The notes beneath the pieces are model-generated. The model saw nothing but the letters and a program-made list of their open reading frames with translations. It was not told where the DNA came from and did no database searches. 64,000 nt of DNA from Sphingobium xenophagum NBRC 107872 (GTDB lineage Bacteria; Pseudomonadota; Alphaproteobacteria; Sphingomonadales; Sphingomonadaceae): the NCBI RefSeq assembly GCF_000367345.1, contig NZ_BARE01000030.1, positions 1 to 64,000 of the forward strand, in the 5' to 3' direction. Both the position numbers and the translations under genes were made by a program. Below are positions 1 to 64,000 of the stretch, one piece after another (the stretch's first letter is position 1; each line of letters starts with the position of its first letter).

Positions 1-132
1 GACAAAACTGCCGATCGCCATCGCCGCTGAGAACGACCGGTAACGCTAAAACCGCCCATTCTTGGTGTAGCGAAGAGCCCGCGCGGCGGCCCGGTTCGGC
101 CTGAACGCCGGAAGAAGCCTAGCGGCTCGGTC

Positions 133-3100
133 TCAACCCAGAGTACACTCCGAGTGGATGTCGGCCCCAACCACCGATCGCGCGATCGACGCTAGATGGG
201 GATGGTGGGTGAAGAAGAGGACCTGCGTCGATCTAGCGAGCTCCGCCAGCACTCGAAAACCCGCTTCGGACCGGTCGTCGTCGAAGTTGACGAAGAGATC
301 GTCGGCTAGGAACGGCAGGCGCACGCCCGCTGCGACAGACTGCTCGACGGCGGCTAGGCGCAAGGCGAGGAACAGCTGGTCGGTGGTTCCCTCGCTCATG
401 GCGCCGACTTCGACGACGGTCCTGCCGTCGTTACGGACTCCTAGGAGTCGCGGCGAGGCGGCGTCGCTGTCGATCCGCAGCGCCGCGTAACGTCCGATCG
501 TCAGGATCGAGAAGAGCTCCGAGGCGCGGAGCAGCATCGGATCCTGGTGTTGCTCGCGATATCGCTCGATCGCCCAACGCAGCGTCACCGCCTGGGCCCG
601 CTTCAGGATGTATTGCTCGGAAAGGACCGCCAGCTCTGCGCGGGCCTGACCCGCGTCCGTGGCAGCGTCGATGGCGCTCTCTCCCTCCTGCTCGAGATTG
701 GCGAACGCCCTCCGTGCATCGCCGAGCCGGCCCGCCGCGGCATCCACCTCGGCGTTTAAGTCCGCCAGTTGGGATGCGAGCGTCTGCGTCTTGGCCGCTA
801 GGCCGTCCGGATCGACGCCGTCGAGGGATCCGAGGAGTTCCGCAAGACCCTTGCCGTCGCCTGCCGATGTGATCGCCGTCTCAGCATCCGCGACCGCCCC
901 CCGGAGTGCTCTGACCGCGCGAGATCGCGCGATGGCGGCCGCGAGCTCGTCGACGCCTTCCGAACCCGTCTCCTCCATCAGGCTCCTGAGGGAATCCATG
1001 GCCGCCGCTAACCTCGCATCCTCGGCCGCCACCTCTTCATTGCGGGCCCCCATTGTGGCCTTCAGTGCGTCGATGACTTTGGCCGTGGCGCGCGCGGAGG
1101 TCAGGCGGCTCCGTAGCGCGGTCAGCCGCTCCTCCGGATTTTCGGACACGGCGATGCCGAGGGTGTCGGCGGCCGCGTGGACCCTGGCGCCGTGGTCGGC
1201 CGCGTCCCTTTCCATCCCGTCGAGCCGTCCCTGCAGGTCCGATAGCGCCTCGATCTCGACGCGCAACTCCTCGAGTATGTCGAGCGCGGCGGTCGCGTTC
1301 CCGAGCTCGAGGTCGAGGCCGGTCTGTTCGAGCTGCTGGCGCCACTGGGCTTCACGGTCGGCCGCCGCGTCCTCGAGTCGCTTCCTGCGTCGACCGAGTG
1401 TGTCGGCGTCCTGCTCGATACGCGCCGCGGCGGCCTCGTCGAGCCGTCTCTGCTGCTCGGCCGCCTCGAGGTCGGCCCGCAGTCGCTCGGCGATCGCCAG
1501 GATGGGCGCGATCTCGTAGGCATCTGGCGGCGTGGCGCCTTCGGGGAGACATGATGCGAGTGCCTGTCGCACCTTGGCCCGGCGGACGTCGGCCGCCCCG
1601 GCCTCCGCCATCGCCGCGACGGATGCGGCGTACGCCGCCTCGGAGACGTCCCTCGCGGCGTTCCAGGCGACAAGGCGCGTCGGCTCCATCTCGACATGGC
1701 CCGCCGCCTCCAGCCTCTCCCGCCAGGCGCTTCGTTTGGTGTCGACGCGCTCCTCTGCGCCCTTCGCGCGGAGCTCCGCCTGCTCCGCATCAAGCATGAG
1801 CTTCACGACCCGGTTCTGCATGTCGGCGAGCCGGCTCGACTCGTCGGCCGCCGCGAACCGCAGGTCACTGAGCTGGTCCGCCTCTGCCAGGGTGGCTTCG
1901 AAGACGGTGACAGCTTCGTGCGGCGCGGCGACTGGCGCCTCGGCCAGGATGTGGTCGCGGAGCGGGCGCCAGTGTTCGTTGCGGGCGGTCCGCGCGCTCT
2001 GGATCTCCTCCGCGGAGACCGCGTTCCCGGAGGCGAGCTGTTCCATTTGGAGGGATAGGGCCGCGGCTTCATCCCGGGCGCGGCCGGCCTCGGTGGTCTC
2101 CCGCTCGGCTTCGGCCGAGAGGTTCGCCATCGCCGTCCGCGCTTCATCGATCTCCGCCTGTCCGATTCGGGGGAGCTCCAGGAGCGTCGCGGCGCCGCCG
2201 CTCCACGGCGCCAGCCGCGAAAGCGACTGTGCCAAGGTCGTCGAGGCTGTGTCGGCCGCCCTCCGCAGGGACTGGCAGCGGGCGTCGATGTCGGCACCGA
2301 GCGCGCGCGCGGCGTCGACGGCGGCGATGACCGGTCCCAGGTCCCTATTCGGATCATCGTCGGCCTTGCGCGGGATACCCGAGGCCGCCCTCCGCCGCTC
2401 GTCGAGCTCCTCCTCGCTCTGCGCGATTTGAGCGAGCGCCGACCTGTCCTCGACGTGCGAGAGCGCGAGTTCGCGCAGCCTCGCGCTGGCGATCCGTGAC
2501 GGTGGATCGGCGGCCAGCGCGCCAGCCTCCTCCCGTAGGCGTTCGATCCGGCCCGTCCGCGTAGCGTGCTCGGTCCTGAGCCGGACCATGTCGCTGCTCG
2601 CCTTCGCGACCGCCCCCGAGGCGCTCACGAGCGCGTCGACGAGATCCGCCTGAGCCATTATTGCCTCGTCCGCCACAAGCGCGTCCACACGCTCGGCCGC
2701 TTCCTCAGCCAGCTTCGCCGCGGCGGCCTTCGCGCGGCCCGCGGACGCGGCCTCGGCCATCGCGGCTTCCGCGGCCTCCTCGCGCTGCGCAGCCAGCTCG
2801 ATGGTCGCACCGTGTGCCTCGATGGCGGCCTGGTGTTCCGCCCGCAGGCGCGCCGACGGCGCGATCCGGCGGATCCGTTCCGCGCGGCTCATCTCGGCGA
2901 GCAGCTCGTCGCGCCGACGTTGGGCCTCGTCCAACGCGGCCTGCGCGGTCGCCACCGCCGCCCTCGCGTCGGTCCAGATCCTCGGTCGGAGCGACCTGTC
3001 GCGGATGGAACGCAGGCCCGCCTCAAGTTCGCGCTGGGCGACGGTGAAGGAGCGTCTGTTGGACGCGCGTGGACCCCAGATGGCGTCCGCTTCCTCCTCC

Positions 3101-3591
3101 AGCCGCGCCAGCTCGTCCGAGACTCCGGTCAGGCCGGAGCCGGCCGCAAACAGCGCCCGGCCAAGGTCGTTGCGGGCCTCGACCATGGCCTTGCCGCCGG
3201 CCCTCAGGCCCTCCTGGTCGAGGCTGAACGAGAGGCCGAAGGTCTCCCTCGTCTGTCCCCTGAGCATCGCGAGGAGCGCGCCCTCGTCGATCGGCCGGTC
3301 GTCCGGACCCAGGAGCGAGGCGTTTGGGGCCTTCTTGCGGCGGCAGGCGAGCGTGGCCCCCTCGTCCTCAAGCACGGCGCCGACCCGCAGTAGCGAGTAG
3401 TCGTACATGAAGTTGTAGGGCGATCGGACTGGGAAGCCGAACAAGAGATCCGACACCGCGGCGAGCGACGTGGTCTTGCCGGCCTCGTTCGCGCCGTAGA
3501 TGACGTGCAGGTCCGGTTGGCCGTTGCGGAACGAGAGCGTGCAGTCCTCAAAGTGGCCGTAGCGCTCGAGCGACAGGTTTACGAAGCGCAC
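133..3591 (-). CDS. YhaN-type SMC-like AAA ATPase (SbcC-like)
   Basis: The 1152-residue protein has the layout of YhaN/SbcC-like ATPases: an N-terminal P-loop (GANEAGKTT, residues 33-41), a very long Ala/Glu/Arg-rich coiled-coil body, and a C-terminal half-site with an ABC-like signature (SEGTTDQLFLALRLA) followed by a Walker B stretch (LPFLADDLFVNFDDD) and a switch His (FFTHHPHL). It starts with GTG directly after the TAG of the upstream metallophosphoesterase gene, so the two are translationally coupled and probably form an SbcCD-like DNA end-processing complex. The family assignment is strong. A role in defence or repair is inferred from the accessory location. The gene ends 132 bases from the window edge and nothing is recognised in those bases. 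Confidence 0.85.
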   Translation of the reverse strand: MRFVNLSLERYGHFEDCTLSFRNGQPDLHVIYGANEAGKTTSLAAVSDLLFGFPVRSPYNFMYDYSLLRVGAVLEDEGATLACRRKKAPNASLLGPDDRPIDEGALLAMLRGQTRETFGLSFSLDQEGLRAGGKAMVEARNDLGRALFAAGSGLTGVSDELARLEEEADAIWGPRASNRRSFTVAQRELEAGLRSIRDRSLRPRIWTDARAAVATAQAALDEAQRRRDELLAEMSRAERIRRIAPSARLRAEHQAAIEAHGATIELAAQREEAAEAAMAEAASAGRAKAAAAKLAEEAAERVDALVADEAIMAQADLVDALVSASGAVAKASSDMVRLRTEHATRTGRIERLREEAGALAADPPSRIASARLRELALSHVEDRSALAQIAQSEEELDERRRAASGIPRKADDDPNRDLGPVIAAVDAARALGADIDARCQSLRRAADTASTTLAQSLSRLAPWSGGAATLLELPRIGQAEIDEARTAMANLSAEAERETTEAGRARDEAAALSLQMEQLASGNAVSAEEIQSARTARNEHWRPLRDHILAEAPVAAPHEAVTVFEATLAEADQLSDLRFAAADESSRLADMQNRVVKLMLDAEQAELRAKGAEERVDTKRSAWRERLEAAGHVEMEPTRLVAWNAARDVSEAAYAASVAAMAEAGAADVRRAKVRQALASCLPEGATPPDAYEIAPILAIAERLRADLEAAEQQRRLDEAAAARIEQDADTLGRRRKRLEDAAADREAQWRQQLEQTGLDLELGNATAALDILEELRVEIEALSDLQGRLDGMERDAADHGARVHAAADTLGIAVSENPEERLTALRSRLTSARATAKVIDALKATMGARNEEVAAEDARLAAAMDSLRSLMEETGSEGVDELAAAIARSRAVRALRGAVADAETAITSAGDGKGLAELLGSLDGVDPDGLAAKTQTLASQLADLNAEVDAAAGRLGDARRAFANLEQEGESAIDAATDAGQARAELAVLSEQYILKRAQAVTLRWAIERYREQHQDPMLLRASELFSILTIGRYAALRIDSDAASPRLLGVRNDGRTVVEVGAMSEGTTDQLFLALRLAAVEQSVAAGVRLPFLADDLFVNFDDDRSEAGFRVLAELARSTQVLFFTHHPHLASIARSVVGADIHSECTLG

Positions 3592-4857
3592 CTACGCGTC
3601 CCCAGTTAGGCGCGACCGCAGCGCGAGTGTCGCCGTCTGGAGCACCGCCGTCCAGTCCCCGTCGCCCGCGGATCGCCGCAGGCCCTCGTCGTCGGCGTCG
3701 TCCGGCGACTGGCCGATCGCGGTCTGCGTGGCGAGCATGAACGGGGCGAGGTCCTCGGCGAGGAGGGCGGCGAGCTCCGGGTCGGTAGCCGCTTGTCCGA
3801 TGAGGGACGACAAGTCGTCCCCAATCCGGATCTGCTGCGGTTGCGCGGGCGGCCCGACCAGCACTTTCACCCTTTCGATGAACAGGTCCGGCGATATCGA
3901 CGCGGCGACCGCGCGCGCGTCGTCGCGGATCGATGACACGCCGTCGTGAAATGCGCCGACGTCCGCCGTCTCGCCGGTGAGCGACACGCGTGCGACGAGA
4001 GGCAGGCCTGCCGCATCGGCCTGCCAAGTGGAGAGGAGCGATGCGCGCATGAGCGAGGCCACCGCGTCCGTAGTCGCCCCGGTGCAGTCGACCTCGACGT
4101 GCGCCCAGCGGAGTACGTCCAGTTCGACATGCTCGATGGTGACGATCTGGGCGTCCTCCACCGTCACTATCACCGCGCCCTTAGGCCCGGTCTCGCGGAT
4201 CGTGCGTCCCTGAGTGTTACCCGGGAAGACGACGTATGGGTCTTCTGAGACGACCTCGTGCTCGTGGACGTGACCGAGCGCCCAGTAGTCGTAGTGCTTG
4301 GACCTGAGGTCCTCCAGGCTGCACGGGGCGTACGCGGCATGGCCCTGGCGGCCGGCTAGCGCGGTGTGGAGCACGCCAATGTTGAAGTGGTGCTCGACCA
4401 CGTCGGGATAGGCGAGGACGAGGTTGTCGGTAACGGCCGGCGTTGCGAAGCTCTGGCCGTGCACCGCGACGGCGAACTCCGGCAGGACATGAGTCTCCGG
4501 GCGCCTCGTCCCGAACAGCTTGACGTTGTCGGGCCAAGGGATGCTGCGCGTTAGCACCGACTCCGCGTCGTGGTTTCCGGACAAAAGGAAGACCGGGACG
4601 TCAGCCTGGGCGAGCCGACCCATCGCCCGCGCGAAGTAGAGGCCGGTTCCCATGTCCTTCCAGTCACCGTCGAACAGGTCGCCGGCGATCACCACGAAGT
4701 CGACCTCCTCGTCGAGGGCCCGCTGGATGAGGTTGTCGAATGCCGCCCGTGTCGCACCTCGGATGTCTTCTTCCGGAAGTCCCTCGTATCTCGACAGGCC
4801 GCGCAGCGGGCTATCGAGGTGAATGTCGGCGGCATGCAGGAAACGGAAGTCTGTAAT
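3592..4857 (-). CDS. YhaO-type metallophosphoesterase (SbcD-like), probable ATT start
   Basis: Calcineurin-like phosphoesterase, likely the Mn-dependent nuclease partner of the adjoining YhaN ATPase. With the start placed at an ATT at 4857, the 421-residue product shows every metal motif of the family: DxH (FLHAADIHLDSPL, D11/H13), GDxxD (VIAGDLFDGDW), GNHD (LLSGNHDAES) and GHVH (ALGHVHEHE). The first ATG/GTG/TTG in frame is the GTG at 4695, which would delete the DxH motif; an in-frame stop (TGA) lies just upstream at 4861-4863, so the start must lie in between. ATT is the only plausible codon, sits 3 bases after a strong GGGGGTGA ribosome site, and gives the normal family N-terminus and length. 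A sequencing error or frameshift at 4858-4870 is the alternative. Confidence 0.85.
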   Translation of the reverse strand: MTDFRFLHAADIHLDSPLRGLSRYEGLPEEDIRGATRAAFDNLIQRALDEEVDFVVIAGDLFDGDWKDMGTGLYFARAMGRLAQADVPVFLLSGNHDAESVLTRSIPWPDNVKLFGTRRPETHVLPEFAVAVHGQSFATPAVTDNLVLAYPDVVEHHFNIGVLHTALAGRQGHAAYAPCSLEDLRSKHYDYWALGHVHEHEVVSEDPYVVFPGNTQGRTIRETGPKGAVIVTVEDAQIVTIEHVELDVLRWAHVEVDCTGATTDAVASLMRASLLSTWQADAAGLPLVARVSLTGETADVGAFHDGVSSIRDDARAVAASISPDLFIERVKVLVGPPAQPQQIRIGDDLSSLIGQAATDPELAALLAEDLAPFMLATQTAIGQSPDDADDEGLRRSAGDGDWTAVLQTATLALRSRLTGDA

Positions 4858-4860
4858 GGC

Positions 4861-4868
4861 TCACCCCC
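4861..4868 (-). promoter_or_regulatory. Strong Shine-Dalgarno that fixes the ATT start of the YhaO gene
   Basis: On the minus strand GGGGGTGA pairs with most of the 16S anti-SD tail (consensus GGAGGTGA, 7 of 8) and ends 3 bases before ATT at 4857. The TGA inside it is the in-frame stop that closes the reading frame upstream, so it decides the start. Confidence 0.6.
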
Positions 4869-5066
4869 ATGCGTCGGCCGCGCATTCTTCATCATCACAT
4901 CGCGCGCGCCAACATGCAGCACAGTTTTGATGCTGACAACTCGGCGTCATTGCACGCGCTCCTATGAGCAAACGTTGTCGATAGCTCTCAGATCTTCAGT
5001 CTGTGTTGCCATCATTCCTCGGCGCCCTCCGGCGGAATGCCCCAAGCTTTCGACGGCCGGGAGGTA

Positions 5067-7364
5067 TCAGGTGCAGAGGCCCTTCAGCCGTTTTAGGTGG
5101 TTCCCGTCGACGTGTTCCATCATGGCGAAGAGCGCAGCGGCCGCTCCCCGCGTTTCCTCAAGGGTCATCGTCGAGAAGGTTAACAGGTCGTCGAGGTTGT
5201 CGGAGTGGGATTCGACCTGGGTGAGCCGTTCAAGCGCCGCCAGCCTCTCCCTGTCGAGATCCGGATAGTCGGCGCACAGTTTGTTGAGCTGGCCGGGCAG
5301 TCCTCCGCCACCCGGACTCTTGAAGGCGAGGAACACGTCGAGCACACGGCGGATCACGTTGGGCATCATGTAGCCGTGGTCGTCGTAAGCGTCGGGCTGC
5401 TCGACGAAACGCAGCACATGGCTGAAGAGAAAGTGGTATTCCGAGTCGTACTCGCGGAGCAGCTTCGACATCTCGCCTATCTTGGATGAGCGTCGGCGCT
5501 CTCCCTCAGGAATCGCGACGTCTATATAGAGAAACGTGGCGGTCGGATCCTTGCCGGCCGGAGGCCGTGCCTTGCCCTTCCAGGCCTTTCTAAACTCGTT
5601 CATGCACTGGAGATTGTGCGTGAGGACGAAGACCTGCGCGGCCTTCTCGAGCCTCGTCCTCACGAGGGAGCAGGCAAAGTTCAGCGCCTTGGTGTCGAGG
5701 CTCGAGACCGGGTCGTCCACCACCACGATGACGTCCTTGAGTTTCCGGTTGTCCGCCTCGATGGAGGAGATGAAGTAGGAGATCGCGATGGCTGTCTTCT
5801 CGCCCTCGCTCGGCGCGCCGGTGATCGGAGTACCATGGCGGTGCAGTTCATAGCCTTCGTCGACTGGATTAATGGTCAGCTCGCCGTGGCCAAGGTAGGC
5901 TGCGATCAGCTTGTTAATGACGGCGGCCGCGGGGCCGTGCGTCCGGATGCGCTGGCGCAGCTCGCTTGCCTTGTCCCGTAGGGCCGCGAGCGCATCGGTC
6001 TCGACCTTCAGGCTGGCGGCGGCGTCGCTGACGTCCTTCGCATTCTTGGCGTATTCCTCGCGGCAGTCGATGATGAAATGGCGGCGGATGGACGTCTCCG
6101 CATCCTCCTTCCGCTTCGCGAAGTCGGCGACTCCCTGGTTGTGCGCCGCGATCGTTTCGTTGACGCTCGCGACGCTAGCCGCCAGGTTCTTGGCTGTGGC
6201 GAGCACATCCGCCTCGGCGGCGACGTCCTTCATGTCCGCGGGAGAGGCGGGCCTCTCCAGCTTTGCGGACAGCACACCTTGCAGCGTGCGCAACTGCTCC
6301 GCCACCTGGCGCGCGTTCTTTGACGCATCCAGCCTCAGGTCCCTGAAGCCGGGCCGCAGTTCGCTGGCCAGGTCGTCAACCGCTGGCAGCTGGGCGGCCA
6401 GTTGGCTGATTGACTCTAGGAGACCGTCGAGACGTTCGGCAGTTCTTTTCAGGCGGGCTACGAACTGGTCTACCCTGTCGTCGAGCGCCGCCGCCAGCAA
6501 GGCGCGGCGTTCCACCGGGATCTCGTGCCCGCACAGAAGGCAGTCGGCCAGCCCGTGGGTAGCGTGGTATTCGTGGCCGTGCTTCAGCCAGAGGAGCATG
6601 TCAGGGTGCCGCTGCACCTCCTCGAGCGCCACCGTTGCGAGCGACTGGCCGCAGACCTCGGCGATGAAGCGGTAGGCGGTATCGATCGTGGCCTTGTCGA
6701 ACGAAAGCGGGTCGAGGCGGGGCATCGGCTCGTCGAGCCTGCGGGTGTCCTCCGCGGCCTTGAGCTCATCATCCGTCAGCCTCGGTCCATCATAATCCTT
6801 CCACGTGTCGAAGTCCCGGGCGAGCGCCGGCGCCTCGTACTTGCGGCTACCCAGATGGAGGCGCGATGCGACCGACTTGGCGCGTTCGCGCTTGTAGCTG
6901 GCGAAGGTCTTGTCCGCAGCCCTCTCGGTTGTGGCCGCCTCCCCGATCTTCGCTTCTGCCTTGAGGATGTCGCCTTCAATTCTCGTCAGCTCGGCTGCGG
7001 CTTCCGCCTGGTCCGCGCCGATGTAGAACACCGGCCTCGCGCGCCCGGCGGCCCATTGAAGGTTTTGCTCGATGTAGTCCGAATTGAACACGAGCATTCG
7101 TTGCTCGAGCCCTTTAAGATTGATCGGGCACCCGAAAGCCCTTCCGTCGTCCAACGTCACCTCGAACGTGCCGCCCTGTGGGAGCTTCGCGTGCGGTTCG
7201 CCCGATTCGAGGCTCGCGAACATCCGCGACAGCGTGCTCTTTCCCGAGCCGTTGAACCCGTAGATCAGGTTGTAACGCCGAAAGTTCAGAGACGGGGTAC
7301 GCGCGCCGCGATCGGCGTAGATCCCCATGCCATGCAGCGACTTGATGTTCGTGAGGATCCCCAT
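5067..7364 (-). CDS. AAA_13 family ATPase, RloC/PrrC-like, with CxxC zinc hook
   Basis: The 765-residue protein belongs to the AAA_13 (COG4694) group. It has a P-loop (GFNGSGKST, residues 36-44), coiled coil, a CLLC zinc-hook motif at C275/C278, more coiled coil, then an ABC-type signature (APSEGEKTAIAISYF), Walker B (VIVVVDDPVSSLD) and switch His (VLTHNLQC). A CxxC hook in the coiled coil is the mark of RloC anticodon nucleases; the C-terminal part (LLREYDSEYHFLF, NVIRRVLDVF, VESHSD) could correspond to the PrrC/RloC Arg-x3-Glu...His triad, but with Asp in the Glu position. It is therefore a RloC-like candidate, not a proven anticodon nuclease. It is co-directional with YhaO/YhaN, 209 bp upstream of them. 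Confidence 0.75.
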   Translation of the reverse strand: MGILTNIKSLHGMGIYADRGARTPSLNFRRYNLIYGFNGSGKSTLSRMFASLESGEPHAKLPQGGTFEVTLDDGRAFGCPINLKGLEQRMLVFNSDYIEQNLQWAAGRARPVFYIGADQAEAAAELTRIEGDILKAEAKIGEAATTERAADKTFASYKRERAKSVASRLHLGSRKYEAPALARDFDTWKDYDGPRLTDDELKAAEDTRRLDEPMPRLDPLSFDKATIDTAYRFIAEVCGQSLATVALEEVQRHPDMLLWLKHGHEYHATHGLADCLLCGHEIPVERRALLAAALDDRVDQFVARLKRTAERLDGLLESISQLAAQLPAVDDLASELRPGFRDLRLDASKNARQVAEQLRTLQGVLSAKLERPASPADMKDVAAEADVLATAKNLAASVASVNETIAAHNQGVADFAKRKEDAETSIRRHFIIDCREEYAKNAKDVSDAAASLKVETDALAALRDKASELRQRIRTHGPAAAVINKLIAAYLGHGELTINPVDEGYELHRHGTPITGAPSEGEKTAIAISYFISSIEADNRKLKDVIVVVDDPVSSLDTKALNFACSLVRTRLEKAAQVFVLTHNLQCMNEFRKAWKGKARPPAGKDPTATFLYIDVAIPEGERRRSSKIGEMSKLLREYDSEYHFLFSHVLRFVEQPDAYDDHGYMMPNVIRRVLDVFLAFKSPGGGGLPGQLNKLCADYPDLDRERLAALERLTQVESHSDNLDDLLTFSTMTLEETRGAAAALFAMMEHVDGNHLKRLKGLCT

Positions 7365-7678
7365 TGCGGGAGTTCATTCCCCGCCGCGATTATTGTCAAT
7401 CTCGAAGCGACCGTATGACCGATTGCAGTTGAGTCCGCGTCGCCGGCCGCAAGCTTCCCGAGACGGGGTGCACTGACTGCCGCTTCGTTGGCGAACGGTC
7501 GACTTGAGGCACCCTGCTGACCATCCGCTTCGGGGGAGCCAAACGGCAGCTTCTTGTCAGGAAAAGACGTTGGCGGTGGCTAATCGGGCGACCGAGTCTG
7601 GTCGACGATCGCCATTCCGACAGCGTGGCAGGTAGCGTCAATGGACTCGCTGAGCAGCGAACACTATCCTTGGCCGCA
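7365..7678. other. Intergenic stretch with no recognised element
   Basis: This 314-bp stretch separates the divergent AAA_13 and DUF6933 genes. No repeat, RNA or convincing sigma-70 promoter was recognised. It must carry the promoters of both neighbours. Confidence 0.4.
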
Positions 7679-8191
7679 ATGCTCCACCTCCACTGCACCA
7701 AGAAACTGCTAGATCGGATCAAACCCGAGATCGCTGAGCCAGGACAAAGCGACACCGCCCTGGGCAATTGGTATGCCACGGTGATGTTCTGGAAGCCGCA
7801 AGTCGCTTTGCTGGTTTCTGAGCGCACGCTGCTTCCCGTGCTTATGCCACTGGCCCCAGCGGCCACGCTCGCTCGAAGATTCCCTGCGCAATTGGCGCTG
7901 GTTCTGAAGGCGCACGGCGTCCCTTCTGAATTCATCGCGCAAGAAGTCTGGCGGATGGACAAGGTCCAATACGCAAAAACTGCGAACCGGAGCGTCGTGG
8001 GCATCCTCAATGAGTTCGTTAAGCAGGCCGAATTCTGGCTGGCCGCCTATGCCTATGAAAAGGGCGATGATGACGATCTCCTGGCGATTTCCGCCAAGCT
8101 AGCAGAGACGCCTTGTAGCCCGCTATACAAGGGCGCGATTTCGCCGGACAGAGCCCTTCATGAACTCGTGAGAGCTGGTGCTCGGGCATAG
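7679..8191 (+). CDS. DUF6933 domain protein
   Basis: The 170-residue product begins MLHLHCTKKLLDRIK, the typical opening of DUF6933 proteins, which have no established function. An 18-codon longer reading is open upstream (from 7625), but the family N-terminus fixes the ATG at 7679. The protein is soluble, without signal peptide or membrane segment, with W and K-rich helices. It stands alone between the AAA_13 gene and the RES toxin gene on an accessory segment, so a cargo or defence-associated role is possible but not shown. Confidence 0.7.
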   Translation: MLHLHCTKKLLDRIKPEIAEPGQSDTALGNWYATVMFWKPQVALLVSERTLLPVLMPLAPAATLARRFPAQLALVLKAHGVPSEFIAQEVWRMDKVQYAKTANRSVVGILNEFVKQAEFWLAAYAYEKGDDDDLLAISAKLAETPCSPLYKGAISPDRALHELVRAGARA

Positions 8192-8257
8192 TCCGCTGAC
8201 CGTTCACTAAGTGCAGCAGTCAGGCAGCACTCGACCGTCCGCACGGGGTTTATGCGA

Positions 8258-8992
8258 TCAGGGGGGATCGATTGGCAAATCGACGATGCGGAAAACAGCC
8301 CCAGATCCGGCATCACGGACAAGGTCAACGCGCTGGCCATCCCAGTGATAGTCGAGGTGGCGCCCCTGCAAAGGATTTGACGCGCAGTCAGGGAAGAAGA
8401 GGGCAACGCATTCGCCGCCTAGGTTCCGAATGCTCGGATATACAATGCCATCGGATCCCGCCCCCCTCAGGTCCGCAGCGAGAGCTTGAGACGCAGCGTA
8501 GCTGTCAGGATCCAGCGCTGGAGCCGTTTCCGCCGCTCGAGATCGGAGATCATGAAGGCCTGCTTCGACTGACATGACAATTTCCCGGAATTGCGAGGTC
8601 CAGCCCGGCGCCTCTCGGGTTCGCGCCATGAAGTGGGCATGGTGGTGGATCGTCTCGAACAGTGCGGTTTCGAACCGATCGCCAACGTAGAGCACGCCGT
8701 AGCTGCCATCGGTAAAGCGGCTTGGCCGGTCGGTGCTGACGTGGGTGAACGGCACCATGAGGTAGGATGCCCCGTTTCCGCCGACGCGTCGGTCGACCGG
8801 AACCAGGTCAAGATTGCCAATCGTCGCCATGATGCGGGGATTGGTCTTCTGCTCTGCCGAGATCAGCAGCGGCCAGTCGGCTGGATCAGCAATGTCTTCG
8901 AACAGATCGATTGGCGGAAAGGCGCTGCGGATGATCCTGACAGCGCCCTTCCACTCAACTCGAGAAACGGGGATATCTGCCGCTCCGCTCAC
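8258..8992 (-). CDS. RES-domain toxin
   Basis: The 244-residue RES-domain protein is the toxin half of a Xre/RES type II toxin-antitoxin system; characterised members degrade NAD+. The RES core is visible: the Arg in PSRFTDGSYGVLYVGD, the Tyr after it, and the Glu in TALFETIHHH. Its ATG overlaps the antitoxin stop by 4 bases (ATGA), the usual antitoxin-first order. Toxin activity is inferred from family and context. Confidence 0.88.
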   Translation of the reverse strand: MSGAADIPVSRVEWKGAVRIIRSAFPPIDLFEDIADPADWPLLISAEQKTNPRIMATIGNLDLVPVDRRVGGNGASYLMVPFTHVSTDRPSRFTDGSYGVLYVGDRFETALFETIHHHAHFMARTREAPGWTSQFREIVMSVEAGLHDLRSRAAETAPALDPDSYAASQALAADLRGAGSDGIVYPSIRNLGGECVALFFPDCASNPLQGRHLDYHWDGQRVDLVRDAGSGAVFRIVDLPIDPP

Positions 8993-9402
8993 CAGCCACC
9001 GCGCTCAGCGTCGAGATAGCGACGCACCCGCATAATGTCGGTGAGTTCGCCCCCGAGCATCACGTCGAGCGCACTGGCTCCACCGAACGCATTGTTGGCC
9101 AACCTGATCCAGGAATAGCCACGGGTTGCCTCCGAGAAGATGATCCGAAGCGCCTTGTGGATGCCCATGAGGTTGGAGAGACGCGCACGCCCATCACGCG
9201 AAACGCGCCCGGGGCCTTCGGCTTTCCATCGCCGATAGGAACGCACCGGCATGTCGAGCAGGGTTGCTGCCTGCTCGTCGGTCAGTTCCCATTTGCCGAA
9301 CAGATTGAGGACTGCCCGGAACATGGCAGCTGCCTCGTCCTGGGTAATCGGATCGGGCCGGAAGGCGGTAACAGCAGTGTCAACGGGTTGCAGAGCCAGC
9401 AT
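8989..9402 (-). CDS. Xre/MbcA/ParS-type antitoxin of the RES toxin
   Basis: The 137-residue protein has an N-terminal helix-turn-helix-like region (WELTDEQAATLLDMPVRSYRRWK) and a C-terminal toxin-binding DUF2384 (MbcA/ParS/Xre) domain (LMGIHKALRIIFSEATRGYSWIRLANNAFGG). It should neutralise the RES toxin and repress its own operon. Start: the ATG at 9402 has GGAGA 7 bases upstream; a longer reading from 9444 would run through the likely operator and lacks a ribosome site. It is the first gene of the operon. Confidence 0.88.
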   Translation of the reverse strand: MLALQPVDTAVTAFRPDPITQDEAAAMFRAVLNLFGKWELTDEQAATLLDMPVRSYRRWKAEGPGRVSRDGRARLSNLMGIHKALRIIFSEATRGYSWIRLANNAFGGASALDVMLGGELTDIMRVRRYLDAERGGW

Positions 9403-9450
9403 GGCATTTCTCCGTATGGCATCATATATCCTTGATAATGCCATTTGGCA
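9401..9450 (-). promoter_or_regulatory. Candidate operator boxes of the Xre/RES operon
   Basis: Around the antitoxin start lie ATGGCAT at 9401-9407 and 9416-9422 and its inverse ATGCCAT at 9438-9444; the last also forms TGCCA-TT-TGGCA with 9446-9450. Such repeated half-sites directly upstream of a Xre-type antitoxin are what an autoregulatory operator looks like. This is inference, without binding data. Confidence 0.4.
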
Positions 9451-9455
9451 ATGGA

Positions 9456-11300
9456 TTACGCAGATGATACCAATCTAGCGATCACGCCCGCTGCGCCCTC
9501 GATCGGCACGAAGAGGCGCGTCTGGTAAAGGATGACCTCCGTAAAGCAGCCTTGAGCCTTGTACCAATCGAGGCGAGCCGCACTCCATCCGGCCAGCTCA
9601 ATTCGCTGTGAGCCATTGACCAGGCTGCGCTTGACCATTAGCTGCTCACGGCCGGTGAACTCCATGGCTCGGCCAGTCGCCAAGACGGTCTGGACGATGT
9701 CTTCGGCGGAGAGCGATTGCTCGCGTTCCAGACCCAGCGCCCGGCACAGTTCCGGAACACAATGGACAGGAACCTCCCGGCCGAGGAGCGAGCGGCCATC
9801 CGCCGCCGAGATACGACTGACCCTCACGAAATCCGAAGGGAGCTTGTCCCAGACCGGCAGTAGGAGGCCCGTCGCAAGATAGAGGCGCTCGCGCTTGTGG
9901 CTAGTCCGCGCTTCCTCGACCTCGGCTGCCCAGGCTTCGCGAAAAGCGTCGATGGAGATATCCTCCCAGCTGCTCTCAGTGAGCTGATCCTCGGTGATAT
10001 GGCTGCGCTTCAGCGGGCGCAGTAATTCGAAGCGGGCCACGCGCGTACCGTCATCGGCAAGGATGCTTCGGGCGGGCACCAGCAAGGCGACCCGACTTGA
10101 GCGGGCGTTCCGAACCGGCCGCTGTCGCTGGCCATTAAGGCCGTGAAGCTCCTCGAGCCGCTTCAGCGTGAGCGGCTTCAGGGCTCGGGCAATTTCCAGT
10201 TCCAGCAGATGGGTGGTCGCGCCCGATGCCGGATCGGTGCGCAGCAACGTGTCCGACAGGACCGCGAAGTCCTCGACTGCGATCGTCTCGAGGCCGAGAT
10301 CGATTGTGCCGGCCTGCCGGGCGGCATCGATGCGCGCTTCGACCAGACCCATGAACTCGTCGAAGATGGCGTTCTGCAGGGCGATAGGAAGTGCAAGGAT
10401 GCGATTGAGCCAACGCTGGATCGACGGCAGGTCATCGACCATTGAACCGTCGGGTGCTTCGATCCGAAGGCCCGTCAGCTCCTGAAAACGTCCGAGGCTT
10501 ACCGCTTCGAGCTTTCCCGTGAACAACAGGCCGAACCAGCGATGGAGCGCCTCCTTGGCATAGATGCTTTCGAGATTGTCGGCCGGATCGAACAGGTTCT
10601 GGCCGCCAGTCTGGCGCTGCCCGCGCGTCAGAGCGCCAAGACTGTCCAGACGCCGCGCGATCGTTGAGATGAACCGGCGCTCGCCACGCACATCGGTCGT
10701 CACGGGCCTGAACAGCGGGGCTGATGCCTGGTTGGTGCGATTGGTCCGGCCAAGCCCCTGGATCGCGGCGTCAGCTCGCCAGCCCGGCTCGAGCAGGAAG
10801 TGGACGCGGCGGGCCTGGTTCCTGGCGGCAAGATCAGCATGGTAGCTGCGCCCCGTTCCCCCGGCGTCGGAAAAGACCAGGATCCGCTTCTCTCCATCCA
10901 TGAAGGCCTGAGTTTCCGCGACGTTGGCGCGTGGCGAGCGGGATTGGAGTTGCTGACGACCATCGCGGCCGACGATCAGCCGACGCGTCCGGCCAGTGAC
11001 TTCCGCCACCTGATCAACGCCGAAGCGTTCGATGATGGCATCAAGTGCAGTGGCGATGGGCGGCAAGGCGCAGAGCTGCTCAATCATCCGGTCGCGCGCG
11101 GCAAGTGCGGAGCGGCAGAGCACCGGTGCGCCTTGCTCATCACTCATCGGCTCGGAGCGAGGATTACCGTTTTCGTCGGTGAACACTGCCATCAGGCGAA
11201 CAGGAAAGCTCCTGGCGAGATAGTCGATCACATATTCTTTGCAGTCGCAGTTTATGTCGAGCGTGGCGGCGGGAGGCGCAGGTTTCCTTCGGTTTTCCAT
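9456..11300 (-). pseudogene. 3' fragment of a strawberry-notch (SBNO) family helicase, with start supplied by the RIT element
   Basis: Of 614 residues, all from about residue 24 onward are the C-terminal helicase lobe of SBNO-like proteins: ILVFSDAGGTGRSYHAD and the motif VI-like QGLGRTNRTNQAS are clear. The fragment continues exactly where the other piece (ending PREYV at 16371) stops: EYV is followed here by IDYLARSFPVRL. The first 23 residues (from MENRRKPAPP) are encoded by the inverted repeat of the inserted element, which supplies GGAG and ATG in frame. The P-loop and DEAH halves are absent, so ATPase function is unlikely. An expressed chimera cannot be excluded. Confidence 0.8.
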
Positions 11301-11319
11301 GATTTCACTCCAGATAATT
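11229..11319. repeat. Left 91-bp terminal inverted repeat of the RIT element
   Basis: This copy matches 16260-16350 in reverse complement at 90 of 91 positions (C versus T in GTGGCGG/GTGGTGG). It carries an outward-facing GGAG ribosome site and ATG (11300) on the minus strand, which open the reading frame into the SBNO 3' fragment. Confidence 0.92.
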
Positions 11320-11459
11320 GCCTGACAAGGTTGAATGCTGGGGCCGTTAGGATTGTCGGCACCGCTGGAATGGTGCAGGTTGTAGAAAATCCCCGAGGCA
11401 GTCGTTCGTCGCTTTCAATCGAGGTCCCGATGCAAGGCTGTCCGCCATGGAGATCTGCC

Positions 11460-12764
11460 ATGCCGAACAAACTGCCCAAGCGCCCCATTATCGTTTTTCT
11501 CGCAGGGATTTTTCTGGGCTTGCCCGGCGTCGCAGGCGCAGTGACATTGACGTCATTAAAAGGCATGGATCTCGAAGGAAGCTATGGCTCGTATGCGCCG
11601 CGTGGCGATTGCTCTCGAGGGGCGAGCCTTGAGATCAACGAAACCGGCTTTACTTTCAAAGCGTCTGGTCAGACTGTAAAAAGCACCCGGTTTGAGTACG
11701 CGGCTTCGTTTCTTGGCCCGACCTATGAAGGCGTTAGCGCGGTCTTTTTTCCTTTTCCTGTCAATGCCAACGATTTCGGACGCGTGATCTTGACGGTCAA
11801 TGACGACGAAAAGCGAGGCGTAGTCCGCCTTGAAGCAGACGTCGCGCCTGGACAGCGCCTGGATCCGTTCAAGTCAGCGCTCGTGTCGCAATCCCCACTG
11901 CTCTTGTGCAAGGGGTCTGGGCCGGCATCTGCTGCTTCAAAAGCACCTCTGCAAGCAAGGCCAGTCTTGGGAAAACCGACGCCGCTAGCCTGGACCAATC
12001 TTGCGAGTTCCATAGGAAAATTCCAAAGTGATTCCGATCCCAACGGAATAGATCTTTTGACAAGTGGTCCGATAGCTGACGCGATACGTTCGCGTTTGGG
12101 CCGCAAAATAGACCTGCTGGCCAGCAATCTTTCGGCGATATCCGGTCTCCAACGACAAGGATCTCTCTATTGGGTTACGGGAAATGCGCCGCATCAAGGC
12201 GGTGTAGAGCAAGCCTATGTTTTGCTTGATGCAAATCGCCGTGCTGTTCAAATTGGCCTTTGGGAAAAGGGAAAGTTGACGGTCTATGCGCCTCAAGGAG
12301 GCCGCTTGCCCGTGCCCCAGGACATTGCTCGCCTGCTTATGGACAGCCCACCTGAGGACGCAGTGCCGCTGCCTGGGACTGCTTGGGAGGTCGTGCCGGT
12401 CCAAGGTCGCGCCCCAATGGCCTATGTCGATGTAGCTGCTTCGCCAAACATCAAGTCGTTTAGCCTGTTTTGTGAAGGCAACCGCCCCATGATGGCCATG
12501 CTCCTTAACAAGCCCGCGACGGTGCCGCGCGTTACGGTTACATGGAATTTTGCTGGTCGATTAATTGACATTCCGACCGGCCGCGCGAACGCTCAGAGCA
12601 CGTTTTGGCAGGCCAACCTCACTGGTTCCCAACTCATTCCGATGCTTCTCCGTCAAAACGGTTCGGTTATGCTACGCATCAACGGCCGCCTCGAAGGCGA
12701 AGCTTTGTTGGCGGGAGCGCCACTGGCGCTTCGAACTGCGATGCGGACCTGTGTCAAATTTTGA
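11460..12764 (+). CDS. Secreted protein of unknown function, RIT passenger
   Basis: The 434-residue protein has a clear signal peptide (residues 1 to about 27: basic MPNKLPKRP, hydrophobic IIVFLAGIFLGLPG, AGA cleavage site). The ATG at 11460 has GGAG 7 bases upstream; the reading frame is open further 5' to 10800, but that part is antisense to the SBNO fragment. The mature part is not recognised: it has an N-terminal beta-rich segment (MDLEGSYGSYAPRGDCSRG) and four cysteines. Codon use and base composition are visibly more AT-rich than the neighbours, suggesting separate acquisition. Its 3' end overlaps the end of the last recombinase gene by 11 bases, tail to tail. Confidence 0.7.
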   Translation: MPNKLPKRPIIVFLAGIFLGLPGVAGAVTLTSLKGMDLEGSYGSYAPRGDCSRGASLEINETGFTFKASGQTVKSTRFEYAASFLGPTYEGVSAVFFPFPVNANDFGRVILTVNDDEKRGVVRLEADVAPGQRLDPFKSALVSQSPLLLCKGSGPASAASKAPLQARPVLGKPTPLAWTNLASSIGKFQSDSDPNGIDLLTSGPIADAIRSRLGRKIDLLASNLSAISGLQRQGSLYWVTGNAPHQGGVEQAYVLLDANRRAVQIGLWEKGKLTVYAPQGGRLPVPQDIARLLMDSPPEDAVPLPGTAWEVVPVQGRAPMAYVDVAASPNIKSFSLFCEGNRPMMAMLLNKPATVPRVTVTWNFAGRLIDIPTGRANAQSTFWQANLTGSQLIPMLLRQNGSVMLRINGRLEGEALLAGAPLALRTAMRTCVKF

Positions 12765-13770
12765 CATGACCTCCTGCACGTATTTCCTGAAGCATTGATA
12801 GTAGATCGTCGCTTTGCGGCTTGAAGCGCCCGGGCCTGATGGCGGGTGCGCCGTGAGCCGCGAGGATTTGCAGCTTCTCCTCGGGATCGGCGCGCAAATA
12901 GGTCTCGGTGCTCTGGATGCTGGCGTGGCCGAGCCACAATGCAACCTTGCGAATGTCCCCGGTCGCCGCGAGCGTGTGCATCGCACAGGAATGCCGCAGC
13001 ACGTGCGGCGTAACCCGCTTGCCAAGGATCGACGGCTGCTTCGTTGCCGCGGTCTTGACGTGCTCGGCCAAACGGAACGCAAATCCGTCGCGGGTCATGG
13101 GCTGCCCGTTGGCATTGAGGAATATCTCGGCAGCTTGCGCGTCGGGCCGTATCGCAAGCCACGCGCGCAATACGAACTGGGTCTCTTTCCAGAGCGGCAG
13201 GACCCGTTCACGCCGACCCTTGCCCATGATGTGCACGGTGGACAGGGAGCGGTCCGGGAAATCGCGCAGCTGCAGCGTTACGAGTTCCGACACTCTCAGC
13301 CCGCCGGCATAGGCCAGATGCAGCATCGCGCGATCGCGGGTGCCAAGGCGTGTCCGGGGATCCGGGGCATCGAGCAAAGCCTTGATCTCGGCCCGGTCGA
13401 GGTAGTCGATCAGCGCCTTGTCGGTCTTCTTGGTCGGGATCGATCTGACGCGGAGGGCCAGATCCAGGCAGGCCGGAATCCGATACTCGATGTACCGGAA
13501 GAAGGACCGGATCGCGGCGAGCCTGCCATTGCGGGTCCGCACACAGCTGCCGCGCCCGGTCTCGACATGGTCCAGGAAAGCCATGATCATGTCGGGGCCG
13601 AGATCCTCGATCTCAAGATCGGTCGGCCGACGCTTCAGCCGATCGGCAGCGAACTGAACGAGGAGGACGAAGCAGTTGGCATAAGTCTTCACTGTGTGCG
13701 GGCTGACAGCACGTTCGCGTGGCAGATGCTCACGCAGGTATGCCGAGAGATGCGGAGCGAGCGCCGTCAT
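12754..13770 (-). CDS. Tyrosine recombinase, third gene of the RIT trio (RitC-like)
   Basis: The 338-residue XerC/D-like recombinase has a SAM-like N-terminal core-binding domain and a catalytic domain with Arg (GGLRVSELV), HxxR (HVLRHSCAMH), the second His (LGHASIQST) and the Tyr nucleophile (ETYLRADP). All catalytic residues are present. Its ATG overlaps the stop of the preceding recombinase gene by 4 bases, so the trio is translationally coupled. It presumably acts with the other two in excision and integration of the element. Confidence 0.9.
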   Translation of the reverse strand: MTALAPHLSAYLREHLPRERAVSPHTVKTYANCFVLLVQFAADRLKRRPTDLEIEDLGPDMIMAFLDHVETGRGSCVRTRNGRLAAIRSFFRYIEYRIPACLDLALRVRSIPTKKTDKALIDYLDRAEIKALLDAPDPRTRLGTRDRAMLHLAYAGGLRVSELVTLQLRDFPDRSLSTVHIMGKGRRERVLPLWKETQFVLRAWLAIRPDAQAAEIFLNANGQPMTRDGFAFRLAEHVKTAATKQPSILGKRVTPHVLRHSCAMHTLAATGDIRKVALWLGHASIQSTETYLRADPEEKLQILAAHGAPAIRPGRFKPQSDDLLSMLQEIRAGGHVKI

Positions 13771-14681
13771 GCCGCCTCTCCCCGGTAAAGCTGCTCGCTC
13801 GCAGCCGCAATGTCGCGCAGCAGCACCGGAGTGGCCTCGAGATACCAGTACGTGTTGGCGACCGACGCGTGCCCCAGATAGACACTGAGACCGGCCATGT
13901 GGTGAGCGATGGCCTCCCTGTCAGGTGGGCAGGACTCAAGGGAACGGACAGCGAAGGTGTGCCGCAGATCGTGGAGTCGCATGCCCGCCGTACCGGTTGG
14001 TCCACGATATCCGAGCTGCCGGGCCAATCTGACGAACACGACGTGGGCGCGCACCTTGTGCGGTGCCCGTCCCCGGATAGTGACGAACAGGTCGTTGCCC
14101 CTGGCCGCGTGCTTCTCGCGGAGGGCGAGATAGGCTTCGAGTGCTTGGCGCGTCGATGGCTGCAAGGCAATCAGCCGCTGCTTGCCAAACTTGCCGTTGC
14201 GGACGATCAGGCCATCCTCGACCAGATCTTTGCATTGTAATGCGAGGGCCTCGGAAATCCGGAGACCTGTCGCCGCCAGCAGCCCGAACAGGTAATGGTA
14301 CGTGTGTGGGCTGATCGTGCCTTGGGGTGGAACGTCCAATGCAGCAGTCATGATCGCCCGCACCTGGTCCGGCTCAATGATGGTCGGCGTCGGGCGTGGC
14401 CGCTTGCCCCGACCGAAGACGCCGGCAGGCGGAACTTCGTGGCCTGAATCTTCGGCGTGAGCGAAAAGGCTGAAGTTACGTGCGGTGTCGAACCTCCGGC
14501 GGGCCACATATTGTGAGCTCGACGTATGGCACCAGTCGTAGATGCGCTGGACCTGAGTGTGCCGATCGCCGAAACCCCCGGCGTAGGCGGCGTACAGGCG
14601 CAGCATGCGTTCCTGTTCAGAGAACTTCAGCCCGAGGCTGCGATGCAGCGCCACGTATCTGGAAATGTGGATGTTCAGCAT
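13767..14681 (-). CDS. Tyrosine recombinase, second gene of the RIT trio (RitB-like)
   Basis: The 304-residue integrase keeps the full catalytic set: Arg (TGLRISEALAL), HxxR (LHDLRHTFAVRS), His (LGHASVANT) and Tyr (YWYLEATP). It overlaps the first recombinase by 7 bases and the third by 4, giving one operon read from the right end of the element. Division of labour among the three recombinases is not known. Confidence 0.9.
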   Translation of the reverse strand: MLNIHISRYVALHRSLGLKFSEQERMLRLYAAYAGGFGDRHTQVQRIYDWCHTSSSQYVARRRFDTARNFSLFAHAEDSGHEVPPAGVFGRGKRPRPTPTIIEPDQVRAIMTAALDVPPQGTISPHTYHYLFGLLAATGLRISEALALQCKDLVEDGLIVRNGKFGKQRLIALQPSTRQALEAYLALREKHAARGNDLFVTIRGRAPHKVRAHVVFVRLARQLGYRGPTGTAGMRLHDLRHTFAVRSLESCPPDREAIAHHMAGLSVYLGHASVANTYWYLEATPVLLRDIAAASEQLYRGEAA

Positions 14682-16222
14682 GACTGTTCTCCCGGCCAGG
14701 GCTGCGCGATCTTCATGAGCATCGGCAGATCGACCTTGGCGTAGATGGCAGTGGTCTCGGGCGAGCTGTGACGCAGGATGGTCCCGACGGACTCCAGGCC
14801 TGCGCCCGCGCGCAGCAGGTTGGTGGCAAGCGAATGCCGGAATATGTGCGACCCGGTCGGCACTCCTTCGATCCCACCGCGGTCGCGCGTACGAGCGACG
14901 ATGCCCGCTATCTCAGCGGACGAGCGGAATGGCCGAAACGGTGCTTGTGCACGCAGGAACAGATGCTCTTCGGCGGCCTTCGGGCGGGCTGCCGCAAGAT
15001 ATGCCAGGATCGCGTCGCCAACATCCTGCGGCAATGGCAGGCGGTCCGGTCGACGCGTCTTGCCCTTGACCGTCAGGTGGCCGGATCGCCAGTCGATGTC
15101 GTCGAGACGCATGTTCTGAATATCGGCAGCCCGCAGGCCGAGCCTGGCGAGCAGGAGAATGATGGCCTTGTCCCGGACTTCCACCGGACGATCTGTCGGA
15201 CAGGCCGCAATGATCCTCTCGATCGTTGCCGGGTCGACGTGGCGCGGCAGCGTCGAAAGGCGGTAGCGCTGTACTGATGGAACTGCATGCAACAATGCCG
15301 GCCGGCACTCGCCACGCACGACCAGAAACCGGATGTAGCTCCTCATTATCGTGACGAGCAGCGATGCCGACCCCGGCGTCTCCTTGCTTCGTCGTTGGAA
15401 TGCGCTCCTGAGTCCGGCGGCATCCCATTGCGAAGGCTCGCCCAGCATTGGCATGAGCCGTCTGATATCGGTCCGGTAGCGCCGAATCGTCTCGTCCGTG
15501 GCGCCGCGGTGTTGCTTGAGCCATGCCAAGTAAGCCGACATGTGCGGGTCATCGTCCGCCACCGGTTCAACCAATGGGATGGCGCCCCGGCCTCGCAGGA
15601 ACTCGACGAAGTGCCGTGCGCATCGCCGCCGCCGCTTGGTGCCCGTTGCGACCAACTTGCCCCGCTTGCGCCAGACCGGGCATCGGCAATCATGCGCTGC
15701 ATAGTGGTCGATGATCGTGTCATCGATATCGATCCATTGGCGCCGCGCCATGCGAAGCCAGGCCACGAAATGCTCGGCCTCGGACCGATAGGCCTGTGCC
15801 GGTCCCTCGGCAAGTTGCAGGCGATCGATCGCATCGGAATAGTCGGCGAGGTGCCGTGGCAGATCGTCGATCCCGTCGTCGACTTCGACGTAGCCTTGAT
15901 CTTCCAGGAACCGGACGAAGCGCCTGACCCTTGCTGCTTGGTCAGCCTTGTAGTGCGCTTGCTGCGCCGAATACCGGTGGCACCGGCACCCATGCTTTTC
16001 GAACCGCCGGACAGCCCGATCGTCAATCGTGCGGATGGCGATCCTATGCAGGCCCAGCCAATGCAGGAAATGGCGGACCGCCGCGCCATACAGAACCGCA
16101 CAGCCTGACTTCTCGTCGAGCGACTGAGAGGAGAGGAATGTGGTGAGAAGGGTGCCGTGACTGGGCGGGTCTTCGACCCGGAGCGGGGCCGCTCGAAACG
16201 GCAATGATGATCTTGATCGCAT
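14675..16222 (-). CDS. Tyrosine recombinase, first gene of the RIT trio (RitA-like)
   Basis: The 515-residue protein is the largest of the trio. A long Cys/His-rich N-terminal region (HGCRCHRYSAQQ and HDCRCPVWRKRG look like paired CxC...H zinc-binding motifs) precedes a core-binding domain and a catalytic domain with Arg (LGLRAADIQN), HxxR (HIFRHSLATN), His (LRHSSPETT) and Tyr (AIYAKVD). The start lies 38 bases inside the right inverted repeat, so the promoter must sit in or beside the repeat. The zinc-binding idea is inference from residue spacing. Confidence 0.9.
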   Translation of the reverse strand: MRSRSSLPFRAAPLRVEDPPSHGTLLTTFLSSQSLDEKSGCAVLYGAAVRHFLHWLGLHRIAIRTIDDRAVRRFEKHGCRCHRYSAQQAHYKADQAARVRRFVRFLEDQGYVEVDDGIDDLPRHLADYSDAIDRLQLAEGPAQAYRSEAEHFVAWLRMARRQWIDIDDTIIDHYAAHDCRCPVWRKRGKLVATGTKRRRRCARHFVEFLRGRGAIPLVEPVADDDPHMSAYLAWLKQHRGATDETIRRYRTDIRRLMPMLGEPSQWDAAGLRSAFQRRSKETPGSASLLVTIMRSYIRFLVVRGECRPALLHAVPSVQRYRLSTLPRHVDPATIERIIAACPTDRPVEVRDKAIILLLARLGLRAADIQNMRLDDIDWRSGHLTVKGKTRRPDRLPLPQDVGDAILAYLAAARPKAAEEHLFLRAQAPFRPFRSSAEIAGIVARTRDRGGIEGVPTGSHIFRHSLATNLLRAGAGLESVGTILRHSSPETTAIYAKVDLPMLMKIAQPWPGEQSC

Positions 16223-16259
16223 GTTGGTTCCTTCGACTTGTTGAGGTCGAGGGAACCGT

Positions 16260-16350
16260 AATTATCTGGAGTGAAATCATGGAAAACCGAAGGAAACCTG
16301 CGCCTCCCGCCACCACGCTCGACATAAACTGCGACTGCAAAGAATATGTG
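16260..16350. repeat. Right 91-bp terminal inverted repeat of the RIT element
   Basis: This copy is the reverse complement of 11229-11319 with one mismatch. On the plus strand it encodes an outward mini reading frame (GGAG, ATG at 16279) of 24 codons, closed by a TAA that the adjoining palindrome provides. Confidence 0.92.
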
Positions 16351-16379
16351 TAATGTTGAGCTCAACATTAGACATATTC
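16342..16379. repeat. 38-bp dyad at the RIT right junction (probable attachment site)
   Basis: The centre is a perfect 20-bp palindrome, TAATGTTGAGCTCAACATTA (16351-16370), flanked by GAATATGT (16342-16349) and its inverse ACATATTC (16372-16379). The palindrome is present only at this end. This is what is expected if the circular form joins its two ends through the 20-bp palindrome and recombines into an ACATATTC target. Confidence 0.75.
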
Positions 16380-17288
16380 CCGAGGGGACAGGTCGATCTC
16401 CAGCGCTTCGCGTTCCTCGTCCGAGAGGTCGGCAAGCCGGCGGTCGAGCATGGCTTCTGCCGTCGAGACCAGCTGGACGACAACAGCCTGCCCATCGGCA
16501 ATCGCCGCATCGATCGCGGGCAATAGGCTTGGGAGCTTCATCGACAGAAGCAGCTGCGCGAAGAAGCGCTGCTTGGTTCCCTCGAAGATCGACAGCGCTG
16601 CGGACTTGGCACCGGAGTTGAGCGTCCCCCCGGTCTCGCTGTCGACGATCCGAGTGGCCTCAAGCGCTTCGCGCAGGTTGGCGTGGATGATCGCCCAAGC
16701 CTCGGCATAGGCATCGTAGACCGCGATCTGATCCTTGGTCAGGCAATGCTCGAGGATTTCATACTCGACGCCGGCGAACGAAAGGGCCCGGGCCGTGTAG
16801 ATGCCGAGTGATTTGAGATCCCGCGCGACCAGTTCCATTGCTGCAATTCCGCCATCGCGAATGTCGGCAACGAAGGCCTCGCGATTGGCAAAGGCGGTCT
16901 CCGGGCCCCAGAGTCCGAGGCGCGTCGCATAGGCCAAGTTGTTGACGTCGGACGCTCCGGTTGCCGAGGCGTAGAGCACCCTTGCCCGGGGCAGGAGGTT
17001 TTGCAGGCGCACCCCGGCGATGCCTTGCTCCGATCCCTTGACCTTGCCCCGCGATCCTTCCCCGCCGGCAGCGTTGGCCATGGCGTGCGCTTCGTCGAAC
17101 ACGATCACTCCGTTGAAATCGTCACCGGCCCAGGCGAGGATCTGATCGAGGCGGGTCGCGTCGTTTCGACCCGAACGCAGGGTCGGATAGTCGAACTGGG
17201 TCTTCCGCGTGAACCGGCGCATGTTCATGTCTTCGATCATGCGCTGACGCAGCGAAGTGGCGGGGGCATCGGACAGAACGGTGGTCAT
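16368..17288 (-). pseudogene. 5' SBNO helicase fragment fused to the N-terminus of another integrase
   Basis: The reading frame of 306 residues is a chimera. Residues 1 to about 34 (SLRQRMIEDMNMRRFTRKTQ) match the opening of XerC-like integrases often seen beside IS91-type elements; from about PTLRSGRNDATRLDQI onward it is SBNO helicase with the DEAH box (VIVFDEAHAMANAAGG) and motif III (YASATGASDV). The SBNO Walker A and the methylase-like N-terminal region are gone. It ends at PREYV, where the stop TAA comes from the RIT palindrome. The ATG at 17288 has AAGGAG 8 bases upstream, inherited from the integrase gene. Expression is possible, function unlikely. Confidence 0.75.
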
Positions 17289-17462
17289 GGTACGACTCCT
17301 TGGTTGAAAGGAGCCGCGATCGTCTGCCTACTTCGCCCAGACCTCAACTTACGCTCAGGCCGCCGATCACTGGCCAGACCTCAAAACAAGCGCCACTCCC
17401 GCGCCAGCGGGTTCGTACAAGTCCCACTGCCGGTCCGTTGCAGCAGGCATCCAAAATCCTCG

Positions 17463-18689
17463 TCAACCGCCTGACGAGAATGCCATATTGATGACTTTAC
17501 CGCCCTCTCGGATCATATCGAGGTGGTCGCTCCACCACTGCGCCATGCGGACACGTTCCTCCCAGTGCTTGCCGCGGTGGTAAACGCCACGGACTGCATT
17601 ACTATCACCGTGAGCCAATCCTCGTTCGATCGCGTCCGGGTTCCAAAGGCCGCTTTCGTTCAGCATAGTGGATGCGGTGGCCCGCAGCCCATGAGCGGTG
17701 ACCTCATCCTTGGTGAAGCCCATCCGGCGAAAGGCGGCATTCAAGGTGTTTTCGCTCATCGGTCGAACAGACGCACGGGCCGAGGGGAACACATACCCTT
17801 GGGTGCCGACCATCTCGGCGAGCTCTTTCAGGTAGCCAATTACCTGCTTTGAAAGCGGCACGGCATGAGGGCGCCGGGACTTCATCTTGCCTTCAGGGAT
17901 CCTCCACACACCTTCTTCCAGGTCGATCTCCTTCCACTCGGCGTGCCGTAGCTCGCCAGGCCGGACAAAGACGTGGGGAGCGATCAGAAGGGCATATCGG
18001 GTGATGAAGTTGCCAGTGTAGTCCTGGATCGCTCGTAGCAGCCCGCCAAGCTCCTTGGGTTCGAGAATCGCGGCGTAGTGCTTTGCCTTTGGCGTGATCA
18101 GTGCCCCACGAAGCATTGATGTAGGGTCGCCTTTGCAGCGCGTGGTGGCAACGCCATACCGGAATACGCGGCTCGCAAACGACCGGGTCTTCTTCGCAGT
18201 CTCGTGCTTACCCTTGGCCTCGAGCCGCTTGAGAGGAGCGAGCACTTCAAACGGCTCGATCTCGTCGATCGGTCGGCTGCCAATCGCGTCCACCAGCTGC
18301 TCGAGAAAGAAGTTGGCCTTCACGATGGTGGCATCTGCCCTGCCACTCTGCACCATCATCTGATCGATGTACTCCCGCGCCACTGCCTCGAAGGTCTGGG
18401 CGGAGAGGAATTCGGCGCGAATCTTCTGCTTACGCTTCTCCATCGCCGGGTCGCCGCCTGAAGCGATCTTGTGCCGCGCCTCATAGGCTGTCTGCCTTGC
18501 CTGCTTGAGGCTGATCTCGGGGTAGGCACCGATCGACAGCTTCTTTTCGACCGGGCCGATCCGGTAGCGGAATCGCCACAGTTTGCCGCCGGCTGGGGAG
18601 ACCTCGATGTACAATCCGCGGTCGTCAGCAACCTTGTAAGGCTTGTCCTTTGGCTTGAGTGCTCGAAGCCGAGTCTCGGTCAGCGGCAT
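17463..18689 (-). CDS. P4-type tyrosine integrase of the genomic island
   Basis: The 408-residue protein begins MPLTETRLRALKPKDKPYKV, the DUF4102 arm-binding domain of P4/CP4-57-type integrases, followed by a core-binding domain and a catalytic domain with Arg (VRPGELRHAEW), HxxR (HGLRATASTML), second His (LAHGDSNAV) and Tyr (RGVYHRG). It lies 166 bp from the 3' end of tRNA-Leu and reads away from it, the usual layout for an island that integrates into the tRNA 3' end. The frame is open further upstream into the tRNA, but the domain start fixes the ATG at 18689. Confidence 0.92.
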   Translation of the reverse strand: MPLTETRLRALKPKDKPYKVADDRGLYIEVSPAGGKLWRFRYRIGPVEKKLSIGAYPEISLKQARQTAYEARHKIASGGDPAMEKRKQKIRAEFLSAQTFEAVAREYIDQMMVQSGRADATIVKANFFLEQLVDAIGSRPIDEIEPFEVLAPLKRLEAKGKHETAKKTRSFASRVFRYGVATTRCKGDPTSMLRGALITPKAKHYAAILEPKELGGLLRAIQDYTGNFITRYALLIAPHVFVRPGELRHAEWKEIDLEEGVWRIPEGKMKSRRPHAVPLSKQVIGYLKELAEMVGTQGYVFPSARASVRPMSENTLNAAFRRMGFTKDEVTAHGLRATASTMLNESGLWNPDAIERGLAHGDSNAVRGVYHRGKHWEERVRMAQWWSDHLDMIREGGKVINMAFSSGG

Positions 18690-18855
18690 GTGCGGGCCTT
18701 TTCCCGATGTGGTTTTCGCAAAGGCCCGCAAAAGGCCCGCAAAAATGTGCGGAACCCCCGAGAAAAGGCGGGACGATCCGGCACGATCCAAGGGCCAATT
18801 CCCTTGGATTTCTGCGGGTTTAATACACTTTTTGGGATGTTCCGAGAAGAACAAA

Positions 18856-18942
18856 TGGTGCCCAGAAGAGGACTCGAACCTCCACGACCTTGCGATCGCC
18901 AGCACCTGAAGCTGGTGCGTCTACCAATTCCGCCATCTGGGC
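18856..18942 (-). tRNA. tRNA-Leu (anticodon CAG)
   Basis: The 87 bases fold as a class II tRNA: acceptor GCCCAGA/TCTGGGC, anticodon arm CCAGC-TTCAGGT-GCTGG with anticodon CAG, a variable arm, T arm GGTTCGAGTCC, discriminator A and an encoded CCA. It is the probable attachment gene of the adjoining integrase. Confidence 0.95.
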
Positions 18943-19072
18943 ACGGGGTAGGAGCGCGCAACTAGCCGCTGGCCTTGGGGCTGTCAACGCAGGAAAGCGG
19001 ATAATTTTTGTGGCTTGGGCAAAAAGCCGGGTTATGGGCGATCAAGCCCTTTGCCTGACAGGATGCCCCGCC

Positions 19073-19828
19073 ATGACCCATGCCGATTTCGTGCCGCCCG
19101 CCCTGTTTACCCGGCCTGACGGGGTGCGCCTTGCCTATCGTCAGCGGGGTGGCGCGGGGCCGACGATCGTCTTTTTGCCGGGATATATGTCCGACATGGA
19201 AGGGGGCAAGGCGATCGCGCTCGACGCTTGGGCGGCGCGCAGCGGGCGCGCGATGTTGCGGCTGGACTATGCCGGGTGCGGGGCCAGCGACGGGCGGTTC
19301 GAGGATGGCACGCTGGCCAGTTGGCGGGACGATGTGCTGTTGCTGGTCGATGCGCTGGTCGAAGGGCCGATGGTGCTGGTGGGATCGTCCATGGGCGGCT
19401 GGCTGGCATTGCTGGTGGCGCTGACGCGGCCAGAGCGGATGGCGGGATTTGTGGGCATCGCCGCAGCGCCCGATTTTACCGACTGGGGCTTTACCGAGGC
19501 GGACAAGGCGTTGCTGATGACCGAGGGGCGGATCGAGGAGCCAACGCCCTATAGTGACCAGCCCTATGTGACGACGCGGGACTTCTGGGAATCGGGGCAG
19601 GCGTTGCGGCTGTTGGGCGGACCGATCGCCATCGGCTGCCCGGTGCGGTTGCTGCACGGGCAGTGCGACGATGATGTACCCTGGGAAACGGCCCTGCGGA
19701 TTGCGGCGCAGGCGCGTTCATCCGATGTGCAGACGCTGCTGGTTAAGGACGGCGACCACCGCCTTTCCCGCGACAGCGACATCGCCCTGCTGATCCGCAC
19801 CGTCGCCAGCCTGCTGGATAGTCTCTGA
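19073..19828 (+). CDS. Alpha/beta hydrolase
   Basis: The 251-residue enzyme of the alpha/beta-hydrolase fold (ABHD10/carboxylesterase-like) has the oxyanion-hole region (IVFLPGYMSDMEGGK), nucleophile elbow GSSMGG with catalytic Ser, a late acidic residue region (HGQCDDDVPW) and the catalytic His in KDGDHRLS. The ATG at 19073 follows an AGGA site. Its stop overlaps the ATG of the TPR gene (TGATG), so the two form an operon. It is the first chromosomal gene after the tRNA. Substrate unknown. Confidence 0.85.
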   Translation: MTHADFVPPALFTRPDGVRLAYRQRGGAGPTIVFLPGYMSDMEGGKAIALDAWAARSGRAMLRLDYAGCGASDGRFEDGTLASWRDDVLLLVDALVEGPMVLVGSSMGGWLALLVALTRPERMAGFVGIAAAPDFTDWGFTEADKALLMTEGRIEEPTPYSDQPYVTTRDFWESGQALRLLGGPIAIGCPVRLLHGQCDDDVPWETALRIAAQARSSDVQTLLVKDGDHRLSRDSDIALLIRTVASLLDSL

Positions 19829-20709
19829 TGCCCTTTTTCCTGCCGCTCCTGTTCCTTGCGCAAGGCTATGACCCGGAAATCGAGGCGGTGATGAACCGCA
19901 GCCGGAAGGAGAAGCAGGAAGCAGCGGCGGCTGCGACTGCTGCGGCCCCCAAGCCAGCAGCGGCGCGGGAGGATGGACGGATTCCGGTTCCGGCCAAATA
20001 TGCCGCGCCTTTTCAGGCCTGCCTGGATCAGGCGATCGAAGCGCCCGATGCAGGCGTCGCCTTTGCCCAGAAGTGGCGGATCGACGGCGGCAGTTTCTAT
20101 GCGCGGCATTGCATGGGCTTTGCCTATGCCCGCGCCGAGCGCTGGGGCCCTGCGATCGTCGCGTTCGAGCAGGCTGCCGAGGAGGCGGAACGTAGCGCCG
20201 AAATGGCGCAGAGCGCGCGGCTGTGGGCGCAGGCGGGCAATGCGGCGCTGGCCAGTGGCGATCCGGCCAAGGCGCGGCAGGATTTCGATGCGGCGCTGGC
20301 GCGGGGGCTGCCGGATGGACTTGAGAAAGGCGAAGTGCATCTCGATCGGGCGCGGGCGCTGGTGGCGCTGGGCGATACGGCAGCGGCACGGGAATCGCTG
20401 GATGTGGCGCTCGGCCAGGCCCCAGGAGACCCGCTCGGCTGGCTGCTGTCGGCGACACTGGCGCGGCGGTCGGGCGAGATGGCCTTGGCGCAGGCGCATA
20501 TTGCCCGTGCCGTGCAACTGTCGCCTGACGATGCGTCGGTGGCGCTGGAGGAAGGCAATATCGCGGTGCTGACACAGCATGACGATGTCGCGCGCTCAGC
20601 CTGGCAGCGCGCGGTCAGGCTGGCGCCGACGACAGCGGCGGGGAAGGCAGCGGCGGACAATCTGTCGCGATTGCCCGCCGCGGGCGCGGTTAAACCGACA
20701 CTGAACTAG
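19828..20709 (+). CDS. TPR-repeat protein, probably exported
   Basis: The 293-residue protein has a short hydrophobic N-terminus (MPFFLPLLFLAQ), an Ala/Lys-rich linker, and about four tetratricopeptide-like helix pairs from residue 100 on (AQAGNAALASGDPAKARQDF, LDRARALVALGDTAAARESL and following). It is translationally coupled to the alpha/beta hydrolase. TPR proteins are protein-protein adaptors; a partner cannot be named. Confidence 0.75.
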   Translation: MPFFLPLLFLAQGYDPEIEAVMNRSRKEKQEAAAAATAAAPKPAAAREDGRIPVPAKYAAPFQACLDQAIEAPDAGVAFAQKWRIDGGSFYARHCMGFAYARAERWGPAIVAFEQAAEEAERSAEMAQSARLWAQAGNAALASGDPAKARQDFDAALARGLPDGLEKGEVHLDRARALVALGDTAAARESLDVALGQAPGDPLGWLLSATLARRSGEMALAQAHIARAVQLSPDDASVALEEGNIAVLTQHDDVARSAWQRAVRLAPTTAAGKAAADNLSRLPAAGAVKPTLN

Positions 20710-20720
20710 ACATATGCAAT

Positions 20721-20768
20721 GATTTTTACCGATATATATCTAAGCTATTGTTATTTAAGGTAAAAATC
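20721..20768. repeat. Inverted repeat between convergent genes, possible terminator
   Basis: GATTTTTACC (20721-20730) and GGTAAAAATC (20759-20768) are perfect 10-bp arms around a 28-base AT-rich loop. They sit where the TPR gene and the SIMPL gene converge, and the right arm overlaps the SIMPL 3' end. The long loop makes a classical terminator uncertain. Confidence 0.4.
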
Positions 20769-21458
20769 AACCGTTGTGACGACACGGACCTTTTTGTAGG
20801 GCGTATCGCTCGATCCGTCGCCGCCTTCGCCGTCGCGTGCGTCGATCGAGAAATAGCCCTGGGTCGCGCTTTTGATGCCGCCGACGCTGGTGCCGCTGTC
20901 CTTTGCGAATTGTTCGGCAGCGTTGCGCGCATCCTTGGTGGCGGCGGCGACCATCGGGGGTTTGAGGTCGTTCAATTTGGTGAAGCTGTAGCGCATGCCC
21001 GACCCTTCCTGCAGCGTCACGCCGCGGCGGACCAGGTCGAACTGTTGCGCGACGGCGCGCTGTGCGCGGGCGATGTCGGTGGTGCGCAGCAGCATCCGCT
21101 GGGTAATGGTGATGTTGTTGACGCCATTGTTGAGATACTGGTTCACGCCAGCGCCGACCGGGGTGAGGGCGTCAGGCTTGAAGCCCAGACTGGCAAAATA
21201 GGCTTTGAGTTCGCGCGTGTTGTTGTCGATTTCGGCGCGCACCGTAGGCAGGTCGAAGCCGGTCGCCGAATAGCTGATCGACCAGGTGGCAAGGTCCGCC
21301 GTCACATCCTTTTCGGCAAGGCCGCGCACGGTGACAGAGCGGTCCGCTGCCTTGGCCCGTTTCAGCCCGTCGCCCAGCAGATAGCCGCCGCTCATGACGC
21401 CCAGCGCCAGCAACGCGGCACTGCCCAGCAAAACCTTGTCCCGCAATTCCAATGCCAT
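20751..21458 (-). CDS. SIMPL (DUF541) domain protein
   Basis: The 235-residue protein has an N-terminal membrane anchor or signal segment (KVLLGSAALLALGVMSGGYLLG) and a SIMPL/DUF541 domain: VTVRGLAEKDVTADLATWSISYSATG near the start and MVAAATKDARNAAEQFAKDSG toward the end are typical. Members are periplasmic or inner-membrane proteins (oxidative-stress related in some bacteria) without a defined biochemical role. Single gene, divergent from the glyoxalase gene. Confidence 0.85.
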   Translation of the reverse strand: MALELRDKVLLGSAALLALGVMSGGYLLGDGLKRAKAADRSVTVRGLAEKDVTADLATWSISYSATGFDLPTVRAEIDNNTRELKAYFASLGFKPDALTPVGAGVNQYLNNGVNNITITQRMLLRTTDIARAQRAVAQQFDLVRRGVTLQEGSGMRYSFTKLNDLKPPMVAAATKDARNAAEQFAKDSGTSVGGIKSATQGYFSIDARDGEGGDGSSDTPYKKVRVVTTVDFYLK

Positions 21459-21560
21459 AATGCTTTCCTCTTCCTTCGGGGGATGCGCGACCTTATCTAT
21501 AGGGTTGTCGTGCCAGAACTGAGATGAAACGTTGCTTTATGGCGACGAACGGAGTGACCC

Positions 21561-21995
21561 TTGCCCAAATATCTGCATAGCATGATCCGCGTGACCGACA
21601 TCGACAAAAGCATCGCCTTTTTCGACCTGCTGGGTCTGAAAGAGGTCAAGCGGTTCGATAGCGAACAGGGGCGCTTCACATTGGTCTTTCTCGCCGCGCC
21701 GGGCGATGAGGAGGCGCAGGTTGAATTGACCTATAACTGGCCCCCGACCGACGGTAGCCAGCCGGAAAGCTATGATGGCGGGCGCAATTTCGGCCATCTC
21801 GCCTATCGGGTCGAGAATATATACGAGACCTGCCAGCGTTTCCTGGACGCGGGCGTGACGATCAACCGGCCACCGCGCGACGGGCATATGGCTTTCGTGC
21901 GATCGCCGGACGGCATTTCGATCGAACTGTTGCAGGACGGGCGGCTGGACCCGGCCGAACCCTGGGCGTCGATGCCCAATGTCGGTACATGGTAA
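21561..21995 (+). CDS. gloA: Glyoxalase I-like (lactoylglutathione lyase, VOC) protein
   Basis: The 144-residue vicinal-oxygen-chelate protein has two beta-alpha-beta-beta-beta modules. Metal-ligand candidates are H6 (LHSMIRVTD), E54 (VELTYN), H75 (GHLAYRVENIY) and E123 (SIELLQ), which fits glyoxalase I, condensing methylglyoxal-glutathione into lactoylglutathione. Start is TTG at 21561 with GGAG 7 bases upstream; the start residues PKYLHSMIRVTD are the normal family opening. It is followed almost directly by the glyoxalase II gene, so the pair forms a methylglyoxal detoxification operon. Confidence 0.85.
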   Translation: MPKYLHSMIRVTDIDKSIAFFDLLGLKEVKRFDSEQGRFTLVFLAAPGDEEAQVELTYNWPPTDGSQPESYDGGRNFGHLAYRVENIYETCQRFLDAGVTINRPPRDGHMAFVRSPDGISIELLQDGRLDPAEPWASMPNVGTW

Positions 21996-22000
21996 GCGCG

Positions 22001-22723
22001 ATGCTGGACGTGGTCCGCATTCCGGTGCTGAGCGACAATTATGTCTGGCTGATGCATGACGCAGCAAGTGGCGAGACGGTGGTGATCGACCCTGCCGTCG
22101 CTGATCCGGTTCTGGCAGCGGCGCAGGCGCGCGGCTGGACCATCGGACAGATATGGAACACCCACTGGCATGGCGATCATGTCGGCGGCAATGCGGCGAT
22201 CAAGGCGGCCACGGGTTGCACGATTACCGGCCCGGCGGCGGAGGCGGACAAGATCGGCACGCTCGACCGGATGGTGGGAGAAGGCGATGAGGTGCGGATC
22301 GGGGCCCATGTCGCGACCGTGATGGAAGTGCCAGCCCACACCGCAGGGCATATCGCCTATCATTTGGCCGACGAGCATATCGCCTTTGTCGGCGATACGC
22401 TGTTCGCGATGGGCTGCGGTCGCCTGTTCGAGGGGACAGCGGCGCAGATGTTCGCGAACATGGCGCGGCTGGCGGCCCTGCCCGACGAGACGCGCGTTTA
22501 TTGCGCGCATGAATATACGCTCTCCAACGGACGTTTCGCGCTGGGCGTGGAACCGGACAATGCGGCGCTGGCTGCACGGATGGTAGAAGTGGAGGCTGCG
22601 CGGGTGCGTGGCGAGGCGACCGTGCCGACGACGATCGGACTGGAGCGGGCGACCAACATCTTCATGCGGGCACGGAACGTTGATGAGTTGGCGCAGCGGC
22701 GTGCGGCGAAGGATGCGGCCTGA
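22001..22723 (+). CDS. gloB: Hydroxyacylglutathione hydrolase (glyoxalase II)
   Basis: The 240-residue metallo-beta-lactamase-fold enzyme hydrolyses lactoylglutathione to lactate and glutathione. The binuclear metal motif THWHGDHVGG, the later His (PAHTAGHIAYH), Asp (FVGDTLFAMGCGRLFEG) and C-terminal His (CAHEYTLSN) are all present. The ATG at 22001 gives MLDVVRIPVLSDNYVW, the usual N-terminus; an ATG at 21989 overlapping the end of gloA is the alternative. Confidence 0.93.
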   Translation: MLDVVRIPVLSDNYVWLMHDAASGETVVIDPAVADPVLAAAQARGWTIGQIWNTHWHGDHVGGNAAIKAATGCTITGPAAEADKIGTLDRMVGEGDEVRIGAHVATVMEVPAHTAGHIAYHLADEHIAFVGDTLFAMGCGRLFEGTAAQMFANMARLAALPDETRVYCAHEYTLSNGRFALGVEPDNAALAARMVEVEAARVRGEATVPTTIGLERATNIFMRARNVDELAQRRAAKDAA

Positions 22724-22773
22724 CGGATTCTGCGCTATGTTGCCGTCTTTGGGGGCAGAGAAAGAGGAGAGCC

Positions 22774-23178
22774 ATGATGCGTGCATGGATATGCCTGACG
22801 CCCATGCTACTGGCCGCCTGCACCGGTAGCTACGAACCCACCCCCCTGACCCAGAAGCAGGCGACAAAGCTGGAAGAGGAGCTGGCCGGCAAGGTTGCAG
22901 GCGAAAAGGTCAGCTGCATCGACCAACAGCCGCAGACCAACCTGACGGTGATCAGCAACAATGTACTGCTCTATCGTGTGAACAAGCGGCTCATCTACAA
23001 GAATGAGCTGATGGGCAGTTGCAACGGCCTGACCTTTGGTGACACGCTGATCGTGCGCGTTTTCGGGACGCAATTGTGCCGGGGCGATCTGGCCGCCAGC
23101 GCCAATTTGATGTCGGGGATGACGACGGGCAGTTGCGCACTGGGGGATTTCATACCCTATCGCACGCCCGGCAAGTGA
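22774..23178 (+). CDS. Small lipoprotein of unknown function
   Basis: The 134-residue protein has a lipoprotein signal with lipobox (LTPMLLAAC, acylated Cys at residue 16). The mature part has four more cysteines (SCIDQ, GSCNG, LCRGD, SCALG), probably in disulfides. The family is not recognised. GGAG site upstream of the ATG at 22774. Confidence 0.7.
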   Translation: MMRAWICLTPMLLAACTGSYEPTPLTQKQATKLEEELAGKVAGEKVSCIDQQPQTNLTVISNNVLLYRVNKRLIYKNELMGSCNGLTFGDTLIVRVFGTQLCRGDLAASANLMSGMTTGSCALGDFIPYRTPGK

Positions 23179-23188
23179 GCGGCTGCCC

Positions 23189-24088
23189 TTATCGTCGTTT
23201 GACGGCAGCCGCTTCGCGGGCGAGCCTTTTGTCCAGATTCGAACGCGCAGCAGCGGCGTAGCGGGCGCAAGCCTTGCTATCGATCAAAGGGGCAGTTCCC
23301 GCGAGGCGATCGTAAAGAGCGCTGGCGGACGGATGTGGCGTGATGAGCAGGTCGCAGGGGAGCGCCGCGACCTTGGCAATGGTCGCGCGCAGGCGCGCGA
23401 CATGGGCGGGGTGATCGGCAAAGCGATACCCGTCCGCCGATACTGCGCTCAGACTGTCGGCATATACGATCCTGCGGCAATTTTTTCCGGCGCAGGCGGT
23501 CCATGACCAGCTGGTGCCGCCCGGCGAATGGCCCGGCGTCAGATGGGCGGTCAGGCGGAGCGGCCCCAGCGTGACGGCTTCCCCATCCCTGACGATGCGC
23601 CCGACGCGCGCGCCGGTAAAGGCATCGAGGCCGCCGCGTTGCGGATCGTCGCGGGCGGGGGTGCCGCTTTCCAGCATCGGCCGGGCGGCCGCCGACGCGA
23701 TCAGGGAGGCGCCGGTGCGCTGCTGAAGGGCGTGCAGCCCGCCGGCATGATCGACATGCTCATGGGTGGAGAGCAGATATTTAACATCCCTGGGGCGAAC
23801 GCCCAGCCGCTCGATATTGGCGATGATGGTAGGGACAGCCTGCGCAGTGGCCCCGTCGATCAATATATGGCCCTTCGCCCCGGTGATGAGCAGTACCGTG
23901 ATGCCGCAACTGCCTACGTCATAGACATTGGCGAAGATGCGGACGGGCGGGGCGGGATCGCTCCAGCCATCCTTGCCCGCGCACTGGCGCTGATGCTCGG
24001 CCATGCTGGCCGGGCCGGATGGCGTTGCGGCGTGCAATGGCGCGCTGGCGACCATCGCGGCCAAGATCGGCACAGGCAGAGCTTTCAA
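23189..24088 (-). CDS. Subclass B3-like metallo-beta-lactamase
   Basis: The protein of about 299 residues has a signal peptide (ALPVPILAAMVASAPLHAA) and a metallo-beta-lactamase domain with STHEHVDHAGG, the later ligand His (TPGHSPGGTSWSW), YADSLS and ITPHPSA, all typical of subclass B3. It should be a periplasmic Zn hydrolase, potentially active on beta-lactams. The start is uncertain: TTG at 24088 (with AAGG upstream) gives a good signal peptide and begins 5 bases before the end of the acyl-CoA ligase reading, whereas ATGs at 24127 and 24145 overlap it more. It is co-directional with that ligase. Confidence 0.8.
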   Translation of the reverse strand: MKALPVPILAAMVASAPLHAATPSGPASMAEHQRQCAGKDGWSDPAPPVRIFANVYDVGSCGITVLLITGAKGHILIDGATAQAVPTIIANIERLGVRPRDVKYLLSTHEHVDHAGGLHALQQRTGASLIASAAARPMLESGTPARDDPQRGGLDAFTGARVGRIVRDGEAVTLGPLRLTAHLTPGHSPGGTSWSWTACAGKNCRRIVYADSLSAVSADGYRFADHPAHVARLRATIAKVAALPCDLLITPHPSASALYDRLAGTAPLIDSKACARYAAAARSNLDKRLAREAAAVKRR

Positions 24089-24092
24089 TCCT

Positions 24093-25871
24093 TCATGCCT
24101 TGTACAGCGCGTCCATCCGATCGGCATAGCGTTTGCGGATGACATGGCGGCGGATCTTCATCGACGGGGTCATTTCCTCATTGTCGATGGTGAAGGGTTC
24201 GTCGGCCAGGATGAAGCGGCGGACCCGTTCGATCACAGACAGGTCGGCATTGACCCGGTCCACTGCCGCGCGCAGCGCCGCCATATAGGCCGGATTGGCC
24301 TGCGCGTCGGCAGGCACGACGCCATTGGCCTGCGCCCATTCGCGGGTCCATTCGGCGTCCGGCACGATCAGGCCGACCAGATAGGGGCGACGGTCGCCAT
24401 GCACCATCGCCTGACCGATTTCATTCTGGAGCGTCAGCATCCCTTCGATCTTTTGCGGAGAGACATTGTCGCCCTTGTCATTGACGATCAGGTCTTTTTT
24501 GCGGTCGGTGATGCGAATGCGCCCCTTCGCATCGAATTCGCCAATATCTCCGGTGTGAAGCCAGCCATTCTTCAGCACTTTTTCGGTTTCGGCCGGGTTG
24601 CGCCAATAGCCGTGCATGACCAGTTCGCCGCGCACGAGGATTTCGCCATCGTCCGCGATCTTGACCTCCACCCCTTTGAGTGGTGGCCCGACCGTGTCCA
24701 TGGCGATGCCCGCGCTGGGCCGGTTGCAGCTGACCACGGGACCGGCTTCGGTCTGGCCATAGCCCTGGAGCAGGGTGAGGCCCATCGCATCGAAGAACAG
24801 GCCGACATCGGGGTTGAGCGGCGCGCCGCCCGACACGAGCGCCTTGAGCCTGCCGCCGAAGCGGGCGCGGATCTTGGGAAGAAGCGTGCGGGCAAGCAGG
24901 GCTTTTAGCGGCAGGTCGAGGACGGAGGCCTTGCCCTGCTGCTCCTTTGCGCCAATGCGCAGCGCCTGCGCCATCAGCCAGGTCGGGAATTTGCCCTGCT
25001 TCTCGATCGACTTGATGATGCGGGCGCGCAGCACTTCGAACAGGCGGGGGACGACGACCATGATGGTGGGCCGGGTTTCCTCGATATTGCTGGCGAGTTT
25101 TTCCAACCCTTCCGCATAGTAGATTTGCCCGCCCAGCAGCATGGGCAGGAACTGCCCGCCGCTATGTTCATAGGCATGGGAGAGGGGGAGGAAGGAGAGG
25201 AATGTCTCCTCGCCCCAGCCGAAATCCTCCGCAACGATGGTGCCAGCGCCTTCGGCATTGAGCAGGATCGCGCCATGATGCTGCATCACCCCGCGCGGCG
25301 CGCCGCCGGTGCCGCTGGTATAGATGATGCAGGCCTGATCGTGACGGGTTGCGGTCTGGGCGGCGGCGCAGGCGGCAACGTCGGTGGGGTGGGCGGCGAT
25401 CAGATCGTCCCACAGATGGCAGGTCGCCTGCCCCTGTGCGCCGCGCAACGGCTCCATACCGATGACGAAGCTGGCCTGTGAGCGGACGACGGCAGGCATC
25501 AGCGCCTGAGCCAGCTTGGCGGTCGAGACGATGACGGCGCGGGCGCCGCTGTCGGTCAGGATATGCTGGTGATCGCGCGTGGTGTTGGTGGTGTAGGTCG
25601 GCACGGTGATGCAGCCCGCCGCCATGATCGCCAGGTCGGCGATGCAGAATTCGGGCCGATTCTCGCTGACCAGCATGACCGGGTCGCCGGGCTTGAGGCC
25701 CAGGGATTTGAGCGCGGTGGACAGGGCGGCGACCCGGCGGGCGACCTCATTCCAGCTGAGCGGATGCCATGTTCCGCCGCTCTTGCGCCACAGAAAGGGG
25801 GTGTCGCCGCGCTCTGCGGCGCGCGTGAAGAACATGGTGACAAGGTTGGGAAATGTCTCGATGGCCCTCAA
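24093..25871 (-). CDS. Long-chain acyl-CoA synthetase (AMP-forming)
   Basis: The adenylate-forming enzyme of about 592 residues activates fatty acids to acyl-CoA via acyl-AMP. It shows the P-loop-like motif (IIYTSGTGGAPRGVMQHH), the A5 motif (LLQGYGQTEAGPVVS), the A7 motif (WLHTGDIGEFDAKGRIRITDRKKD) and a C-terminal domain. The 600-residue length fits the FAA1/FadD15-like branch. TTG at 25871 with GGAG 7 bases upstream is preferred; an ATG 27 bases upstream is in frame and gives an Arg-rich N-terminus. Confidence 0.9.
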   Translation of the reverse strand: MRAIETFPNLVTMFFTRAAERGDTPFLWRKSGGTWHPLSWNEVARRVAALSTALKSLGLKPGDPVMLVSENRPEFCIADLAIMAAGCITVPTYTTNTTRDHQHILTDSGARAVIVSTAKLAQALMPAVVRSQASFVIGMEPLRGAQGQATCHLWDDLIAAHPTDVAACAAAQTATRHDQACIIYTSGTGGAPRGVMQHHGAILLNAEGAGTIVAEDFGWGEETFLSFLPLSHAYEHSGGQFLPMLLGGQIYYAEGLEKLASNIEETRPTIMVVVPRLFEVLRARIIKSIEKQGKFPTWLMAQALRIGAKEQQGKASVLDLPLKALLARTLLPKIRARFGGRLKALVSGGAPLNPDVGLFFDAMGLTLLQGYGQTEAGPVVSCNRPSAGIAMDTVGPPLKGVEVKIADDGEILVRGELVMHGYWRNPAETEKVLKNGWLHTGDIGEFDAKGRIRITDRKKDLIVNDKGDNVSPQKIEGMLTLQNEIGQAMVHGDRRPYLVGLIVPDAEWTREWAQANGVVPADAQANPAYMAALRAAVDRVNADLSVIERVRRFILADEPFTIDNEEMTPSMKIRRHVIRKRYADRMDALYKA

Positions 25872-25961
25872 GGCTCGACTCCTGCGGTTCCGACGCATCT
25901 GGCGCGCGCCTGATCTTGGCCATGGCTATAGCCCCGCCATGCCGTAGCGGCCATGCTTTTC

Positions 25962-26981
25962 TCAGTCGAACAGCCCGTTTTGGACGTCCTGCGGCGGGTT
26001 GAGGCCCAGATGCTTCCAACCCGGACCGTTGAGGCAACGGCCACGCGCGGTACGGGCGATGAGGCCAAGCTGGATGAGATAAGGCTCGATCACTTCCTCG
26101 ATCGTGTCGCGCGCTTCGGACAGGCCGGCGGCAAGGGTTTCGACGCCCACCGGGCCACCCCGATAAATGTCGGCGATCATCATCAGATAGCGGCGATCCA
26201 TCAGGTCAAGGCCCAGATCATCGACATCCAGCCGCCGAAGCGAGGCGTCGGCGACCTTGGCATCGACGGCGGGGACGCCAGCGACATTGGCGAAATCGCG
26301 CACCCGGCGCAGCAACCGCCCGGCGATGCGCGGGGTGCCGCGCGACCGGCGGGCAATCTCCACAGCGCCGTCGGGGGTGATGGCAAGGTCGAGCAAGCGG
26401 GCGGCGCGGCGCACCACCAGTTCCAGTTCGGGCACGGTGTAGAATTGCAGGCGCACCGGGATGCCGAAGCGATCGCGCAGGGGGGTGGTGAGCAACCCCT
26501 GCCGCGTGGTCGCGCCGACCAGGGTGAAGGGCGGCAGGTCGATGCGGACCGATCGGGCGGACGGGCCTTCGCCGATCATCAGGTCGAGCGCGCGGTCCTC
26601 CATCGCGGGGTAGAGGACTTCCTCCACCGCCGGGTTGAGGCGATGGATTTCGTCCACGAACAGGACGTCGCCTTCGTCGAGGTTGGTGAGCAGGGCAGCC
26701 AGATCGCCGGACTTGGCGATGACCGGGCCGGACGTGGCGCGAAAGCCCACGCCCATTTCCTTGGCGACGATCTGTGCCAGCGTGGTCTTGCCAAGGCCGG
26801 GCGGGCCGAAGAAGAGCACATGGTCCAGCGCCTCGCCCCGCGACTTCGCAGCCTCGATAAAGACACGCAGATTGCCGCGCGCGGCTTCCTGCCCGATAAA
26901 TTCGTCGAGCGATTTCGGGCGCAGCGCGGCGTCGACATCCTCGACGCGGCGAGTGGGGGCGAGCAGGCGGTCTTCGGTCAT
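25962..26981 (-). CDS. ruvB: Holliday junction branch-migration helicase RuvB
   Basis: The 339-residue AAA+ motor drives branch migration at Holliday junctions with RuvA. Walker A ([11 protein letters not shown]), Walker B ([10 protein letters not shown]), sensor 1 region ([20 protein letters not shown]), the Arg finger region and the C-terminal winged helix ([14 protein letters not shown]) are all present at normal length. It is separated from ruvA by a 403-bp mobile mini-element but keeps the same direction. Confidence 0.97.
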
Positions 26982-27000
26982 GGGCGACCCTCACCAACTT

Positions 27001-27029
27001 CGTCATGCTGAACTTGTTTCAGCATCCAT
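27001..27029 (+). repeat. REP-like 29-bp hairpin repeat, left copy
   Basis: CGTCATGCTGAA...TTCAGCATCCAT, with an 8-bp stem ATGCTGAA/TTCAGCAT and a short loop. It is identical in reverse complement to 27375-27403 and overlaps the last codons of the GIY-YIG gene by 11 bases. Confidence 0.85.
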
Positions 27030-27345
27030 CGTGCGTCAATTGTGGATGGACCGGCGGCAAGCCGAGGTTGACCGCCAGATCGACCCAATCGGGATTTTCC
27101 GATTCGATGAGATTGATCTTCCATTGTCGATGCCAGCGCTTTAGCTGCTTCTCGCGCAGGATGGCCTGCTCCATCGTATCGCAAGCCTCGAAGCGAACGA
27201 GGCGATGGACGCCATATCGGCTGGTGAAGCCCGCCAGTGCATCCGTTCTGTGTTGCATCAGCCGACCGATCAGGTTGGACGTCACGCCGATGTAGAGCGT
27301 GCCGTTGGGCTGGCTGGCGAGGATATAGACGCATGGTTGCTTCAT
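27019..27345 (-). CDS. Small GIY-YIG domain endonuclease
   Basis: The 108-residue single-domain GIY-YIG protein of the UPF0213 type has VYILAS...TLYIGVTSNL as the GIY-YIG motif, an Arg in LIGRLMQHR, and EKQLKRWHRQWKINLIE with the expected helix and Glu, then NPDW. The ATG at 27345 gives MKQPCVYILAS; the longer reading from 27399 just reads through the repeat (MLNLFQHP), a known artefact. The repeats on both sides suggest it works on, or travels with, them. Confidence 0.85.
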   Translation of the reverse strand: MKQPCVYILASQPNGTLYIGVTSNLIGRLMQHRTDALAGFTSRYGVHRLVRFEACDTMEQAILREKQLKRWHRQWKINLIESENPDWVDLAVNLGLPPVHPQLTHDGC

Positions 27346-27374
27346 CGACACCCCCCTTCGGCTTGTGCGGCCCA

Positions 27375-27403
27375 ATGGATGCTGAAACAAGTTCAGCATG
27401 ACG
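27375..27403 (-). repeat. REP-like 29-bp hairpin repeat, right copy
   Basis: Perfect inverse of 27001-27029, lying 29 bases upstream of the GIY-YIG start and 14 bases before the 3' end of ruvA, so it could double as a ruvA transcript hairpin. Confidence 0.85.
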
Positions 27404-27417
27404 GGTGTGTAACCGCA

Positions 27418-28026
27418 TCACTTCGCGGCCTTCCGCAGCGCGAGCCGCACGAGCGCATCGAGGCTGGCGTCGTCGCCCAGTTCGGCTTCGGCAGACGCGA
27501 CGGCGGTGCTGGCCTCATGGGGTTTGAAGCCGAGATTCTGGAGCGCAGAGAGCGCGTCGGCGGCGAAGCTGCCGGTCGGCAGCATGGCGACGCCGCCCGC
27601 GTCGATCGGGCCACCAGCCGGGGTTGCGCCGATCTTGTCCTTCAATTCATTGACGATGCGCTGGGCGAGTTTGGGGCCGACGCCGTTCGCGCGCGCGATC
27701 ATCGCCTTGTCCCCCATGGCGACGGCGCGGTGCAGTTCGAGCGGTTCGAGCGCGGACAGGATCGCCAGAGCCACCCGCGATCCCACGCCCTGCACATGGG
27801 TGAGCAGCCGATACCAGTCGCGCTCCTCTGCGCGCGCGAAGCCGACGAGGCGGATCGAATCTGCCGCGACCAGCATTTCGGTGTGGATCGTCACCGCTTC
27901 GCCGATGCTGCCCAGCGCCGCGAGCGTGCGCGATGAGGCGCCGACCAGATAGCCCACGCCGCCCACATCGATGATGGCATGGTCCAGCCCGGTGCTGTCG
28001 AGCCGTCCTTTCAATTTCGCGATCAT
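27418..28026 (-). CDS. ruvA: Holliday junction DNA helicase subunit RuvA
   Basis: The 202-residue protein binds Holliday junctions as a tetramer and loads RuvB. OB-fold N-terminus ([28 protein letters not shown]), two helix-hairpin-helix motifs ([14 protein letters not shown] and [19 protein letters not shown]) and a C-terminal RuvB-binding helix bundle are all present. Upstream of ruvB in the same direction, as usual, but without tight coupling because of the inserted mini-element. Confidence 0.97.
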
Positions 28027-28153
28027 GTCCGCTGCCCCATGGTCATGATCTGTTCTTTACAGGCTCCCGCGCGCGGCGCCAGCGTAAAAGCGCGGCACCT
28101 TTTGCGCGCCCATGCGTAGTGCAGCGCGACACCTATCTTCCAAGGACGCGACA

Positions 28154-28729
28154 ATGCTTATGACCGCACCAATGCTGGGCCCAAAGGATTTTGAATATCC
28201 ATCGATCATGCTGTCGGGGGTGGTCGACCATGGCATGTATCTGCATTTCAAGAACTGCCTGTCGAACGCGCCGCAGCAGGGGTTAGTGGTGGTGGAAATT
28301 TCCACCCTGGGCGGCGACCCGGAAATTGCCCGGTTGATGGGCGAGGATATTCGTTTCCATTCCGACCTTTATCCTGAACGGCGGCTGGTATTTCTGGGGC
28401 GAACCGCAGTCTATTCGGCGGGGGCGACCTTCATGAGCTTTTTCGCCACCGAAAATCGCTATGTGACGCGCGGTACCCGGATCATGATCCATGAGCGGCT
28501 GATCACGAAGAATATCCAGCTGTCAGGGCCGCTTTCCACCTGCATCGCGACGTTGAAGGCGACGCTGAACGAGATTGAATCGTCGATCGCGATCCAGAAT
28601 GAAGGGTTCCAGAATCTGATCCTGGGATCGGATATCAGCATGGAGGAATTGCTCCAGAAAGCGCCTGAAAACTGGTATCTCGAGGCCAATGAAGCACAGG
28701 CGCGCGGACTGATCGCCGCCGTGCTATGA
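28154..28729 (+). CDS. ClpP-like serine protease homologue
   Basis: The 191-residue protein of the S14 (ClpP) fold has a nucleophile region AVYSAGATFMSFF (Ser), catalytic His in IMIHERL and the head-domain helix after it. The Asp of the ClpP triad seems replaced by Asn (APENWYLEANEAQARGL against the RDNFLSAEEA pattern). It is not next to clpX or clpA, so this is an accessory ClpP-like protein rather than the housekeeping one. The ATG at 28154 has AAGGA 8 bases upstream, which is better than the GTG/ATG at 28112. Alignment of the third residue is my inference. Confidence 0.75.
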   Translation: MLMTAPMLGPKDFEYPSIMLSGVVDHGMYLHFKNCLSNAPQQGLVVVEISTLGGDPEIARLMGEDIRFHSDLYPERRLVFLGRTAVYSAGATFMSFFATENRYVTRGTRIMIHERLITKNIQLSGPLSTCIATLKATLNEIESSIAIQNEGFQNLILGSDISMEELLQKAPENWYLEANEAQARGLIAAVL

Positions 28730-28736
28730 CGGGCGC

Positions 28737-29372
28737 ATGAGCCGCACGATTTCCCGCCAGCCCATCTTCCCCTGGCGTTATGGCATGTTCCTGGCGCTGC
28801 TGGTGACGGCAGCGCCGCTTGGCCTCTGGCTGCGCTGGCATGAAGCGGTGATGGCGGGTTTCGACATCGCCGCGCTGGCCTTCATGGTGTCGGTCGTGCC
28901 GTTGATCCGTGCCGATCCTGCCGCCATCCGGCGCAAGGCGCAGGCGAATGACGCCAATCGCGAGTTGATGCTGTTGCTGACCGGGATCGTCAGCCTGGTC
29001 ATATTGGTCGCGGTCGGCGTGGCCGTGAGCCAGCATGGCGGGCCCAAGGCCTGGGTGGTCACGTTGCTGCTGGCGACGTTGCTGGTCGCCTGGCTATTTT
29101 CCAACCTCATTTACGCGATGCATTACGCCCATATCTTCTATCGGGCGGACAAGGGCGGCGGCGACTGCGCCGGGCTGGATTTTCCGGACACGAAGGAGCC
29201 GGGCTATTGGGATTTTCTGTATTTCGCTTTCACGCTGGGCATGACGTTCCAGACGTCCGACATATCCATCACTGACAGCGGCGTGCGGCGCACCGTATTG
29301 TTTCAGTGCCTTGCCGCCTTCCTGTTCAACCTTGGCATATTGGCCTTTACCATCAACGTGCTGGGCGGCTGA
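28737..29372 (+). CDS. DUF1345 membrane protein
   Basis: The 211-residue inner-membrane protein has about five membrane helices (GMFLALLVTAAPLGLWL, IAALAFMVSVVPLI, LLLTGIVSLVILVAVGVAVS, WVVTLLLATLLVAWLFSNLIYAMHYA, VLFQCLAAFLFNLGILAFTINV) and the DUF1345 signature (YWDFLYFAFTLGMTFQTSDI). Function unknown. It starts 7 bases after the ClpP-like gene and is probably co-transcribed with it. Confidence 0.85.
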   Translation: MSRTISRQPIFPWRYGMFLALLVTAAPLGLWLRWHEAVMAGFDIAALAFMVSVVPLIRADPAAIRRKAQANDANRELMLLLTGIVSLVILVAVGVAVSQHGGPKAWVVTLLLATLLVAWLFSNLIYAMHYAHIFYRADKGGGDCAGLDFPDTKEPGYWDFLYFAFTLGMTFQTSDISITDSGVRRTVLFQCLAAFLFNLGILAFTINVLGG

Positions 29373-29393
29373 GCCAAATTCAAATCCGGCCCA

Positions 29394-29714
29394 TCAGGCG
29401 GCCGTGTCGATCGGGCCGCGTCGCCCCTGCGACTGGCTTTGCTTGGCGGAGCGGGGCGCCGAATCGTCCAGTCCCATATGCCGTACCGTCCTCCACCATT
29501 CGGGCAATATCGGCTTGAGCACCGAAAGGCTGCCGCTGCGGGGCGCGGCGTACCAGTCGTCACCGACACGCTGGAAACGCCAGACCGGATCGCAGTTGAG
29601 CGGCACACGCTCAAACACGGGTTGACCATTGGCGCTGCCAAGGGCCGGGACTTCCTTCAACTGGGCAGGGACGTTGCGCACGCTGCCATCGGGAAATCGC
29701 ACCGCAATCGTCAT
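29394..29714 (-). CDS. Small protein of unknown function
   Basis: The 106-residue product (MTIAVRFPDGSVRNVPAQLKEVPALG...) is Pro/Trp-rich, without signal peptide or membrane segment. The ATG at 29714 has GGAG upstream; a longer reading from 29774 lacks one. Family not recognised. Convergent with the DUF1345 gene and divergent from the methyltransferase-like gene. Confidence 0.55.
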   Translation of the reverse strand: MTIAVRFPDGSVRNVPAQLKEVPALGSANGQPVFERVPLNCDPVWRFQRVGDDWYAAPRSGSLSVLKPILPEWWRTVRHMGLDDSAPRSAKQSQSQGRRGPIDTAA

Positions 29715-29864
29715 CTCCTGTCTCCATTGCCGAAGCTTAGGTTGAGATAACGCACTGAGATAAAAAGGGTTCATGACCTTGCTGCAGGTTAAGATGATTC
29801 CTGTCGGCCGACGCGCGCCATGCCTTTCACCGCTTGCTTACCCTTTTGCGCTAGAGCAGCGACC

Positions 29865-31166
29865 ATGCGCGATTCCGTCGATCCCTGCCCCAAATCCGCC
29901 GTCAGCCACGGCGTGGGCATCGCTGGCCTTGTCGGCCTTGGCCTCTGGACGCTGGTGGCGCGCCATTATGGCATGGACGGCCCCAATGCCGGGCTGGCCG
30001 CGGTCGTCGCCTGCGGCCTGCCAATGGTGCTGTGGTCGCTGATGGTGGACAAGGTGCATCGCAACGCATCGACCGGCATCGACTGGCGTGGCCCGGCGCG
30101 TCCCGTGCGCGAGGTGCTGGACATCAGCATCGTCAAGATTGCGGGATTGTGGGCGACCTGGCTTGCCATCGCGATCTGCTATTGCATCGCGCGCTGGTAC
30201 TGGAACGGCAACTACCGATTTTCGATGGATCTGTTCACCGCTGCTGCGCCCTGGCTGCTCGCTTTGTCCATCCCCTACATCATCTGGATCGACCGGCGGC
30301 TGGTGCACCCCAAGGACGCTAGTTACAGTTTTGGCCAATGGGTGATCGGCGGCGCGGCGGGCGCGCCCGACATGCGCCAGGTCGCCCACCATGCCCGCGC
30401 CTGGACGGTGAAGGGCTTTTTCCTGGCTTTCATGGTCTCCATCGTGCCCGGCAATTTCGCCAATGTCGTCGACTGGCGGATCGAGGAGGCCTTCGCCAAT
30501 CCCGTGGCGATGGCCGGTTTCCTGATTGCGTTCATGTTCATGATCGACGTGTGCCTTGCCACGGTCGGCTATATTCTGACCTTCAAGCCGCTGGATTCGC
30601 ATATCCGCACCGCCAACCCCTATCTGGCGGGCTGGGTCGCGGCGTTGATCTGCTATCCGCCGTTCGTGCTGATGGGGGGCGGGGGACCGCTTGATTATCA
30701 TGCGGGCGGGGCGGAATGGGACTATTGGACGCAAGGGTCGGGCGTGCTGCAATGGGCGCTGGGTGGATGGCTGGTGCTGCTGACCGGCATCTATGCCTGG
30801 GCGACGGTGGCGTTCGGCCTGCGCTTTTCCAACCTGACCCATCGCGGCATCCTGACGCACGGTCCCTATCGCTGGACCCGGCACCCGGCCTATCTGGCGA
30901 AAAATCTGTTCTGGTGGTTTTCGGCGCTGCCTTTTCTGAGCGTGTCCGGGTCCATGACCGACATAGTGCGCAATTGCGCGATGCTGGCGCTCACCAACGC
31001 GGTCTATTACTGGCGCGCCCGGACGGAAGAACAGCATCTGTCCGCCGACCCCGACTATCGCGCCTATAGCGACTGGATGGAACGCAACGCGCCGGTGCCG
31101 CGCATCTTTGCGTGGGTGACGGGACGCAAGCGCCCCGCCGCCACAGTGATTCAGGCAGCCGAATAA
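29865..31166 (+). CDS. Multi-pass membrane protein with ICMT-like methyltransferase domain
   Basis: The 433-residue integral membrane protein has about nine hydrophobic helices. The C-terminal third has the isoprenylcysteine carboxyl methyltransferase/phospholipid methyltransferase signature (RGILTHGPYRWTRHPAYLAKNLFWW, then ARTEEQHLSADPDYRAY). The N-terminal part is not assigned. Substrate unknown; bacterial members methylate lipids or small molecules. The ATG at 29865 is chosen over 29820. Ends 18 bases before the convergent gshA. Confidence 0.75.
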   Translation: MRDSVDPCPKSAVSHGVGIAGLVGLGLWTLVARHYGMDGPNAGLAAVVACGLPMVLWSLMVDKVHRNASTGIDWRGPARPVREVLDISIVKIAGLWATWLAIAICYCIARWYWNGNYRFSMDLFTAAAPWLLALSIPYIIWIDRRLVHPKDASYSFGQWVIGGAAGAPDMRQVAHHARAWTVKGFFLAFMVSIVPGNFANVVDWRIEEAFANPVAMAGFLIAFMFMIDVCLATVGYILTFKPLDSHIRTANPYLAGWVAALICYPPFVLMGGGGPLDYHAGGAEWDYWTQGSGVLQWALGGWLVLLTGIYAWATVAFGLRFSNLTHRGILTHGPYRWTRHPAYLAKNLFWWFSALPFLSVSGSMTDIVRNCAMLALTNAVYYWRARTEEQHLSADPDYRAYSDWMERNAPVPRIFAWVTGRKRPAATVIQAAE

Positions 31167-31184
31167 GCAGCCCTTATCGAGCGA

Positions 31185-32558
31185 TCAGAAGCTTTCTTCC
31201 GCATAGACTTTGCTGACGTCGCCGCCCCATTCGCCATGATAGCGGTCCAGCAGCCGTTCGGCGTGGGTCTTGCCGGACGACACGACCTCTTCCAGATCGG
31301 ACAGATAGCCGGTTTCATTGTCGCCTGCCGTATTGAGACGGGCGCGGGCGGCGAGGCCTGAACGCGCAATGTCGAGCGCGGGACGGGCGATGTCGCGCAG
31401 CGTGCGGCCCTTGCCGACCGGCGCATCGAGGCCGAGGCGCGGCACGGAATCGCGCAATATCTGGCGATCTTCCATGCTCCAGTCCTTGACCAGATCCCAG
31501 GCGGCGTCGAGCGCGCCCTGATCATAGAGCAGGCCGACCCACAGCGCGGGCAGGGCGCAGATACGGCCCCAGGGTCCGCCATCGGCGCCGCGCATTTCAA
31601 GGAAGCTTTTGAGCCGCACTTCGGGAAAGGCGGTGGAAAGATGATCCTCCCAATCCTTCTCCGTGGGCTTTTCGCCCGGCAGGACCGACAGTTCGCCGTT
31701 CAGGAAATCGCGGAACGACAGGCCCGAAGCGTCGATATATTTGCCGTCGCGATAGACGAAATACATCGGCACATCGAGCGCATAGTCGGCATAGCGTTCA
31801 TAGCCAAAGCCGTCTTCGAACACGAAGGGCAACATGCCGGTGCGCTTGGGGTCGGTGTCCGACCAGATATGGCTGCGGTAGGAGAGGAAGCCGTTGGGCT
31901 TGCCTTCGGTAAAGGGCGAATTGGCGAACAGCGCGGTGCCGAGCGGTTGCAGGGCGAGGGAGACGCGGAACTTCTTGGCCATGTCCGCTTCGCTGCCATA
32001 GTCCAGATTGGTCTGGATGGTGCAGGTGCGCAGCATCATGTCCAGCCCCATGGAGCCGACGCGCGGCATGTGCCGCAGCATGATTTCATACCGGCCCTTG
32101 GGCATGATCGGCAGGTCTGCGCGCGTCTTGTCGGGCCACATGCCCAGGCCCAGAAAGCCCAGGCCCAGCATGTCGCCGACATATTTCACCTGTTCCAGAT
32201 GGCGGCCGGTTTCGGCGCAGGTCTGGTGAATATTGTCGAGCGGCGCGCCGGACAGTTCGAGCTGCCCGGCCGGTTCCAGGCTGATCGTGCCGTCGGCGCC
32301 GGACAGGGCGATGATATTCTCACCCTCGAACACCGGGTTCCAGCCATAACGGGTCAGGCCGATCAGCAGCGTGTGGATGCCGCCCTTTTCCTCATAGGAA
32401 GGGGCGTGATGATCCCTGCGGTTATAGACGAATTTCTCGTGCTCCGTGCCGATGCGCCAGCGATCCTTGGGCTTTTCGCCCTTGGCAAAGGCCGCGATCA
32501 ACTGGTCGCGGCTTTCGATGACGGGATCTTCACCCGCTGAGTCGGTTCTGGTGCTCAT
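31185..32558 (-). CDS. gshA: Glutamate-cysteine ligase (class 2, plant/alphaproteobacterial type)
   Basis: The 457-residue enzyme makes gamma-glutamylcysteine, the first step of glutathione synthesis. Characteristic segments: WRIGTEHEKFVY, SLEPAGQLELSGAPL, the metal and glutamate-binding region (RTCTIQTNLDYGSEADM) and FLEMRGADGGPWGRICALPALW. The length fits the GCS2/plant-type family. It lies downstream of rsmE in the same direction and supports the glutathione-dependent gloA/gloB pathway found elsewhere in the window. Confidence 0.95.
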   Translation of the reverse strand: MSTRTDSAGEDPVIESRDQLIAAFAKGEKPKDRWRIGTEHEKFVYNRRDHHAPSYEEKGGIHTLLIGLTRYGWNPVFEGENIIALSGADGTISLEPAGQLELSGAPLDNIHQTCAETGRHLEQVKYVGDMLGLGFLGLGMWPDKTRADLPIMPKGRYEIMLRHMPRVGSMGLDMMLRTCTIQTNLDYGSEADMAKKFRVSLALQPLGTALFANSPFTEGKPNGFLSYRSHIWSDTDPKRTGMLPFVFEDGFGYERYADYALDVPMYFVYRDGKYIDASGLSFRDFLNGELSVLPGEKPTEKDWEDHLSTAFPEVRLKSFLEMRGADGGPWGRICALPALWVGLLYDQGALDAAWDLVKDWSMEDRQILRDSVPRLGLDAPVGKGRTLRDIARPALDIARSGLAARARLNTAGDNETGYLSDLEEVVSSGKTHAERLLDRYHGEWGGDVSKVYAEESF

Positions 32559-32658
32559 GCCCCGCCCTTAATGCTTCCCCTCGGCCGGTCAAACAGCGAC
32601 TGGCGTTGATCAGATAGGGCCTGTCTATAAACGGTTCAATCCAATAGCGAAATGAAAC

Positions 32659-33405
32659 TTAGTGCCAGTCCCCGTTCAGCGTCATCCACGCGGCCGTTGC
32701 GGCGATGGCAGCGGTTTCGGCGCGCAGGATGCGGGGACCGAGCGAAACCGCCACGGCGCGCGGGTGGGCGCGGATCGCTTCGCGTTCGGCAGGATCGAAT
32801 CCGCCCTCCGGCCCGATCAGGAAAGCGGCGGGACCGGGGTGGGCGGCAAAGGCCGCGGCCAGCGGTGCGCCGCCGGTTTCATCGGCAAAGAATAGGTGAC
32901 GGTCCTGCGGCCAGTCGCGCAGCAACGCATCGAGCTTCACCATCGCGGCAAGATACGGCAGGCTGGTGCGGCCGCATTGTTCGGCGGCCTCGACCAGATG
33001 GGCGTGCAAACGATCCAGATTGAGCTTGTCCACCACGGCGCGGCGAGTGAGGACCGGCTGGAGCTTGGCCACGCCCAGTTCGCACGCCTTTTCCGCGATC
33101 AAATCTATCCGGCCCTTCTTGATCGGGGCGCAGCAGAGCCAGAAATCCGGGACGGATTCGGGCGGTCGCGTCTGGCGGATGCATTCCAATATCAGGTCGC
33201 GCTTGCGGATGTCGCGGGCGCGGGCGGCCCATTCGCCCGACCGGCCGTCGAACAGCAGGACGATATCGTCGGGCTTCACCCGCATGACGCTGATCAGATA
33301 ATGGGCCGGATTGCCATCGACAGGCACCGACACGCCATCCCCCAACTGGGTTTCGACATGCAGACGCGGCGCGCTTTGCGGCGGCCAGGCGGGAGTTGCG
33401 GTCAT
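32659..33405 (-). CDS. rsmE: 16S rRNA m3U1498 methyltransferase RsmE
   Basis: The 248-residue SPOUT-class methyltransferase modifies U1498 of 16S rRNA. An N-terminal PUA-like domain (AHYLISVMRVKPDDIVLLFDG) is followed by the knotted SAM site: IGPEGGFDPAERE and VSLGPRILRAETAAIAATA are the diagnostic motifs. The ATG at 33405 gives the family N-terminus; an in-frame upstream extension to 33477 is not supported. Divergent from ubiA, upstream of gshA. Confidence 0.95.
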   Translation of the reverse strand: MTATPAWPPQSAPRLHVETQLGDGVSVPVDGNPAHYLISVMRVKPDDIVLLFDGRSGEWAARARDIRKRDLILECIRQTRPPESVPDFWLCCAPIKKGRIDLIAEKACELGVAKLQPVLTRRAVVDKLNLDRLHAHLVEAAEQCGRTSLPYLAAMVKLDALLRDWPQDRHLFFADETGGAPLAAAFAAHPGPAAFLIGPEGGFDPAEREAIRAHPRAVAVSLGPRILRAETAAIAATAAWMTLNGDWH

Positions 33406-33501
33406 GATGCGCTTTCCGTTCGACGAAACTTGCCCGGAGGCTATGGGAGTCTTTAGAGAAGAACGGGGCTTCGACAAGTCGGCCCGAATGGAGTGCGTCA
33501 G

Positions 33502-34404
33502 TTGAGCCAGACCATCGTTCCCGACAGCCAGGCGCGTGGGCTGCTGGCGCGGCTACCGGACACCCCGCGCGCGCTGGTGCAGATGGCGCGGTTCGACCGG
33601 CCCATCGGCTGGTGGCTGCTCTTCTGGCCGGGGGCCTGGGCGGTGGCGCTGGCGGGGGGCGGCTTTGCGCGCTGGCCGCTGATACTCTGGCTGTTGGCGG
33701 GGAGCATCGCGATGCGCGGCGCTGGCTGCGTATTCAACGATATCGTCGATCGCGATCTCGACCGCAAAGTGGCGCGCACGGCGGCGCGCCCGCTGGCGAG
33801 CGGCACGATGACGCTGCGCACGGCCTGGCTGTGGCTGGTCGCGCTATGTCTGGTCGGGCTGATCGTGCTGCTGCAATTGCGCCTCTATGCGCAGGTCGTC
33901 GCGCTGGCGTCGCTGGCGCTGGTCGCGGCCTATCCCTTCATGAAACGGATCACCGGCTGGCCGCAAGTCTGGCTTGGCCTCGTCTTTTCATGGGCGGCGC
34001 TGGTCGGGTGGAGCGAAGTGATGGGCGCGCTGACGCTGCCGGGAATTTCACTCTATGCCGGAACCATTTTCTGGGTTGTGGGCTATGACACGATCTACGC
34101 GCTGCAGGACCGGGAGGACGACGCGCTGATCGGCATTGGTTCCAGCGCCCTATCCATGGGGCGGCACGTCCGGCTGGGCGTGGCGCTCTGCTATCTGTGC
34201 GCGCTCGGCCTGTGGAGCGGGGCGATCTGGCAGGTGCGGCCCCAGATGCTGGCGCTGGCCGCATTGCTGCCGGTGGCGGTGCATCTGCTGTGGCAGGTCG
34301 CCACCCTGCGCGAGGATGGTCTCGATCCACTCGTCAAATTCCGATCCAACCGCTTTGCCGGACTGCTGATGTTTCTGGGATGCCTAGTGGTCGGCAGCGC
34401 ATGA
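33502..34404 (+). CDS. ubiA: 4-hydroxybenzoate polyprenyltransferase
   Basis: The 300-residue membrane enzyme attaches the polyprenyl chain to 4-hydroxybenzoate in ubiquinone synthesis. The first Asp-rich motif (NDIVDRDLDRKVARTAARPLASG) and the second (YALQDREDDALIGIGSSALSMG) are present, with about eight membrane helices. A TTG at 33502 has GGAG 8 bases upstream; the GTG at 33493 lies too close to the same site. Its end overlaps the phospholipase D gene by 4 bases. Confidence 0.94.
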   Translation: MSQTIVPDSQARGLLARLPDTPRALVQMARFDRPIGWWLLFWPGAWAVALAGGGFARWPLILWLLAGSIAMRGAGCVFNDIVDRDLDRKVARTAARPLASGTMTLRTAWLWLVALCLVGLIVLLQLRLYAQVVALASLALVAAYPFMKRITGWPQVWLGLVFSWAALVGWSEVMGALTLPGISLYAGTIFWVVGYDTIYALQDREDDALIGIGSSALSMGRHVRLGVALCYLCALGLWSGAIWQVRPQMLALAALLPVAVHLLWQVATLREDGLDPLVKFRSNRFAGLLMFLGCLVVGSA

Positions 34405-35876
34405 GCGCGCCAATTGCCGGCCCCGTCGCCGGAGAGGATTGCTGGCAGATCGCACGGGCAACGCGCGCCAGCACGATCATCGACGCCGATGCCTATTTCC
34501 GCCATGCCCGTGCGGCGATGCTCAAGGCGAAACGGCGGATCATGCTGATCGGCTGGGATTTCGATGCCGCGATCAGCCTGGTGCGCGAGGATGAGGTCCA
34601 TGATGGCGCGCCGGTGGTGATCGGCGATTTCATCAGCTGGCTGGTGGACCGTACGCCGGATCTGGAAATCTTTCTGCTGCGCTGGGATGTCGGCGCGATG
34701 AAGTCGATGGTGCGGCCGACCAACCTGTTCACGACGCTCAAATGGATGGCCCATCCGCGCGTGACGGTGAAGCTGGACAGTCATCATCCGCCCGCTGCCT
34801 CCCACCATCAGAAGATCGTGGTGATTGACGATTGCTTCGCCTTTTGCGGCGGCATCGACATGACCGGCGACCGATGGGACACGCGCCATCATCGCGATGA
34901 AGAACCGGGTCGGCTGCATCCGGACGGGTCGCCCTATGGCCCCTGGCACGATGCGACCACGGCGCTGACCGGACCTGTCGCCGCGGCGCTGGGGGAACAT
35001 GCCCGCAATCGCTGGGTCGGGGCGGGCGGCGATGCGCTGGCACCGGTCGAGGGGGTGGAAGATTGCTGGCCCGACCATCTGCCGGTGCAATTCACCGATG
35101 TCGATGTCGCCATTTCCCGCTCTGCGCCCAAAATGGACGATCAGGAGGAACTGATCGAGATCGAGCGGCTCTATTGCCACCAGATCGCAGCGGCGCAGCG
35201 TTGCATCTACGCCGAAAGCCAATATTTCGCGTCGCGCCGCATTGCCGAAGCGATCGCCAATCGGCTGGACGAAGCGGACGGGCCGGACATCGTCATCATC
35301 AATCCGACCCAGGCGGACGGCTGGCTGGAGCAGCAGGCGATGGATTCGGCGCGGGCGCGTCTGTTCGAGGCTTTGAAGGCGCGCGACGTCCACGGGCGGC
35401 TGCGCATCTATCATCCCTTCACGACGCGTGGCGTTCCCATCTATGTCCACGCCAAGATCCTGATCGTCGATGATCGACTGATCCGGGTCGGTTCATCCAA
35501 CATGAACAACCGCTCGATGCGGCTGGACACCGAATGCGACGTGACGATCGATACCGCGCTGCCCGCCAATGCCGGCTGGCAGGACAGGATCAGGGCGATC
35601 CGCGACGATCTGATCGCCGAGCATCTCGACCTGCCGGTGGAGCGGGTGGCGCGCGTCGTCGCGCAGCGCGGGCTGGTCGCGGGGATAGAGGAAATGCGCC
35701 AGAAGCCCGGCCGGACGCTGCGCCCCTATGAGACGCCGGATCTGAATGACGTACAGGCGTGGCTGGCCGACCATGAGGTGCTGGACCCCGAAGGACCGGA
35801 CGAAATGTTCGAGCCGATCAGCGAACGCGGCCTGTTCCGGCGGATGAAGGGCTGGTTAGGGCGGGTTAAGGATTAA
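34401..35876 (+). CDS. Phospholipase D family protein (two HKD motifs)
   Basis: The 491-residue protein carries the two catalytic HxK(x)4D motifs: HHQKIVVIDDCFAFCGG around residue 135 and YVHAKILIVDDRLIRVGSSNMNNRSM around residue 350. This indicates phosphatidyltransferase/phospholipase D chemistry through a His intermediate, perhaps on membrane lipids. No signal peptide. Its ATG overlaps the ubiA stop by 4 bases (ATGA). It ends 4 bases into the convergent brnA gene. Confidence 0.88.
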   Translation: MSAPIAGPVAGEDCWQIARATRASTIIDADAYFRHARAAMLKAKRRIMLIGWDFDAAISLVREDEVHDGAPVVIGDFISWLVDRTPDLEIFLLRWDVGAMKSMVRPTNLFTTLKWMAHPRVTVKLDSHHPPAASHHQKIVVIDDCFAFCGGIDMTGDRWDTRHHRDEEPGRLHPDGSPYGPWHDATTALTGPVAAALGEHARNRWVGAGGDALAPVEGVEDCWPDHLPVQFTDVDVAISRSAPKMDDQEELIEIERLYCHQIAAAQRCIYAESQYFASRRIAEAIANRLDEADGPDIVIINPTQADGWLEQQAMDSARARLFEALKARDVHGRLRIYHPFTTRGVPIYVHAKILIVDDRLIRVGSSNMNNRSMRLDTECDVTIDTALPANAGWQDRIRAIRDDLIAEHLDLPVERVARVVAQRGLVAGIEEMRQKPGRTLRPYETPDLNDVQAWLADHEVLDPEGPDEMFEPISERGLFRRMKGWLGRVKD

Positions 35877-36151
35877 AGGCCGAGCGCCTTGCGCAGTTCG
35901 GCGTTGATCCGGCTTTGCCAGCCCGGCCCAGTGGCGCGGAAACCGTCCAGTACGGCAGCGTCGAGGCGAAGGGTTACCTGTTGTTTGGGGGCGTCCGATT
36001 TGGGGCGGCCGGGACGGGTCAGCGTGCCAGTGGCGGGGCGGATAACCCTATCGCCGATGCGAAATTCCGCTCGGTCAAATATCTCCTCCGTCCATTCGGG
36101 AATGTCATCATCATCCCAATCTGCGGGCAAAGGCTTTCTGCTCTCGGTCAT
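35873..36151 (-). CDS. brnA: BrnA-type antitoxin
   Basis: The 92-residue BrnA-family antitoxin has an acidic N-terminal half that contacts the toxin (DWDDDDIPEWTEEIFDRAEF) and a C-terminal ribbon-helix-helix (KQQVTLRLDAAVLDGFRATGPGWQSRINAELRKAL). It should bind BrnT and repress the operon. It overlaps brnT by 41 bases, toxin first, as is normal for BrnTA. Convergent with the phospholipase D gene. Confidence 0.92.
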   Translation of the reverse strand: MTESRKPLPADWDDDDIPEWTEEIFDRAEFRIGDRVIRPATGTLTRPGRPKSDAPKQQVTLRLDAAVLDGFRATGPGWQSRINAELRKALGL

Positions 36152-36389
36152 TGCATTTCCTCATGGAGATGACCCGGATTCCACCATCAACCGGCGTCCA
36201 GACCACCGTAATTAGCCTGTCGTTCATCAGGCCATAAGTCTGAAAACGCGGCTCAACATAGTCATATCTATCGTCCTCCACCGTGTAGGACGGACCGTCA
36301 AAAACCTGCGCGGCATCAGCGAAATCCAATCCCCGTTCCTGTAGGGTTTTCAATCGCTTTGCCGGATCGAAGCTCAATTCCATTTTCAT
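36111..36389 (-). CDS. brnT: BrnT-type toxin (RelE-fold ribonuclease)
   Basis: The 92-residue BrnT-family toxin has a RelE-like fold and is expected to cleave mRNA. Conserved features: FDPAKRLKTLQERGLDFADAAQVFDG at the start, then a beta sheet with DRLITVVWTP and IRVISMRKCNDREQKAF at the end. The ATG at 36389 has AGGGG upstream. First gene of the operon; candidate operator boxes lie just upstream. Confidence 0.92.
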   Translation of the reverse strand: MKMELSFDPAKRLKTLQERGLDFADAAQVFDGPSYTVEDDRYDYVEPRFQTYGLMNDRLITVVWTPVDGGIRVISMRKCNDREQKAFARRLG

Positions 36390-36400
36390 GCCCCTAGAAC

Positions 36401-36493
36401 GTAGTTACGCGACGCGCTCCAGGGTGGACAAAAACGCTTTGCCATTTTGCATAACTACAGAAATTCGTCAAGAATTTTTGTAACTACAAAAAT
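36401..36493 (-). promoter_or_regulatory. Candidate BrnA operator boxes
   Basis: Three copies of a TAACTAC heptamer lie between brnT and smc: GTAGTTA at 36401-36407 (inverse), TAACTACAGAAAT at 36452-36464 and TAACTACAAAAAT at 36481-36493 (12 of 13 alike). AAATTC/GAATTT between the last two adds dyad symmetry. This placement fits autoregulation by the ribbon-helix-helix antitoxin. Inference only. Confidence 0.45.
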
Positions 36494-39400
36494 CACTCGG
36501 CCGCCAGCAAGGCTTCGGCGCTCTGAAGGTTGACCGAAACGAGGCGGCTGACGCCGCGTTCGACCATGGTGACGCCGAAGAGGCGGTGCATCCGCGCCAT
36601 GCTGACGGCATTATGGGTGACGATGAGGTAGCGGGTCTGGGTCTGGGCGACCATGGCGTCGAGCAGGTCGCAGAAACGTTCGACATTGGCGTCGTCCAGC
36701 GGTGCGTCGACTTCGTCGAGCACGCAGATCGGCGCGGGATTGGTCAGGAACAGGCCGAAGATCAGCGCCACGGCGGTCAAAGCCTGTTCCCCGCCCGACA
36801 GCAGGGTAAGCGCAGCCAGCTTCTTGCCCGGCGGCTGGGCCATGATCTCAAGCCCCGATTCCAGCGGATCGTCACTGTCGATCAACTCCAGATGCGCCTG
36901 ACCGCCATTGAACAGGGTGGTGAAGAGGCGGCGGAAATGGGCGTCGACCGCCTCGAACGCGGCGAGCAGGCGCTGGCGGCCTTCGCGGTTGAGGCTACCG
37001 ATCGAGCCGCGCAGGCGATGGATCGCCTGGGTCAGTTCCTCGCTTTCGGCGCGGCTGCTGGCCTGCACCTGCTCCAGTTCCTCCAGTTCCTGCGCCGCGA
37101 CGAGATTGACCGGGCCAATCCGCTCGCGATCGGCCGTGAAGCGGTCATGGTCGGCCTGTTCGGTCTGGGCGAGGCGGATGTCGGCGCTGGCAAAGCCCAG
37201 CTTTTCGGGCAGGAGGGGGGGTGGGCATTCGAAACGTTCGCCCGACAGCCGATTGGTTTCGATCCGCCGATCATCCGCGGATTCGGCGCGGGCCGTGGCG
37301 GTGGCGCGCGCTTCGCGGGCAGCGGCGAACAATTCGCCAGCCTGTGCGGATCGCTGCTCGGCCTGGCGCAAGGCGGCTTCGGCGTCCTGCTCGGCATGGC
37401 GGGCAGCATCGGCGGCGGCGGTCAACGTCGTGCCCTGATCGTCCAGCGCGGCGATGGCCTGCGCCAGCGCGTCGGGCTGGCCCGCGATGGCGGCGCGTTC
37501 GGTGGCTATCTCGTCGCCGCGTGCGACCATCGAGGCGATGCGTTTGGCCGCTTCGCCCGCGCGGGCGCGCCAGCCCTTGATCTCCGCATCGGCAGCGGCT
37601 TGCCGTTCGCGGTCGCTCGACAGGGCACGGTCGGCCAGGGCCTGATCGGCCTGTAGCTGGCTGACGATGGCGCGCGCCTTTTCGCTCGCCTGCGCCAGCG
37701 TGGCGACCAGAGTGCGCGTGTGCGCGCCGTCGGGCATGGCGGCGCGGGCTGATTGCGCGCTGTCATGATCGGCGCGGGCGGCATCGGCATCGCGCCGCGC
37801 CTCGGCCAGTCGCTCCTCAATCCCTTCGCGCCGCCCGGCCAGCCGTTCGAGCGCAGTGGTCGCCTCGTCTGCGCTGCGCAGCGCGATCCGCAAGTTCTGA
37901 TCGGCCTGGGCAAGCTGGGTGCGGCCGCTGGCGAGGGCTTCGCTGGCAGCCTGTTCGCGCGCCTTGGCCTGCTGCTGGTCGGTGCTGGCGGCATCGACCT
38001 GCGCCTGGACGGCGGGGCGGTTCGCGGCGATCGCCTCCAGCCGGTTGAGCCGGATCAATCGTTCCGCCGCCGCAGCCCCGCCTTCCATCGCCACATAGCC
38101 GTCCCAGCGGCGCAACTGGCCATCGCGCGTGACGAGGCGCTGGCCCACGGCAAGGGGCTGGCCCTCATCCCTGTCGGAGACCGCAATCTGGGCCAGACGG
38201 CGGGCGAGTTCGGGCGGGGCGGTGACATGGGCGGCGAGTGGCGCGCAGCCGTCGGGCAGTATGGGGTCGTTCGTCAGCGATGGCGCGCCGGCCCAGCGGC
38301 GCTTGCCGTCGGGGGCGATCGGCGCTTCCAGATCGTCGCCCAGCGCGGCGGCCAAAGCGCGTTCATAGCCCGGCGCAGCCTTGAGCTGATCGAGCGCACG
38401 GGTACGACCGCCGGGACCGCTGTCTACCGCGCGTTTGAGCGCAGCCGCTTCGCTGTCGAGCGCGGCGAGTGCGGCGCGCGCGGCGGAAAGTGCGCCTTCG
38501 GCAGAGGCACGTTGCTCACTTGCCGACTGACGCGCGGCTTCGGCGGCATGGATCGCGGCTTCGGCGGCATCGCGGGCGGCGCTGGCCTCTTCCTGCGCAG
38601 CGATGGCGGCGGCGCGCTGTGCTTCCAGCGGTGCGGGGTCGGGCAGGGCGGCGGCTTCGCCGCTCAAGCGCTGAACGTCGCGTTCCGCGCGCTCCAGCCG
38701 GTTGCGCGCGGCCACCAGCGCCGCTTCGGCGACGCGCAGTTCGGCCTGTTCGCCTGCCTGCTTCGCCATCGCCTTGGCCAGATCCAGTTCGGCGTCGCGG
38801 GCGCTGTCCTCGGCGCTGGCGATGCGGCTGGCGAAATCGGGGCGCAGCTTTTCGGTTTCGGCGATGCGCGCCTTCAACGTTGCGATTTCGGCGGTGAGGC
38901 GCGCGATCGCGTCGGCGGCGTCATTGGCGAGCGTGCCTTCGCGTGCGCGATCCTCGTCCAGCCGGGCGGCCTGCTGGGCCAGATCATGCAGCCGCCGCAC
39001 CACGCCGTCGCGCTCGGTGCGCAGCGTGGCGAGGCGATGGCCAGCCTCACTGGCGTCATCGCGCGCGCGTTGGGCGGCGGCGCGACGCTCGGCCAGCGCG
39101 GCCAGCGCGGCTTGGGCATGCGCGGCGGCAGCGAGTTGCGCGTCCTGCGCGGCGGCGACGGCGGCCTCCGCCTCTTTCGCCTGCGCGCGGGCGGCTTCGG
39201 CGCTGGCATGGGCCTCACGCCAGCGGGCGAAAAGGGCGCGCGCTTCGGCGACCCTGATCTGATCGGACAGGCGGATATAGCGTTCGGCGGCGCGGGCCTG
39301 ACGACGCAGGGCATTGGTGCGCGCGTCCATGTCGAGCAATATTTCGGCGAGCCGGGCAAGATTGGTTTCGGCCGCGCGCAGTTTCTGCTCGGCATCCTTG

Positions 39401-39936
39401 CGCCGGACATGCAGGCCCGCAATCCCGGCCGCTTCCTCCAGCATGGCGCGCCGTTCCTGGGGCCGGGCGGCGATGACGGCGGCGATTCGGCCCTGGCTGA
39501 CCAGCGCCGGGCTATGCGGGCCGGTGGCGGCGTCGGCAAAGATCAGCGACACATCCTTTGCGCGCACGTCGCGGCCATTGGCGCGATAGGCGCTGCCTGC
39601 GCCGCGCTCGATCCGGCGGGTGACCTCCAGTTCGCCGTCCGGGCCTATATCCACGGCGGAAAAAAGCTCACCCTGTTCCTGCACCGTCAGCAGCGAGACT
39701 TCGGCAAAATCGCGTTGGGGCCGGGTCGCGGTGCCTGCGAAGATCACATCCTCCATGCCGCCGCCGCGCATGGATTTGGCGCTGGATTCGCCCATGACCC
39801 AGCGTATGGCTTCCAGCAGGTTGGACTTGCCGCAGCCATTGGGGCCGACAATGCCGGTCAGGCCGGGTTCAATGCGCAATTCGGTCGCATCGACGAAGCT
39901 TTTGAAGCCGGAAAGCTTGAGCCGCTTTATCTGCAT
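36493..39936 (-). CDS. smc: Chromosome segregation protein SMC
   Basis: The 1147-residue SMC ATPase is the core of the condensin complex. Walker A (GPNGCGKSNL, residues 31-40), a long coiled coil, a hinge around residues 500-640, and the C-terminal signature (LSGGEQALTAVALIFGLF), Walker B (PICVLDEVDAPLDD) and His switch (IVTHNAVSM) are all visible. The ATG at 39936 opens with the canonical MQIKRLKLSGFKSF; a TTG 18 bases upstream is the alternative. Located downstream of the two DsbA-like genes, a common alphaproteobacterial order. Confidence 0.95.
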   Translation of the reverse strand: MQIKRLKLSGFKSFVDATELRIEPGLTGIVGPNGCGKSNLLEAIRWVMGESSAKSMRGGGMEDVIFAGTATRPQRDFAEVSLLTVQEQGELFSAVDIGPDGELEVTRRIERGAGSAYRANGRDVRAKDVSLIFADAATGPHSPALVSQGRIAAVIAARPQERRAMLEEAAGIAGLHVRRKDAEQKLRAAETNLARLAEILLDMDARTNALRRQARAAERYIRLSDQIRVAEARALFARWREAHASAEAARAQAKEAEAAVAAAQDAQLAAAAHAQAALAALAERRAAAQRARDDASEAGHRLATLRTERDGVVRRLHDLAQQAARLDEDRAREGTLANDAADAIARLTAEIATLKARIAETEKLRPDFASRIASAEDSARDAELDLAKAMAKQAGEQAELRVAEAALVAARNRLERAERDVQRLSGEAAALPDPAPLEAQRAAAIAAQEEASAARDAAEAAIHAAEAARQSASEQRASAEGALSAARAALAALDSEAAALKRAVDSGPGGRTRALDQLKAAPGYERALAAALGDDLEAPIAPDGKRRWAGAPSLTNDPILPDGCAPLAAHVTAPPELARRLAQIAVSDRDEGQPLAVGQRLVTRDGQLRRWDGYVAMEGGAAAAERLIRLNRLEAIAANRPAVQAQVDAASTDQQQAKAREQAASEALASGRTQLAQADQNLRIALRSADEATTALERLAGRREGIEERLAEARRDADAARADHDSAQSARAAMPDGAHTRTLVATLAQASEKARAIVSQLQADQALADRALSSDRERQAAADAEIKGWRARAGEAAKRIASMVARGDEIATERAAIAGQPDALAQAIAALDDQGTTLTAAADAARHAEQDAEAALRQAEQRSAQAGELFAAAREARATATARAESADDRRIETNRLSGERFECPPPLLPEKLGFASADIRLAQTEQADHDRFTADRERIGPVNLVAAQELEELEQVQASSRAESEELTQAIHRLRGSIGSLNREGRQRLLAAFEAVDAHFRRLFTTLFNGGQAHLELIDSDDPLESGLEIMAQPPGKKLAALTLLSGGEQALTAVALIFGLFLTNPAPICVLDEVDAPLDDANVERFCDLLDAMVAQTQTRYLIVTHNAVSMARMHRLFGVTMVERGVSRLVSVNLQSAEALLAAE

Positions 39937-40052
39937 TTCTGTTGTCTGCGCCAAGGCCGCAATGCGGCGCAGAACAAGGCCGCGCAGGGGAGGCGTGCGG
40001 CCACCCCTGCCTTCAAGCGCTCAGGCGCTGATGTCCGCCCCCCGACGCGCAA

Positions 40053-40787
40053 TCAGATGCCTGCTTCCTTGAGCTTGGGCTGAAGCGTCGCCCAGTTGGC
40101 GACATTGTCGACCAGCACGCCGTTGATCAGGAAGCTGGGCGTGCCCGTGATCTGATACTGGCTGTTGGCTGTTTCGACGCCCTTGGCCAGCTTTTCGGCT
40201 GCCCCGGTATCGGCCAGACATTGTTTCGCCTGATCTTCGGCAATGCCGCGCTGCTTGGCGAAATCGATCAGGCCCAGCGCACCGGCCAGCCGGCCGAAAC
40301 GCTGTGCCGGCGGGGCGCTCATCAATGCCTGATAGGGCTGGTCGCCCAGAGCCTGCGCCTTTTCGAACATCGCGTTCTGGTTCGCGAAAAACTGTTCGGA
40401 CAGGGGATAGAAGATGTCCTTGCCGCCGCAACGGGCGAGCAGCGCGGTCGAAATGTCGATCGGGTCGCGGACATAGGTGCGGAATTCAAAGCTCATCTTG
40501 CCGGTATCGACCAGCTTCTTGATCTCCTCCGACGCTTCGACGGAAAAGTCGCGGCAATGGCTGCAGGTGTAGGAGCCATATTCCACCAGCTTCAGCTTGG
40601 CCGCCGGATTGCCCATGACGAAATAGCCCTCTGGCGTCGCCGCGATGGTTTCCGACCAGCTGGTGCCCGCTGGCGGCGCGACGGCGGCAATGGCTTCGCC
40701 CTTGGGCGCGGTCCCCTCTTCGCTCTTGCCGCAGGCGGCAAGGGTGAGGGACAGGGCGATAAGGACGACACCGGACAAGGCTTTCAC
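40053..40787 (-). CDS. DsbA-like thiol oxidoreductase, lipoprotein
   Basis: The 244-residue thioredoxin-fold protein has a lipobox (IALSLTLAAC), so it is anchored to a membrane. Active site CSHC in YTCSHCRDF, cis-Pro loop TGTPSFLING, and a helical insert identify the DsbA/DSBA-like family that introduces or shuffles disulfides in the periplasm. Start: GTG at 40787, in frame with a TTG at 40796. It is paired with a second DsbA-like gene just upstream. Confidence 0.88.
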   Translation of the reverse strand: MKALSGVVLIALSLTLAACGKSEEGTAPKGEAIAAVAPPAGTSWSETIAATPEGYFVMGNPAAKLKLVEYGSYTCSHCRDFSVEASEEIKKLVDTGKMSFEFRTYVRDPIDISTALLARCGGKDIFYPLSEQFFANQNAMFEKAQALGDQPYQALMSAPPAQRFGRLAGALGLIDFAKQRGIAEDQAKQCLADTGAAEKLAKGVETANSQYQITGTPSFLINGVLVDNVANWATLQPKLKEAGI

Positions 40788-40832
40788 GACGGGCAAGGCT
40801 CCGATTATGGGCGGGTTGACGGCTTTATTAGA

Positions 40833-41498
40833 TCAGCGGGCGACAGGGGGCAATGCAGCCTGGAGCTTGCCCCAGTCCGATCCGGCGACCAGCGCGCCGT
40901 TGATGGTGAAGCCGGGCGTGCCGTTGATCTTCACCTTGTTCCATGCCTCGTCGGTCATCGCCATGACCTGCTTCATCGCCATGGGGCTGGCGATGCAGGC
41001 ATTCAACTGGGCGGGCGTGTAGCCGCGCTTGGCCATCAGCGTGTAGAGGCCGGTTTTCTGGCCGATGTCGCGCAGCGCCGCAATCTGTTCGGTCGGCTTC
41101 ACCGCGTCCCGATCATAGGCAAGCAGCTGTTCCATCCACGCATCCTGATTGGCGAACAGCGCTTCATGATTGCCCATGAAGCGCGCCGGGCCGCCGCAGC
41201 GGGCAAGCAGCGCGGCGGTCAGGTCATATTTGTCGCGCACCGCGTTGCGCACTTCGACGCTGACCTTGCCGCTTTTGACATAATCGGCCTTGAGCGGGGC
41301 GCTCGCTTCGCCGACGAAATGGGCGCAATGGCTACAGGTGTAGCTGACATATTCTACCAGCTTGGTAGGCGCGGCGGGATTGCCCATGGCATGGCCGCCG
41401 ATCGCCGAGACGGTGACGCGGTCAACCCAATTGGCGGCGGGTGCGGCCAGGACGGCGACGGGGAGGGCGAGAAGGGCGAGGGAAAGCAGCTTTTTCAT
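40833..41498 (-). CDS. DsbA-like thiol oxidoreductase, periplasmic
   Basis: The 221-residue thioredoxin-fold protein has a cleavable signal peptide (KLLSLALLALPVAVLAAPA). Active site CSHC in YTCSHCAHF and cis-Pro in NGTPGFTING. It is a paralogue of the neighbouring lipoprotein, with the same direction and a 45-bp gap, so the two are probably co-expressed from upstream of the DUF721 gene. Periplasmic disulfide formation is the likely role. Confidence 0.9.
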   Translation of the reverse strand: MKKLLSLALLALPVAVLAAPAANWVDRVTVSAIGGHAMGNPAAPTKLVEYVSYTCSHCAHFVGEASAPLKADYVKSGKVSVEVRNAVRDKYDLTAALLARCGGPARFMGNHEALFANQDAWMEQLLAYDRDAVKPTEQIAALRDIGQKTGLYTLMAKRGYTPAQLNACIASPMAMKQVMAMTDEAWNKVKINGTPGFTINGALVAGSDWGKLQAALPPVAR

Positions 41499-41543
41499 GA
41501 GCCAAGTCCAGTTAATGACTGGTGCTGAACGCCAGCCGAACGA

Positions 41544-42086
41544 TTATCCGATTTTGGGCAGGCCGCTGCTGTTGGCAAGTCCCTGCGCCAGCGATTCCAG
41601 CACCGTGCGCAATTCCGGGTCGCCAATGTCGCGCAGCGAATCGCCCAGTTCGACCGGAATGGGCTTGAGATTGCGGGGCGGCGGGCGGCGCTCGGCGGGG
41701 CTGGGCATGATTTCGCCCTGTCGCATCGCCACTTTCGCCACGGCGGCATAGCCGAAAAAGCGGTTCACCCGTTCGATGATGTCCGGCACCATGTGCTGGA
41801 CCATCGGCGCATGGCCGCTCATGACAGTGAGTTGCAGCGTGCCGCCAGCCTTTTGCCCGACCGGGAAGCGGATCGATTCGGGTGCGGAAATGCTGGCATA
41901 ATGGCTGCCGACGATTTCCGACCAGCGGGTGACGATGCTCGACTGGACGAAGCCGAACTTGCGGAAGGCGGCGCGGCCAATGTCGGGCATCAGATCGGCG
42001 ATTCGCCGCGATCCGCCGACGCGCGGCCGCTCCGCCGCAGGAATAGCGCGACTTTTCACTTTGGGTGTCGGGGGGCGTTCCGTCAT
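41544..42086 (-). CDS. DUF721 (DciA-like) protein
   Basis: The 180-residue DUF721 protein has RIADLMPDIGRAAFRKFGFVQSSIVTRWSEIVG followed by a KH-like segment and a Pro-rich tail. DciA, the DUF721 member studied in other bacteria, loads the replicative helicase DnaB. The ATG at 42086 (MTERPP) is preferred over 42098. Divergent from mutY, as in many alphaproteobacteria. Confidence 0.85.
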   Translation of the reverse strand: MTERPPTPKVKSRAIPAAERPRVGGSRRIADLMPDIGRAAFRKFGFVQSSIVTRWSEIVGSHYASISAPESIRFPVGQKAGGTLQLTVMSGHAPMVQHMVPDIIERVNRFFGYAAVAKVAMRQGEIMPSPAERRPPPRNLKPIPVELGDSLRDIGDPELRTVLESLAQGLANSSGLPKIG

Positions 42087-42130
42087 GGGCCGCACCATGG
42101 CATAGCGCCGCCATGCGCGTCGAGGGTGAC

Positions 42131-43195
42131 ATGGTAAAAGACGGGGTAAAAATAGCAGCCGACCTGCTGGCCCATTATGATGTCCATGCCCGGCGCCTGC
42201 CCTGGCGCGCGCTGCCCGGCGCCAATGCGGCCGACGCCTATCGGGTCTGGCTGTCCGAAGTCATGCTGCAACAGACGACGGTGGCGGCGGTCGGCCCCTA
42301 TTTCGCGAAATTCACGGCGCGCTGGCCCAGCGTAGAGGCGCTGGCGGCGGCGGACGATGCCGATCTGATGGCGGCCTGGGCGGGGCTTGGCTATTATGCC
42401 CGCGCCCGCAATCTGCTGGCCTGCGCGCGTGCGGTGGTGCGCGATCATGGCGGGCATTTCCCCGATACGGAGGAGGGACTGCGCGCCCTGCCGGGGGTGG
42501 GTGCCTATACCGCCGCTGCGGTCGCGGCGATCGCCTTTGGGCGGCGCGCGGTAGTGGTGGACGCCAATGTCGAGCGGGTGGTGGCGCGGCTGTTTGCCAT
42601 CGATACGCCTTTGCCAGCGGCCCGCCCGGCGATCCGCGCGGCAGCGGATGCGATCACGCCCGATGCGCGGGCGGGGGATTTTGCGCAGGCGATGATGGAC
42701 CTGGGCGCGACCATCTGCACGTCGCGCAATCCGGCGTGCGGCATCTGCCCCTTGCGGGACGATTGTGCGGCAGTGCGCACGGCTGACCCCGCCGCCTATC
42801 CGGTCAAGGCGGACAAGAAGACGCGACCCCATCGTAACGGTCATGGCTGGTGGATCGAGCGGGCGGACGGTCATGTCTGGCTGGTGCGCCGTCCGGACAA
42901 GGGGCTGCTGGGCGGAATGCGGGCGCTGCCTAGTTCCGACTGGAGCGCCGATCCCGACGCCGCGCCACCCTTTGCCGGGGACTGGCGGACGCTTGCCGAG
43001 CCGGTTGCCCATGTCTTTACCCATTTCTCACTGGCGCTGACCGTCCATACCACCCATGTGGAGCAGGATCATGTCCCGTCTGACGAGGGCGAATGGTGGC
43101 CGGTCGAACGCATTGCCGATGCGGGCCTGCCCACTTTATTCGCCCGCGCGGCGCAGGCGGTGTTGAAGGAGAAGGATGCGGATGCACGGCACTGA
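42131..43195 (+). CDS. mutY: A/G-specific adenine glycosylase
   Basis: The 354-residue enzyme removes adenine mispaired with 8-oxoguanine. Catalytic Glu region (WLSEVMLQQTTVA), helix-hairpin-helix (LPGVGAYTAAAVAAIAFG) with catalytic Asp (VVDANVERVVARL), [4Fe-4S] cysteines (CTSRNPACGICPLRDDC) and a C-terminal NUDIX-like domain are all visible. The ATG at 42131 has GAGG 5 bases upstream; an ATG at 42113 is also in frame. It overlaps nudC by 20 bases. Confidence 0.94.
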   Translation: MVKDGVKIAADLLAHYDVHARRLPWRALPGANAADAYRVWLSEVMLQQTTVAAVGPYFAKFTARWPSVEALAAADDADLMAAWAGLGYYARARNLLACARAVVRDHGGHFPDTEEGLRALPGVGAYTAAAVAAIAFGRRAVVVDANVERVVARLFAIDTPLPAARPAIRAAADAITPDARAGDFAQAMMDLGATICTSRNPACGICPLRDDCAAVRTADPAAYPVKADKKTRPHRNGHGWWIERADGHVWLVRRPDKGLLGGMRALPSSDWSADPDAAPPFAGDWRTLAEPVAHVFTHFSLALTVHTTHVEQDHVPSDEGEWWPVERIADAGLPTLFARAAQAVLKEKDADARH

Positions 43196-44099
43196 CCCCC
43201 GGCTCGATGACCCGCCCGGCTTTGTCGGCGGCACGCTCGATCGTGTCGACCATATCCGCTCGAACCCTGCATTGCTGGCGGAGACATTTGCCGATCCGGC
43301 AGCGCGCGTGCTGGTGCTGGATGGTCTGGAGCCGGTCGAGGTCGATGGCGCGCTGGTGCTGGAGCCGATCGATGGCGGCGCGCTGGTCGAGGATCATGTG
43401 CTGCTGGGCGTCGATCCGGCGGGACGGCCGATCTTTGCTGAATTGCTGGTCGAATTGACGAGCGGTTCGGGGGCGACGCCCCGTAGCCGGGCATTGGCGG
43501 GGCAAGTGTCAGCGCAGGAACTGGCGCTTTACGGGACAGCGCGCAGTTTGCTGCATTGGCACGTGCGCCACCGCTTCTGCGCGGTGTGCGGCGGGCGGAC
43601 TGCGCCGGTCAAGGCAGGCTGGGCGCGCCAGTGCGGGGCGTGTCAGGCGGAGCATTTTCCACGCGTGGACCCGGTGTCGATCATGCTGGCGGAATATGAG
43701 GGCAAGGTGCTGCTGGGCCGCCAGCATGCCTGGCCACCGGGACGCTATTCGGCGCTCGCGGGCTTTATCGAGCCGGGCGAGACGATCGAGGAAGCGGTAG
43801 CGCGCGAATTGTTCGAGGAAGCGGGCATTCGCGTCCATGACGTGCGCTATGTGATGAGCCAGCCCTGGCCCTTCCCATCGTCGTTGATGATCGCCTGCGT
43901 CGCGCAGGCAGCGGGCGACGCGCTGACGCTGGACCCGACCGAGATTGAGGACGCTTTCTGGTGCGATGCCGATGGCGTGCGCGCAGCGATGGCCGGGGAG
44001 CCGGAAGCGCCCTTCATCGCGCCGCCACGCATGGCGGTGGCATGGCACTTGCTCGACCATTGGCTGGCGGGCGTTGCCCCGCGCGAGCCAAGCGCGTAA
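43176..44099 (+). CDS. nudC: NAD(H) pyrophosphatase NudC-like
   Basis: The 307-residue Nudix enzyme hydrolyses NADH, or removes NAD caps from RNA as shown for E. coli NudC. The Zn-binding Cys4 set (CAVCGG...CGACQ), the Nudix box (GFIEPGETIEEAVARELFEEAG) and the downstream SQPWPFPSSLMI motif are diagnostic. Overlaps the end of mutY; ATG codons at 43176 and 43182 are both possible, the first with GGAG upstream. Confidence 0.92.
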   Translation: MRMHGTDPRLDDPPGFVGGTLDRVDHIRSNPALLAETFADPAARVLVLDGLEPVEVDGALVLEPIDGGALVEDHVLLGVDPAGRPIFAELLVELTSGSGATPRSRALAGQVSAQELALYGTARSLLHWHVRHRFCAVCGGRTAPVKAGWARQCGACQAEHFPRVDPVSIMLAEYEGKVLLGRQHAWPPGRYSALAGFIEPGETIEEAVARELFEEAGIRVHDVRYVMSQPWPFPSSLMIACVAQAAGDALTLDPTEIEDAFWCDADGVRAAMAGEPEAPFIAPPRMAVAWHLLDHWLAGVAPREPSA

Positions 44100-44141
44100 G
44101 GCCGACCCATTGTTTTTTCGTTTCGGGAATAGCTTGCCTCC

Positions 44142-45488
44142 ATGCTCAGCCTAGAAGAAGCCCAGTCGCGCGCGCAGGATCTGGTGAGCGCCGCGCGCAA
44201 GGCGGGGGCGGACGCAGCCGACGCCATCTATGCCTGCAATGCCTCCACCAACATATCGGTGCGGCTTGGCGCGCTGGAGGATATCGAGCGGTCGGAGGGC
44301 GAGGAGATCGGCCTGCGCGTGTTCATCGGCAACCGGTCGGCCAGCATTTCCGCGTCTGACATGAACCCCGCAACGCTCGGCACGCTGGTCGACCGGGCGG
44401 TGGCGATGGCGCGCGAAGCGCCCGAAGATCCTTATGCAGGCCTTGCCTCGCAAGACCGGCTGATGAAGAAGCGCCTGCCCGCGCTGGACCTGACCGACAG
44501 CGAGGAGCCGGAACCCGCTGCGCTGCGCGAACGCGCGATGATGGCGGAGGACGCGGCGCGCGCCGTGCCGGGCATCACCAACAGCGAGGGCGGCGGCGCG
44601 TCGAGCGGGCGTAGCCAGATTGCGCTGGCGACCAGCCATGGTTTTGCGGGCGCCTATGGCGCAACCAGCCATTCGACCTGGGCCAGCGTCCTGGCGGGCA
44701 GCGGATCGGACATGCAGCGCGACTATGCCAGTCACAGCGCGCGTCATCTGGAAGATCTAGACCAGGCCGAGGCGGTCGGCGTGCGGGCGGGCCAGCGGGC
44801 GGTGGCGCGGCTGAATCCGGTCAAGGTCGATAGCGGCGTCATGCCGGTGATTTTCGATCCGCGCATTGGTTCCAGCCTGGTGGGGCATCTGATTGGCGGC
44901 ATGGTCGGCCCGGCGATTGCGCGGCGATCGAGTTTCCTGCTCGAATCGCTGGGCGAGGCGCTGTTTGACGCGAACGTCACCATCATCGACGATCCTTTGC
45001 TGGTGCGCGGGCTGCGATCGCGCCCGTTCGATGGCGAAGGGCTGCCGGTCGAACGGCGCGCGCTGATCGACAAGGGGGTACTGACCGGCTGGCTGATGGA
45101 CAGTGCGTCGGCACGCCAGTTGGGACAGGAACCGACCGGCCATGCCAGCCGTGGCGGCAGCGGCGCGCCGGGGGTCAGCATCACCAACGTCCATATGGAG
45201 CCGGGCAGCATATCCCCCGGCGACCTGATGGCGGACGTGAAGCGCGGCATCTATGTCACCGAACTGATCGGCATGGGCGTCAACGGTGTCACGGGCGATT
45301 ATAGCCGGGGGGCAGCTGGCTTCCTGATCGAAAATGGCGCGGTGACCAACGCGGTGTCCGAAATCACCATCGCCAGCAATTTGAAGGCGATGTTCCGTTC
45401 CCTGATACCCGCCAATGACCTGCATTTCCGCTATGCCATGAATGTGCCGACGCTACGCGTCGACGGGATGACCGTTGCCGGGGGCTGA
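44142..45488 (+). CDS. pmbA: TldE/PmbA-type metalloprotease subunit
   Basis: The 448-residue protein of the TldD/TldE family is the PmbA-type subunit, which forms a heterodimeric protease with TldD that degrades unfolded peptides and trims modified peptides. Family segments: EEIGLRVFIGNRSASISASD near the start, SGVMPVIFDPRIGSSLVGHLIGGM in the middle and GVNGVTGDYSRGAAGFLIENG near the end. PmbA lacks the catalytic HExxxH of TldD, as expected. Overlaps the next gene by 14 bases. Confidence 0.92.
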   Translation: MLSLEEAQSRAQDLVSAARKAGADAADAIYACNASTNISVRLGALEDIERSEGEEIGLRVFIGNRSASISASDMNPATLGTLVDRAVAMAREAPEDPYAGLASQDRLMKKRLPALDLTDSEEPEPAALRERAMMAEDAARAVPGITNSEGGGASSGRSQIALATSHGFAGAYGATSHSTWASVLAGSGSDMQRDYASHSARHLEDLDQAEAVGVRAGQRAVARLNPVKVDSGVMPVIFDPRIGSSLVGHLIGGMVGPAIARRSSFLLESLGEALFDANVTIIDDPLLVRGLRSRPFDGEGLPVERRALIDKGVLTGWLMDSASARQLGQEPTGHASRGGSGAPGVSITNVHMEPGSISPGDLMADVKRGIYVTELIGMGVNGVTGDYSRGAAGFLIENGAVTNAVSEITIASNLKAMFRSLIPANDLHFRYAMNVPTLRVDGMTVAGG

Positions 45489-46269
45489 TATCGACCTGCG
45501 CGCGATCGTGGGGGCCGTGTCGGATGCGGCCGATCATGCGCTGGCGCTATGGGCGGGTGGCGAAACGCGCGTGCGCCAGTGGGAAAAAGTGCCGGGCCAT
45601 CCGGTATGCGATGCCGATCTGGAAGTCGACGGCCTGCTGCGCGCCTCGCTCGGCGCGATCGATCCGGGGGCGGGATGGCTGTCGGAAGAGACGGCCGATA
45701 CCGTGCATCGACTGGGCGTGTCCCGCGTGTGGGTGGTCGATCCGATCGACGGCACGCGCGACTATCTGCGCGGACGACGCGGCTGGGCGGTGTCGGTCGC
45801 GCTGGTCGAGGATGGCGCGGTGCGGCTGGGGATATTGGCCGCGCCTGCCCGCAACGAATATTGGATCGCGCAGGCCGGGCATGGGGCGACCCGCAATGGG
45901 AGGACGCTGCGCGCGGGATCCCGCACGCTTCTCACCGGCGCGCGGGTGCCAGCCGAACAATTGCCGCGTAACGACAATGATCTGGTGATGGTCGAAAAGC
46001 CCAACAGCATCGCGCTGCGCATGGCGATGGTTGCCGCCGATGAGGCTGATCTGGTCGCCACGGTGCGCTGGGGCAACGAATGGGACATAGCGGCCGCCGC
46101 GATCATCTGTCAGGAGGCCGGCGCGATGGTGACCGATGCGCTCGGCGATCCATTGCTGTTCAACCGGCCCCGGCCAACCGCCTTTGGCCTGCTATGCGCC
46201 GCGCCCGGCATCCACGCCGCCGCAACAGAAAGGCTTGCGCCGCGCGCGCGGGAGATATTGGGCGGTTAA
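45475..46269 (+). CDS. Inositol monophosphatase family protein, CysQ-like
   Basis: The 264-residue protein has the metal-binding motifs of the family: SEETAD (Glu ligand), WVVDPIDGTRDYLRGR (DPIDGT) and EWDIAAAAIICQEAGA (WDxAA). Lithium-sensitive phosphatase fold; the sequence and its 3'(2'),5'-bisphosphate-nucleotidase-like length suggest CysQ, but a general inositol phosphatase is not excluded. Start: TTG at 45475, overlapping pmbA by 14 bases. Operon with pmbA. Confidence 0.85.
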   Translation: MPGADIDLRAIVGAVSDAADHALALWAGGETRVRQWEKVPGHPVCDADLEVDGLLRASLGAIDPGAGWLSEETADTVHRLGVSRVWVVDPIDGTRDYLRGRRGWAVSVALVEDGAVRLGILAAPARNEYWIAQAGHGATRNGRTLRAGSRTLLTGARVPAEQLPRNDNDLVMVEKPNSIALRMAMVAADEADLVATVRWGNEWDIAAAAIICQEAGAMVTDALGDPLLFNRPRPTAFGLLCAAPGIHAAATERLAPRAREILGG

Positions 46270-46359
46270 TTGCAGGCGCTGACCGTTGGCGATGTCATTT
46301 TGCCCCGCATAGAGGATGATCGCGCGGTGGACGGAACTGCTCCCCACGAACCAGAGGGC
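46267..46359 (-). pseudogene. Remnant of an SGNH/GDSL hydrolase
   Basis: On the minus strand the frame reads ALWFVGSSSVHR immediately followed by AIILYAGQNDIANG. These look like block I (G-S-S-S) and block III (YAGxND) of SGNH hydrolases, which normally stand 40-60 residues apart; the part between and the catalytic Asp-x-x-His are missing. It points to an internally deleted gene. The surrounding 46270-46543 holds no intact gene. Confidence 0.45.
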
Positions 46360-46543
46360 GTGTGACGCGGATCCAACGTCCAATTCAGGGGACGCTTCAG
46401 GGCCATCCTGGCGGTCTTGAACGCATTTGCAGGTGGGCAAAAGCCATCGGAAGAATTGGTCTGTGCGAGTCGTTTAACGGGATGTTTAAGACATGGGCGG
46501 TAGCCAGTTTCTATCCAGATTATCGGGGACATAGGGCTATCAT

Positions 46544-47509
46544 GTGACGAAAAATCCGTCTGTGGACCTTATTAAAGGGGTGCTGATTCTATTCGTCATG
46601 GCAGGGCATGCCATGGAACTGACCCATCAGGCGCATCTGGCGATGTGGGTCGGGGCGGGTTTTCGCATGCCGTTGATGATCGGCATTTCGGGCTATCTGC
46701 TCAATCTCGTCCGCACGCGACATGATCCGCCAGAGCGAATTTTTGGTCGCTATGCCAATCGCATTCTGCTGCCATGGATGGTCGCGCTACTCATATATAT
46801 ACTGGTTAGCGGCTGGACAGTGAGTTGGACCCTGCCGATCGAGTTACTGCTGCGTCCGCCGTTTCACCTTTGGTACATACCGGTCCTGTTCTTCCTGATC
46901 CTGGTGACGCGACTGGTGCCTTTCTCGCCGCTCCAGTTGCTTGCCGTCGGGACGCCGATCAGCCTGGCGATCATGTATTGTTTTGGACTGGGGCATGGCG
47001 CGATCGGCGACAGTCTGTTGTCGCCCGACAATCGTTTCCTGCGCTTTCCTGTCTATTTCTTCTTCGGAATGCTGGTGGCGGAGCGAGGGTTGCCGAGCCG
47101 TTATCTGGGGGTGGTATTGCTGACCGGCGCGTTGGGCATGATATGGTGGAGCGCCCTCCAGGGTAGCGACAACGACTTGGCCTTCGTGCCTGCGCGGTTG
47201 CTGATGTGCCTGGGGTTGATCGCACTGTTGCCGCGCTTGTCAGCCTTACGCCTGTCGTTTGCGCCCCTCAATGCGCTGGGGCAGGACAGTTTGTTCTTCT
47301 ATCTGTGGCATCCCCTTGTGATGGCGGTGTTGATGATGGCGGGAGCAGATACTCTCCCCATGTTTGTCCTGTCGCTTCTGCTGCTGGCGGTTGCCAGCAA
47401 GTTGACGGCACGCCATGCGCTGGTCCAGCGGTTCGTCGGCAGTAGAGCGGCGATGCGTTCTGCGTCAGCGCCAATCGGGCCGGACACTGTTCCGGCCCGC
47501 GCCGCTTAG
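46544..47509 (+). CDS. Acyltransferase 3 family membrane protein
   Basis: The 321-residue protein with about ten membrane helices has the acyltransferase 3 (OafA-like) opening (VDLIKGVLILFVMAGHAMEL, with the conserved His), FRMPLMIGISGYLL and FHLWYIPVLFFLILV. Such enzymes O-acylate surface glycans or other extracytoplasmic acceptors. GTG start at 46544, no strong ribosome site seen. It lies next to an SGNH hydrolase remnant; these families often act together. Confidence 0.82.
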   Translation: MTKNPSVDLIKGVLILFVMAGHAMELTHQAHLAMWVGAGFRMPLMIGISGYLLNLVRTRHDPPERIFGRYANRILLPWMVALLIYILVSGWTVSWTLPIELLLRPPFHLWYIPVLFFLILVTRLVPFSPLQLLAVGTPISLAIMYCFGLGHGAIGDSLLSPDNRFLRFPVYFFFGMLVAERGLPSRYLGVVLLTGALGMIWWSALQGSDNDLAFVPARLLMCLGLIALLPRLSALRLSFAPLNALGQDSLFFYLWHPLVMAVLMMAGADTLPMFVLSLLLLAVASKLTARHALVQRFVGSRAAMRSASAPIGPDTVPARAA

Positions 47510-47542
47510 ACTGAGATCAGGCGCGCGTTACTAGAAAGATTC

Positions 47543-48082
47543 TTACAGCTTGCCATATTTGGCTTCGAAGCCGGCGATGTCGCCTGCGGCGAGATATTTG
47601 GCCTGGTCGATCCACTGGTCGCGGACCGGGCGGCCCTTGAAATTGCCGAGTTTGGCGTCGATCGCGGCGAGGTCCGTGTCGGTCCAGGCGGCGATCTGGG
47701 CGAAGCGGGTGACGCCGAGTTCGATCAGCAATGTCTTGAGCTTTGGTCCCACGCCCTTGAGGCGGAGCAGATCGTCGTCGGCTTCCGGTGCGGCCGTGGC
47801 GGCGGGTGAGACCGGCATGGGTTCCGGCGCTGGTTCGGGGGCAGTCGCGATCGGGGCTATAGGTGCTGTCGGCGCGGCCACGGGTTCGACCGGCGCGGCG
47901 ATGGGGGGCGCGGGTGTCGGCTCTACCAGAGCGGCAGGCGGGGTCTGGGCGGGCGGCGTGGGTGCGATGTCTTGCGGGGCGTCCTGCGCCTTATCCTTGC
48001 CGGACAGCAGAAAGACGAGGCCGATGATCACCAGCAGCCCGATCAACAGCCACAGGCCATAGTCCATGAAAAATTCCTGCAT
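47543..48082 (-). CDS. Membrane-anchored helix-hairpin-helix protein
   Basis: The 179-residue protein has an N-terminal membrane helix (YGLWLLIGLLVIIGLVFLL), a Pro/Ala-rich linker (residues 35-95) and a C-terminal helix-hairpin-helix domain (DDLLRLKGVGPKLKTLLIELGVTRFAQIAAW) like COG3743, a predicted DNA-binding domain. It may tether nucleic acid or protein to the membrane; the function is not known. Low-complexity linker fits a flexible tether. Confidence 0.75.
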   Translation of the reverse strand: MQEFFMDYGLWLLIGLLVIIGLVFLLSGKDKAQDAPQDIAPTPPAQTPPAALVEPTPAPPIAAPVEPVAAPTAPIAPIATAPEPAPEPMPVSPAATAAPEADDDLLRLKGVGPKLKTLLIELGVTRFAQIAAWTDTDLAAIDAKLGNFKGRPVRDQWIDQAKYLAAGDIAGFEAKYGKL

Positions 48083-48147
48083 CGCGCGCTGCCTTTCGTG
48101 ATTATGCCGTGCCTATGTAAATAGGTGTCGCCCCGTACGGCAAGGCT

Positions 48148-49425
48148 TCATGCCTGTTCGCGGGCGACTTCGCGCCAGCCGATGTCGCGGCGGCAAAAGC
48201 CGGTGGGGAAGTCGATGGCGTCGACTGCGGCGTAAGCTGCCGCCTGCGCCGCGCCGACCGTATCGCCGGTGGCGGTCACATTGAGGACGCGGCCGCCATT
48301 GGCGACCAGCGTGCCGTTCTGATCGGCGGTTCCAGCGTGGAACACCAGTGCGCCGCCAGCCTGCGCCGCGTCGATGCCGCTGATCGCGCCGCCCTTTTCC
48401 GGGGTGCCCGGATAGCCCTTGGCAGCCATGACGATGGTGAGAGCGGTGCGATCGGCCAGCGCGACTGGTCCCTGGCTGGCCAGCGTACCCTGGGCGACGC
48501 TGAGCAGCAGGTCGACCAGATCGCCGTCGAAGCGCATCATCAGCACCTGACATTCGGGATCGCCGAAGCGGGCATTATATTCGATCAGTTTCGGCCCCTG
48601 ATCGGTCAGCATCAGCCCGGCATAGAGCACGCCTGAGTAGGGCATGCCCTCGGCGGCCAAGGTGGCGACGGTCGGCCTGATGATCGTTTCGATCACCTGG
48701 GCTTCGAGTTCCGGGGTCAGGACGCGCGCCGGGCTGTAGGCGCCCATGCCCCCGGTATTCGGGCCGGTGTCGCCATCGCCCACCCGCTTGTGATCCTGCG
48801 CAGAGCCGAAGGGCAGGATGGCGGTGCCGTCGGTCAGCGCGAAGAAGCTGGCTTCCTCGCCGGTCATGAACTCTTCCAGCACCACTTCCTCGCCCGCCGC
48901 GCCGAACGCGCCGGAGAACATGGTGTCGAGCGCGTCCAGCGCTTCATCGCGCGTTTCGGCGATGATCACGCCCTTGCCCGCGGCGAGGCCATCGGCCTTT
49001 ATCACCACCGGCAGCGCGAAATCGTCCAGCGCGGCAATCGCGCCATCCTTGGACGTGACGCGGACATAGGCGGCAGTCGGAATGTTCGCGCGTTTGCACA
49101 GATCCTTGGTAAAGCCCTTTGACCCTTCGAGTTGCGCAGCCTTCTTGCCGGGGCCGAATACCGGCACGCCCATGGTGCGCAGATTATCGGCGAGGCCATC
49201 GACCAGCGGCGCTTCCGGGCCGATCACGACCAGCCCGATCGAATGGCGAGTGCAGAAATCCAGCACGGCGCGGTGATCGGTCGCGGCAAGGTCGACCAAT
49301 GTCGCGTGCTGGGCTATGCCGGGGTTGCCCGGCGCGGCATAGAGCGTATCGAGCCGGGGCGATTGCGCCAGCTTCCACGCCAGCGCATGTTCGCGGCCGC
49401 CGCCGCCAAGCAAAAGGATGTTCAT
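48148..49425 (-). CDS. purD: Phosphoribosylamine-glycine ligase
   Basis: The 425-residue ATP-grasp enzyme makes glycinamide ribonucleotide, the second step of purine synthesis. N-terminal [25 protein letters not shown]-grasp segments ([38 protein letters not shown]) and the terminal [10 protein letters not shown]-like [16 protein letters not shown] are diagnostic. The ATG at 49425 is preferred over one 9 bases upstream. It begins only 7 bases from the divergent xseA start. Confidence 0.96.
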
Positions 49426-49432
49426 GTCGCCC

Positions 49433-50926
49433 ATGTCCCCGGAATATGATGCCTATGACAGTTCGGGCCGCCTGTTAGCGGAGGAACGGGCGGGCGACAA
49501 CGCGCCGCCGCTGTCCGTCAGCGAATTGTCGGGGATGCTCAAGCGCACGGTGGAGGATCGTTTCGGCCATGTGCGGCTGCGCGGCGAGATTTCCGGGTTC
49601 AAGCGGGCGGCGTCCGGGCATCTCTATCTGGCGTTGAAAGACGATAATGCGGTGCTGGACGGGGTGATGTGGAAGGGCGGGGCGCAACGGCTGGCCTTTG
49701 CGCCACAGGATGGGGTGGAGGTGATCGCCACCGGCAAGCTGACCACCTATCCCGGCCGGTCGAAATATCAGATCGTGATCGATCGGATGGAGTTGGCGGG
49801 CGAAGGCGCGCTGATGGCGCTGCTGGAGAAGCTGAAAGCGAAACTCGCGGGCGAAGGGCTGTTTGCGGCGGAGCGCAAGCGGCGGCTGCCCTTCCTGCCG
49901 CGCACGATTGGCGTTGTGACATCGCCCACGGGCGCCGTCATTCGCGATATTTTGCACCGGCTGGCGGATCGCTGCCCGACCGATGTGCTGGTCTGGCCGG
50001 TGCTGGTGCAAGGGCAGGGGGCTGCCGAACAGATTGCGCGTGCGGTGCGCGGATTCAGCGCGATGGAAGCGGGCGGGCGGCTGCCGCGGCCCGATCTGGT
50101 GATCGTGGCGCGCGGCGGCGGATCGATCGAGGATCTGTGGAGCTTCAACGAGGAAATCGTCGTGCGCGCGGTCGCCGACTGTTCTATTCCGATCATTTCC
50201 GCGGTCGGGCATGAAACCGACACCACGCTGTGTGACTATGCCGCCGACATGCGCGCGCCCACGCCGACGGCGGCGGCGGAACTGGCGGTGCCGGTACGGG
50301 CGGACCTGCTGGCGATGCTGGGCGAGATGGGCTTGCGTGCCGGGCGCGCGGTACGGCGCGGGGCGGGGCAGGCCAGGGAAAGGCTGGAAATGCAGGCGCG
50401 GCTGATGCCGACGCCCGATATGCTGCTCGCCCCGCAGCGGCAACGGCTGGACCAGCTGTCCGACGCGCTGGGCAGCGGCTTGCGCCACCGGATTGCGGAT
50501 GCGCGCGCGCAACTGGGGCAAGCAGGCGGGGCGCTGCGACCGGCGCTGCTTCAGCAATATCTCCAGCGGGCGAGCGAGCGGCTGGACCGTTTGCGGCCAC
50601 GCCCTGACTATCTGGCGCGCGTCTATCGCGACCGGGCGACGGCGCTTGACCGGGTGTCGCGCCATTTCGCCTCGCTTGATCCCGACCTGCCGCTGGCGCG
50701 GGGCTATGCGCGGGTGATGGCCGACGGGCGGCTGGTTCAGTCGGTCGCAGCGGCGCAGGCCGCAGGCGCGGTGACGCTGCATTTCCGGGACGGGACGGTC
50801 GATGCGACGGTCGGGGATAGCGGGGCATCGCTTGAGAAGCCCGCCCCAGCCGCTATATCTGCTCCACCACGCCCGACGCGCAAACCGCGCGGGGTGGAAG
50901 AGCCGCAGAAGGATCTGTTTTCGTGA
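49433..50926 (+). CDS. xseA: Exodeoxyribonuclease VII large subunit
   Basis: The 497-residue large subunit of ExoVII degrades single-stranded DNA together with XseB. OB-fold N-terminus ([29 protein letters not shown]), then the catalytic core ([67 protein letters not shown]) and a C-terminal coiled coil are present. xseB is not in the window. ATG at 49433. Confidence 0.95.
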
Positions 50927-50946
50927 AGCGCCAGAAGGTCTGACCC

Positions 50947-51159
50947 ATGTTGATGTCCAACAGCGATCGTGTCGCCCGGCTCCATTATATGGCCTATAGT
51001 TTCCGCGTGCTGCAGGCGGGCGATCATGTGCTGTGCGCAGTGACCGGCCAGAAGATTGCGCTTGAGGATCTGCGCTATTGGAGCATCGCGCGGCAGGAAC
51101 CCTATGCCGATGCGGAAGCCTCTGCGCGGGCCGAAATCAAGGCGAATAGCGGCCGATGA
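50947..51159 (+). CDS. DUF2093 protein
   Basis: The 70-residue protein matches DUF2093, a small alphaproteobacterial family: VARLHYMAYSFRVLQAGDHVLCAVTGQKIALEDLRYWS followed by an Ala/Glu-rich tail. The CAVTGQ/LRYWS pattern is diagnostic. Function unknown. Sits between xseA and the M23 gene, whose ATG overlaps its stop by 4 bases. Confidence 0.85.
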   Translation: MLMSNSDRVARLHYMAYSFRVLQAGDHVLCAVTGQKIALEDLRYWSIARQEPYADAEASARAEIKANSGR

Positions 51160-51995
51160 GGCACTGGGCGGCGGTACTGCTGATTGCGCTGGCGGGCGTT
51201 TCCGCACCTGCCGCACCCTTGCCCGACCGCGCCGACTTCACGATCAAGGGGGCGGCGACGCAGGGTGGCGTGCTGCTGGGCACTGCCCCTGCGGGCACGG
51301 TGGCGTTGACGTTGGATGGCAAGCTGGTCCCGGTCGATGGCGATGGCCGTTTTCTGATCGCGTTCGATCGCGACGCCGGGCCGACCGGGCAACTGACCGC
51401 CCGCTTGGCCGATGGCCGCACGCTTGACCACCCGATTGCCATCGCTCCGCGTGCATGGCGGATCGAGCGGATCAATGCGCCGATGCGGCCCACCAAAAGC
51501 AGCGAGGCGTTTCTGGCGCTGCGCAAGCCGGAACTGGAACAGATCGCCGCTGCGCGGGCAGTGGTGACTGACGCCACGGGTTGGCGGCAGCGGTTCGTCT
51601 GGCCGCGAGTGGGGCGTATATCGGGCCTGTTCGGGTCGCAGCGCATCTATCAGGGGACGGCTGGCGCCTATCATGGCGGGGTCGACGTGGCCGGGGCGAC
51701 CGGTGCGCCGGTCGTGGCCCCGGCCGACGGCGTGGTGATACTGGCCGCCGACAAGCCTTTCACGCTGGAAGGCAATTTGCTGATGATCGACCACGGCCAT
51801 GGCCTGAACAGCGCGTTCCTGCATCTGTCGCGCGTTGATGTGAAGCTTGGCGATCATGTATCGCAGGGACAGCGTATCGGTGCGATCGGCGCGACGGGGC
51901 GGGCTACCGGCCCGCACCTTCATTGGGGAATGAAGTGGAATGACGCGCGGATCGATCCGCTCTTGCTCGCCGGGCCGATGCCCAGCGGGCAATAG
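51156..51995 (+). CDS. M23 family peptidase (LytM-type)
   Basis: The 279-residue protein has a signal peptide (HWAAVLLIALAGVSAPAAPLP), a beta-rich N-terminal domain and a C-terminal M23 (LytM) domain with Zn ligands in YHGGVDVAG (HxxxD) and PHLHWGMKWN (HxH). It probably cleaves peptidoglycan cross-links in the periplasm. ATG overlaps the DUF2093 stop. Confidence 0.9.
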   Translation: MRHWAAVLLIALAGVSAPAAPLPDRADFTIKGAATQGGVLLGTAPAGTVALTLDGKLVPVDGDGRFLIAFDRDAGPTGQLTARLADGRTLDHPIAIAPRAWRIERINAPMRPTKSSEAFLALRKPELEQIAAARAVVTDATGWRQRFVWPRVGRISGLFGSQRIYQGTAGAYHGGVDVAGATGAPVVAPADGVVILAADKPFTLEGNLLMIDHGHGLNSAFLHLSRVDVKLGDHVSQGQRIGAIGATGRATGPHLHWGMKWNDARIDPLLLAGPMPSGQ

Positions 51996-52000
51996 CCTCG

Positions 52001-52543
52001 TCAGCTTATCCGCTTCATCCTTACGGCGCGACCGCCATCGACCTTGCCCATGAAACTGCCCATGGCGGCGCGTTTCAGTTCGATCGACTGGCCGACCTTG
52101 GGATCACGCGCGGTCATCGCTTCGGTCGTGATCCATTGCGCGCCGTCGTCCAGCCCGATCTGCCATTTGCCATAGCCCAGGCTGCGGACCGATGCGATCA
52201 CCGCCTGGATATGGGTGACGCCTTCCTCGGCTGGCGCATCTTCCTTGTCGTCGCCACCGCCAAGGAAGGGCAATTTGGGGAAGGAGAAGCCGAACAGGGT
52301 CTTGCGCGTCTTGTTCAGTTCGCCCTTGTCCAGCACCACCACTTCATCGCGCTGCGCCGCAGCATCCATTGCGCCGACCTGCCGGTCGAAACAGGCAAGC
52401 CGTTCCGAATCAATTGTGATCGTCCGGCATTTCAAAAGGTCATTGAAAATTTCGGGTCGGGGCTGTTGCCGTTGCGGCGCAGCGGAAGATTGGGCCGCGA
52501 TACAGAGCGGGACCAGCAAAAACAGTGCGCGCAAGCCCGCCAT
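52001..52543 (-). CDS. Exported protein of unknown function
   Basis: The 180-residue protein has a signal peptide (MAGLRALFLLVPLCIAAQSSAA), then CRTITIDSERLACFDRQVG, a pattern shared by small exported proteins in which two cysteines precede a conserved helix (LACFD), and a C-terminal region with WQIGLDDGAQWITTEAM. The function is not known. The ATG at 52543 has GGAGA upstream; a longer frame to 52759 is not supported. Confidence 0.7.
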   Translation of the reverse strand: MAGLRALFLLVPLCIAAQSSAAPQRQQPRPEIFNDLLKCRTITIDSERLACFDRQVGAMDAAAQRDEVVVLDKGELNKTRKTLFGFSFPKLPFLGGGDDKEDAPAEEGVTHIQAVIASVRSLGYGKWQIGLDDGAQWITTEAMTARDPKVGQSIELKRAAMGSFMGKVDGGRAVRMKRIS

Positions 52544-52937
52544 AATCGTCTCTCCATCGCGTCGGACACTTTGTTCCTCTACAATGCACCCGCCAGAGGC
52601 AAGGTCAATATGCGCCTGCGAACGCCATCCAAGCAGGAGCAACGCCACAATAGGGCTGCCTTGTTTGGTCGCGCGGCATGATTGCTGCATGGCGTAGGAC
52701 CGTCGTGCAACTATATTGCTAACCACCTGTAAAACAGTCATGCCACGTTCATGTTGCATTTATGATACAGGGGCGTTCAAAAGCGGTGAATGCCCTTTTC
52801 CCCGGCTTTACAGCGCCGTTCGCCCCGCGCAGTTTCCCCCTATCCATATGGGGGGATCGCTGTCGGGCACCATGTCCCCCTGTAGGTGCATTAGAGTGGC
52901 AGGCCATCTGCCAACCTCCAGAGCAAGGGACTGGACC
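52544..52937. other. 394-bp divergent regulatory region of the receptor gene
   Basis: No gene is seen here. TATGAT at 52761-52766 is a possible -10 box on the plus strand without a good -35, and CCCCCTATCCATATGGGGGG at 52844-52863 can form a short hairpin in the receptor leader. No known riboswitch was recognised. Confidence 0.35.
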
Positions 52938-55937
52938 GTGAAGACATTTTCCAAAAGGGCACTTTTGCGTGCCAGCGTCGCACCCGCGATTCTGGGCGCG
53001 TCGCTGATCGCGACCGCCGCCATCGCGCAGGACGCGCCGCAGGCTGCCGATGCCGAAATGGGCGACACCATCATCGTTACCGGGTCGCTGATCAAGAACC
53101 CCAATCTGGCGCGTTCGACCCCGGTTACGGCGACCACCGCCGACCAGATCGAACTGAAGCAGAACAACACCGCTGAAGAAATTCTGCGTGAAATTCCGGG
53201 TATCGTTCCCAGCATCGGTTCGGCCGTCAACAACGGCAATGGCGGCGCTTCGTTCGTCAACCTGCGCGGCCTGGGTTCCAACCGCAATATCGTCCTGATC
53301 GACGGCAACCGTCTGGTGCCTGCCGAACTGAACGGCCGTTTCGACCTTAACAACATCCCGCTGGCACTGATCGACCGCGTCGATGTGCTGACCGGCGGCG
53401 CTTCCACCACTTATGGTGCGGACGCCATTTCGGGTGTCGTCAACTTCGTGACCAAGTCCGACTTTGCCGGTCTGGAAGCGAATATCGCCAACCAGCTGAC
53501 CGAAGAAGCCGATGGTCATTATGTCCGCGCCGACGTGACGCTGGGCGCCAATTTCGATGATGGCCGCGGTAACGTGGTTTTCTCGGTTGGCTATCAGCAG
53601 TCCGACCCGGTCTATCAGGGCGATCGTCCGTTCTCGAATGTCTCGATCGATTCCTTCACCGGCCTTGGCGGCGGTTCGGGCACGTCGACCCCGTCGCGTT
53701 TCACCAACGTCAACACGACCGGCGCCGATTCGATCACGACCGGTTGCGGCCTCGATGGACAGCCAGCCTGTAACGCCGTGCAGGGCAACCGTCAGGTGAC
53801 GGCCGCTGGTGGCGCTTTCCGCGGCACCTCTGCGTTCGATGCTTATAACTTCAACCCGTTCAACATCTTCCAGACGCCGTTTGAACGCTTCAACATGTAC
53901 GGCGCGGGCCGCTACGAAGTCAGCGACGCGGTAGAAGTCTATTCGCGGGGCATCTTTTCGAAGAACACCGTCAGCACGATCATCGCGCCGTCGGGTGCCT
54001 TCGGCATTTCGGTTGTGGTTCCGCTCAGCAACCCCTATCTGTCGGCTGCCCAGCGTAATGCCTTCTGCGCCTTCGACACCACGCCTGGCGTTGGCTACAC
54101 CGCCCGCTTCTCGGCGGCTGAATGCGCCGCCGCGGCGACCGCGACCAGCCCGACCGACCCGAACTATCGCACCGTCACGACGACCTTGTCGCGTCGTGCG
54201 ACCGAACTGGGTCCGCGTATTTCCGACTTCACCACCACCTTCTTCGATTATCGCATCGGCGCGCGCGGTGGCATCACCGACTCGATCGACTGGGATCTGT
54301 CGGGTGGCTACGGTGAATCGGAGAACGTCCAGACCCAGCAGGGCTACTGGCTGAACTCGCGCGTCCGTCAGGCGCTTCTCGCGACCAACACCGCGACCTG
54401 CCTGACCGACACCAATGGCTGCGTCCCGCTCAACGTGTTCGGTCCCGATGGTTCGATCACGGCTGCGCAGAATGCCTATCTGACGGCCAACAGCCAGGTC
54501 ACCACCAAGACCTCGCTGGCGCAGGTCAAGGGCACGGTCAGCGGTGACTTTGGCGTCGCTTCGCCCTTCGGCACCGACAGCCTGGCGTTCGCTCTGGGTG
54601 GCGAATATCGCAAATATGGCGCCAGTCAGGAATCCGATCTGCTGTCGCAGTCGGGCGATCTGGGCGGCGCCGGTGGTGCGGCACCGAACATCGACGGCGG
54701 CTATGACGTCTATGAAGCCTATGGCGAAGTCATTCTGCCGCTGGTGCAGGACAAGCCCTTCTTCCAGGATCTGACTGTGGAAGCGGGCATCCGCTAATCC
54801 GACTATTCGGTCGATGGCGGTTCGGGTTACAACACGACCACATGGAAGGTGGCCGGCAACTGGACGCCGGTTGACGGCATCAAGTTCCGCGGCAACTATT
54901 CGCGTGCCGTTCGTGCGCCGAACATCGCCGAACTGTTTGCTCCGGTGAACACCACGCTGACCAACCTGGACAGCGATCCCTGCGCCGGCGCCGCGCCGAC
55001 CCAGAATGCCAACCTGGCGGCTGTCTGTATCGCCCAGGGCGCAACGGCAGCCCAGCTCGGCTCGATCATCAATGATCCGGCTGGCCAGGTGAACTCCACC
55101 GGTGGCGGTAACCTCGCCCTCGGCCCGGAAAAGTCGAACAGCTGGGGTCTGGGCGTGTCGCTCCAGCCAGCAGCCCTGCCGGGCTTCAGCCTGACGGTCG
55201 ATTATTACAACATCAAGATCACGGGTGCGATCACCAACCCGACACCTGATGACGTGATTTCGGCTTGCTTCGACAACATCACCGCCGCCAGCGCTTCGGA
55301 CCCGGCCTGCACCGGCATCCGCCGCGATCCGGGCACAGGCGCTCTGTTTGGTGAAGCAGCTGTCGTCGGCGGTCTGCCGCAGACGCTGTCGAACCTGGGC
55401 AAGCTGGCCACGGACGGCATCGACGTTCAGCTGAACTATCAGAAGGATGTCGGTTTCGCGAAGTGGGCGCTGAGCGCCAACGGCAACTGGACCAACAGCT
55501 CGACGTTCCAGGCGACCCCGACGTCGCTCAACCGCGAATGCGTTGGTCTCTACAGCGTCAACTGCGCCTCGATCCAGCCGGAATTCTCTTGGTCGGTGCG
55601 CAACACCCTCTCGTTTGACTCGGTCGATCTGTCGCTGCTGTGGCGCTATATCGACGGCGTGAAATATGAGGATGGCGATGCCTTCGTCGGCACGCTGAAC
55701 GGCAAGGAAGTCGATTTCAACCGTATCCCGGCTGAACATTATTTCGACCTGACCAGCCGCTTCCACGTCTCTGACGAAGTCACGCTGACCATGACCGTGC
55801 AGAACCTGCTGGACAACCAGCCCAAGGTGGTTGGCAACTCGATCGGTTCGACCAGCTACAACAGCGGTAACGTCTATCCGTCGACCTACGACGCGCTGGG
55901 CCGCCGCTACACGGTCGCTGCCAAGCTGCGCTTCTGA
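52938..55937 (+). pseudogene. TonB-dependent receptor gene with an in-frame TAA
   Basis: Two open halves in the same frame (52938-54797 and 54798-55937) make one 1000-codon gene. It has a signal peptide (RASVAPAILGASLIATAAIAQ), a plug domain (RSTPVTATTADQIELKQNNTAEEILREIPG, RGLGSNRNIVLIDGNRLVP, GGASTTYGADAISGVVNF) and a 22-strand barrel ending in a terminal aromatic (KLRF). GTG start with AGGGA upstream. The stop at 54795-54797 replaces a Tyr codon in GIR-stop-SDYSVDGG; one base change (TAC or TAT to TAA) explains it. Most of the barrel is lost unless the stop is read through or is a sequencing error. No other frameshift is seen. Confidence 0.9.
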
Positions 55938-55960
55938 TCTTTCGATCAGTCAAGATAAGG

Positions 55961-55994
55961 AAAGGGGGCCGGTGGCGACACCGGCCCCCTTTTT
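55961..55994 (+). terminator. Rho-independent terminator of the receptor gene
   Basis: Stem GGGGGCCGGTG (55964-55974) / CACCGGCCCCC (55979-55989) with GCGA loop, followed by TTTTT at 55990-55994. It lies 26 bases after the receptor stop and serves the plus strand; the AAA run on its left would also allow termination of the opposite, converging gene. Confidence 0.9.
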
Positions 55995-56019
55995 CATGGG
56001 CGAAAGTCAGGCGGGCGAG

Positions 56020-57054
56020 TTAGGCGATCAATGATCGGGGCAGGTGCAGCGCAATGCCCGCATTGTCGGCCATCACCGTCGCCCAATGGACCACCTTGGC
56101 AATCTCGTCGGCATGCGCCTCCAGACCGCGCTGGGCAGCCTCGGCGCGCTGGCCGGGCGTGAAGGCCGCGCCATTTTTGGCGTCGCGGGCAAAGACCGGA
56201 CCGCTTGCGATTGCGCGAACCCTCGCATCGTCCAGTTGCAGCCCGAACAGCCGCGCCAACGCAGCGAGGCTCTCGGTCGGCCTTGCGACCAGCGTTTCGC
56301 TGTCCAGCGTGGCGACCCGCGCTCCCAGTTGATCGCACAGAGTGTGGAACTGATGCTGCTGCGCCAGCCAGCCGACGGCGGCGACCTGAATATCGGTCAG
56401 TCCCAGATAGTCTGACGGGGCGATGCCCAGAGGGGCGATCATCCCTTCGCGCGCCAGCTTCTGGAACAGATCGCGCACCCACAGCCGCCCCCACATCCCT
56501 TTGCGCGCGATCGAGGCGAGATAGGGTTCGAGCGGGGCATGGAGCAGGAGGGCGCGCGCATCGGGGCGCAAGCTCATGATCGCGGGGATCAGCGGATTGA
56601 TGACGTTGGAGGGCTTGACGACCACGGCCTCGCCCGGCGCAAAGGGGCGGGCCAGCAGGTGCAGGCTTGCGTCCAGCACGCGGGCAACCTCCGGCCCCTT
56701 TGCGCCGCGATGTCGCCAGCCGATCAGGTCATTGAGCAGCACCGGTTCCTTCAGACCCATCGCGACGCCCGGAATATCCATCGCGCCGGCCAGCAAGGTC
56801 GAACAGCAATAGGCCGAATGAAACAGGAAATGGATCGGCGCACGAGGCGGTACCTGCTCCATGGCGTCGCTCAGCCGCAGCACGAGCGGTGCGTCGGTCG
56901 CGCCCAGATACTCGTCGGTCAGGAAGGGGATATCGCCATGCCGCGCGCGTGGCACAAAGCGCATATGGACTGCGCCATGCCCCGGATCGTAGCGATGGGC
57001 CAGCCATTGGGCGTCGCGCACGATGTCGCGGATCGCAGGATCGGGGGAGCTCAT
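56020..57054 (-). CDS. Sulfotransferase-like protein
   Basis: The 344-residue protein has a PAPS-binding-like P-loop (IHFLFHSAYCCSTLLAGAM) near residue 80, followed by a long helical domain; the pattern is that of a sulfotransferase-like family rather than a kinase. Catalysis is not shown. It lies between a TonB-dependent receptor and an Asp/Asn beta-hydroxylase gene, and diverges from the latter with shared upstream DNA. ATG at 57054 chosen (MSSPDPAIRD); a longer frame to 57087 is less likely. Confidence 0.65.
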   Translation of the reverse strand: MSSPDPAIRDIVRDAQWLAHRYDPGHGAVHMRFVPRARHGDIPFLTDEYLGATDAPLVLRLSDAMEQVPPRAPIHFLFHSAYCCSTLLAGAMDIPGVAMGLKEPVLLNDLIGWRHRGAKGPEVARVLDASLHLLARPFAPGEAVVVKPSNVINPLIPAIMSLRPDARALLLHAPLEPYLASIARKGMWGRLWVRDLFQKLAREGMIAPLGIAPSDYLGLTDIQVAAVGWLAQQHQFHTLCDQLGARVATLDSETLVARPTESLAALARLFGLQLDDARVRAIASGPVFARDAKNGAAFTPGQRAEAAQRGLEAHADEIAKVVHWATVMADNAGIALHLPRSLIA

Positions 57055-57165
57055 GACGACCAGCCTTCGCATGGCTTTTCGGGTCATTCAAGCCGCAGGA
57101 GTTTCCCTTAGTTGCCCCTGCGAGCGCTTATGGTAGCGATGATGGACAGGAAGCTGGGGGGCTTT

Positions 57166-58446
57166 ATGGACGGGGCTGTTGGTGGGTTAGTGCAGCAAGC
57201 GGCGGAGGCGCGGCGACAGGGGCGCATCACGGCGGCCGAGCAATTGCTGGGCGACGCATTGAAGCGACAGGCAGGGGAGCCGCAGGCGCTCAACCTGCTG
57301 GGGATGATCGCCCTCGACCGGCGCGATTTTGCAGCGGCCAGCGTGCATTTTCGTGGCGCGGCCGCGGCTGATCCCAAGGAGGCGGCGCTGTGGATGAACG
57401 TGGCGTCGGCAGAGCGCGGCCTTGGCGCGGCGGAGGCGGAGCGGGCGGCGCTGCAGGCGGCGATCGACATCGACCAGCGCAATTTGATGGCGCAAATCCG
57501 CATGGCGCAACTCCAGCAACGGCTGGAAGAAAGGCAAGCGGCAGCAGACAGCTGGGGCAAGGCGCTGGCGCTGTCAGCGGGACTGACCGACCTGCCGCCT
57601 GCATTGGCAGACATATTGGCGCAGGCACGGGACTTCGTTACAGCCCATCAGGCGCAATTCGCCGCTTTTGTCGAGGCGGGGGTCGCGGCCCAGTTGAAGG
57701 CATCGGACGGGGTGACGCAGCGGCGCTTTCAGGCTTGCCTGGACCGGGAGTTTGGCCGCCGGACCATCTACCAGAATCACTGTTCGGGTTTGCATTACCC
57801 CTTCCTGCCCGCCGACGAATATTTCGACCGGCAGCATTTCCCCTGGATGGACGCGCTGGAGGCAAAGACCGACGTGATCCGCGCCGAATTTCTCGCCATG
57901 GTGGACAAGCGTGGCGACGCCATCCGTCCCTATGTGCGGCAGGATGCAGGGACGCCGCAGAATAAATGGACCGCGCTTGACGGGTCGCTGGACTGGGGGG
58001 CGGCGTTCCTGTGGGAATATGGCGTACGAAACGAAGCGGTGTGCGCCGCCTGCCCGCAGACCGTCGCGGCGCTGGAGGCTTTGCCGCGCGCCGACATTCC
58101 GGGGCGGGCGCCGTCGGCCTTCTTTTCCCTGCTCAAGCCGCGCAGCCGGATTCCGGCGCATACCGGCGTCACCAATACGCGCGCGATCATTCATCTTCCA
58201 CTGATCGTGCCGCAGGGCTGCTTCTTTCGCGTTGGGGGTGAAACGCGGGCATGGCAAGAAGGGGTCGCCTTCGGCTTTGACGATACGATCGATCATGAAG
58301 CCTGGAATGACAGCGATCATTTGCGGGTCGTGCTGATTTTCGACGTATGGAACCCGCATTTGTCGCTTGCGGAGCAGCAACTATTGAAGCAATTCTATGC
58401 CACGGCTGATGCGAGCAAGACGAATAACGTCCCGTCGCGCATCTGA
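57166..58446 (+). CDS. TPR protein with aspartyl/asparaginyl beta-hydroxylase domain
   Basis: The 426-residue protein has N-terminal TPR repeats (residues 1-150) and a C-terminal Asp/Asn beta-hydroxylase domain (Fe(II)/2-oxoglutarate dioxygenase): AHTGVTNTRAIIHLPLIVP with the 2-oxoglutarate Arg, FDDTIDHEAWN with the metal His, and RVVLIFDVWNP. No signal peptide. It should hydroxylate Asp or Asn in a protein or peptide; the partner is unknown. ATG at 57166 follows a GGGGGG run; starts at 57112-57142 are possible. Confidence 0.85.
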   Translation: MDGAVGGLVQQAAEARRQGRITAAEQLLGDALKRQAGEPQALNLLGMIALDRRDFAAASVHFRGAAAADPKEAALWMNVASAERGLGAAEAERAALQAAIDIDQRNLMAQIRMAQLQQRLEERQAAADSWGKALALSAGLTDLPPALADILAQARDFVTAHQAQFAAFVEAGVAAQLKASDGVTQRRFQACLDREFGRRTIYQNHCSGLHYPFLPADEYFDRQHFPWMDALEAKTDVIRAEFLAMVDKRGDAIRPYVRQDAGTPQNKWTALDGSLDWGAAFLWEYGVRNEAVCAACPQTVAALEALPRADIPGRAPSAFFSLLKPRSRIPAHTGVTNTRAIIHLPLIVPQGCFFRVGGETRAWQEGVAFGFDDTIDHEAWNDSDHLRVVLIFDVWNPHLSLAEQQLLKQFYATADASKTNNVPSRI

Positions 58447-58515
58447 TCGACGACATGGAGGCTGGCCCATTCGGAGAGAGGGGATTCGCACTGTCGTCAT
58501 TCTGGGAGAATTAGA

Positions 58516-58773
58516 GTGCATATGTTGAAGGCAGTGATTGCGTCCAGCCTGATCGTTCTGGCGATGCCCGCAGTGGCGCAGGACAAGGCTCCGCTGGACA
58601 AGAATGATCCCAATGCAGTGCGGTGCAAGCGGTTTCAGGTCACTGGTTCGCTGGTGAAGAAGGAACGCATCTGCAAGACCAACGCCGAATGGCGGGCGAT
58701 TTCCGAGCAGCAGAACCGGGATGCCGATGACATCATCACCCGCAGCCGCGCCGGGATGAACCCCAACGGTTGA
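58516..58773 (+). CDS. Small exported protein of unknown function
   Basis: The 85-residue protein has a signal peptide (MLKAVIASSLIVLAMPAVAQ) and a short mature part with two cysteines (VRCKRFQVTGSLVKKERICKTNAEWR). GTG start at 58516 with GGAG 7 bases upstream; the ATG at 58522 is also possible. Family not named. Likely a single gene. Confidence 0.65.
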   Translation: MHMLKAVIASSLIVLAMPAVAQDKAPLDKNDPNAVRCKRFQVTGSLVKKERICKTNAEWRAISEQQNRDADDIITRSRAGMNPNG

Positions 58774-58804
58774 AGCACGGGAGGGGGATTGCCCCTCCCG
58801 TGCT
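58774..58804. terminator. Hairpin between two convergent genes, probable bidirectional terminator
   Basis: AGCACGGGAGGGG (58774-58786) and CCCCTCCCGTGCT (58792-58804) pair perfectly over 13 bp with a GATTG loop, exactly between the small exported gene and the end of clpB. There is no T-run on either side, so it may be a stabiliser rather than a classical terminator. Confidence 0.6.
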
Positions 58805-58810
58805 ATCGCC

Positions 58811-61390
<2,580 letters not shown>

Positions 61391-61432
61391 GACTTACCTT
61401 CTTGAAGCCCTGGGCTCTTTATCAAACTGCGG

Positions 61433-61463
61433 CTCATGTGGTGTTGCCAAAAGGCCACACAAG
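61433..61463 (-). promoter_or_regulatory. Possible heat-shock (RpoH) promoter of clpB
   Basis: On the minus strand CTTGTGT (61457-61463) and CACCACAT (61436-61443) are 13 bases apart and about 45-70 bases upstream of the clpB ATG, roughly matching CTTGAAA-N13-CCCCAT. The match is partial, so this is a weak call supported mainly by the gene being clpB. Confidence 0.3.
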
Positions 61464-61723
61464 AGGCACTACGCAATTTCCACCCAAATCCTTATCAGTC
61501 TGGCGCGCGGGCGAGGGCGTAATGGATGCGCGCGGGCCAGGCACCGAAGCGAGCAGGGGCGGGCGGCGGAGTCGGTACAGCCCTTATAGTCGATTGATCG
61601 TCGGGAACCTATCGCGACCAACCGCGCTGTCCAGCGTCATGCGTATTGCGCTGCTAAAACGCCCCGCTATTCTAGCGCCCTTCGCGGGCGCTTCGTCCTG
61701 CTGCATTTTCTCTGAGGTTGTCC

Positions 61724-64000
61724 ATGACCCTTTCCCCCCTGTCGCGTCGCCTGTCCCTGCTGATCGGCCTGTCGGCCATGGCGCTGACCCCGATGACGCA
61801 GGCGGTGGCGCAGACCAGTGCGACCAGCGCCGCGCCAGCGCCGCTGTCCAGCCTGGTGGCTGCGGTCGATATTCCCTATGAACAGTTCACGCTGAAAAAC
61901 GGCCTGCGGGTCATCGTCCATACCGACCGCAAGGCGCCGGTCGTGGCGGTTTCCGTCTGGTATCATGTCGGGTCGCGGTTCGAACCGGCGGGCAAGACCG
62001 GCTTTGCCCATTTGTTCGAACATCTGATGTTCTATGGCTCCGAAAATGCCGATGGGCCGTTTTTCGGGCGGCTGGAAGATATTGGCGCGACCGACTGGAA
62101 CGGGACGACCTGGTTCGATCGCACCAATTATTTCGAGACGGTGCCCACCGGGGCGCTCGACCGGGCGCTGTTCCTGGAGTCCGACCGGATGGGGCATCTG
62201 CTGGGCGCGGTGACGCAGCTGAAGCTGGATACCCAGCGCGGGGTCGTTCAGAATGAAAAGCGCATGGGGGAAAATGAGCCCTATGGGCTGGTCGAATATG
62301 CGCAACTGGCCGCGCTGCTGCCTGAAGGGCATCCCTATCGCCATTCGACCATCGGGTCCATGGCGGACCTGAACAACGCCAGCCTGGGCGATGTGCAGGA
62401 CTGGTTCAAGACGCATTATGGCCCGAACAATGCCGTGCTGGTGCTGGCGGGGGATATTGACGTGGCGACCGCGAAGAAGAAGGTCGAACGCTGGTTCGGC
62501 AATATCGTCGCCGGTCCGCCGCCGCAGGATGTGGAAGCGACCGTCCCGACGCTCGACAAGGATGTCGAGAAGGTGATGCATGACAATGTCGCGGCGACCC
62601 GTCTCTATCGCAACTGGGTGGTGCCGGGCGTCAATGGCGCGGACCTGCCCGCGATCGATCTGGCGCTGTCGGTCTTTGGCGGGCTGGCATCCTCTCGCCT
62701 CTACAACACGCTGGTCCGTGACGAGAAGGTGGCGGTAGGCGTCAAGGCCAATGTCCAGCCGTTCGAGAAGCTGAGCATTGCCGAGATCACGGTGGATGTG
62801 AAGCCGGGGACGGATGCGGTTGCGGTGGGCAAGCGGCTCGATGCGCTGCTGGCGGACTATCTGGCCAAGGGACCGACCGCCGACGAGGTACAGCGGGCCG
62901 CGACCCGGCAACTGGCGGGGACAATATCGGGGCTGGAACAGGTGGGCGGCTTTTCGGGCAAGGCGGTGACGCTGGCCGAAGGGGCGGTCTATTCCAACGA
63001 CCCGGACAAATATCGCAAGGATCTGGCCGCTTATGCCGCCGCGACGCCAGCGCAGGTGGCCGAGGCCGCGCGCAAATGGCTGGGGCGACCAGTGTTCCGC
63101 CTGACGGTGGCGCCGGGCGAGCGATCGGCCGCCGACAATGCGCTGGCGGGGAATGTTCATGGGGAAGGGGCGACCCACAAGCCAGCCCATTTCCGTGATC
63201 CCGCCGCGCCCGCGCCGGCCGCGGCGACGCCGCCTGCGCCCACGAAGATTGCCGAACCGCCGATCGAGCCGGTCGCTGATCTGGATTTCCCCGCGGTCGA
63301 ACATGCCAAGTTGAAGAACGGGATTGCGGTGCAGTTTGCGCGCCGGGCGACGGTGCCGGTCGTGCGTGTGTCCGTGGCGTTCGACGCGGGCAATGCGGCG
63401 GATGACCGGGCCAAGCTGGGAACCGCGGCGCTGACGACGGCGCTGCTGGACGAAGGCACGACAACGCGCAGCGCGCTGGAGATCGCGGAAGAGCAGGAGC
63501 GGCTGGGCGCGTCGGTGAGTGCGGGCAACAGCATGGACCGGACGACGGTGGGCCTGTTTGCGCTCAAGCCCAATCTGGACGCATCGCTGGGGCTGCTGGC
63601 CGATGTCGTGCGCAATCCGGCGTTTGCGCCCGGCGAGGTGGAGCGGCTGCGCGGGCAGATGCTGACCCGGATCGCGGCGGAAAAGACCGAGCCGACGGCG
63701 ATCGCCCAGCGCATGTTGCCGCCGCTGCTCTATGGCAAGCTGCATCCCTATGGCATCCCCTTCACCGGGTCGGGCACCGAAAGCGGGGTCAAGGCGGTGA
63801 CGCGGGCGGACCTGACCGCCTTCCACGATCGCTGGCTGCGGCCGGACAATGCGACGATCTTCGTCACGGGCGACACGAGCCTTGCTGAATTGCTGCCGCT
63901 GCTGGAAAAGCGCTTTGGCGACTGGAAGGCGCCCGCGACGTCCAAGGGCAGCAAGCTGTTCCGCATGGACCGGATGGCGCGTCCGCCGCGGATCATCCTG
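61724..64000 (+). CDS. M16 family zinc peptidase, 3' end outside the window
   Basis: The window holds 759 codons without a stop; the family length is about 950. A signal peptide (SLLIGLSAMALTPMTQAVAQ) precedes an M16 domain with the HxxEH zinc motif in HLFEHLMFYG and a downstream Glu in NEKRMGENEPYGL; a second M16-like domain begins near residue 520 (VEHAKLKNGIAVQFARR). Periplasmic peptidase, perhaps on signal or misfolded peptides. ATG at 61724 with GAGG upstream. Confidence 0.92.
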   Translation, partial: MTLSPLSRRLSLLIGLSAMALTPMTQAVAQTSATSAAPAPLSSLVAAVDIPYEQFTLKNGLRVIVHTDRKAPVVAVSVWYHVGSRFEPAGKTGFAHLFEHLMFYGSENADGPFFGRLEDIGATDWNGTTWFDRTNYFETVPTGALDRALFLESDRMGHLLGAVTQLKLDTQRGVVQNEKRMGENEPYGLVEYAQLAALLPEGHPYRHSTIGSMADLNNASLGDVQDWFKTHYGPNNAVLVLAGDIDVATAKKKVERWFGNIVAGPPPQDVEATVPTLDKDVEKVMHDNVAATRLYRNWVVPGVNGADLPAIDLALSVFGGLASSRLYNTLVRDEKVAVGVKANVQPFEKLSIAEITVDVKPGTDAVAVGKRLDALLADYLAKGPTADEVQRAATRQLAGTISGLEQVGGFSGKAVTLAEGAVYSNDPDKYRKDLAAYAAATPAQVAEAARKWLGRPVFRLTVAPGERSAADNALAGNVHGEGATHKPAHFRDPAAPAPAAATPPAPTKIAEPPIEPVADLDFPAVEHAKLKNGIAVQFARRATVPVVRVSVAFDAGNAADDRAKLGTAALTTALLDEGTTTRSALEIAEEQERLGASVSAGNSMDRTTVGLFALKPNLDASLGLLADVVRNPAFAPGEVERLRGQMLTRIAAEKTEPTAIAQRMLPPLLYGKLHPYGIPFTGSGTESGVKAVTRADLTAFHDRWLRPDNATIFVTGDTSLAELLPLLEKRFGDWKAPATSKGSKLFRMDRMARPPRIIL

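Follow-up and report, generated by a model that had tools for sequence, protein, structure and literature searches.

What is a recombinase-in-trio (RIT) element with an additional gene doing inside a strawberry-notch (SBNO) helicase gene, and what do the short repeats beside it record? The question arises from the window, the whole stretch of 64,000 nucleotides from Sphingobium xenophagum NBRC 107872 (contig NZ_BARE01000030.1, positions 1 to 64,000) analysed here, in which an earlier note had placed such an element at 11230-16371. The trio, the repeats and the SBNO halves on both sides upheld that reading, and judged by its sequence the element is a cargo-bearing RIT transposon inside an SBNO gene; it lies where it had been placed, and its true extent, with palindrome and hexamers, is 11229-16376. 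The three overlapping tyrosine recombinase genes described earlier were confirmed, all on the minus strand: ritA (14675-16222, 515 aa), ritB (13767-14681, 304 aa) and ritC (12754-13770, 338 aa), with overlaps of 7 and 4 nt between neighbours and Pfam Phage_integrase in all three products (E 5e-27, 8e-17 and 3e-31). Tyrosine recombinases carry the catalytic motif R...K...HxxR...H...Y, which was found in RitA as R364 K388 H459 R462 H485 Y494 (invariant across 7 aligned rows), in RitC as R159 K184 H256 R259 H282 Y291 (invariant across 10 aligned rows) and in RitB as judged by eye. The final ritC residues were unlike those of cargo-less elements. Two core-binding domains in RitA and an additional C-terminal helix in RitC are given as the RIT hallmark in the cited passages of PMC8138268; the window RitA matched SAM_1 at 230-301 (E 1.5e-6) and, weakly, SAM_5 at 30-78 (E 0.02).

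The element is bounded by the 91-bp inverted repeats already reported, at 11229-11319 and 16260-16350 with a hexamer included in each, which match at 90/91 positions (99% complementary) and are separated by 4940 nt. Full matches to this repeat within the source genome were limited to the two element ends, and the third match, 34 bp at 88%, was a different SBNO gene. Without its hexamer, the left repeat spans 11235..11319 (+), with GGAG (11308-11311) and ATG (11298-11300) on the minus strand, and the right repeat spans 16260..16344 (-), terminating in GACTGCAAAGAA. Hexamer h3, a property of the target, is TATGTG on the minus strand (11229..11234), and h2 is TATGTG on the plus strand (16345..16350). 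Outside the right repeat lie two further hexamers and, at 16351..16370, the 20-bp palindromic spacer TAATGTTGAGCTCAACATTA; h1, TATGTC on the minus strand (16371..16376), is followed in the SBNO frame by a TAA that belongs to the spacer. On the far side of h3 is the SBNO 3' half with the C-terminal helicase part (9456..11228, minus strand; Pfam Helicase_C_4, E 3.8e-99), whose open frame runs on into the repeat as ORF 9456-11300(-), with its ATG at 11300. The 5' half (16377..17189, minus strand; Pfam AAA_34, E 3.4e-63) belongs to ORF 16368-17288(-), its homology to other SBNO genes stopping at about 17189; with 319 open codons against 827-927 in 37 of 55 copies, it is, by this comparison, a mere remnant. 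A search of 50,697 phage records for an origin of the element gave no match.

SBNO proved to be a regular target and not a chance location. From 116 RitC relatives 80 were retained, and 52 of these sat in SBNO, which ruled out chance insertion; 21 were on element-only contigs and 7 lay elsewhere. Four loci (L151, L163, L164 and L168) match L070, L068, L069 and L071, being the same records, and were excluded from the filled-site collection while counted among the 80. The collection held 55 complete filled SBNO sites, all readable in the SBNO sense as X-GAA-h1-[20-bp palindrome]-h2'-TTC-repeat...repeat-GAA-h3-Y, where h1, h2 and h3 are variable hexamers. Elements occurred in either orientation (30 and 25), and the palindrome stood on the SBNO 5' side in every site regardless; L128 and L173 had it at both ends. 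Each of the three trio families that we compared has a 20-bp palindrome. The flanking ACATATTC copies, which the earlier note counted among the features defining the element, consist of TTC and the three hexamers, and since all three hexamers were equal in only 4/55 filled sites, a target-site duplication was rejected in favour of carried hexamers.

The hexamers differed in origin. The h3 hexamer tracked the downstream SBNO sequence class (mutual information 1.43 against 0.78 in shuffles, with 0 of 2000 as high), while h1 and h2 were independent of it (740 and 1249 of 2000 shuffles as high, respectively). A pool of native and h3 hexamers, 27 of 4096, contained h1 in 49 and h2 in 53 of the 55 sites, and 6 h1 and 2 h2 hexamers fell outside every native pool. 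This class-based test was substituted for a comparison with the nearest empty SBNO gene (at least 90% identity), in which h3 equalled the native hexamer in 6/18 cases and h1 in 3/15, figures that left the matter undecided, since even close relatives differ at synonymous third positions. Empty sites came from 90 candidate loci, of which 69 yielded a site and 21 none; one of the 69, L252, was filled and was dropped (it comes from the same genome as L068, and its contig starts at the 3' junction, the only one it shows). Comparison of sequences thus showed h3 to be native to the target, and h1 and h2 look to have been carried in.

The main finding of this study, rather than the passenger gene, is the memory of sites held in these hexamers together with inversion of the element. 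When near-identical copies in one genome were compared, one was inverted and its (h1,h2) equalled the (h2,h3) of the other. This flip-and-shift rule fitted 13 of the 13 within-genome steps examined, those in SHJ and, for the second family, in S. amiense and G017 being weakly informative because hexamers repeat. In the first trio family, 6/6 within-genome pairs of identical elements fitted, compared with 22/1590 other pairs, and two of the six bore out a prediction made beforehand, with one alternative per movement direction. A second, distant family gave 5/5 within-genome steps against 0/40 cross-genome pairs, the fitting pairs including G017 and YBL2, and a third, also distant, gave 2/2 steps in one chain. 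The flip was accompanied by a reversal of asymmetric spacers in YBL2, DC-6 and S. amiense (first family) and in CAP-1 (second family). Three other rules were tried on the six first-family pairs: one that lets h1, the hexamer on the X side, travel fitted none, one without inversion fitted none, and one placing the target hexamer on the X side fitted three.

Among near-identical pairs (at least 99.5%) from all genomes, 7/50 fitted one step (permutation mean 1.44, with 2 of 2000 as high), and four of the seven were within-genome pairs. By this comparison, most near-identical copies are not parent and child, so that support for the rule comes from the 13 steps, which are spread over eight genomes. 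Of five pairs of non-identical elements sharing a genome, one fitted and four did not. L068 and L069 are near-identical and opposite in orientation, yet have the same spacer reading, which counts against the rule as a flip alone would not yield it; L018 and L019 present the reverse of that case.

These comparisons very probably describe a cargo-bearing RIT transposon that is specific for one SBNO codon position and moves by a cycle of circularization and inversion. The Rit recombinases would join both ends, and the SBNO 3'-side hexamer h3 would depart with the element; the resulting circle would have the joint repeat-GAA-h3-palindrome-h2'-TTC-repeat, that is, two inverted crossover sites. By a presumably strand-biased chemistry, the circle would enter another SBNO gene at GA(A/G)|hexamer|(I/V/L/M)DY through the other site, h2, so that the element arrives inverted and the hexamer native to the target stays on the 3' side. 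With entry through h2 and the target hexamer kept, the triple (h1,h2,h3) would become (h2,h3,target). Tn916-like integrative and conjugative elements use ordinary two-strand excision and integration, and the same could apply here if the hexamers were plain coupling sequences and the one-sided pattern came from sampling or from selection of one product. Carried coupling hexamers do suit any element whose tyrosine recombinases work through a heteroduplex overlap, and the circle is an intermediate that we infer from comparison of copies. Across the whole set, however, h3 followed the target class and h1 did not, all 13 steps fitted with h3 carried, and the rules with h1 travelling (0/6, first family only) or with the target hexamer on the X side (3/6) fitted fewer pairs, making the ordinary route unlikely.

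Inheritance of the element along with SBNO genes, or its spread through homologous recombination across this region, would require no transposition at all. Backbones common among sphingomonad plasmids, and near-identical elements in related plasmids, would suit such a history, which we nevertheless regard as highly improbable, as a single genome had 100% identical elements in distinct SBNO alleles, inverted and with their hexamers shifted. Identical elements thus occupy more than one SBNO gene of the same genome, which indicates that the transposon is mobile, in agreement with the suggestion that it can still move.

Insertion splits SBNO, and most copies provide the 5' half with a stop and the 3' half with a start. 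A start codon in the repeat, in frame with the downstream half, was present in 55/55 copies, and a stop followed the upstream half in 49/55. Such features could be by-products of an SBNO-like recombination site at which insertion merely inactivates the gene: the end of the repeat is similar to a native SBNO gene (the 34-bp match at 88%), so an open frame is expected nearby, the 5' half in the window is truncated, and the six copies with a TTA-type spacer have no stop directly after h1 and reach one only 37 codons later. Against this, the ATG, the GGAG-like site and a reading of exactly 22 codons were kept in 55/55 copies through 19 peptide variants, and the GGAG-to-ATG spacing varied by 1 bp between subfamilies while the 22-codon reading stayed constant. 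Of the 53 copies with sufficient sequence, 50 had a 3' half open to its normal end (it was broken in L009, L011 and L015), although recent insertion could also explain open halves. Simple inactivation is a serious alternative that we hold to be somewhat less probable than not, and the stop and start supplied by the element may keep both SBNO halves translated. The split halves showed dN < dS in eight pairs, which mostly reflects time before insertion and was not used as evidence.

The space between ritC and the repeat can hold cargo, and here it holds a gene (11460-12764, plus strand) that, as the earlier note described, encodes 434 residues, is convergent with the trio and is more AT-rich (G+C 0.556 against 0.633 for the trio). 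The signal peptide claimed for its product is probable, as judged by eye. Searches of the protein against Pfam and NCBIfam gave no match, nor did searches of PADLOC, PHROGs and PDB sequences, and its AlphaFold model had a mean pLDDT of 34.6. The cargo segment (11320..12817, plus strand, with the right border of about 12817 set by eye) replaces some 90 bp in the repeat-to-ritC interval of cargo-less elements. The proposal that such elements pick up cargo was supported by cargo-less relatives of 3.7 kb beside the 5.1-kb passenger form and by different cargo in the same slot in other lineages. The passenger family was present in 14/55 complete elements, so on this survey cargo carriage is occasional. 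At this SBNO site the passenger was not seen outside an element in the sequences searched, and the trio genes co-occurred with repeats of the 91-bp type in the relatives searched.

The passenger might instead be a working part of the element, such as a regulator of transposition, since it lies convergent with ritC across several diverged lineages (in a tree that left out L150 and L186, whose recombinase genes were read piecewise) and its protein sequence is conserved (window versus L156: dN 0.17, dS about 3, saturated). Its probable signal peptide speaks against such a role, 40/55 complete elements, at 3.65-3.70 kb, have no space for another gene, and relatives at 51-58% occur on contigs with no trio nearby; a working part is thus quite improbable. 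Those relatives make sphingomonad genomes the likely source, and the passenger, probably derived from them, is best regarded as cargo encoding a conserved, probably exported protein.

The RIT assignment, the cargo and the mobility described earlier for this locus were retained, whereas flanks made by target duplication, SBNO as a chance target and the passenger as main point were not supported. More broadly, we somewhat favour the view that RIT-type trios as a class insert site-specifically into, and thereby split, conserved genes belonging to conjugative elements (SBNO at two codons, ArdC HExxH codons, ParB-like genes). Their palindromic two-site joint would be used one site at a time in turn, each jump inverting the element and advancing a two-slot, six-base register, with homing-like spread to other SBNO alleles and a stop and start supplied. 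This rule is concrete and falsifiable and fits three distant trio families; if it is true, the itinerary of a copy, at least its last moves, could be read from its own sequence. Cargo carriage was observed, and the copies pointed to preferred insertion into establishment genes of conjugative elements (SBNO methylase-helicases and ArdC). The proposed role of SBNO in establishment or antirestriction rests on the coupling of Strawberry-notch ATPases to adenine methylases in plasmids and phages, as given in the cited part of PMC5512222.

RIT elements, as outlined in the cited portions of PMC3414803 and PMC2864759, have three overlapping RitA-B-C genes in about 3.5 kb, 28-29 bp inverted repeats with an overlapping palindrome, and insertions within genes (radC, tnpA), with examples in Cupriavidus metallidurans CH34, Acidithiobacillus and pHG1. 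The window element shares the trio, the repeat with palindrome and the residence in a gene, and differs in its 91-bp repeats, its cargo and its SBNO target. Carried hexamers and a palindromic joint would explain both the palindrome and the "sequence variation" that those papers note at the ends of RIT elements, whose target specificity, empty site and movement a 2023 table lists as not tested (PMC10214605). According to the passages of PMC10214605 cited here, strand-biased circularizing integrative elements (SEs) form a circle that takes six bases of one flank, and they encode IntA, Tfp, IntB and Srap and carry a single hexamer; the likeness is that one element end comes to lie next to the target's six bases and the opposite end next to the six that were carried. 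The hexamer shift between copies agrees with such a joint. The Tn554 family (TnpA/B/C) and GInts (GinA-D) likewise combine several tyrosine recombinases with site preference, and Tn554 with a 6-bp footprint, whereas their gene sets differ from the window trio and a palindromic joint is not among the features described for them in those passages (PMC10214605). Neither the small fourth gene (srap/ginD) nor the non-catalytic tfp/ginC of SEs and GInts was encountered here, as all three window recombinases have Phage_integrase, and the annotation of L012, a relative lacking cargo, lists only three recombinases. Unlike the SEs outlined above, the window element encodes three recombinases and, under the proposed rule, carries two hexamers together with a palindrome and is inverted at every step. 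Mobile introns and inteins are found at conserved motif codons in genes that are themselves conserved, and within a cell they spread to alleles that are still empty. The window element similarly occupies a conserved motif codon and would reach empty alleles in the same cell, but it is a DNA transposon that does not splice and has an unusual proposed way of residing inside a gene, which it splits, perhaps with a stop and a new start supplied.

The cargo-bearing RIT (recombinase in trio) element of the window (11229-16376) was inserted inside a strawberry-notch (SBNO) helicase gene and was flanked by SBNO halves, one per side. Its 91-bp inverted repeats (90/91) at 11229-11319 and 16260-16350 enclosed ritA (14675-16222), ritB (13767-14681) and ritC (12754-13770), all on the minus strand and all matching Pfam Phage_integrase, with successive genes sharing 7 and 4 nt. 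Convergent with this trio was the passenger gene (11460-12764), whose 434-aa product had no match in Pfam, NCBIfam, PADLOC, PHROGs or PDB sequences. The SBNO 5' half was a remnant that ended near 17189, and past it lay an integrase-like frame read by eye (17463-18905) and a tRNA-Leu gene (18856-18942). Because the 5' half was cut where these two features follow (17190-18942), the SBNO copy of the window probably lies where an integrated island ends. A RES-type toxin and antitoxin were seen by eye beside the same SBNO gene (8258-9444), and a RES gene was annotated beside SBNO at L006, a copy in Sphingobium yanoikuyae SHJ, as well.

Fifty-five complete filled SBNO sites, the window among them, were tabulated. 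Read in the SBNO sense, with X as the SBNO sequence on the 5' side and h1, h2 and h3 as three variable hexamers, the site was X-GA(A/G)-h1-20-bp palindrome-h2'-TTC-repeat...repeat-GAA-h3-(I/V/L/M)DY. The gene beside X was ritA in 30/55 sites and ritC in 25/55, and the palindrome was on the X side in 55/55, both orientations alike. Matches to the repeat-end motif (161) led to the palindrome in 64 cases, to SBNO in 63 and to a contig end in 29; of the other five, four were unrelated sequences and the fifth was an end of L181, a locus outside SBNO. The palindrome stood at both element ends in L128 and L173, and the SBNO 5' half was present on both flanks in L128, L173 and L185, an arrangement that would fit inversion between two copies.

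Across three trio families, 13/13 within-genome steps of near-identical copies, from eight genomes, fitted a flip-and-shift rule, and these 13 steps, read by comparison only, suggested that a moved copy is inverted while its triple (h1,h2,h3) becomes (h2,h3,target). In the first family, that of the window element, S. chungbukense DJ77, Sphingobium sp. YBL2, S. xenophagum C1 and S. yanoikuyae SHJ each carried two identical copies in opposite orientations, the (h1,h2) of one equal to the (h2,h3) of the other; the SHJ pair was weakly informative, its hexamers being mostly alike. For R. wittichii DC-6 and S. amiense, outcomes were predicted before retrieval, one alternative per direction of movement, and the sister plasmids each matched one predicted alternative exactly: pDC04 of DC-6 with TATGTG, TTCCTG, TATGTC, and pSAMIE_2 of S. 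amiense with TATGTT, TATGTC, TATGTC. The elements of both pairs were identical across 3700 bp. The rule was obeyed by 6/6 within-genome identical pairs of this family, compared with 22/1590 other pairs; five non-identical within-genome pairs (86-91%, or identity not given), which were left out of the step count, yielded one that fitted and four that did not. In YBL2, DC-6 and S. amiense, asymmetric spacers turned round together with the element, and the spacers of L068 versus L069 and of L018 versus L019 departed from the flip. When first-family copies of at least 99.5% identity were compared across genomes, one step fitted 7/50 pairs, against a permutation mean of 1.44 (2/2000 permutations as high), including four within-genome pairs and the chain L142, L143, L147, with inversion in 7/7. 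This would be expected if most near-identical copies are not parent and child.

The second trio, a distant relative with 28% identity to RitA, had a 20-bp palindrome of its own and occupied a second SBNO site (W|AI|IH), often in the same genes (L004, L008, L009, L011, L014, L016, L017, L019, L022, L067, L132 and others). Its pairs in C1, CAP-1 and S. amiense obeyed flip-and-shift (3/3), a prediction made with the opposite gene orientations and the L011 junctions already known, and further pairs in YBL2 and another genome, G017 (for which the outcome was again predicted in advance), brought this to 5/5 within-genome pairs, all with copies of 99.9-100% identity over 3.6-3.8 kb. Cross-genome pairs of this family fitted in 0/40 cases. 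In C1, S. amiense and YBL2, the direction of movement and the plasmids involved were the same for both families. The third trio, with 28-bp repeats and three copies in G017, formed a chain (L262 to L084 to L263) showing inversion and shift at each step (2/2), and split an ArdC antirestriction gene at its HExxH codons (two loci scanned; Pfam ArdcN and MPTase-PolyVal). These three copies were adjoined by a shared stretch of ~4 kb with more recombinase-like frames.

Hexamers of the same kinds occurred at this position in 68 empty SBNO sites (L252 dropped), the native kinds being TAYGTS (YV), TTCCTG (FL), GCGATC (AI), GCCGTG (AV) and TACATC (YI). The amino acids of h3 tracked the downstream SBNO class (mutual information 1.43 versus 0.78 shuffled; 0/2000 as high), and no association with that class was found for h1 (0.86 versus 0.83; 740/2000) or h2 (0.77 versus 0.81; 1249/2000). 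Native and h3 hexamers together made up a pool of 27 out of 4096 possible, which included h1 in 49/55 sites and h2 in 53/55. Because h3 alone showed the class association and h1 and h2 mostly belonged to this pool, the sequences indicate that h3 is the target's own hexamer and that h1 and h2 were most likely carried in from other SBNO sites. Comparing h1 and h3 with the hexamer of the nearest empty SBNO gene did not discriminate.

In 55/55 copies, the repeat joined an in-frame lead of exactly 22 codons to the SBNO 3' half, complete with an ATG and a GGAG-type site; the lead had 19 peptide variants (e.g., MENRRKPAPPAATLDINCDCKE). The 3' half was open to its normal end in 50/53 copies with enough sequence, being broken in L009, L011 and L015. 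On the other side, the spacer put TAA directly after h1 in 49/55 copies, and in the six with a TTA-type spacer the frame ran on for 37 codons. The 5' half was open over 827-927 codons in 37/55 copies and, counted from the second SBNO site, was 108 codons long in 14/55, 11 of which had the second trio there; the remaining four were L147 (230), the window (319), and L135 and L156, which reached the contig end. Recent insertion would likewise keep the split gene open. The repeat end resembled a native SBNO gene in the genome of the window (34 bp, 88%). Another four SBNO genes of that genome (contigs C82, C84, C74 and C123) have long open reading frames, 1417-1465 aa, and are empty targets; the native gene on C84 reads GACTGCAAAGAATATGTC, like the end of the element.

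Matches to the element were present in 139/72,556 plasmid records, eight of which contained at least 80% of it. The 5.1-kb cargo form recurred at 99.9-100% identity in S. yanoikuyae p-B-Sy and two Sphingopyxis macrogoltabida records and at about 95.5% in five further records; passenger-less 3.7-kb forms ranged from 93.5% down to about 72%. A RitC alignment run against GTDB species genomes found 116 relatives, and the best 80 of 116 were divided among SBNO genes (52), contigs with little besides the element (21) and other places (7). SBNO insertion extended down to 63-68% RitC identity (eight loci), in Rhizobiales, Rhodobacterales and unplaced Alphaproteobacteria. As for the exceptions outside SBNO, the gene that holds L179 was ParB-like, passing the cut-off for Pfam ParB_N, the host gene of L182 had a weak ParB-like assignment, L181 adjoined a frame ending PPEYV without a Pfam match, and L177, L178, L183 and L193 were judged by eye. 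The contigs at the 21 loci (e.g., L115, L117, L121, L139, L141) were about one element long, many being 3.7 or 5.1 kb, and would be either collapsed multi-copy repeats or circles. In Sphingomonas sp. MEA3-1, the element was divided inside ritC between two plasmid records (L024 and L025), by inter-plasmid recombination or misassembly.

Wherever cargo was seen, it lay in the slot that separates ritC from its repeat. Members of the passenger family occurred in 14/55 complete elements, a 199-aa frame without a Pfam match took its place in L166 (1/55), and 40/55 elements, at 3.65-3.70 kb, had no space for cargo. In L188, L192 and L194 (Rhizobiales/Rhodobacterales), the slot was occupied by a protein of 824-866 aa, and the two of these that were scanned had AEP-TOTE primase and helicase domains (E 2e-95 and 3e-97). 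Both SHJ copies (L006 and L023) had an IS256-family insertion sequence between repeat and passenger, which seems to have travelled along with the element. On the recombinase tree, passenger-bearing elements did not form one group, L156 and L120 standing apart (L120 with moderate support); because carriers were scattered in this way, the passenger has probably been lost or exchanged on more than one occasion. Between the window and L156, passenger dN was 0.17 and dS about 3 (saturated). Passenger relatives at 51-58% (L077-L081) and partial relatives (L082, L083) had no trio within the 7-12 kb retrieved, one of these contigs being 4.2 Mb, and a further relative (52%) was on a Blastomonas plasmid with no trio nearby.

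In the simplest model, the circle joint would read repeat-GAA-h3-palindrome-h2'-TTC-repeat, presenting two inverted crossover sites that flank the palindrome. At excision h3 would leave with the element, insertion via the h2 site would invert it, and the target's own hexamer would remain on the 3' side. The presence of both members of a pair does not prove copying, because a pair is visible only when both are present. In the passages covered, from literature on RIT elements and on SBNO with recombinases or methylases, the palindrome rule was not seen; the main RIT papers, by Ricker et al. (2013) and by Nielsen et al. (2017), lay outside that scope. The open-circle form of SEs, as described in PMC10214605, suggests that a joint may remain nicked; if a newly made RIT joint stays nicked, the other site would be the sole duplex and hence the one used. 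According to the same paper, exchange in SEs is one-sided: six bases from one flank move with the element, and those of the target remain next to a single end. The RIT model resembles this exchange.
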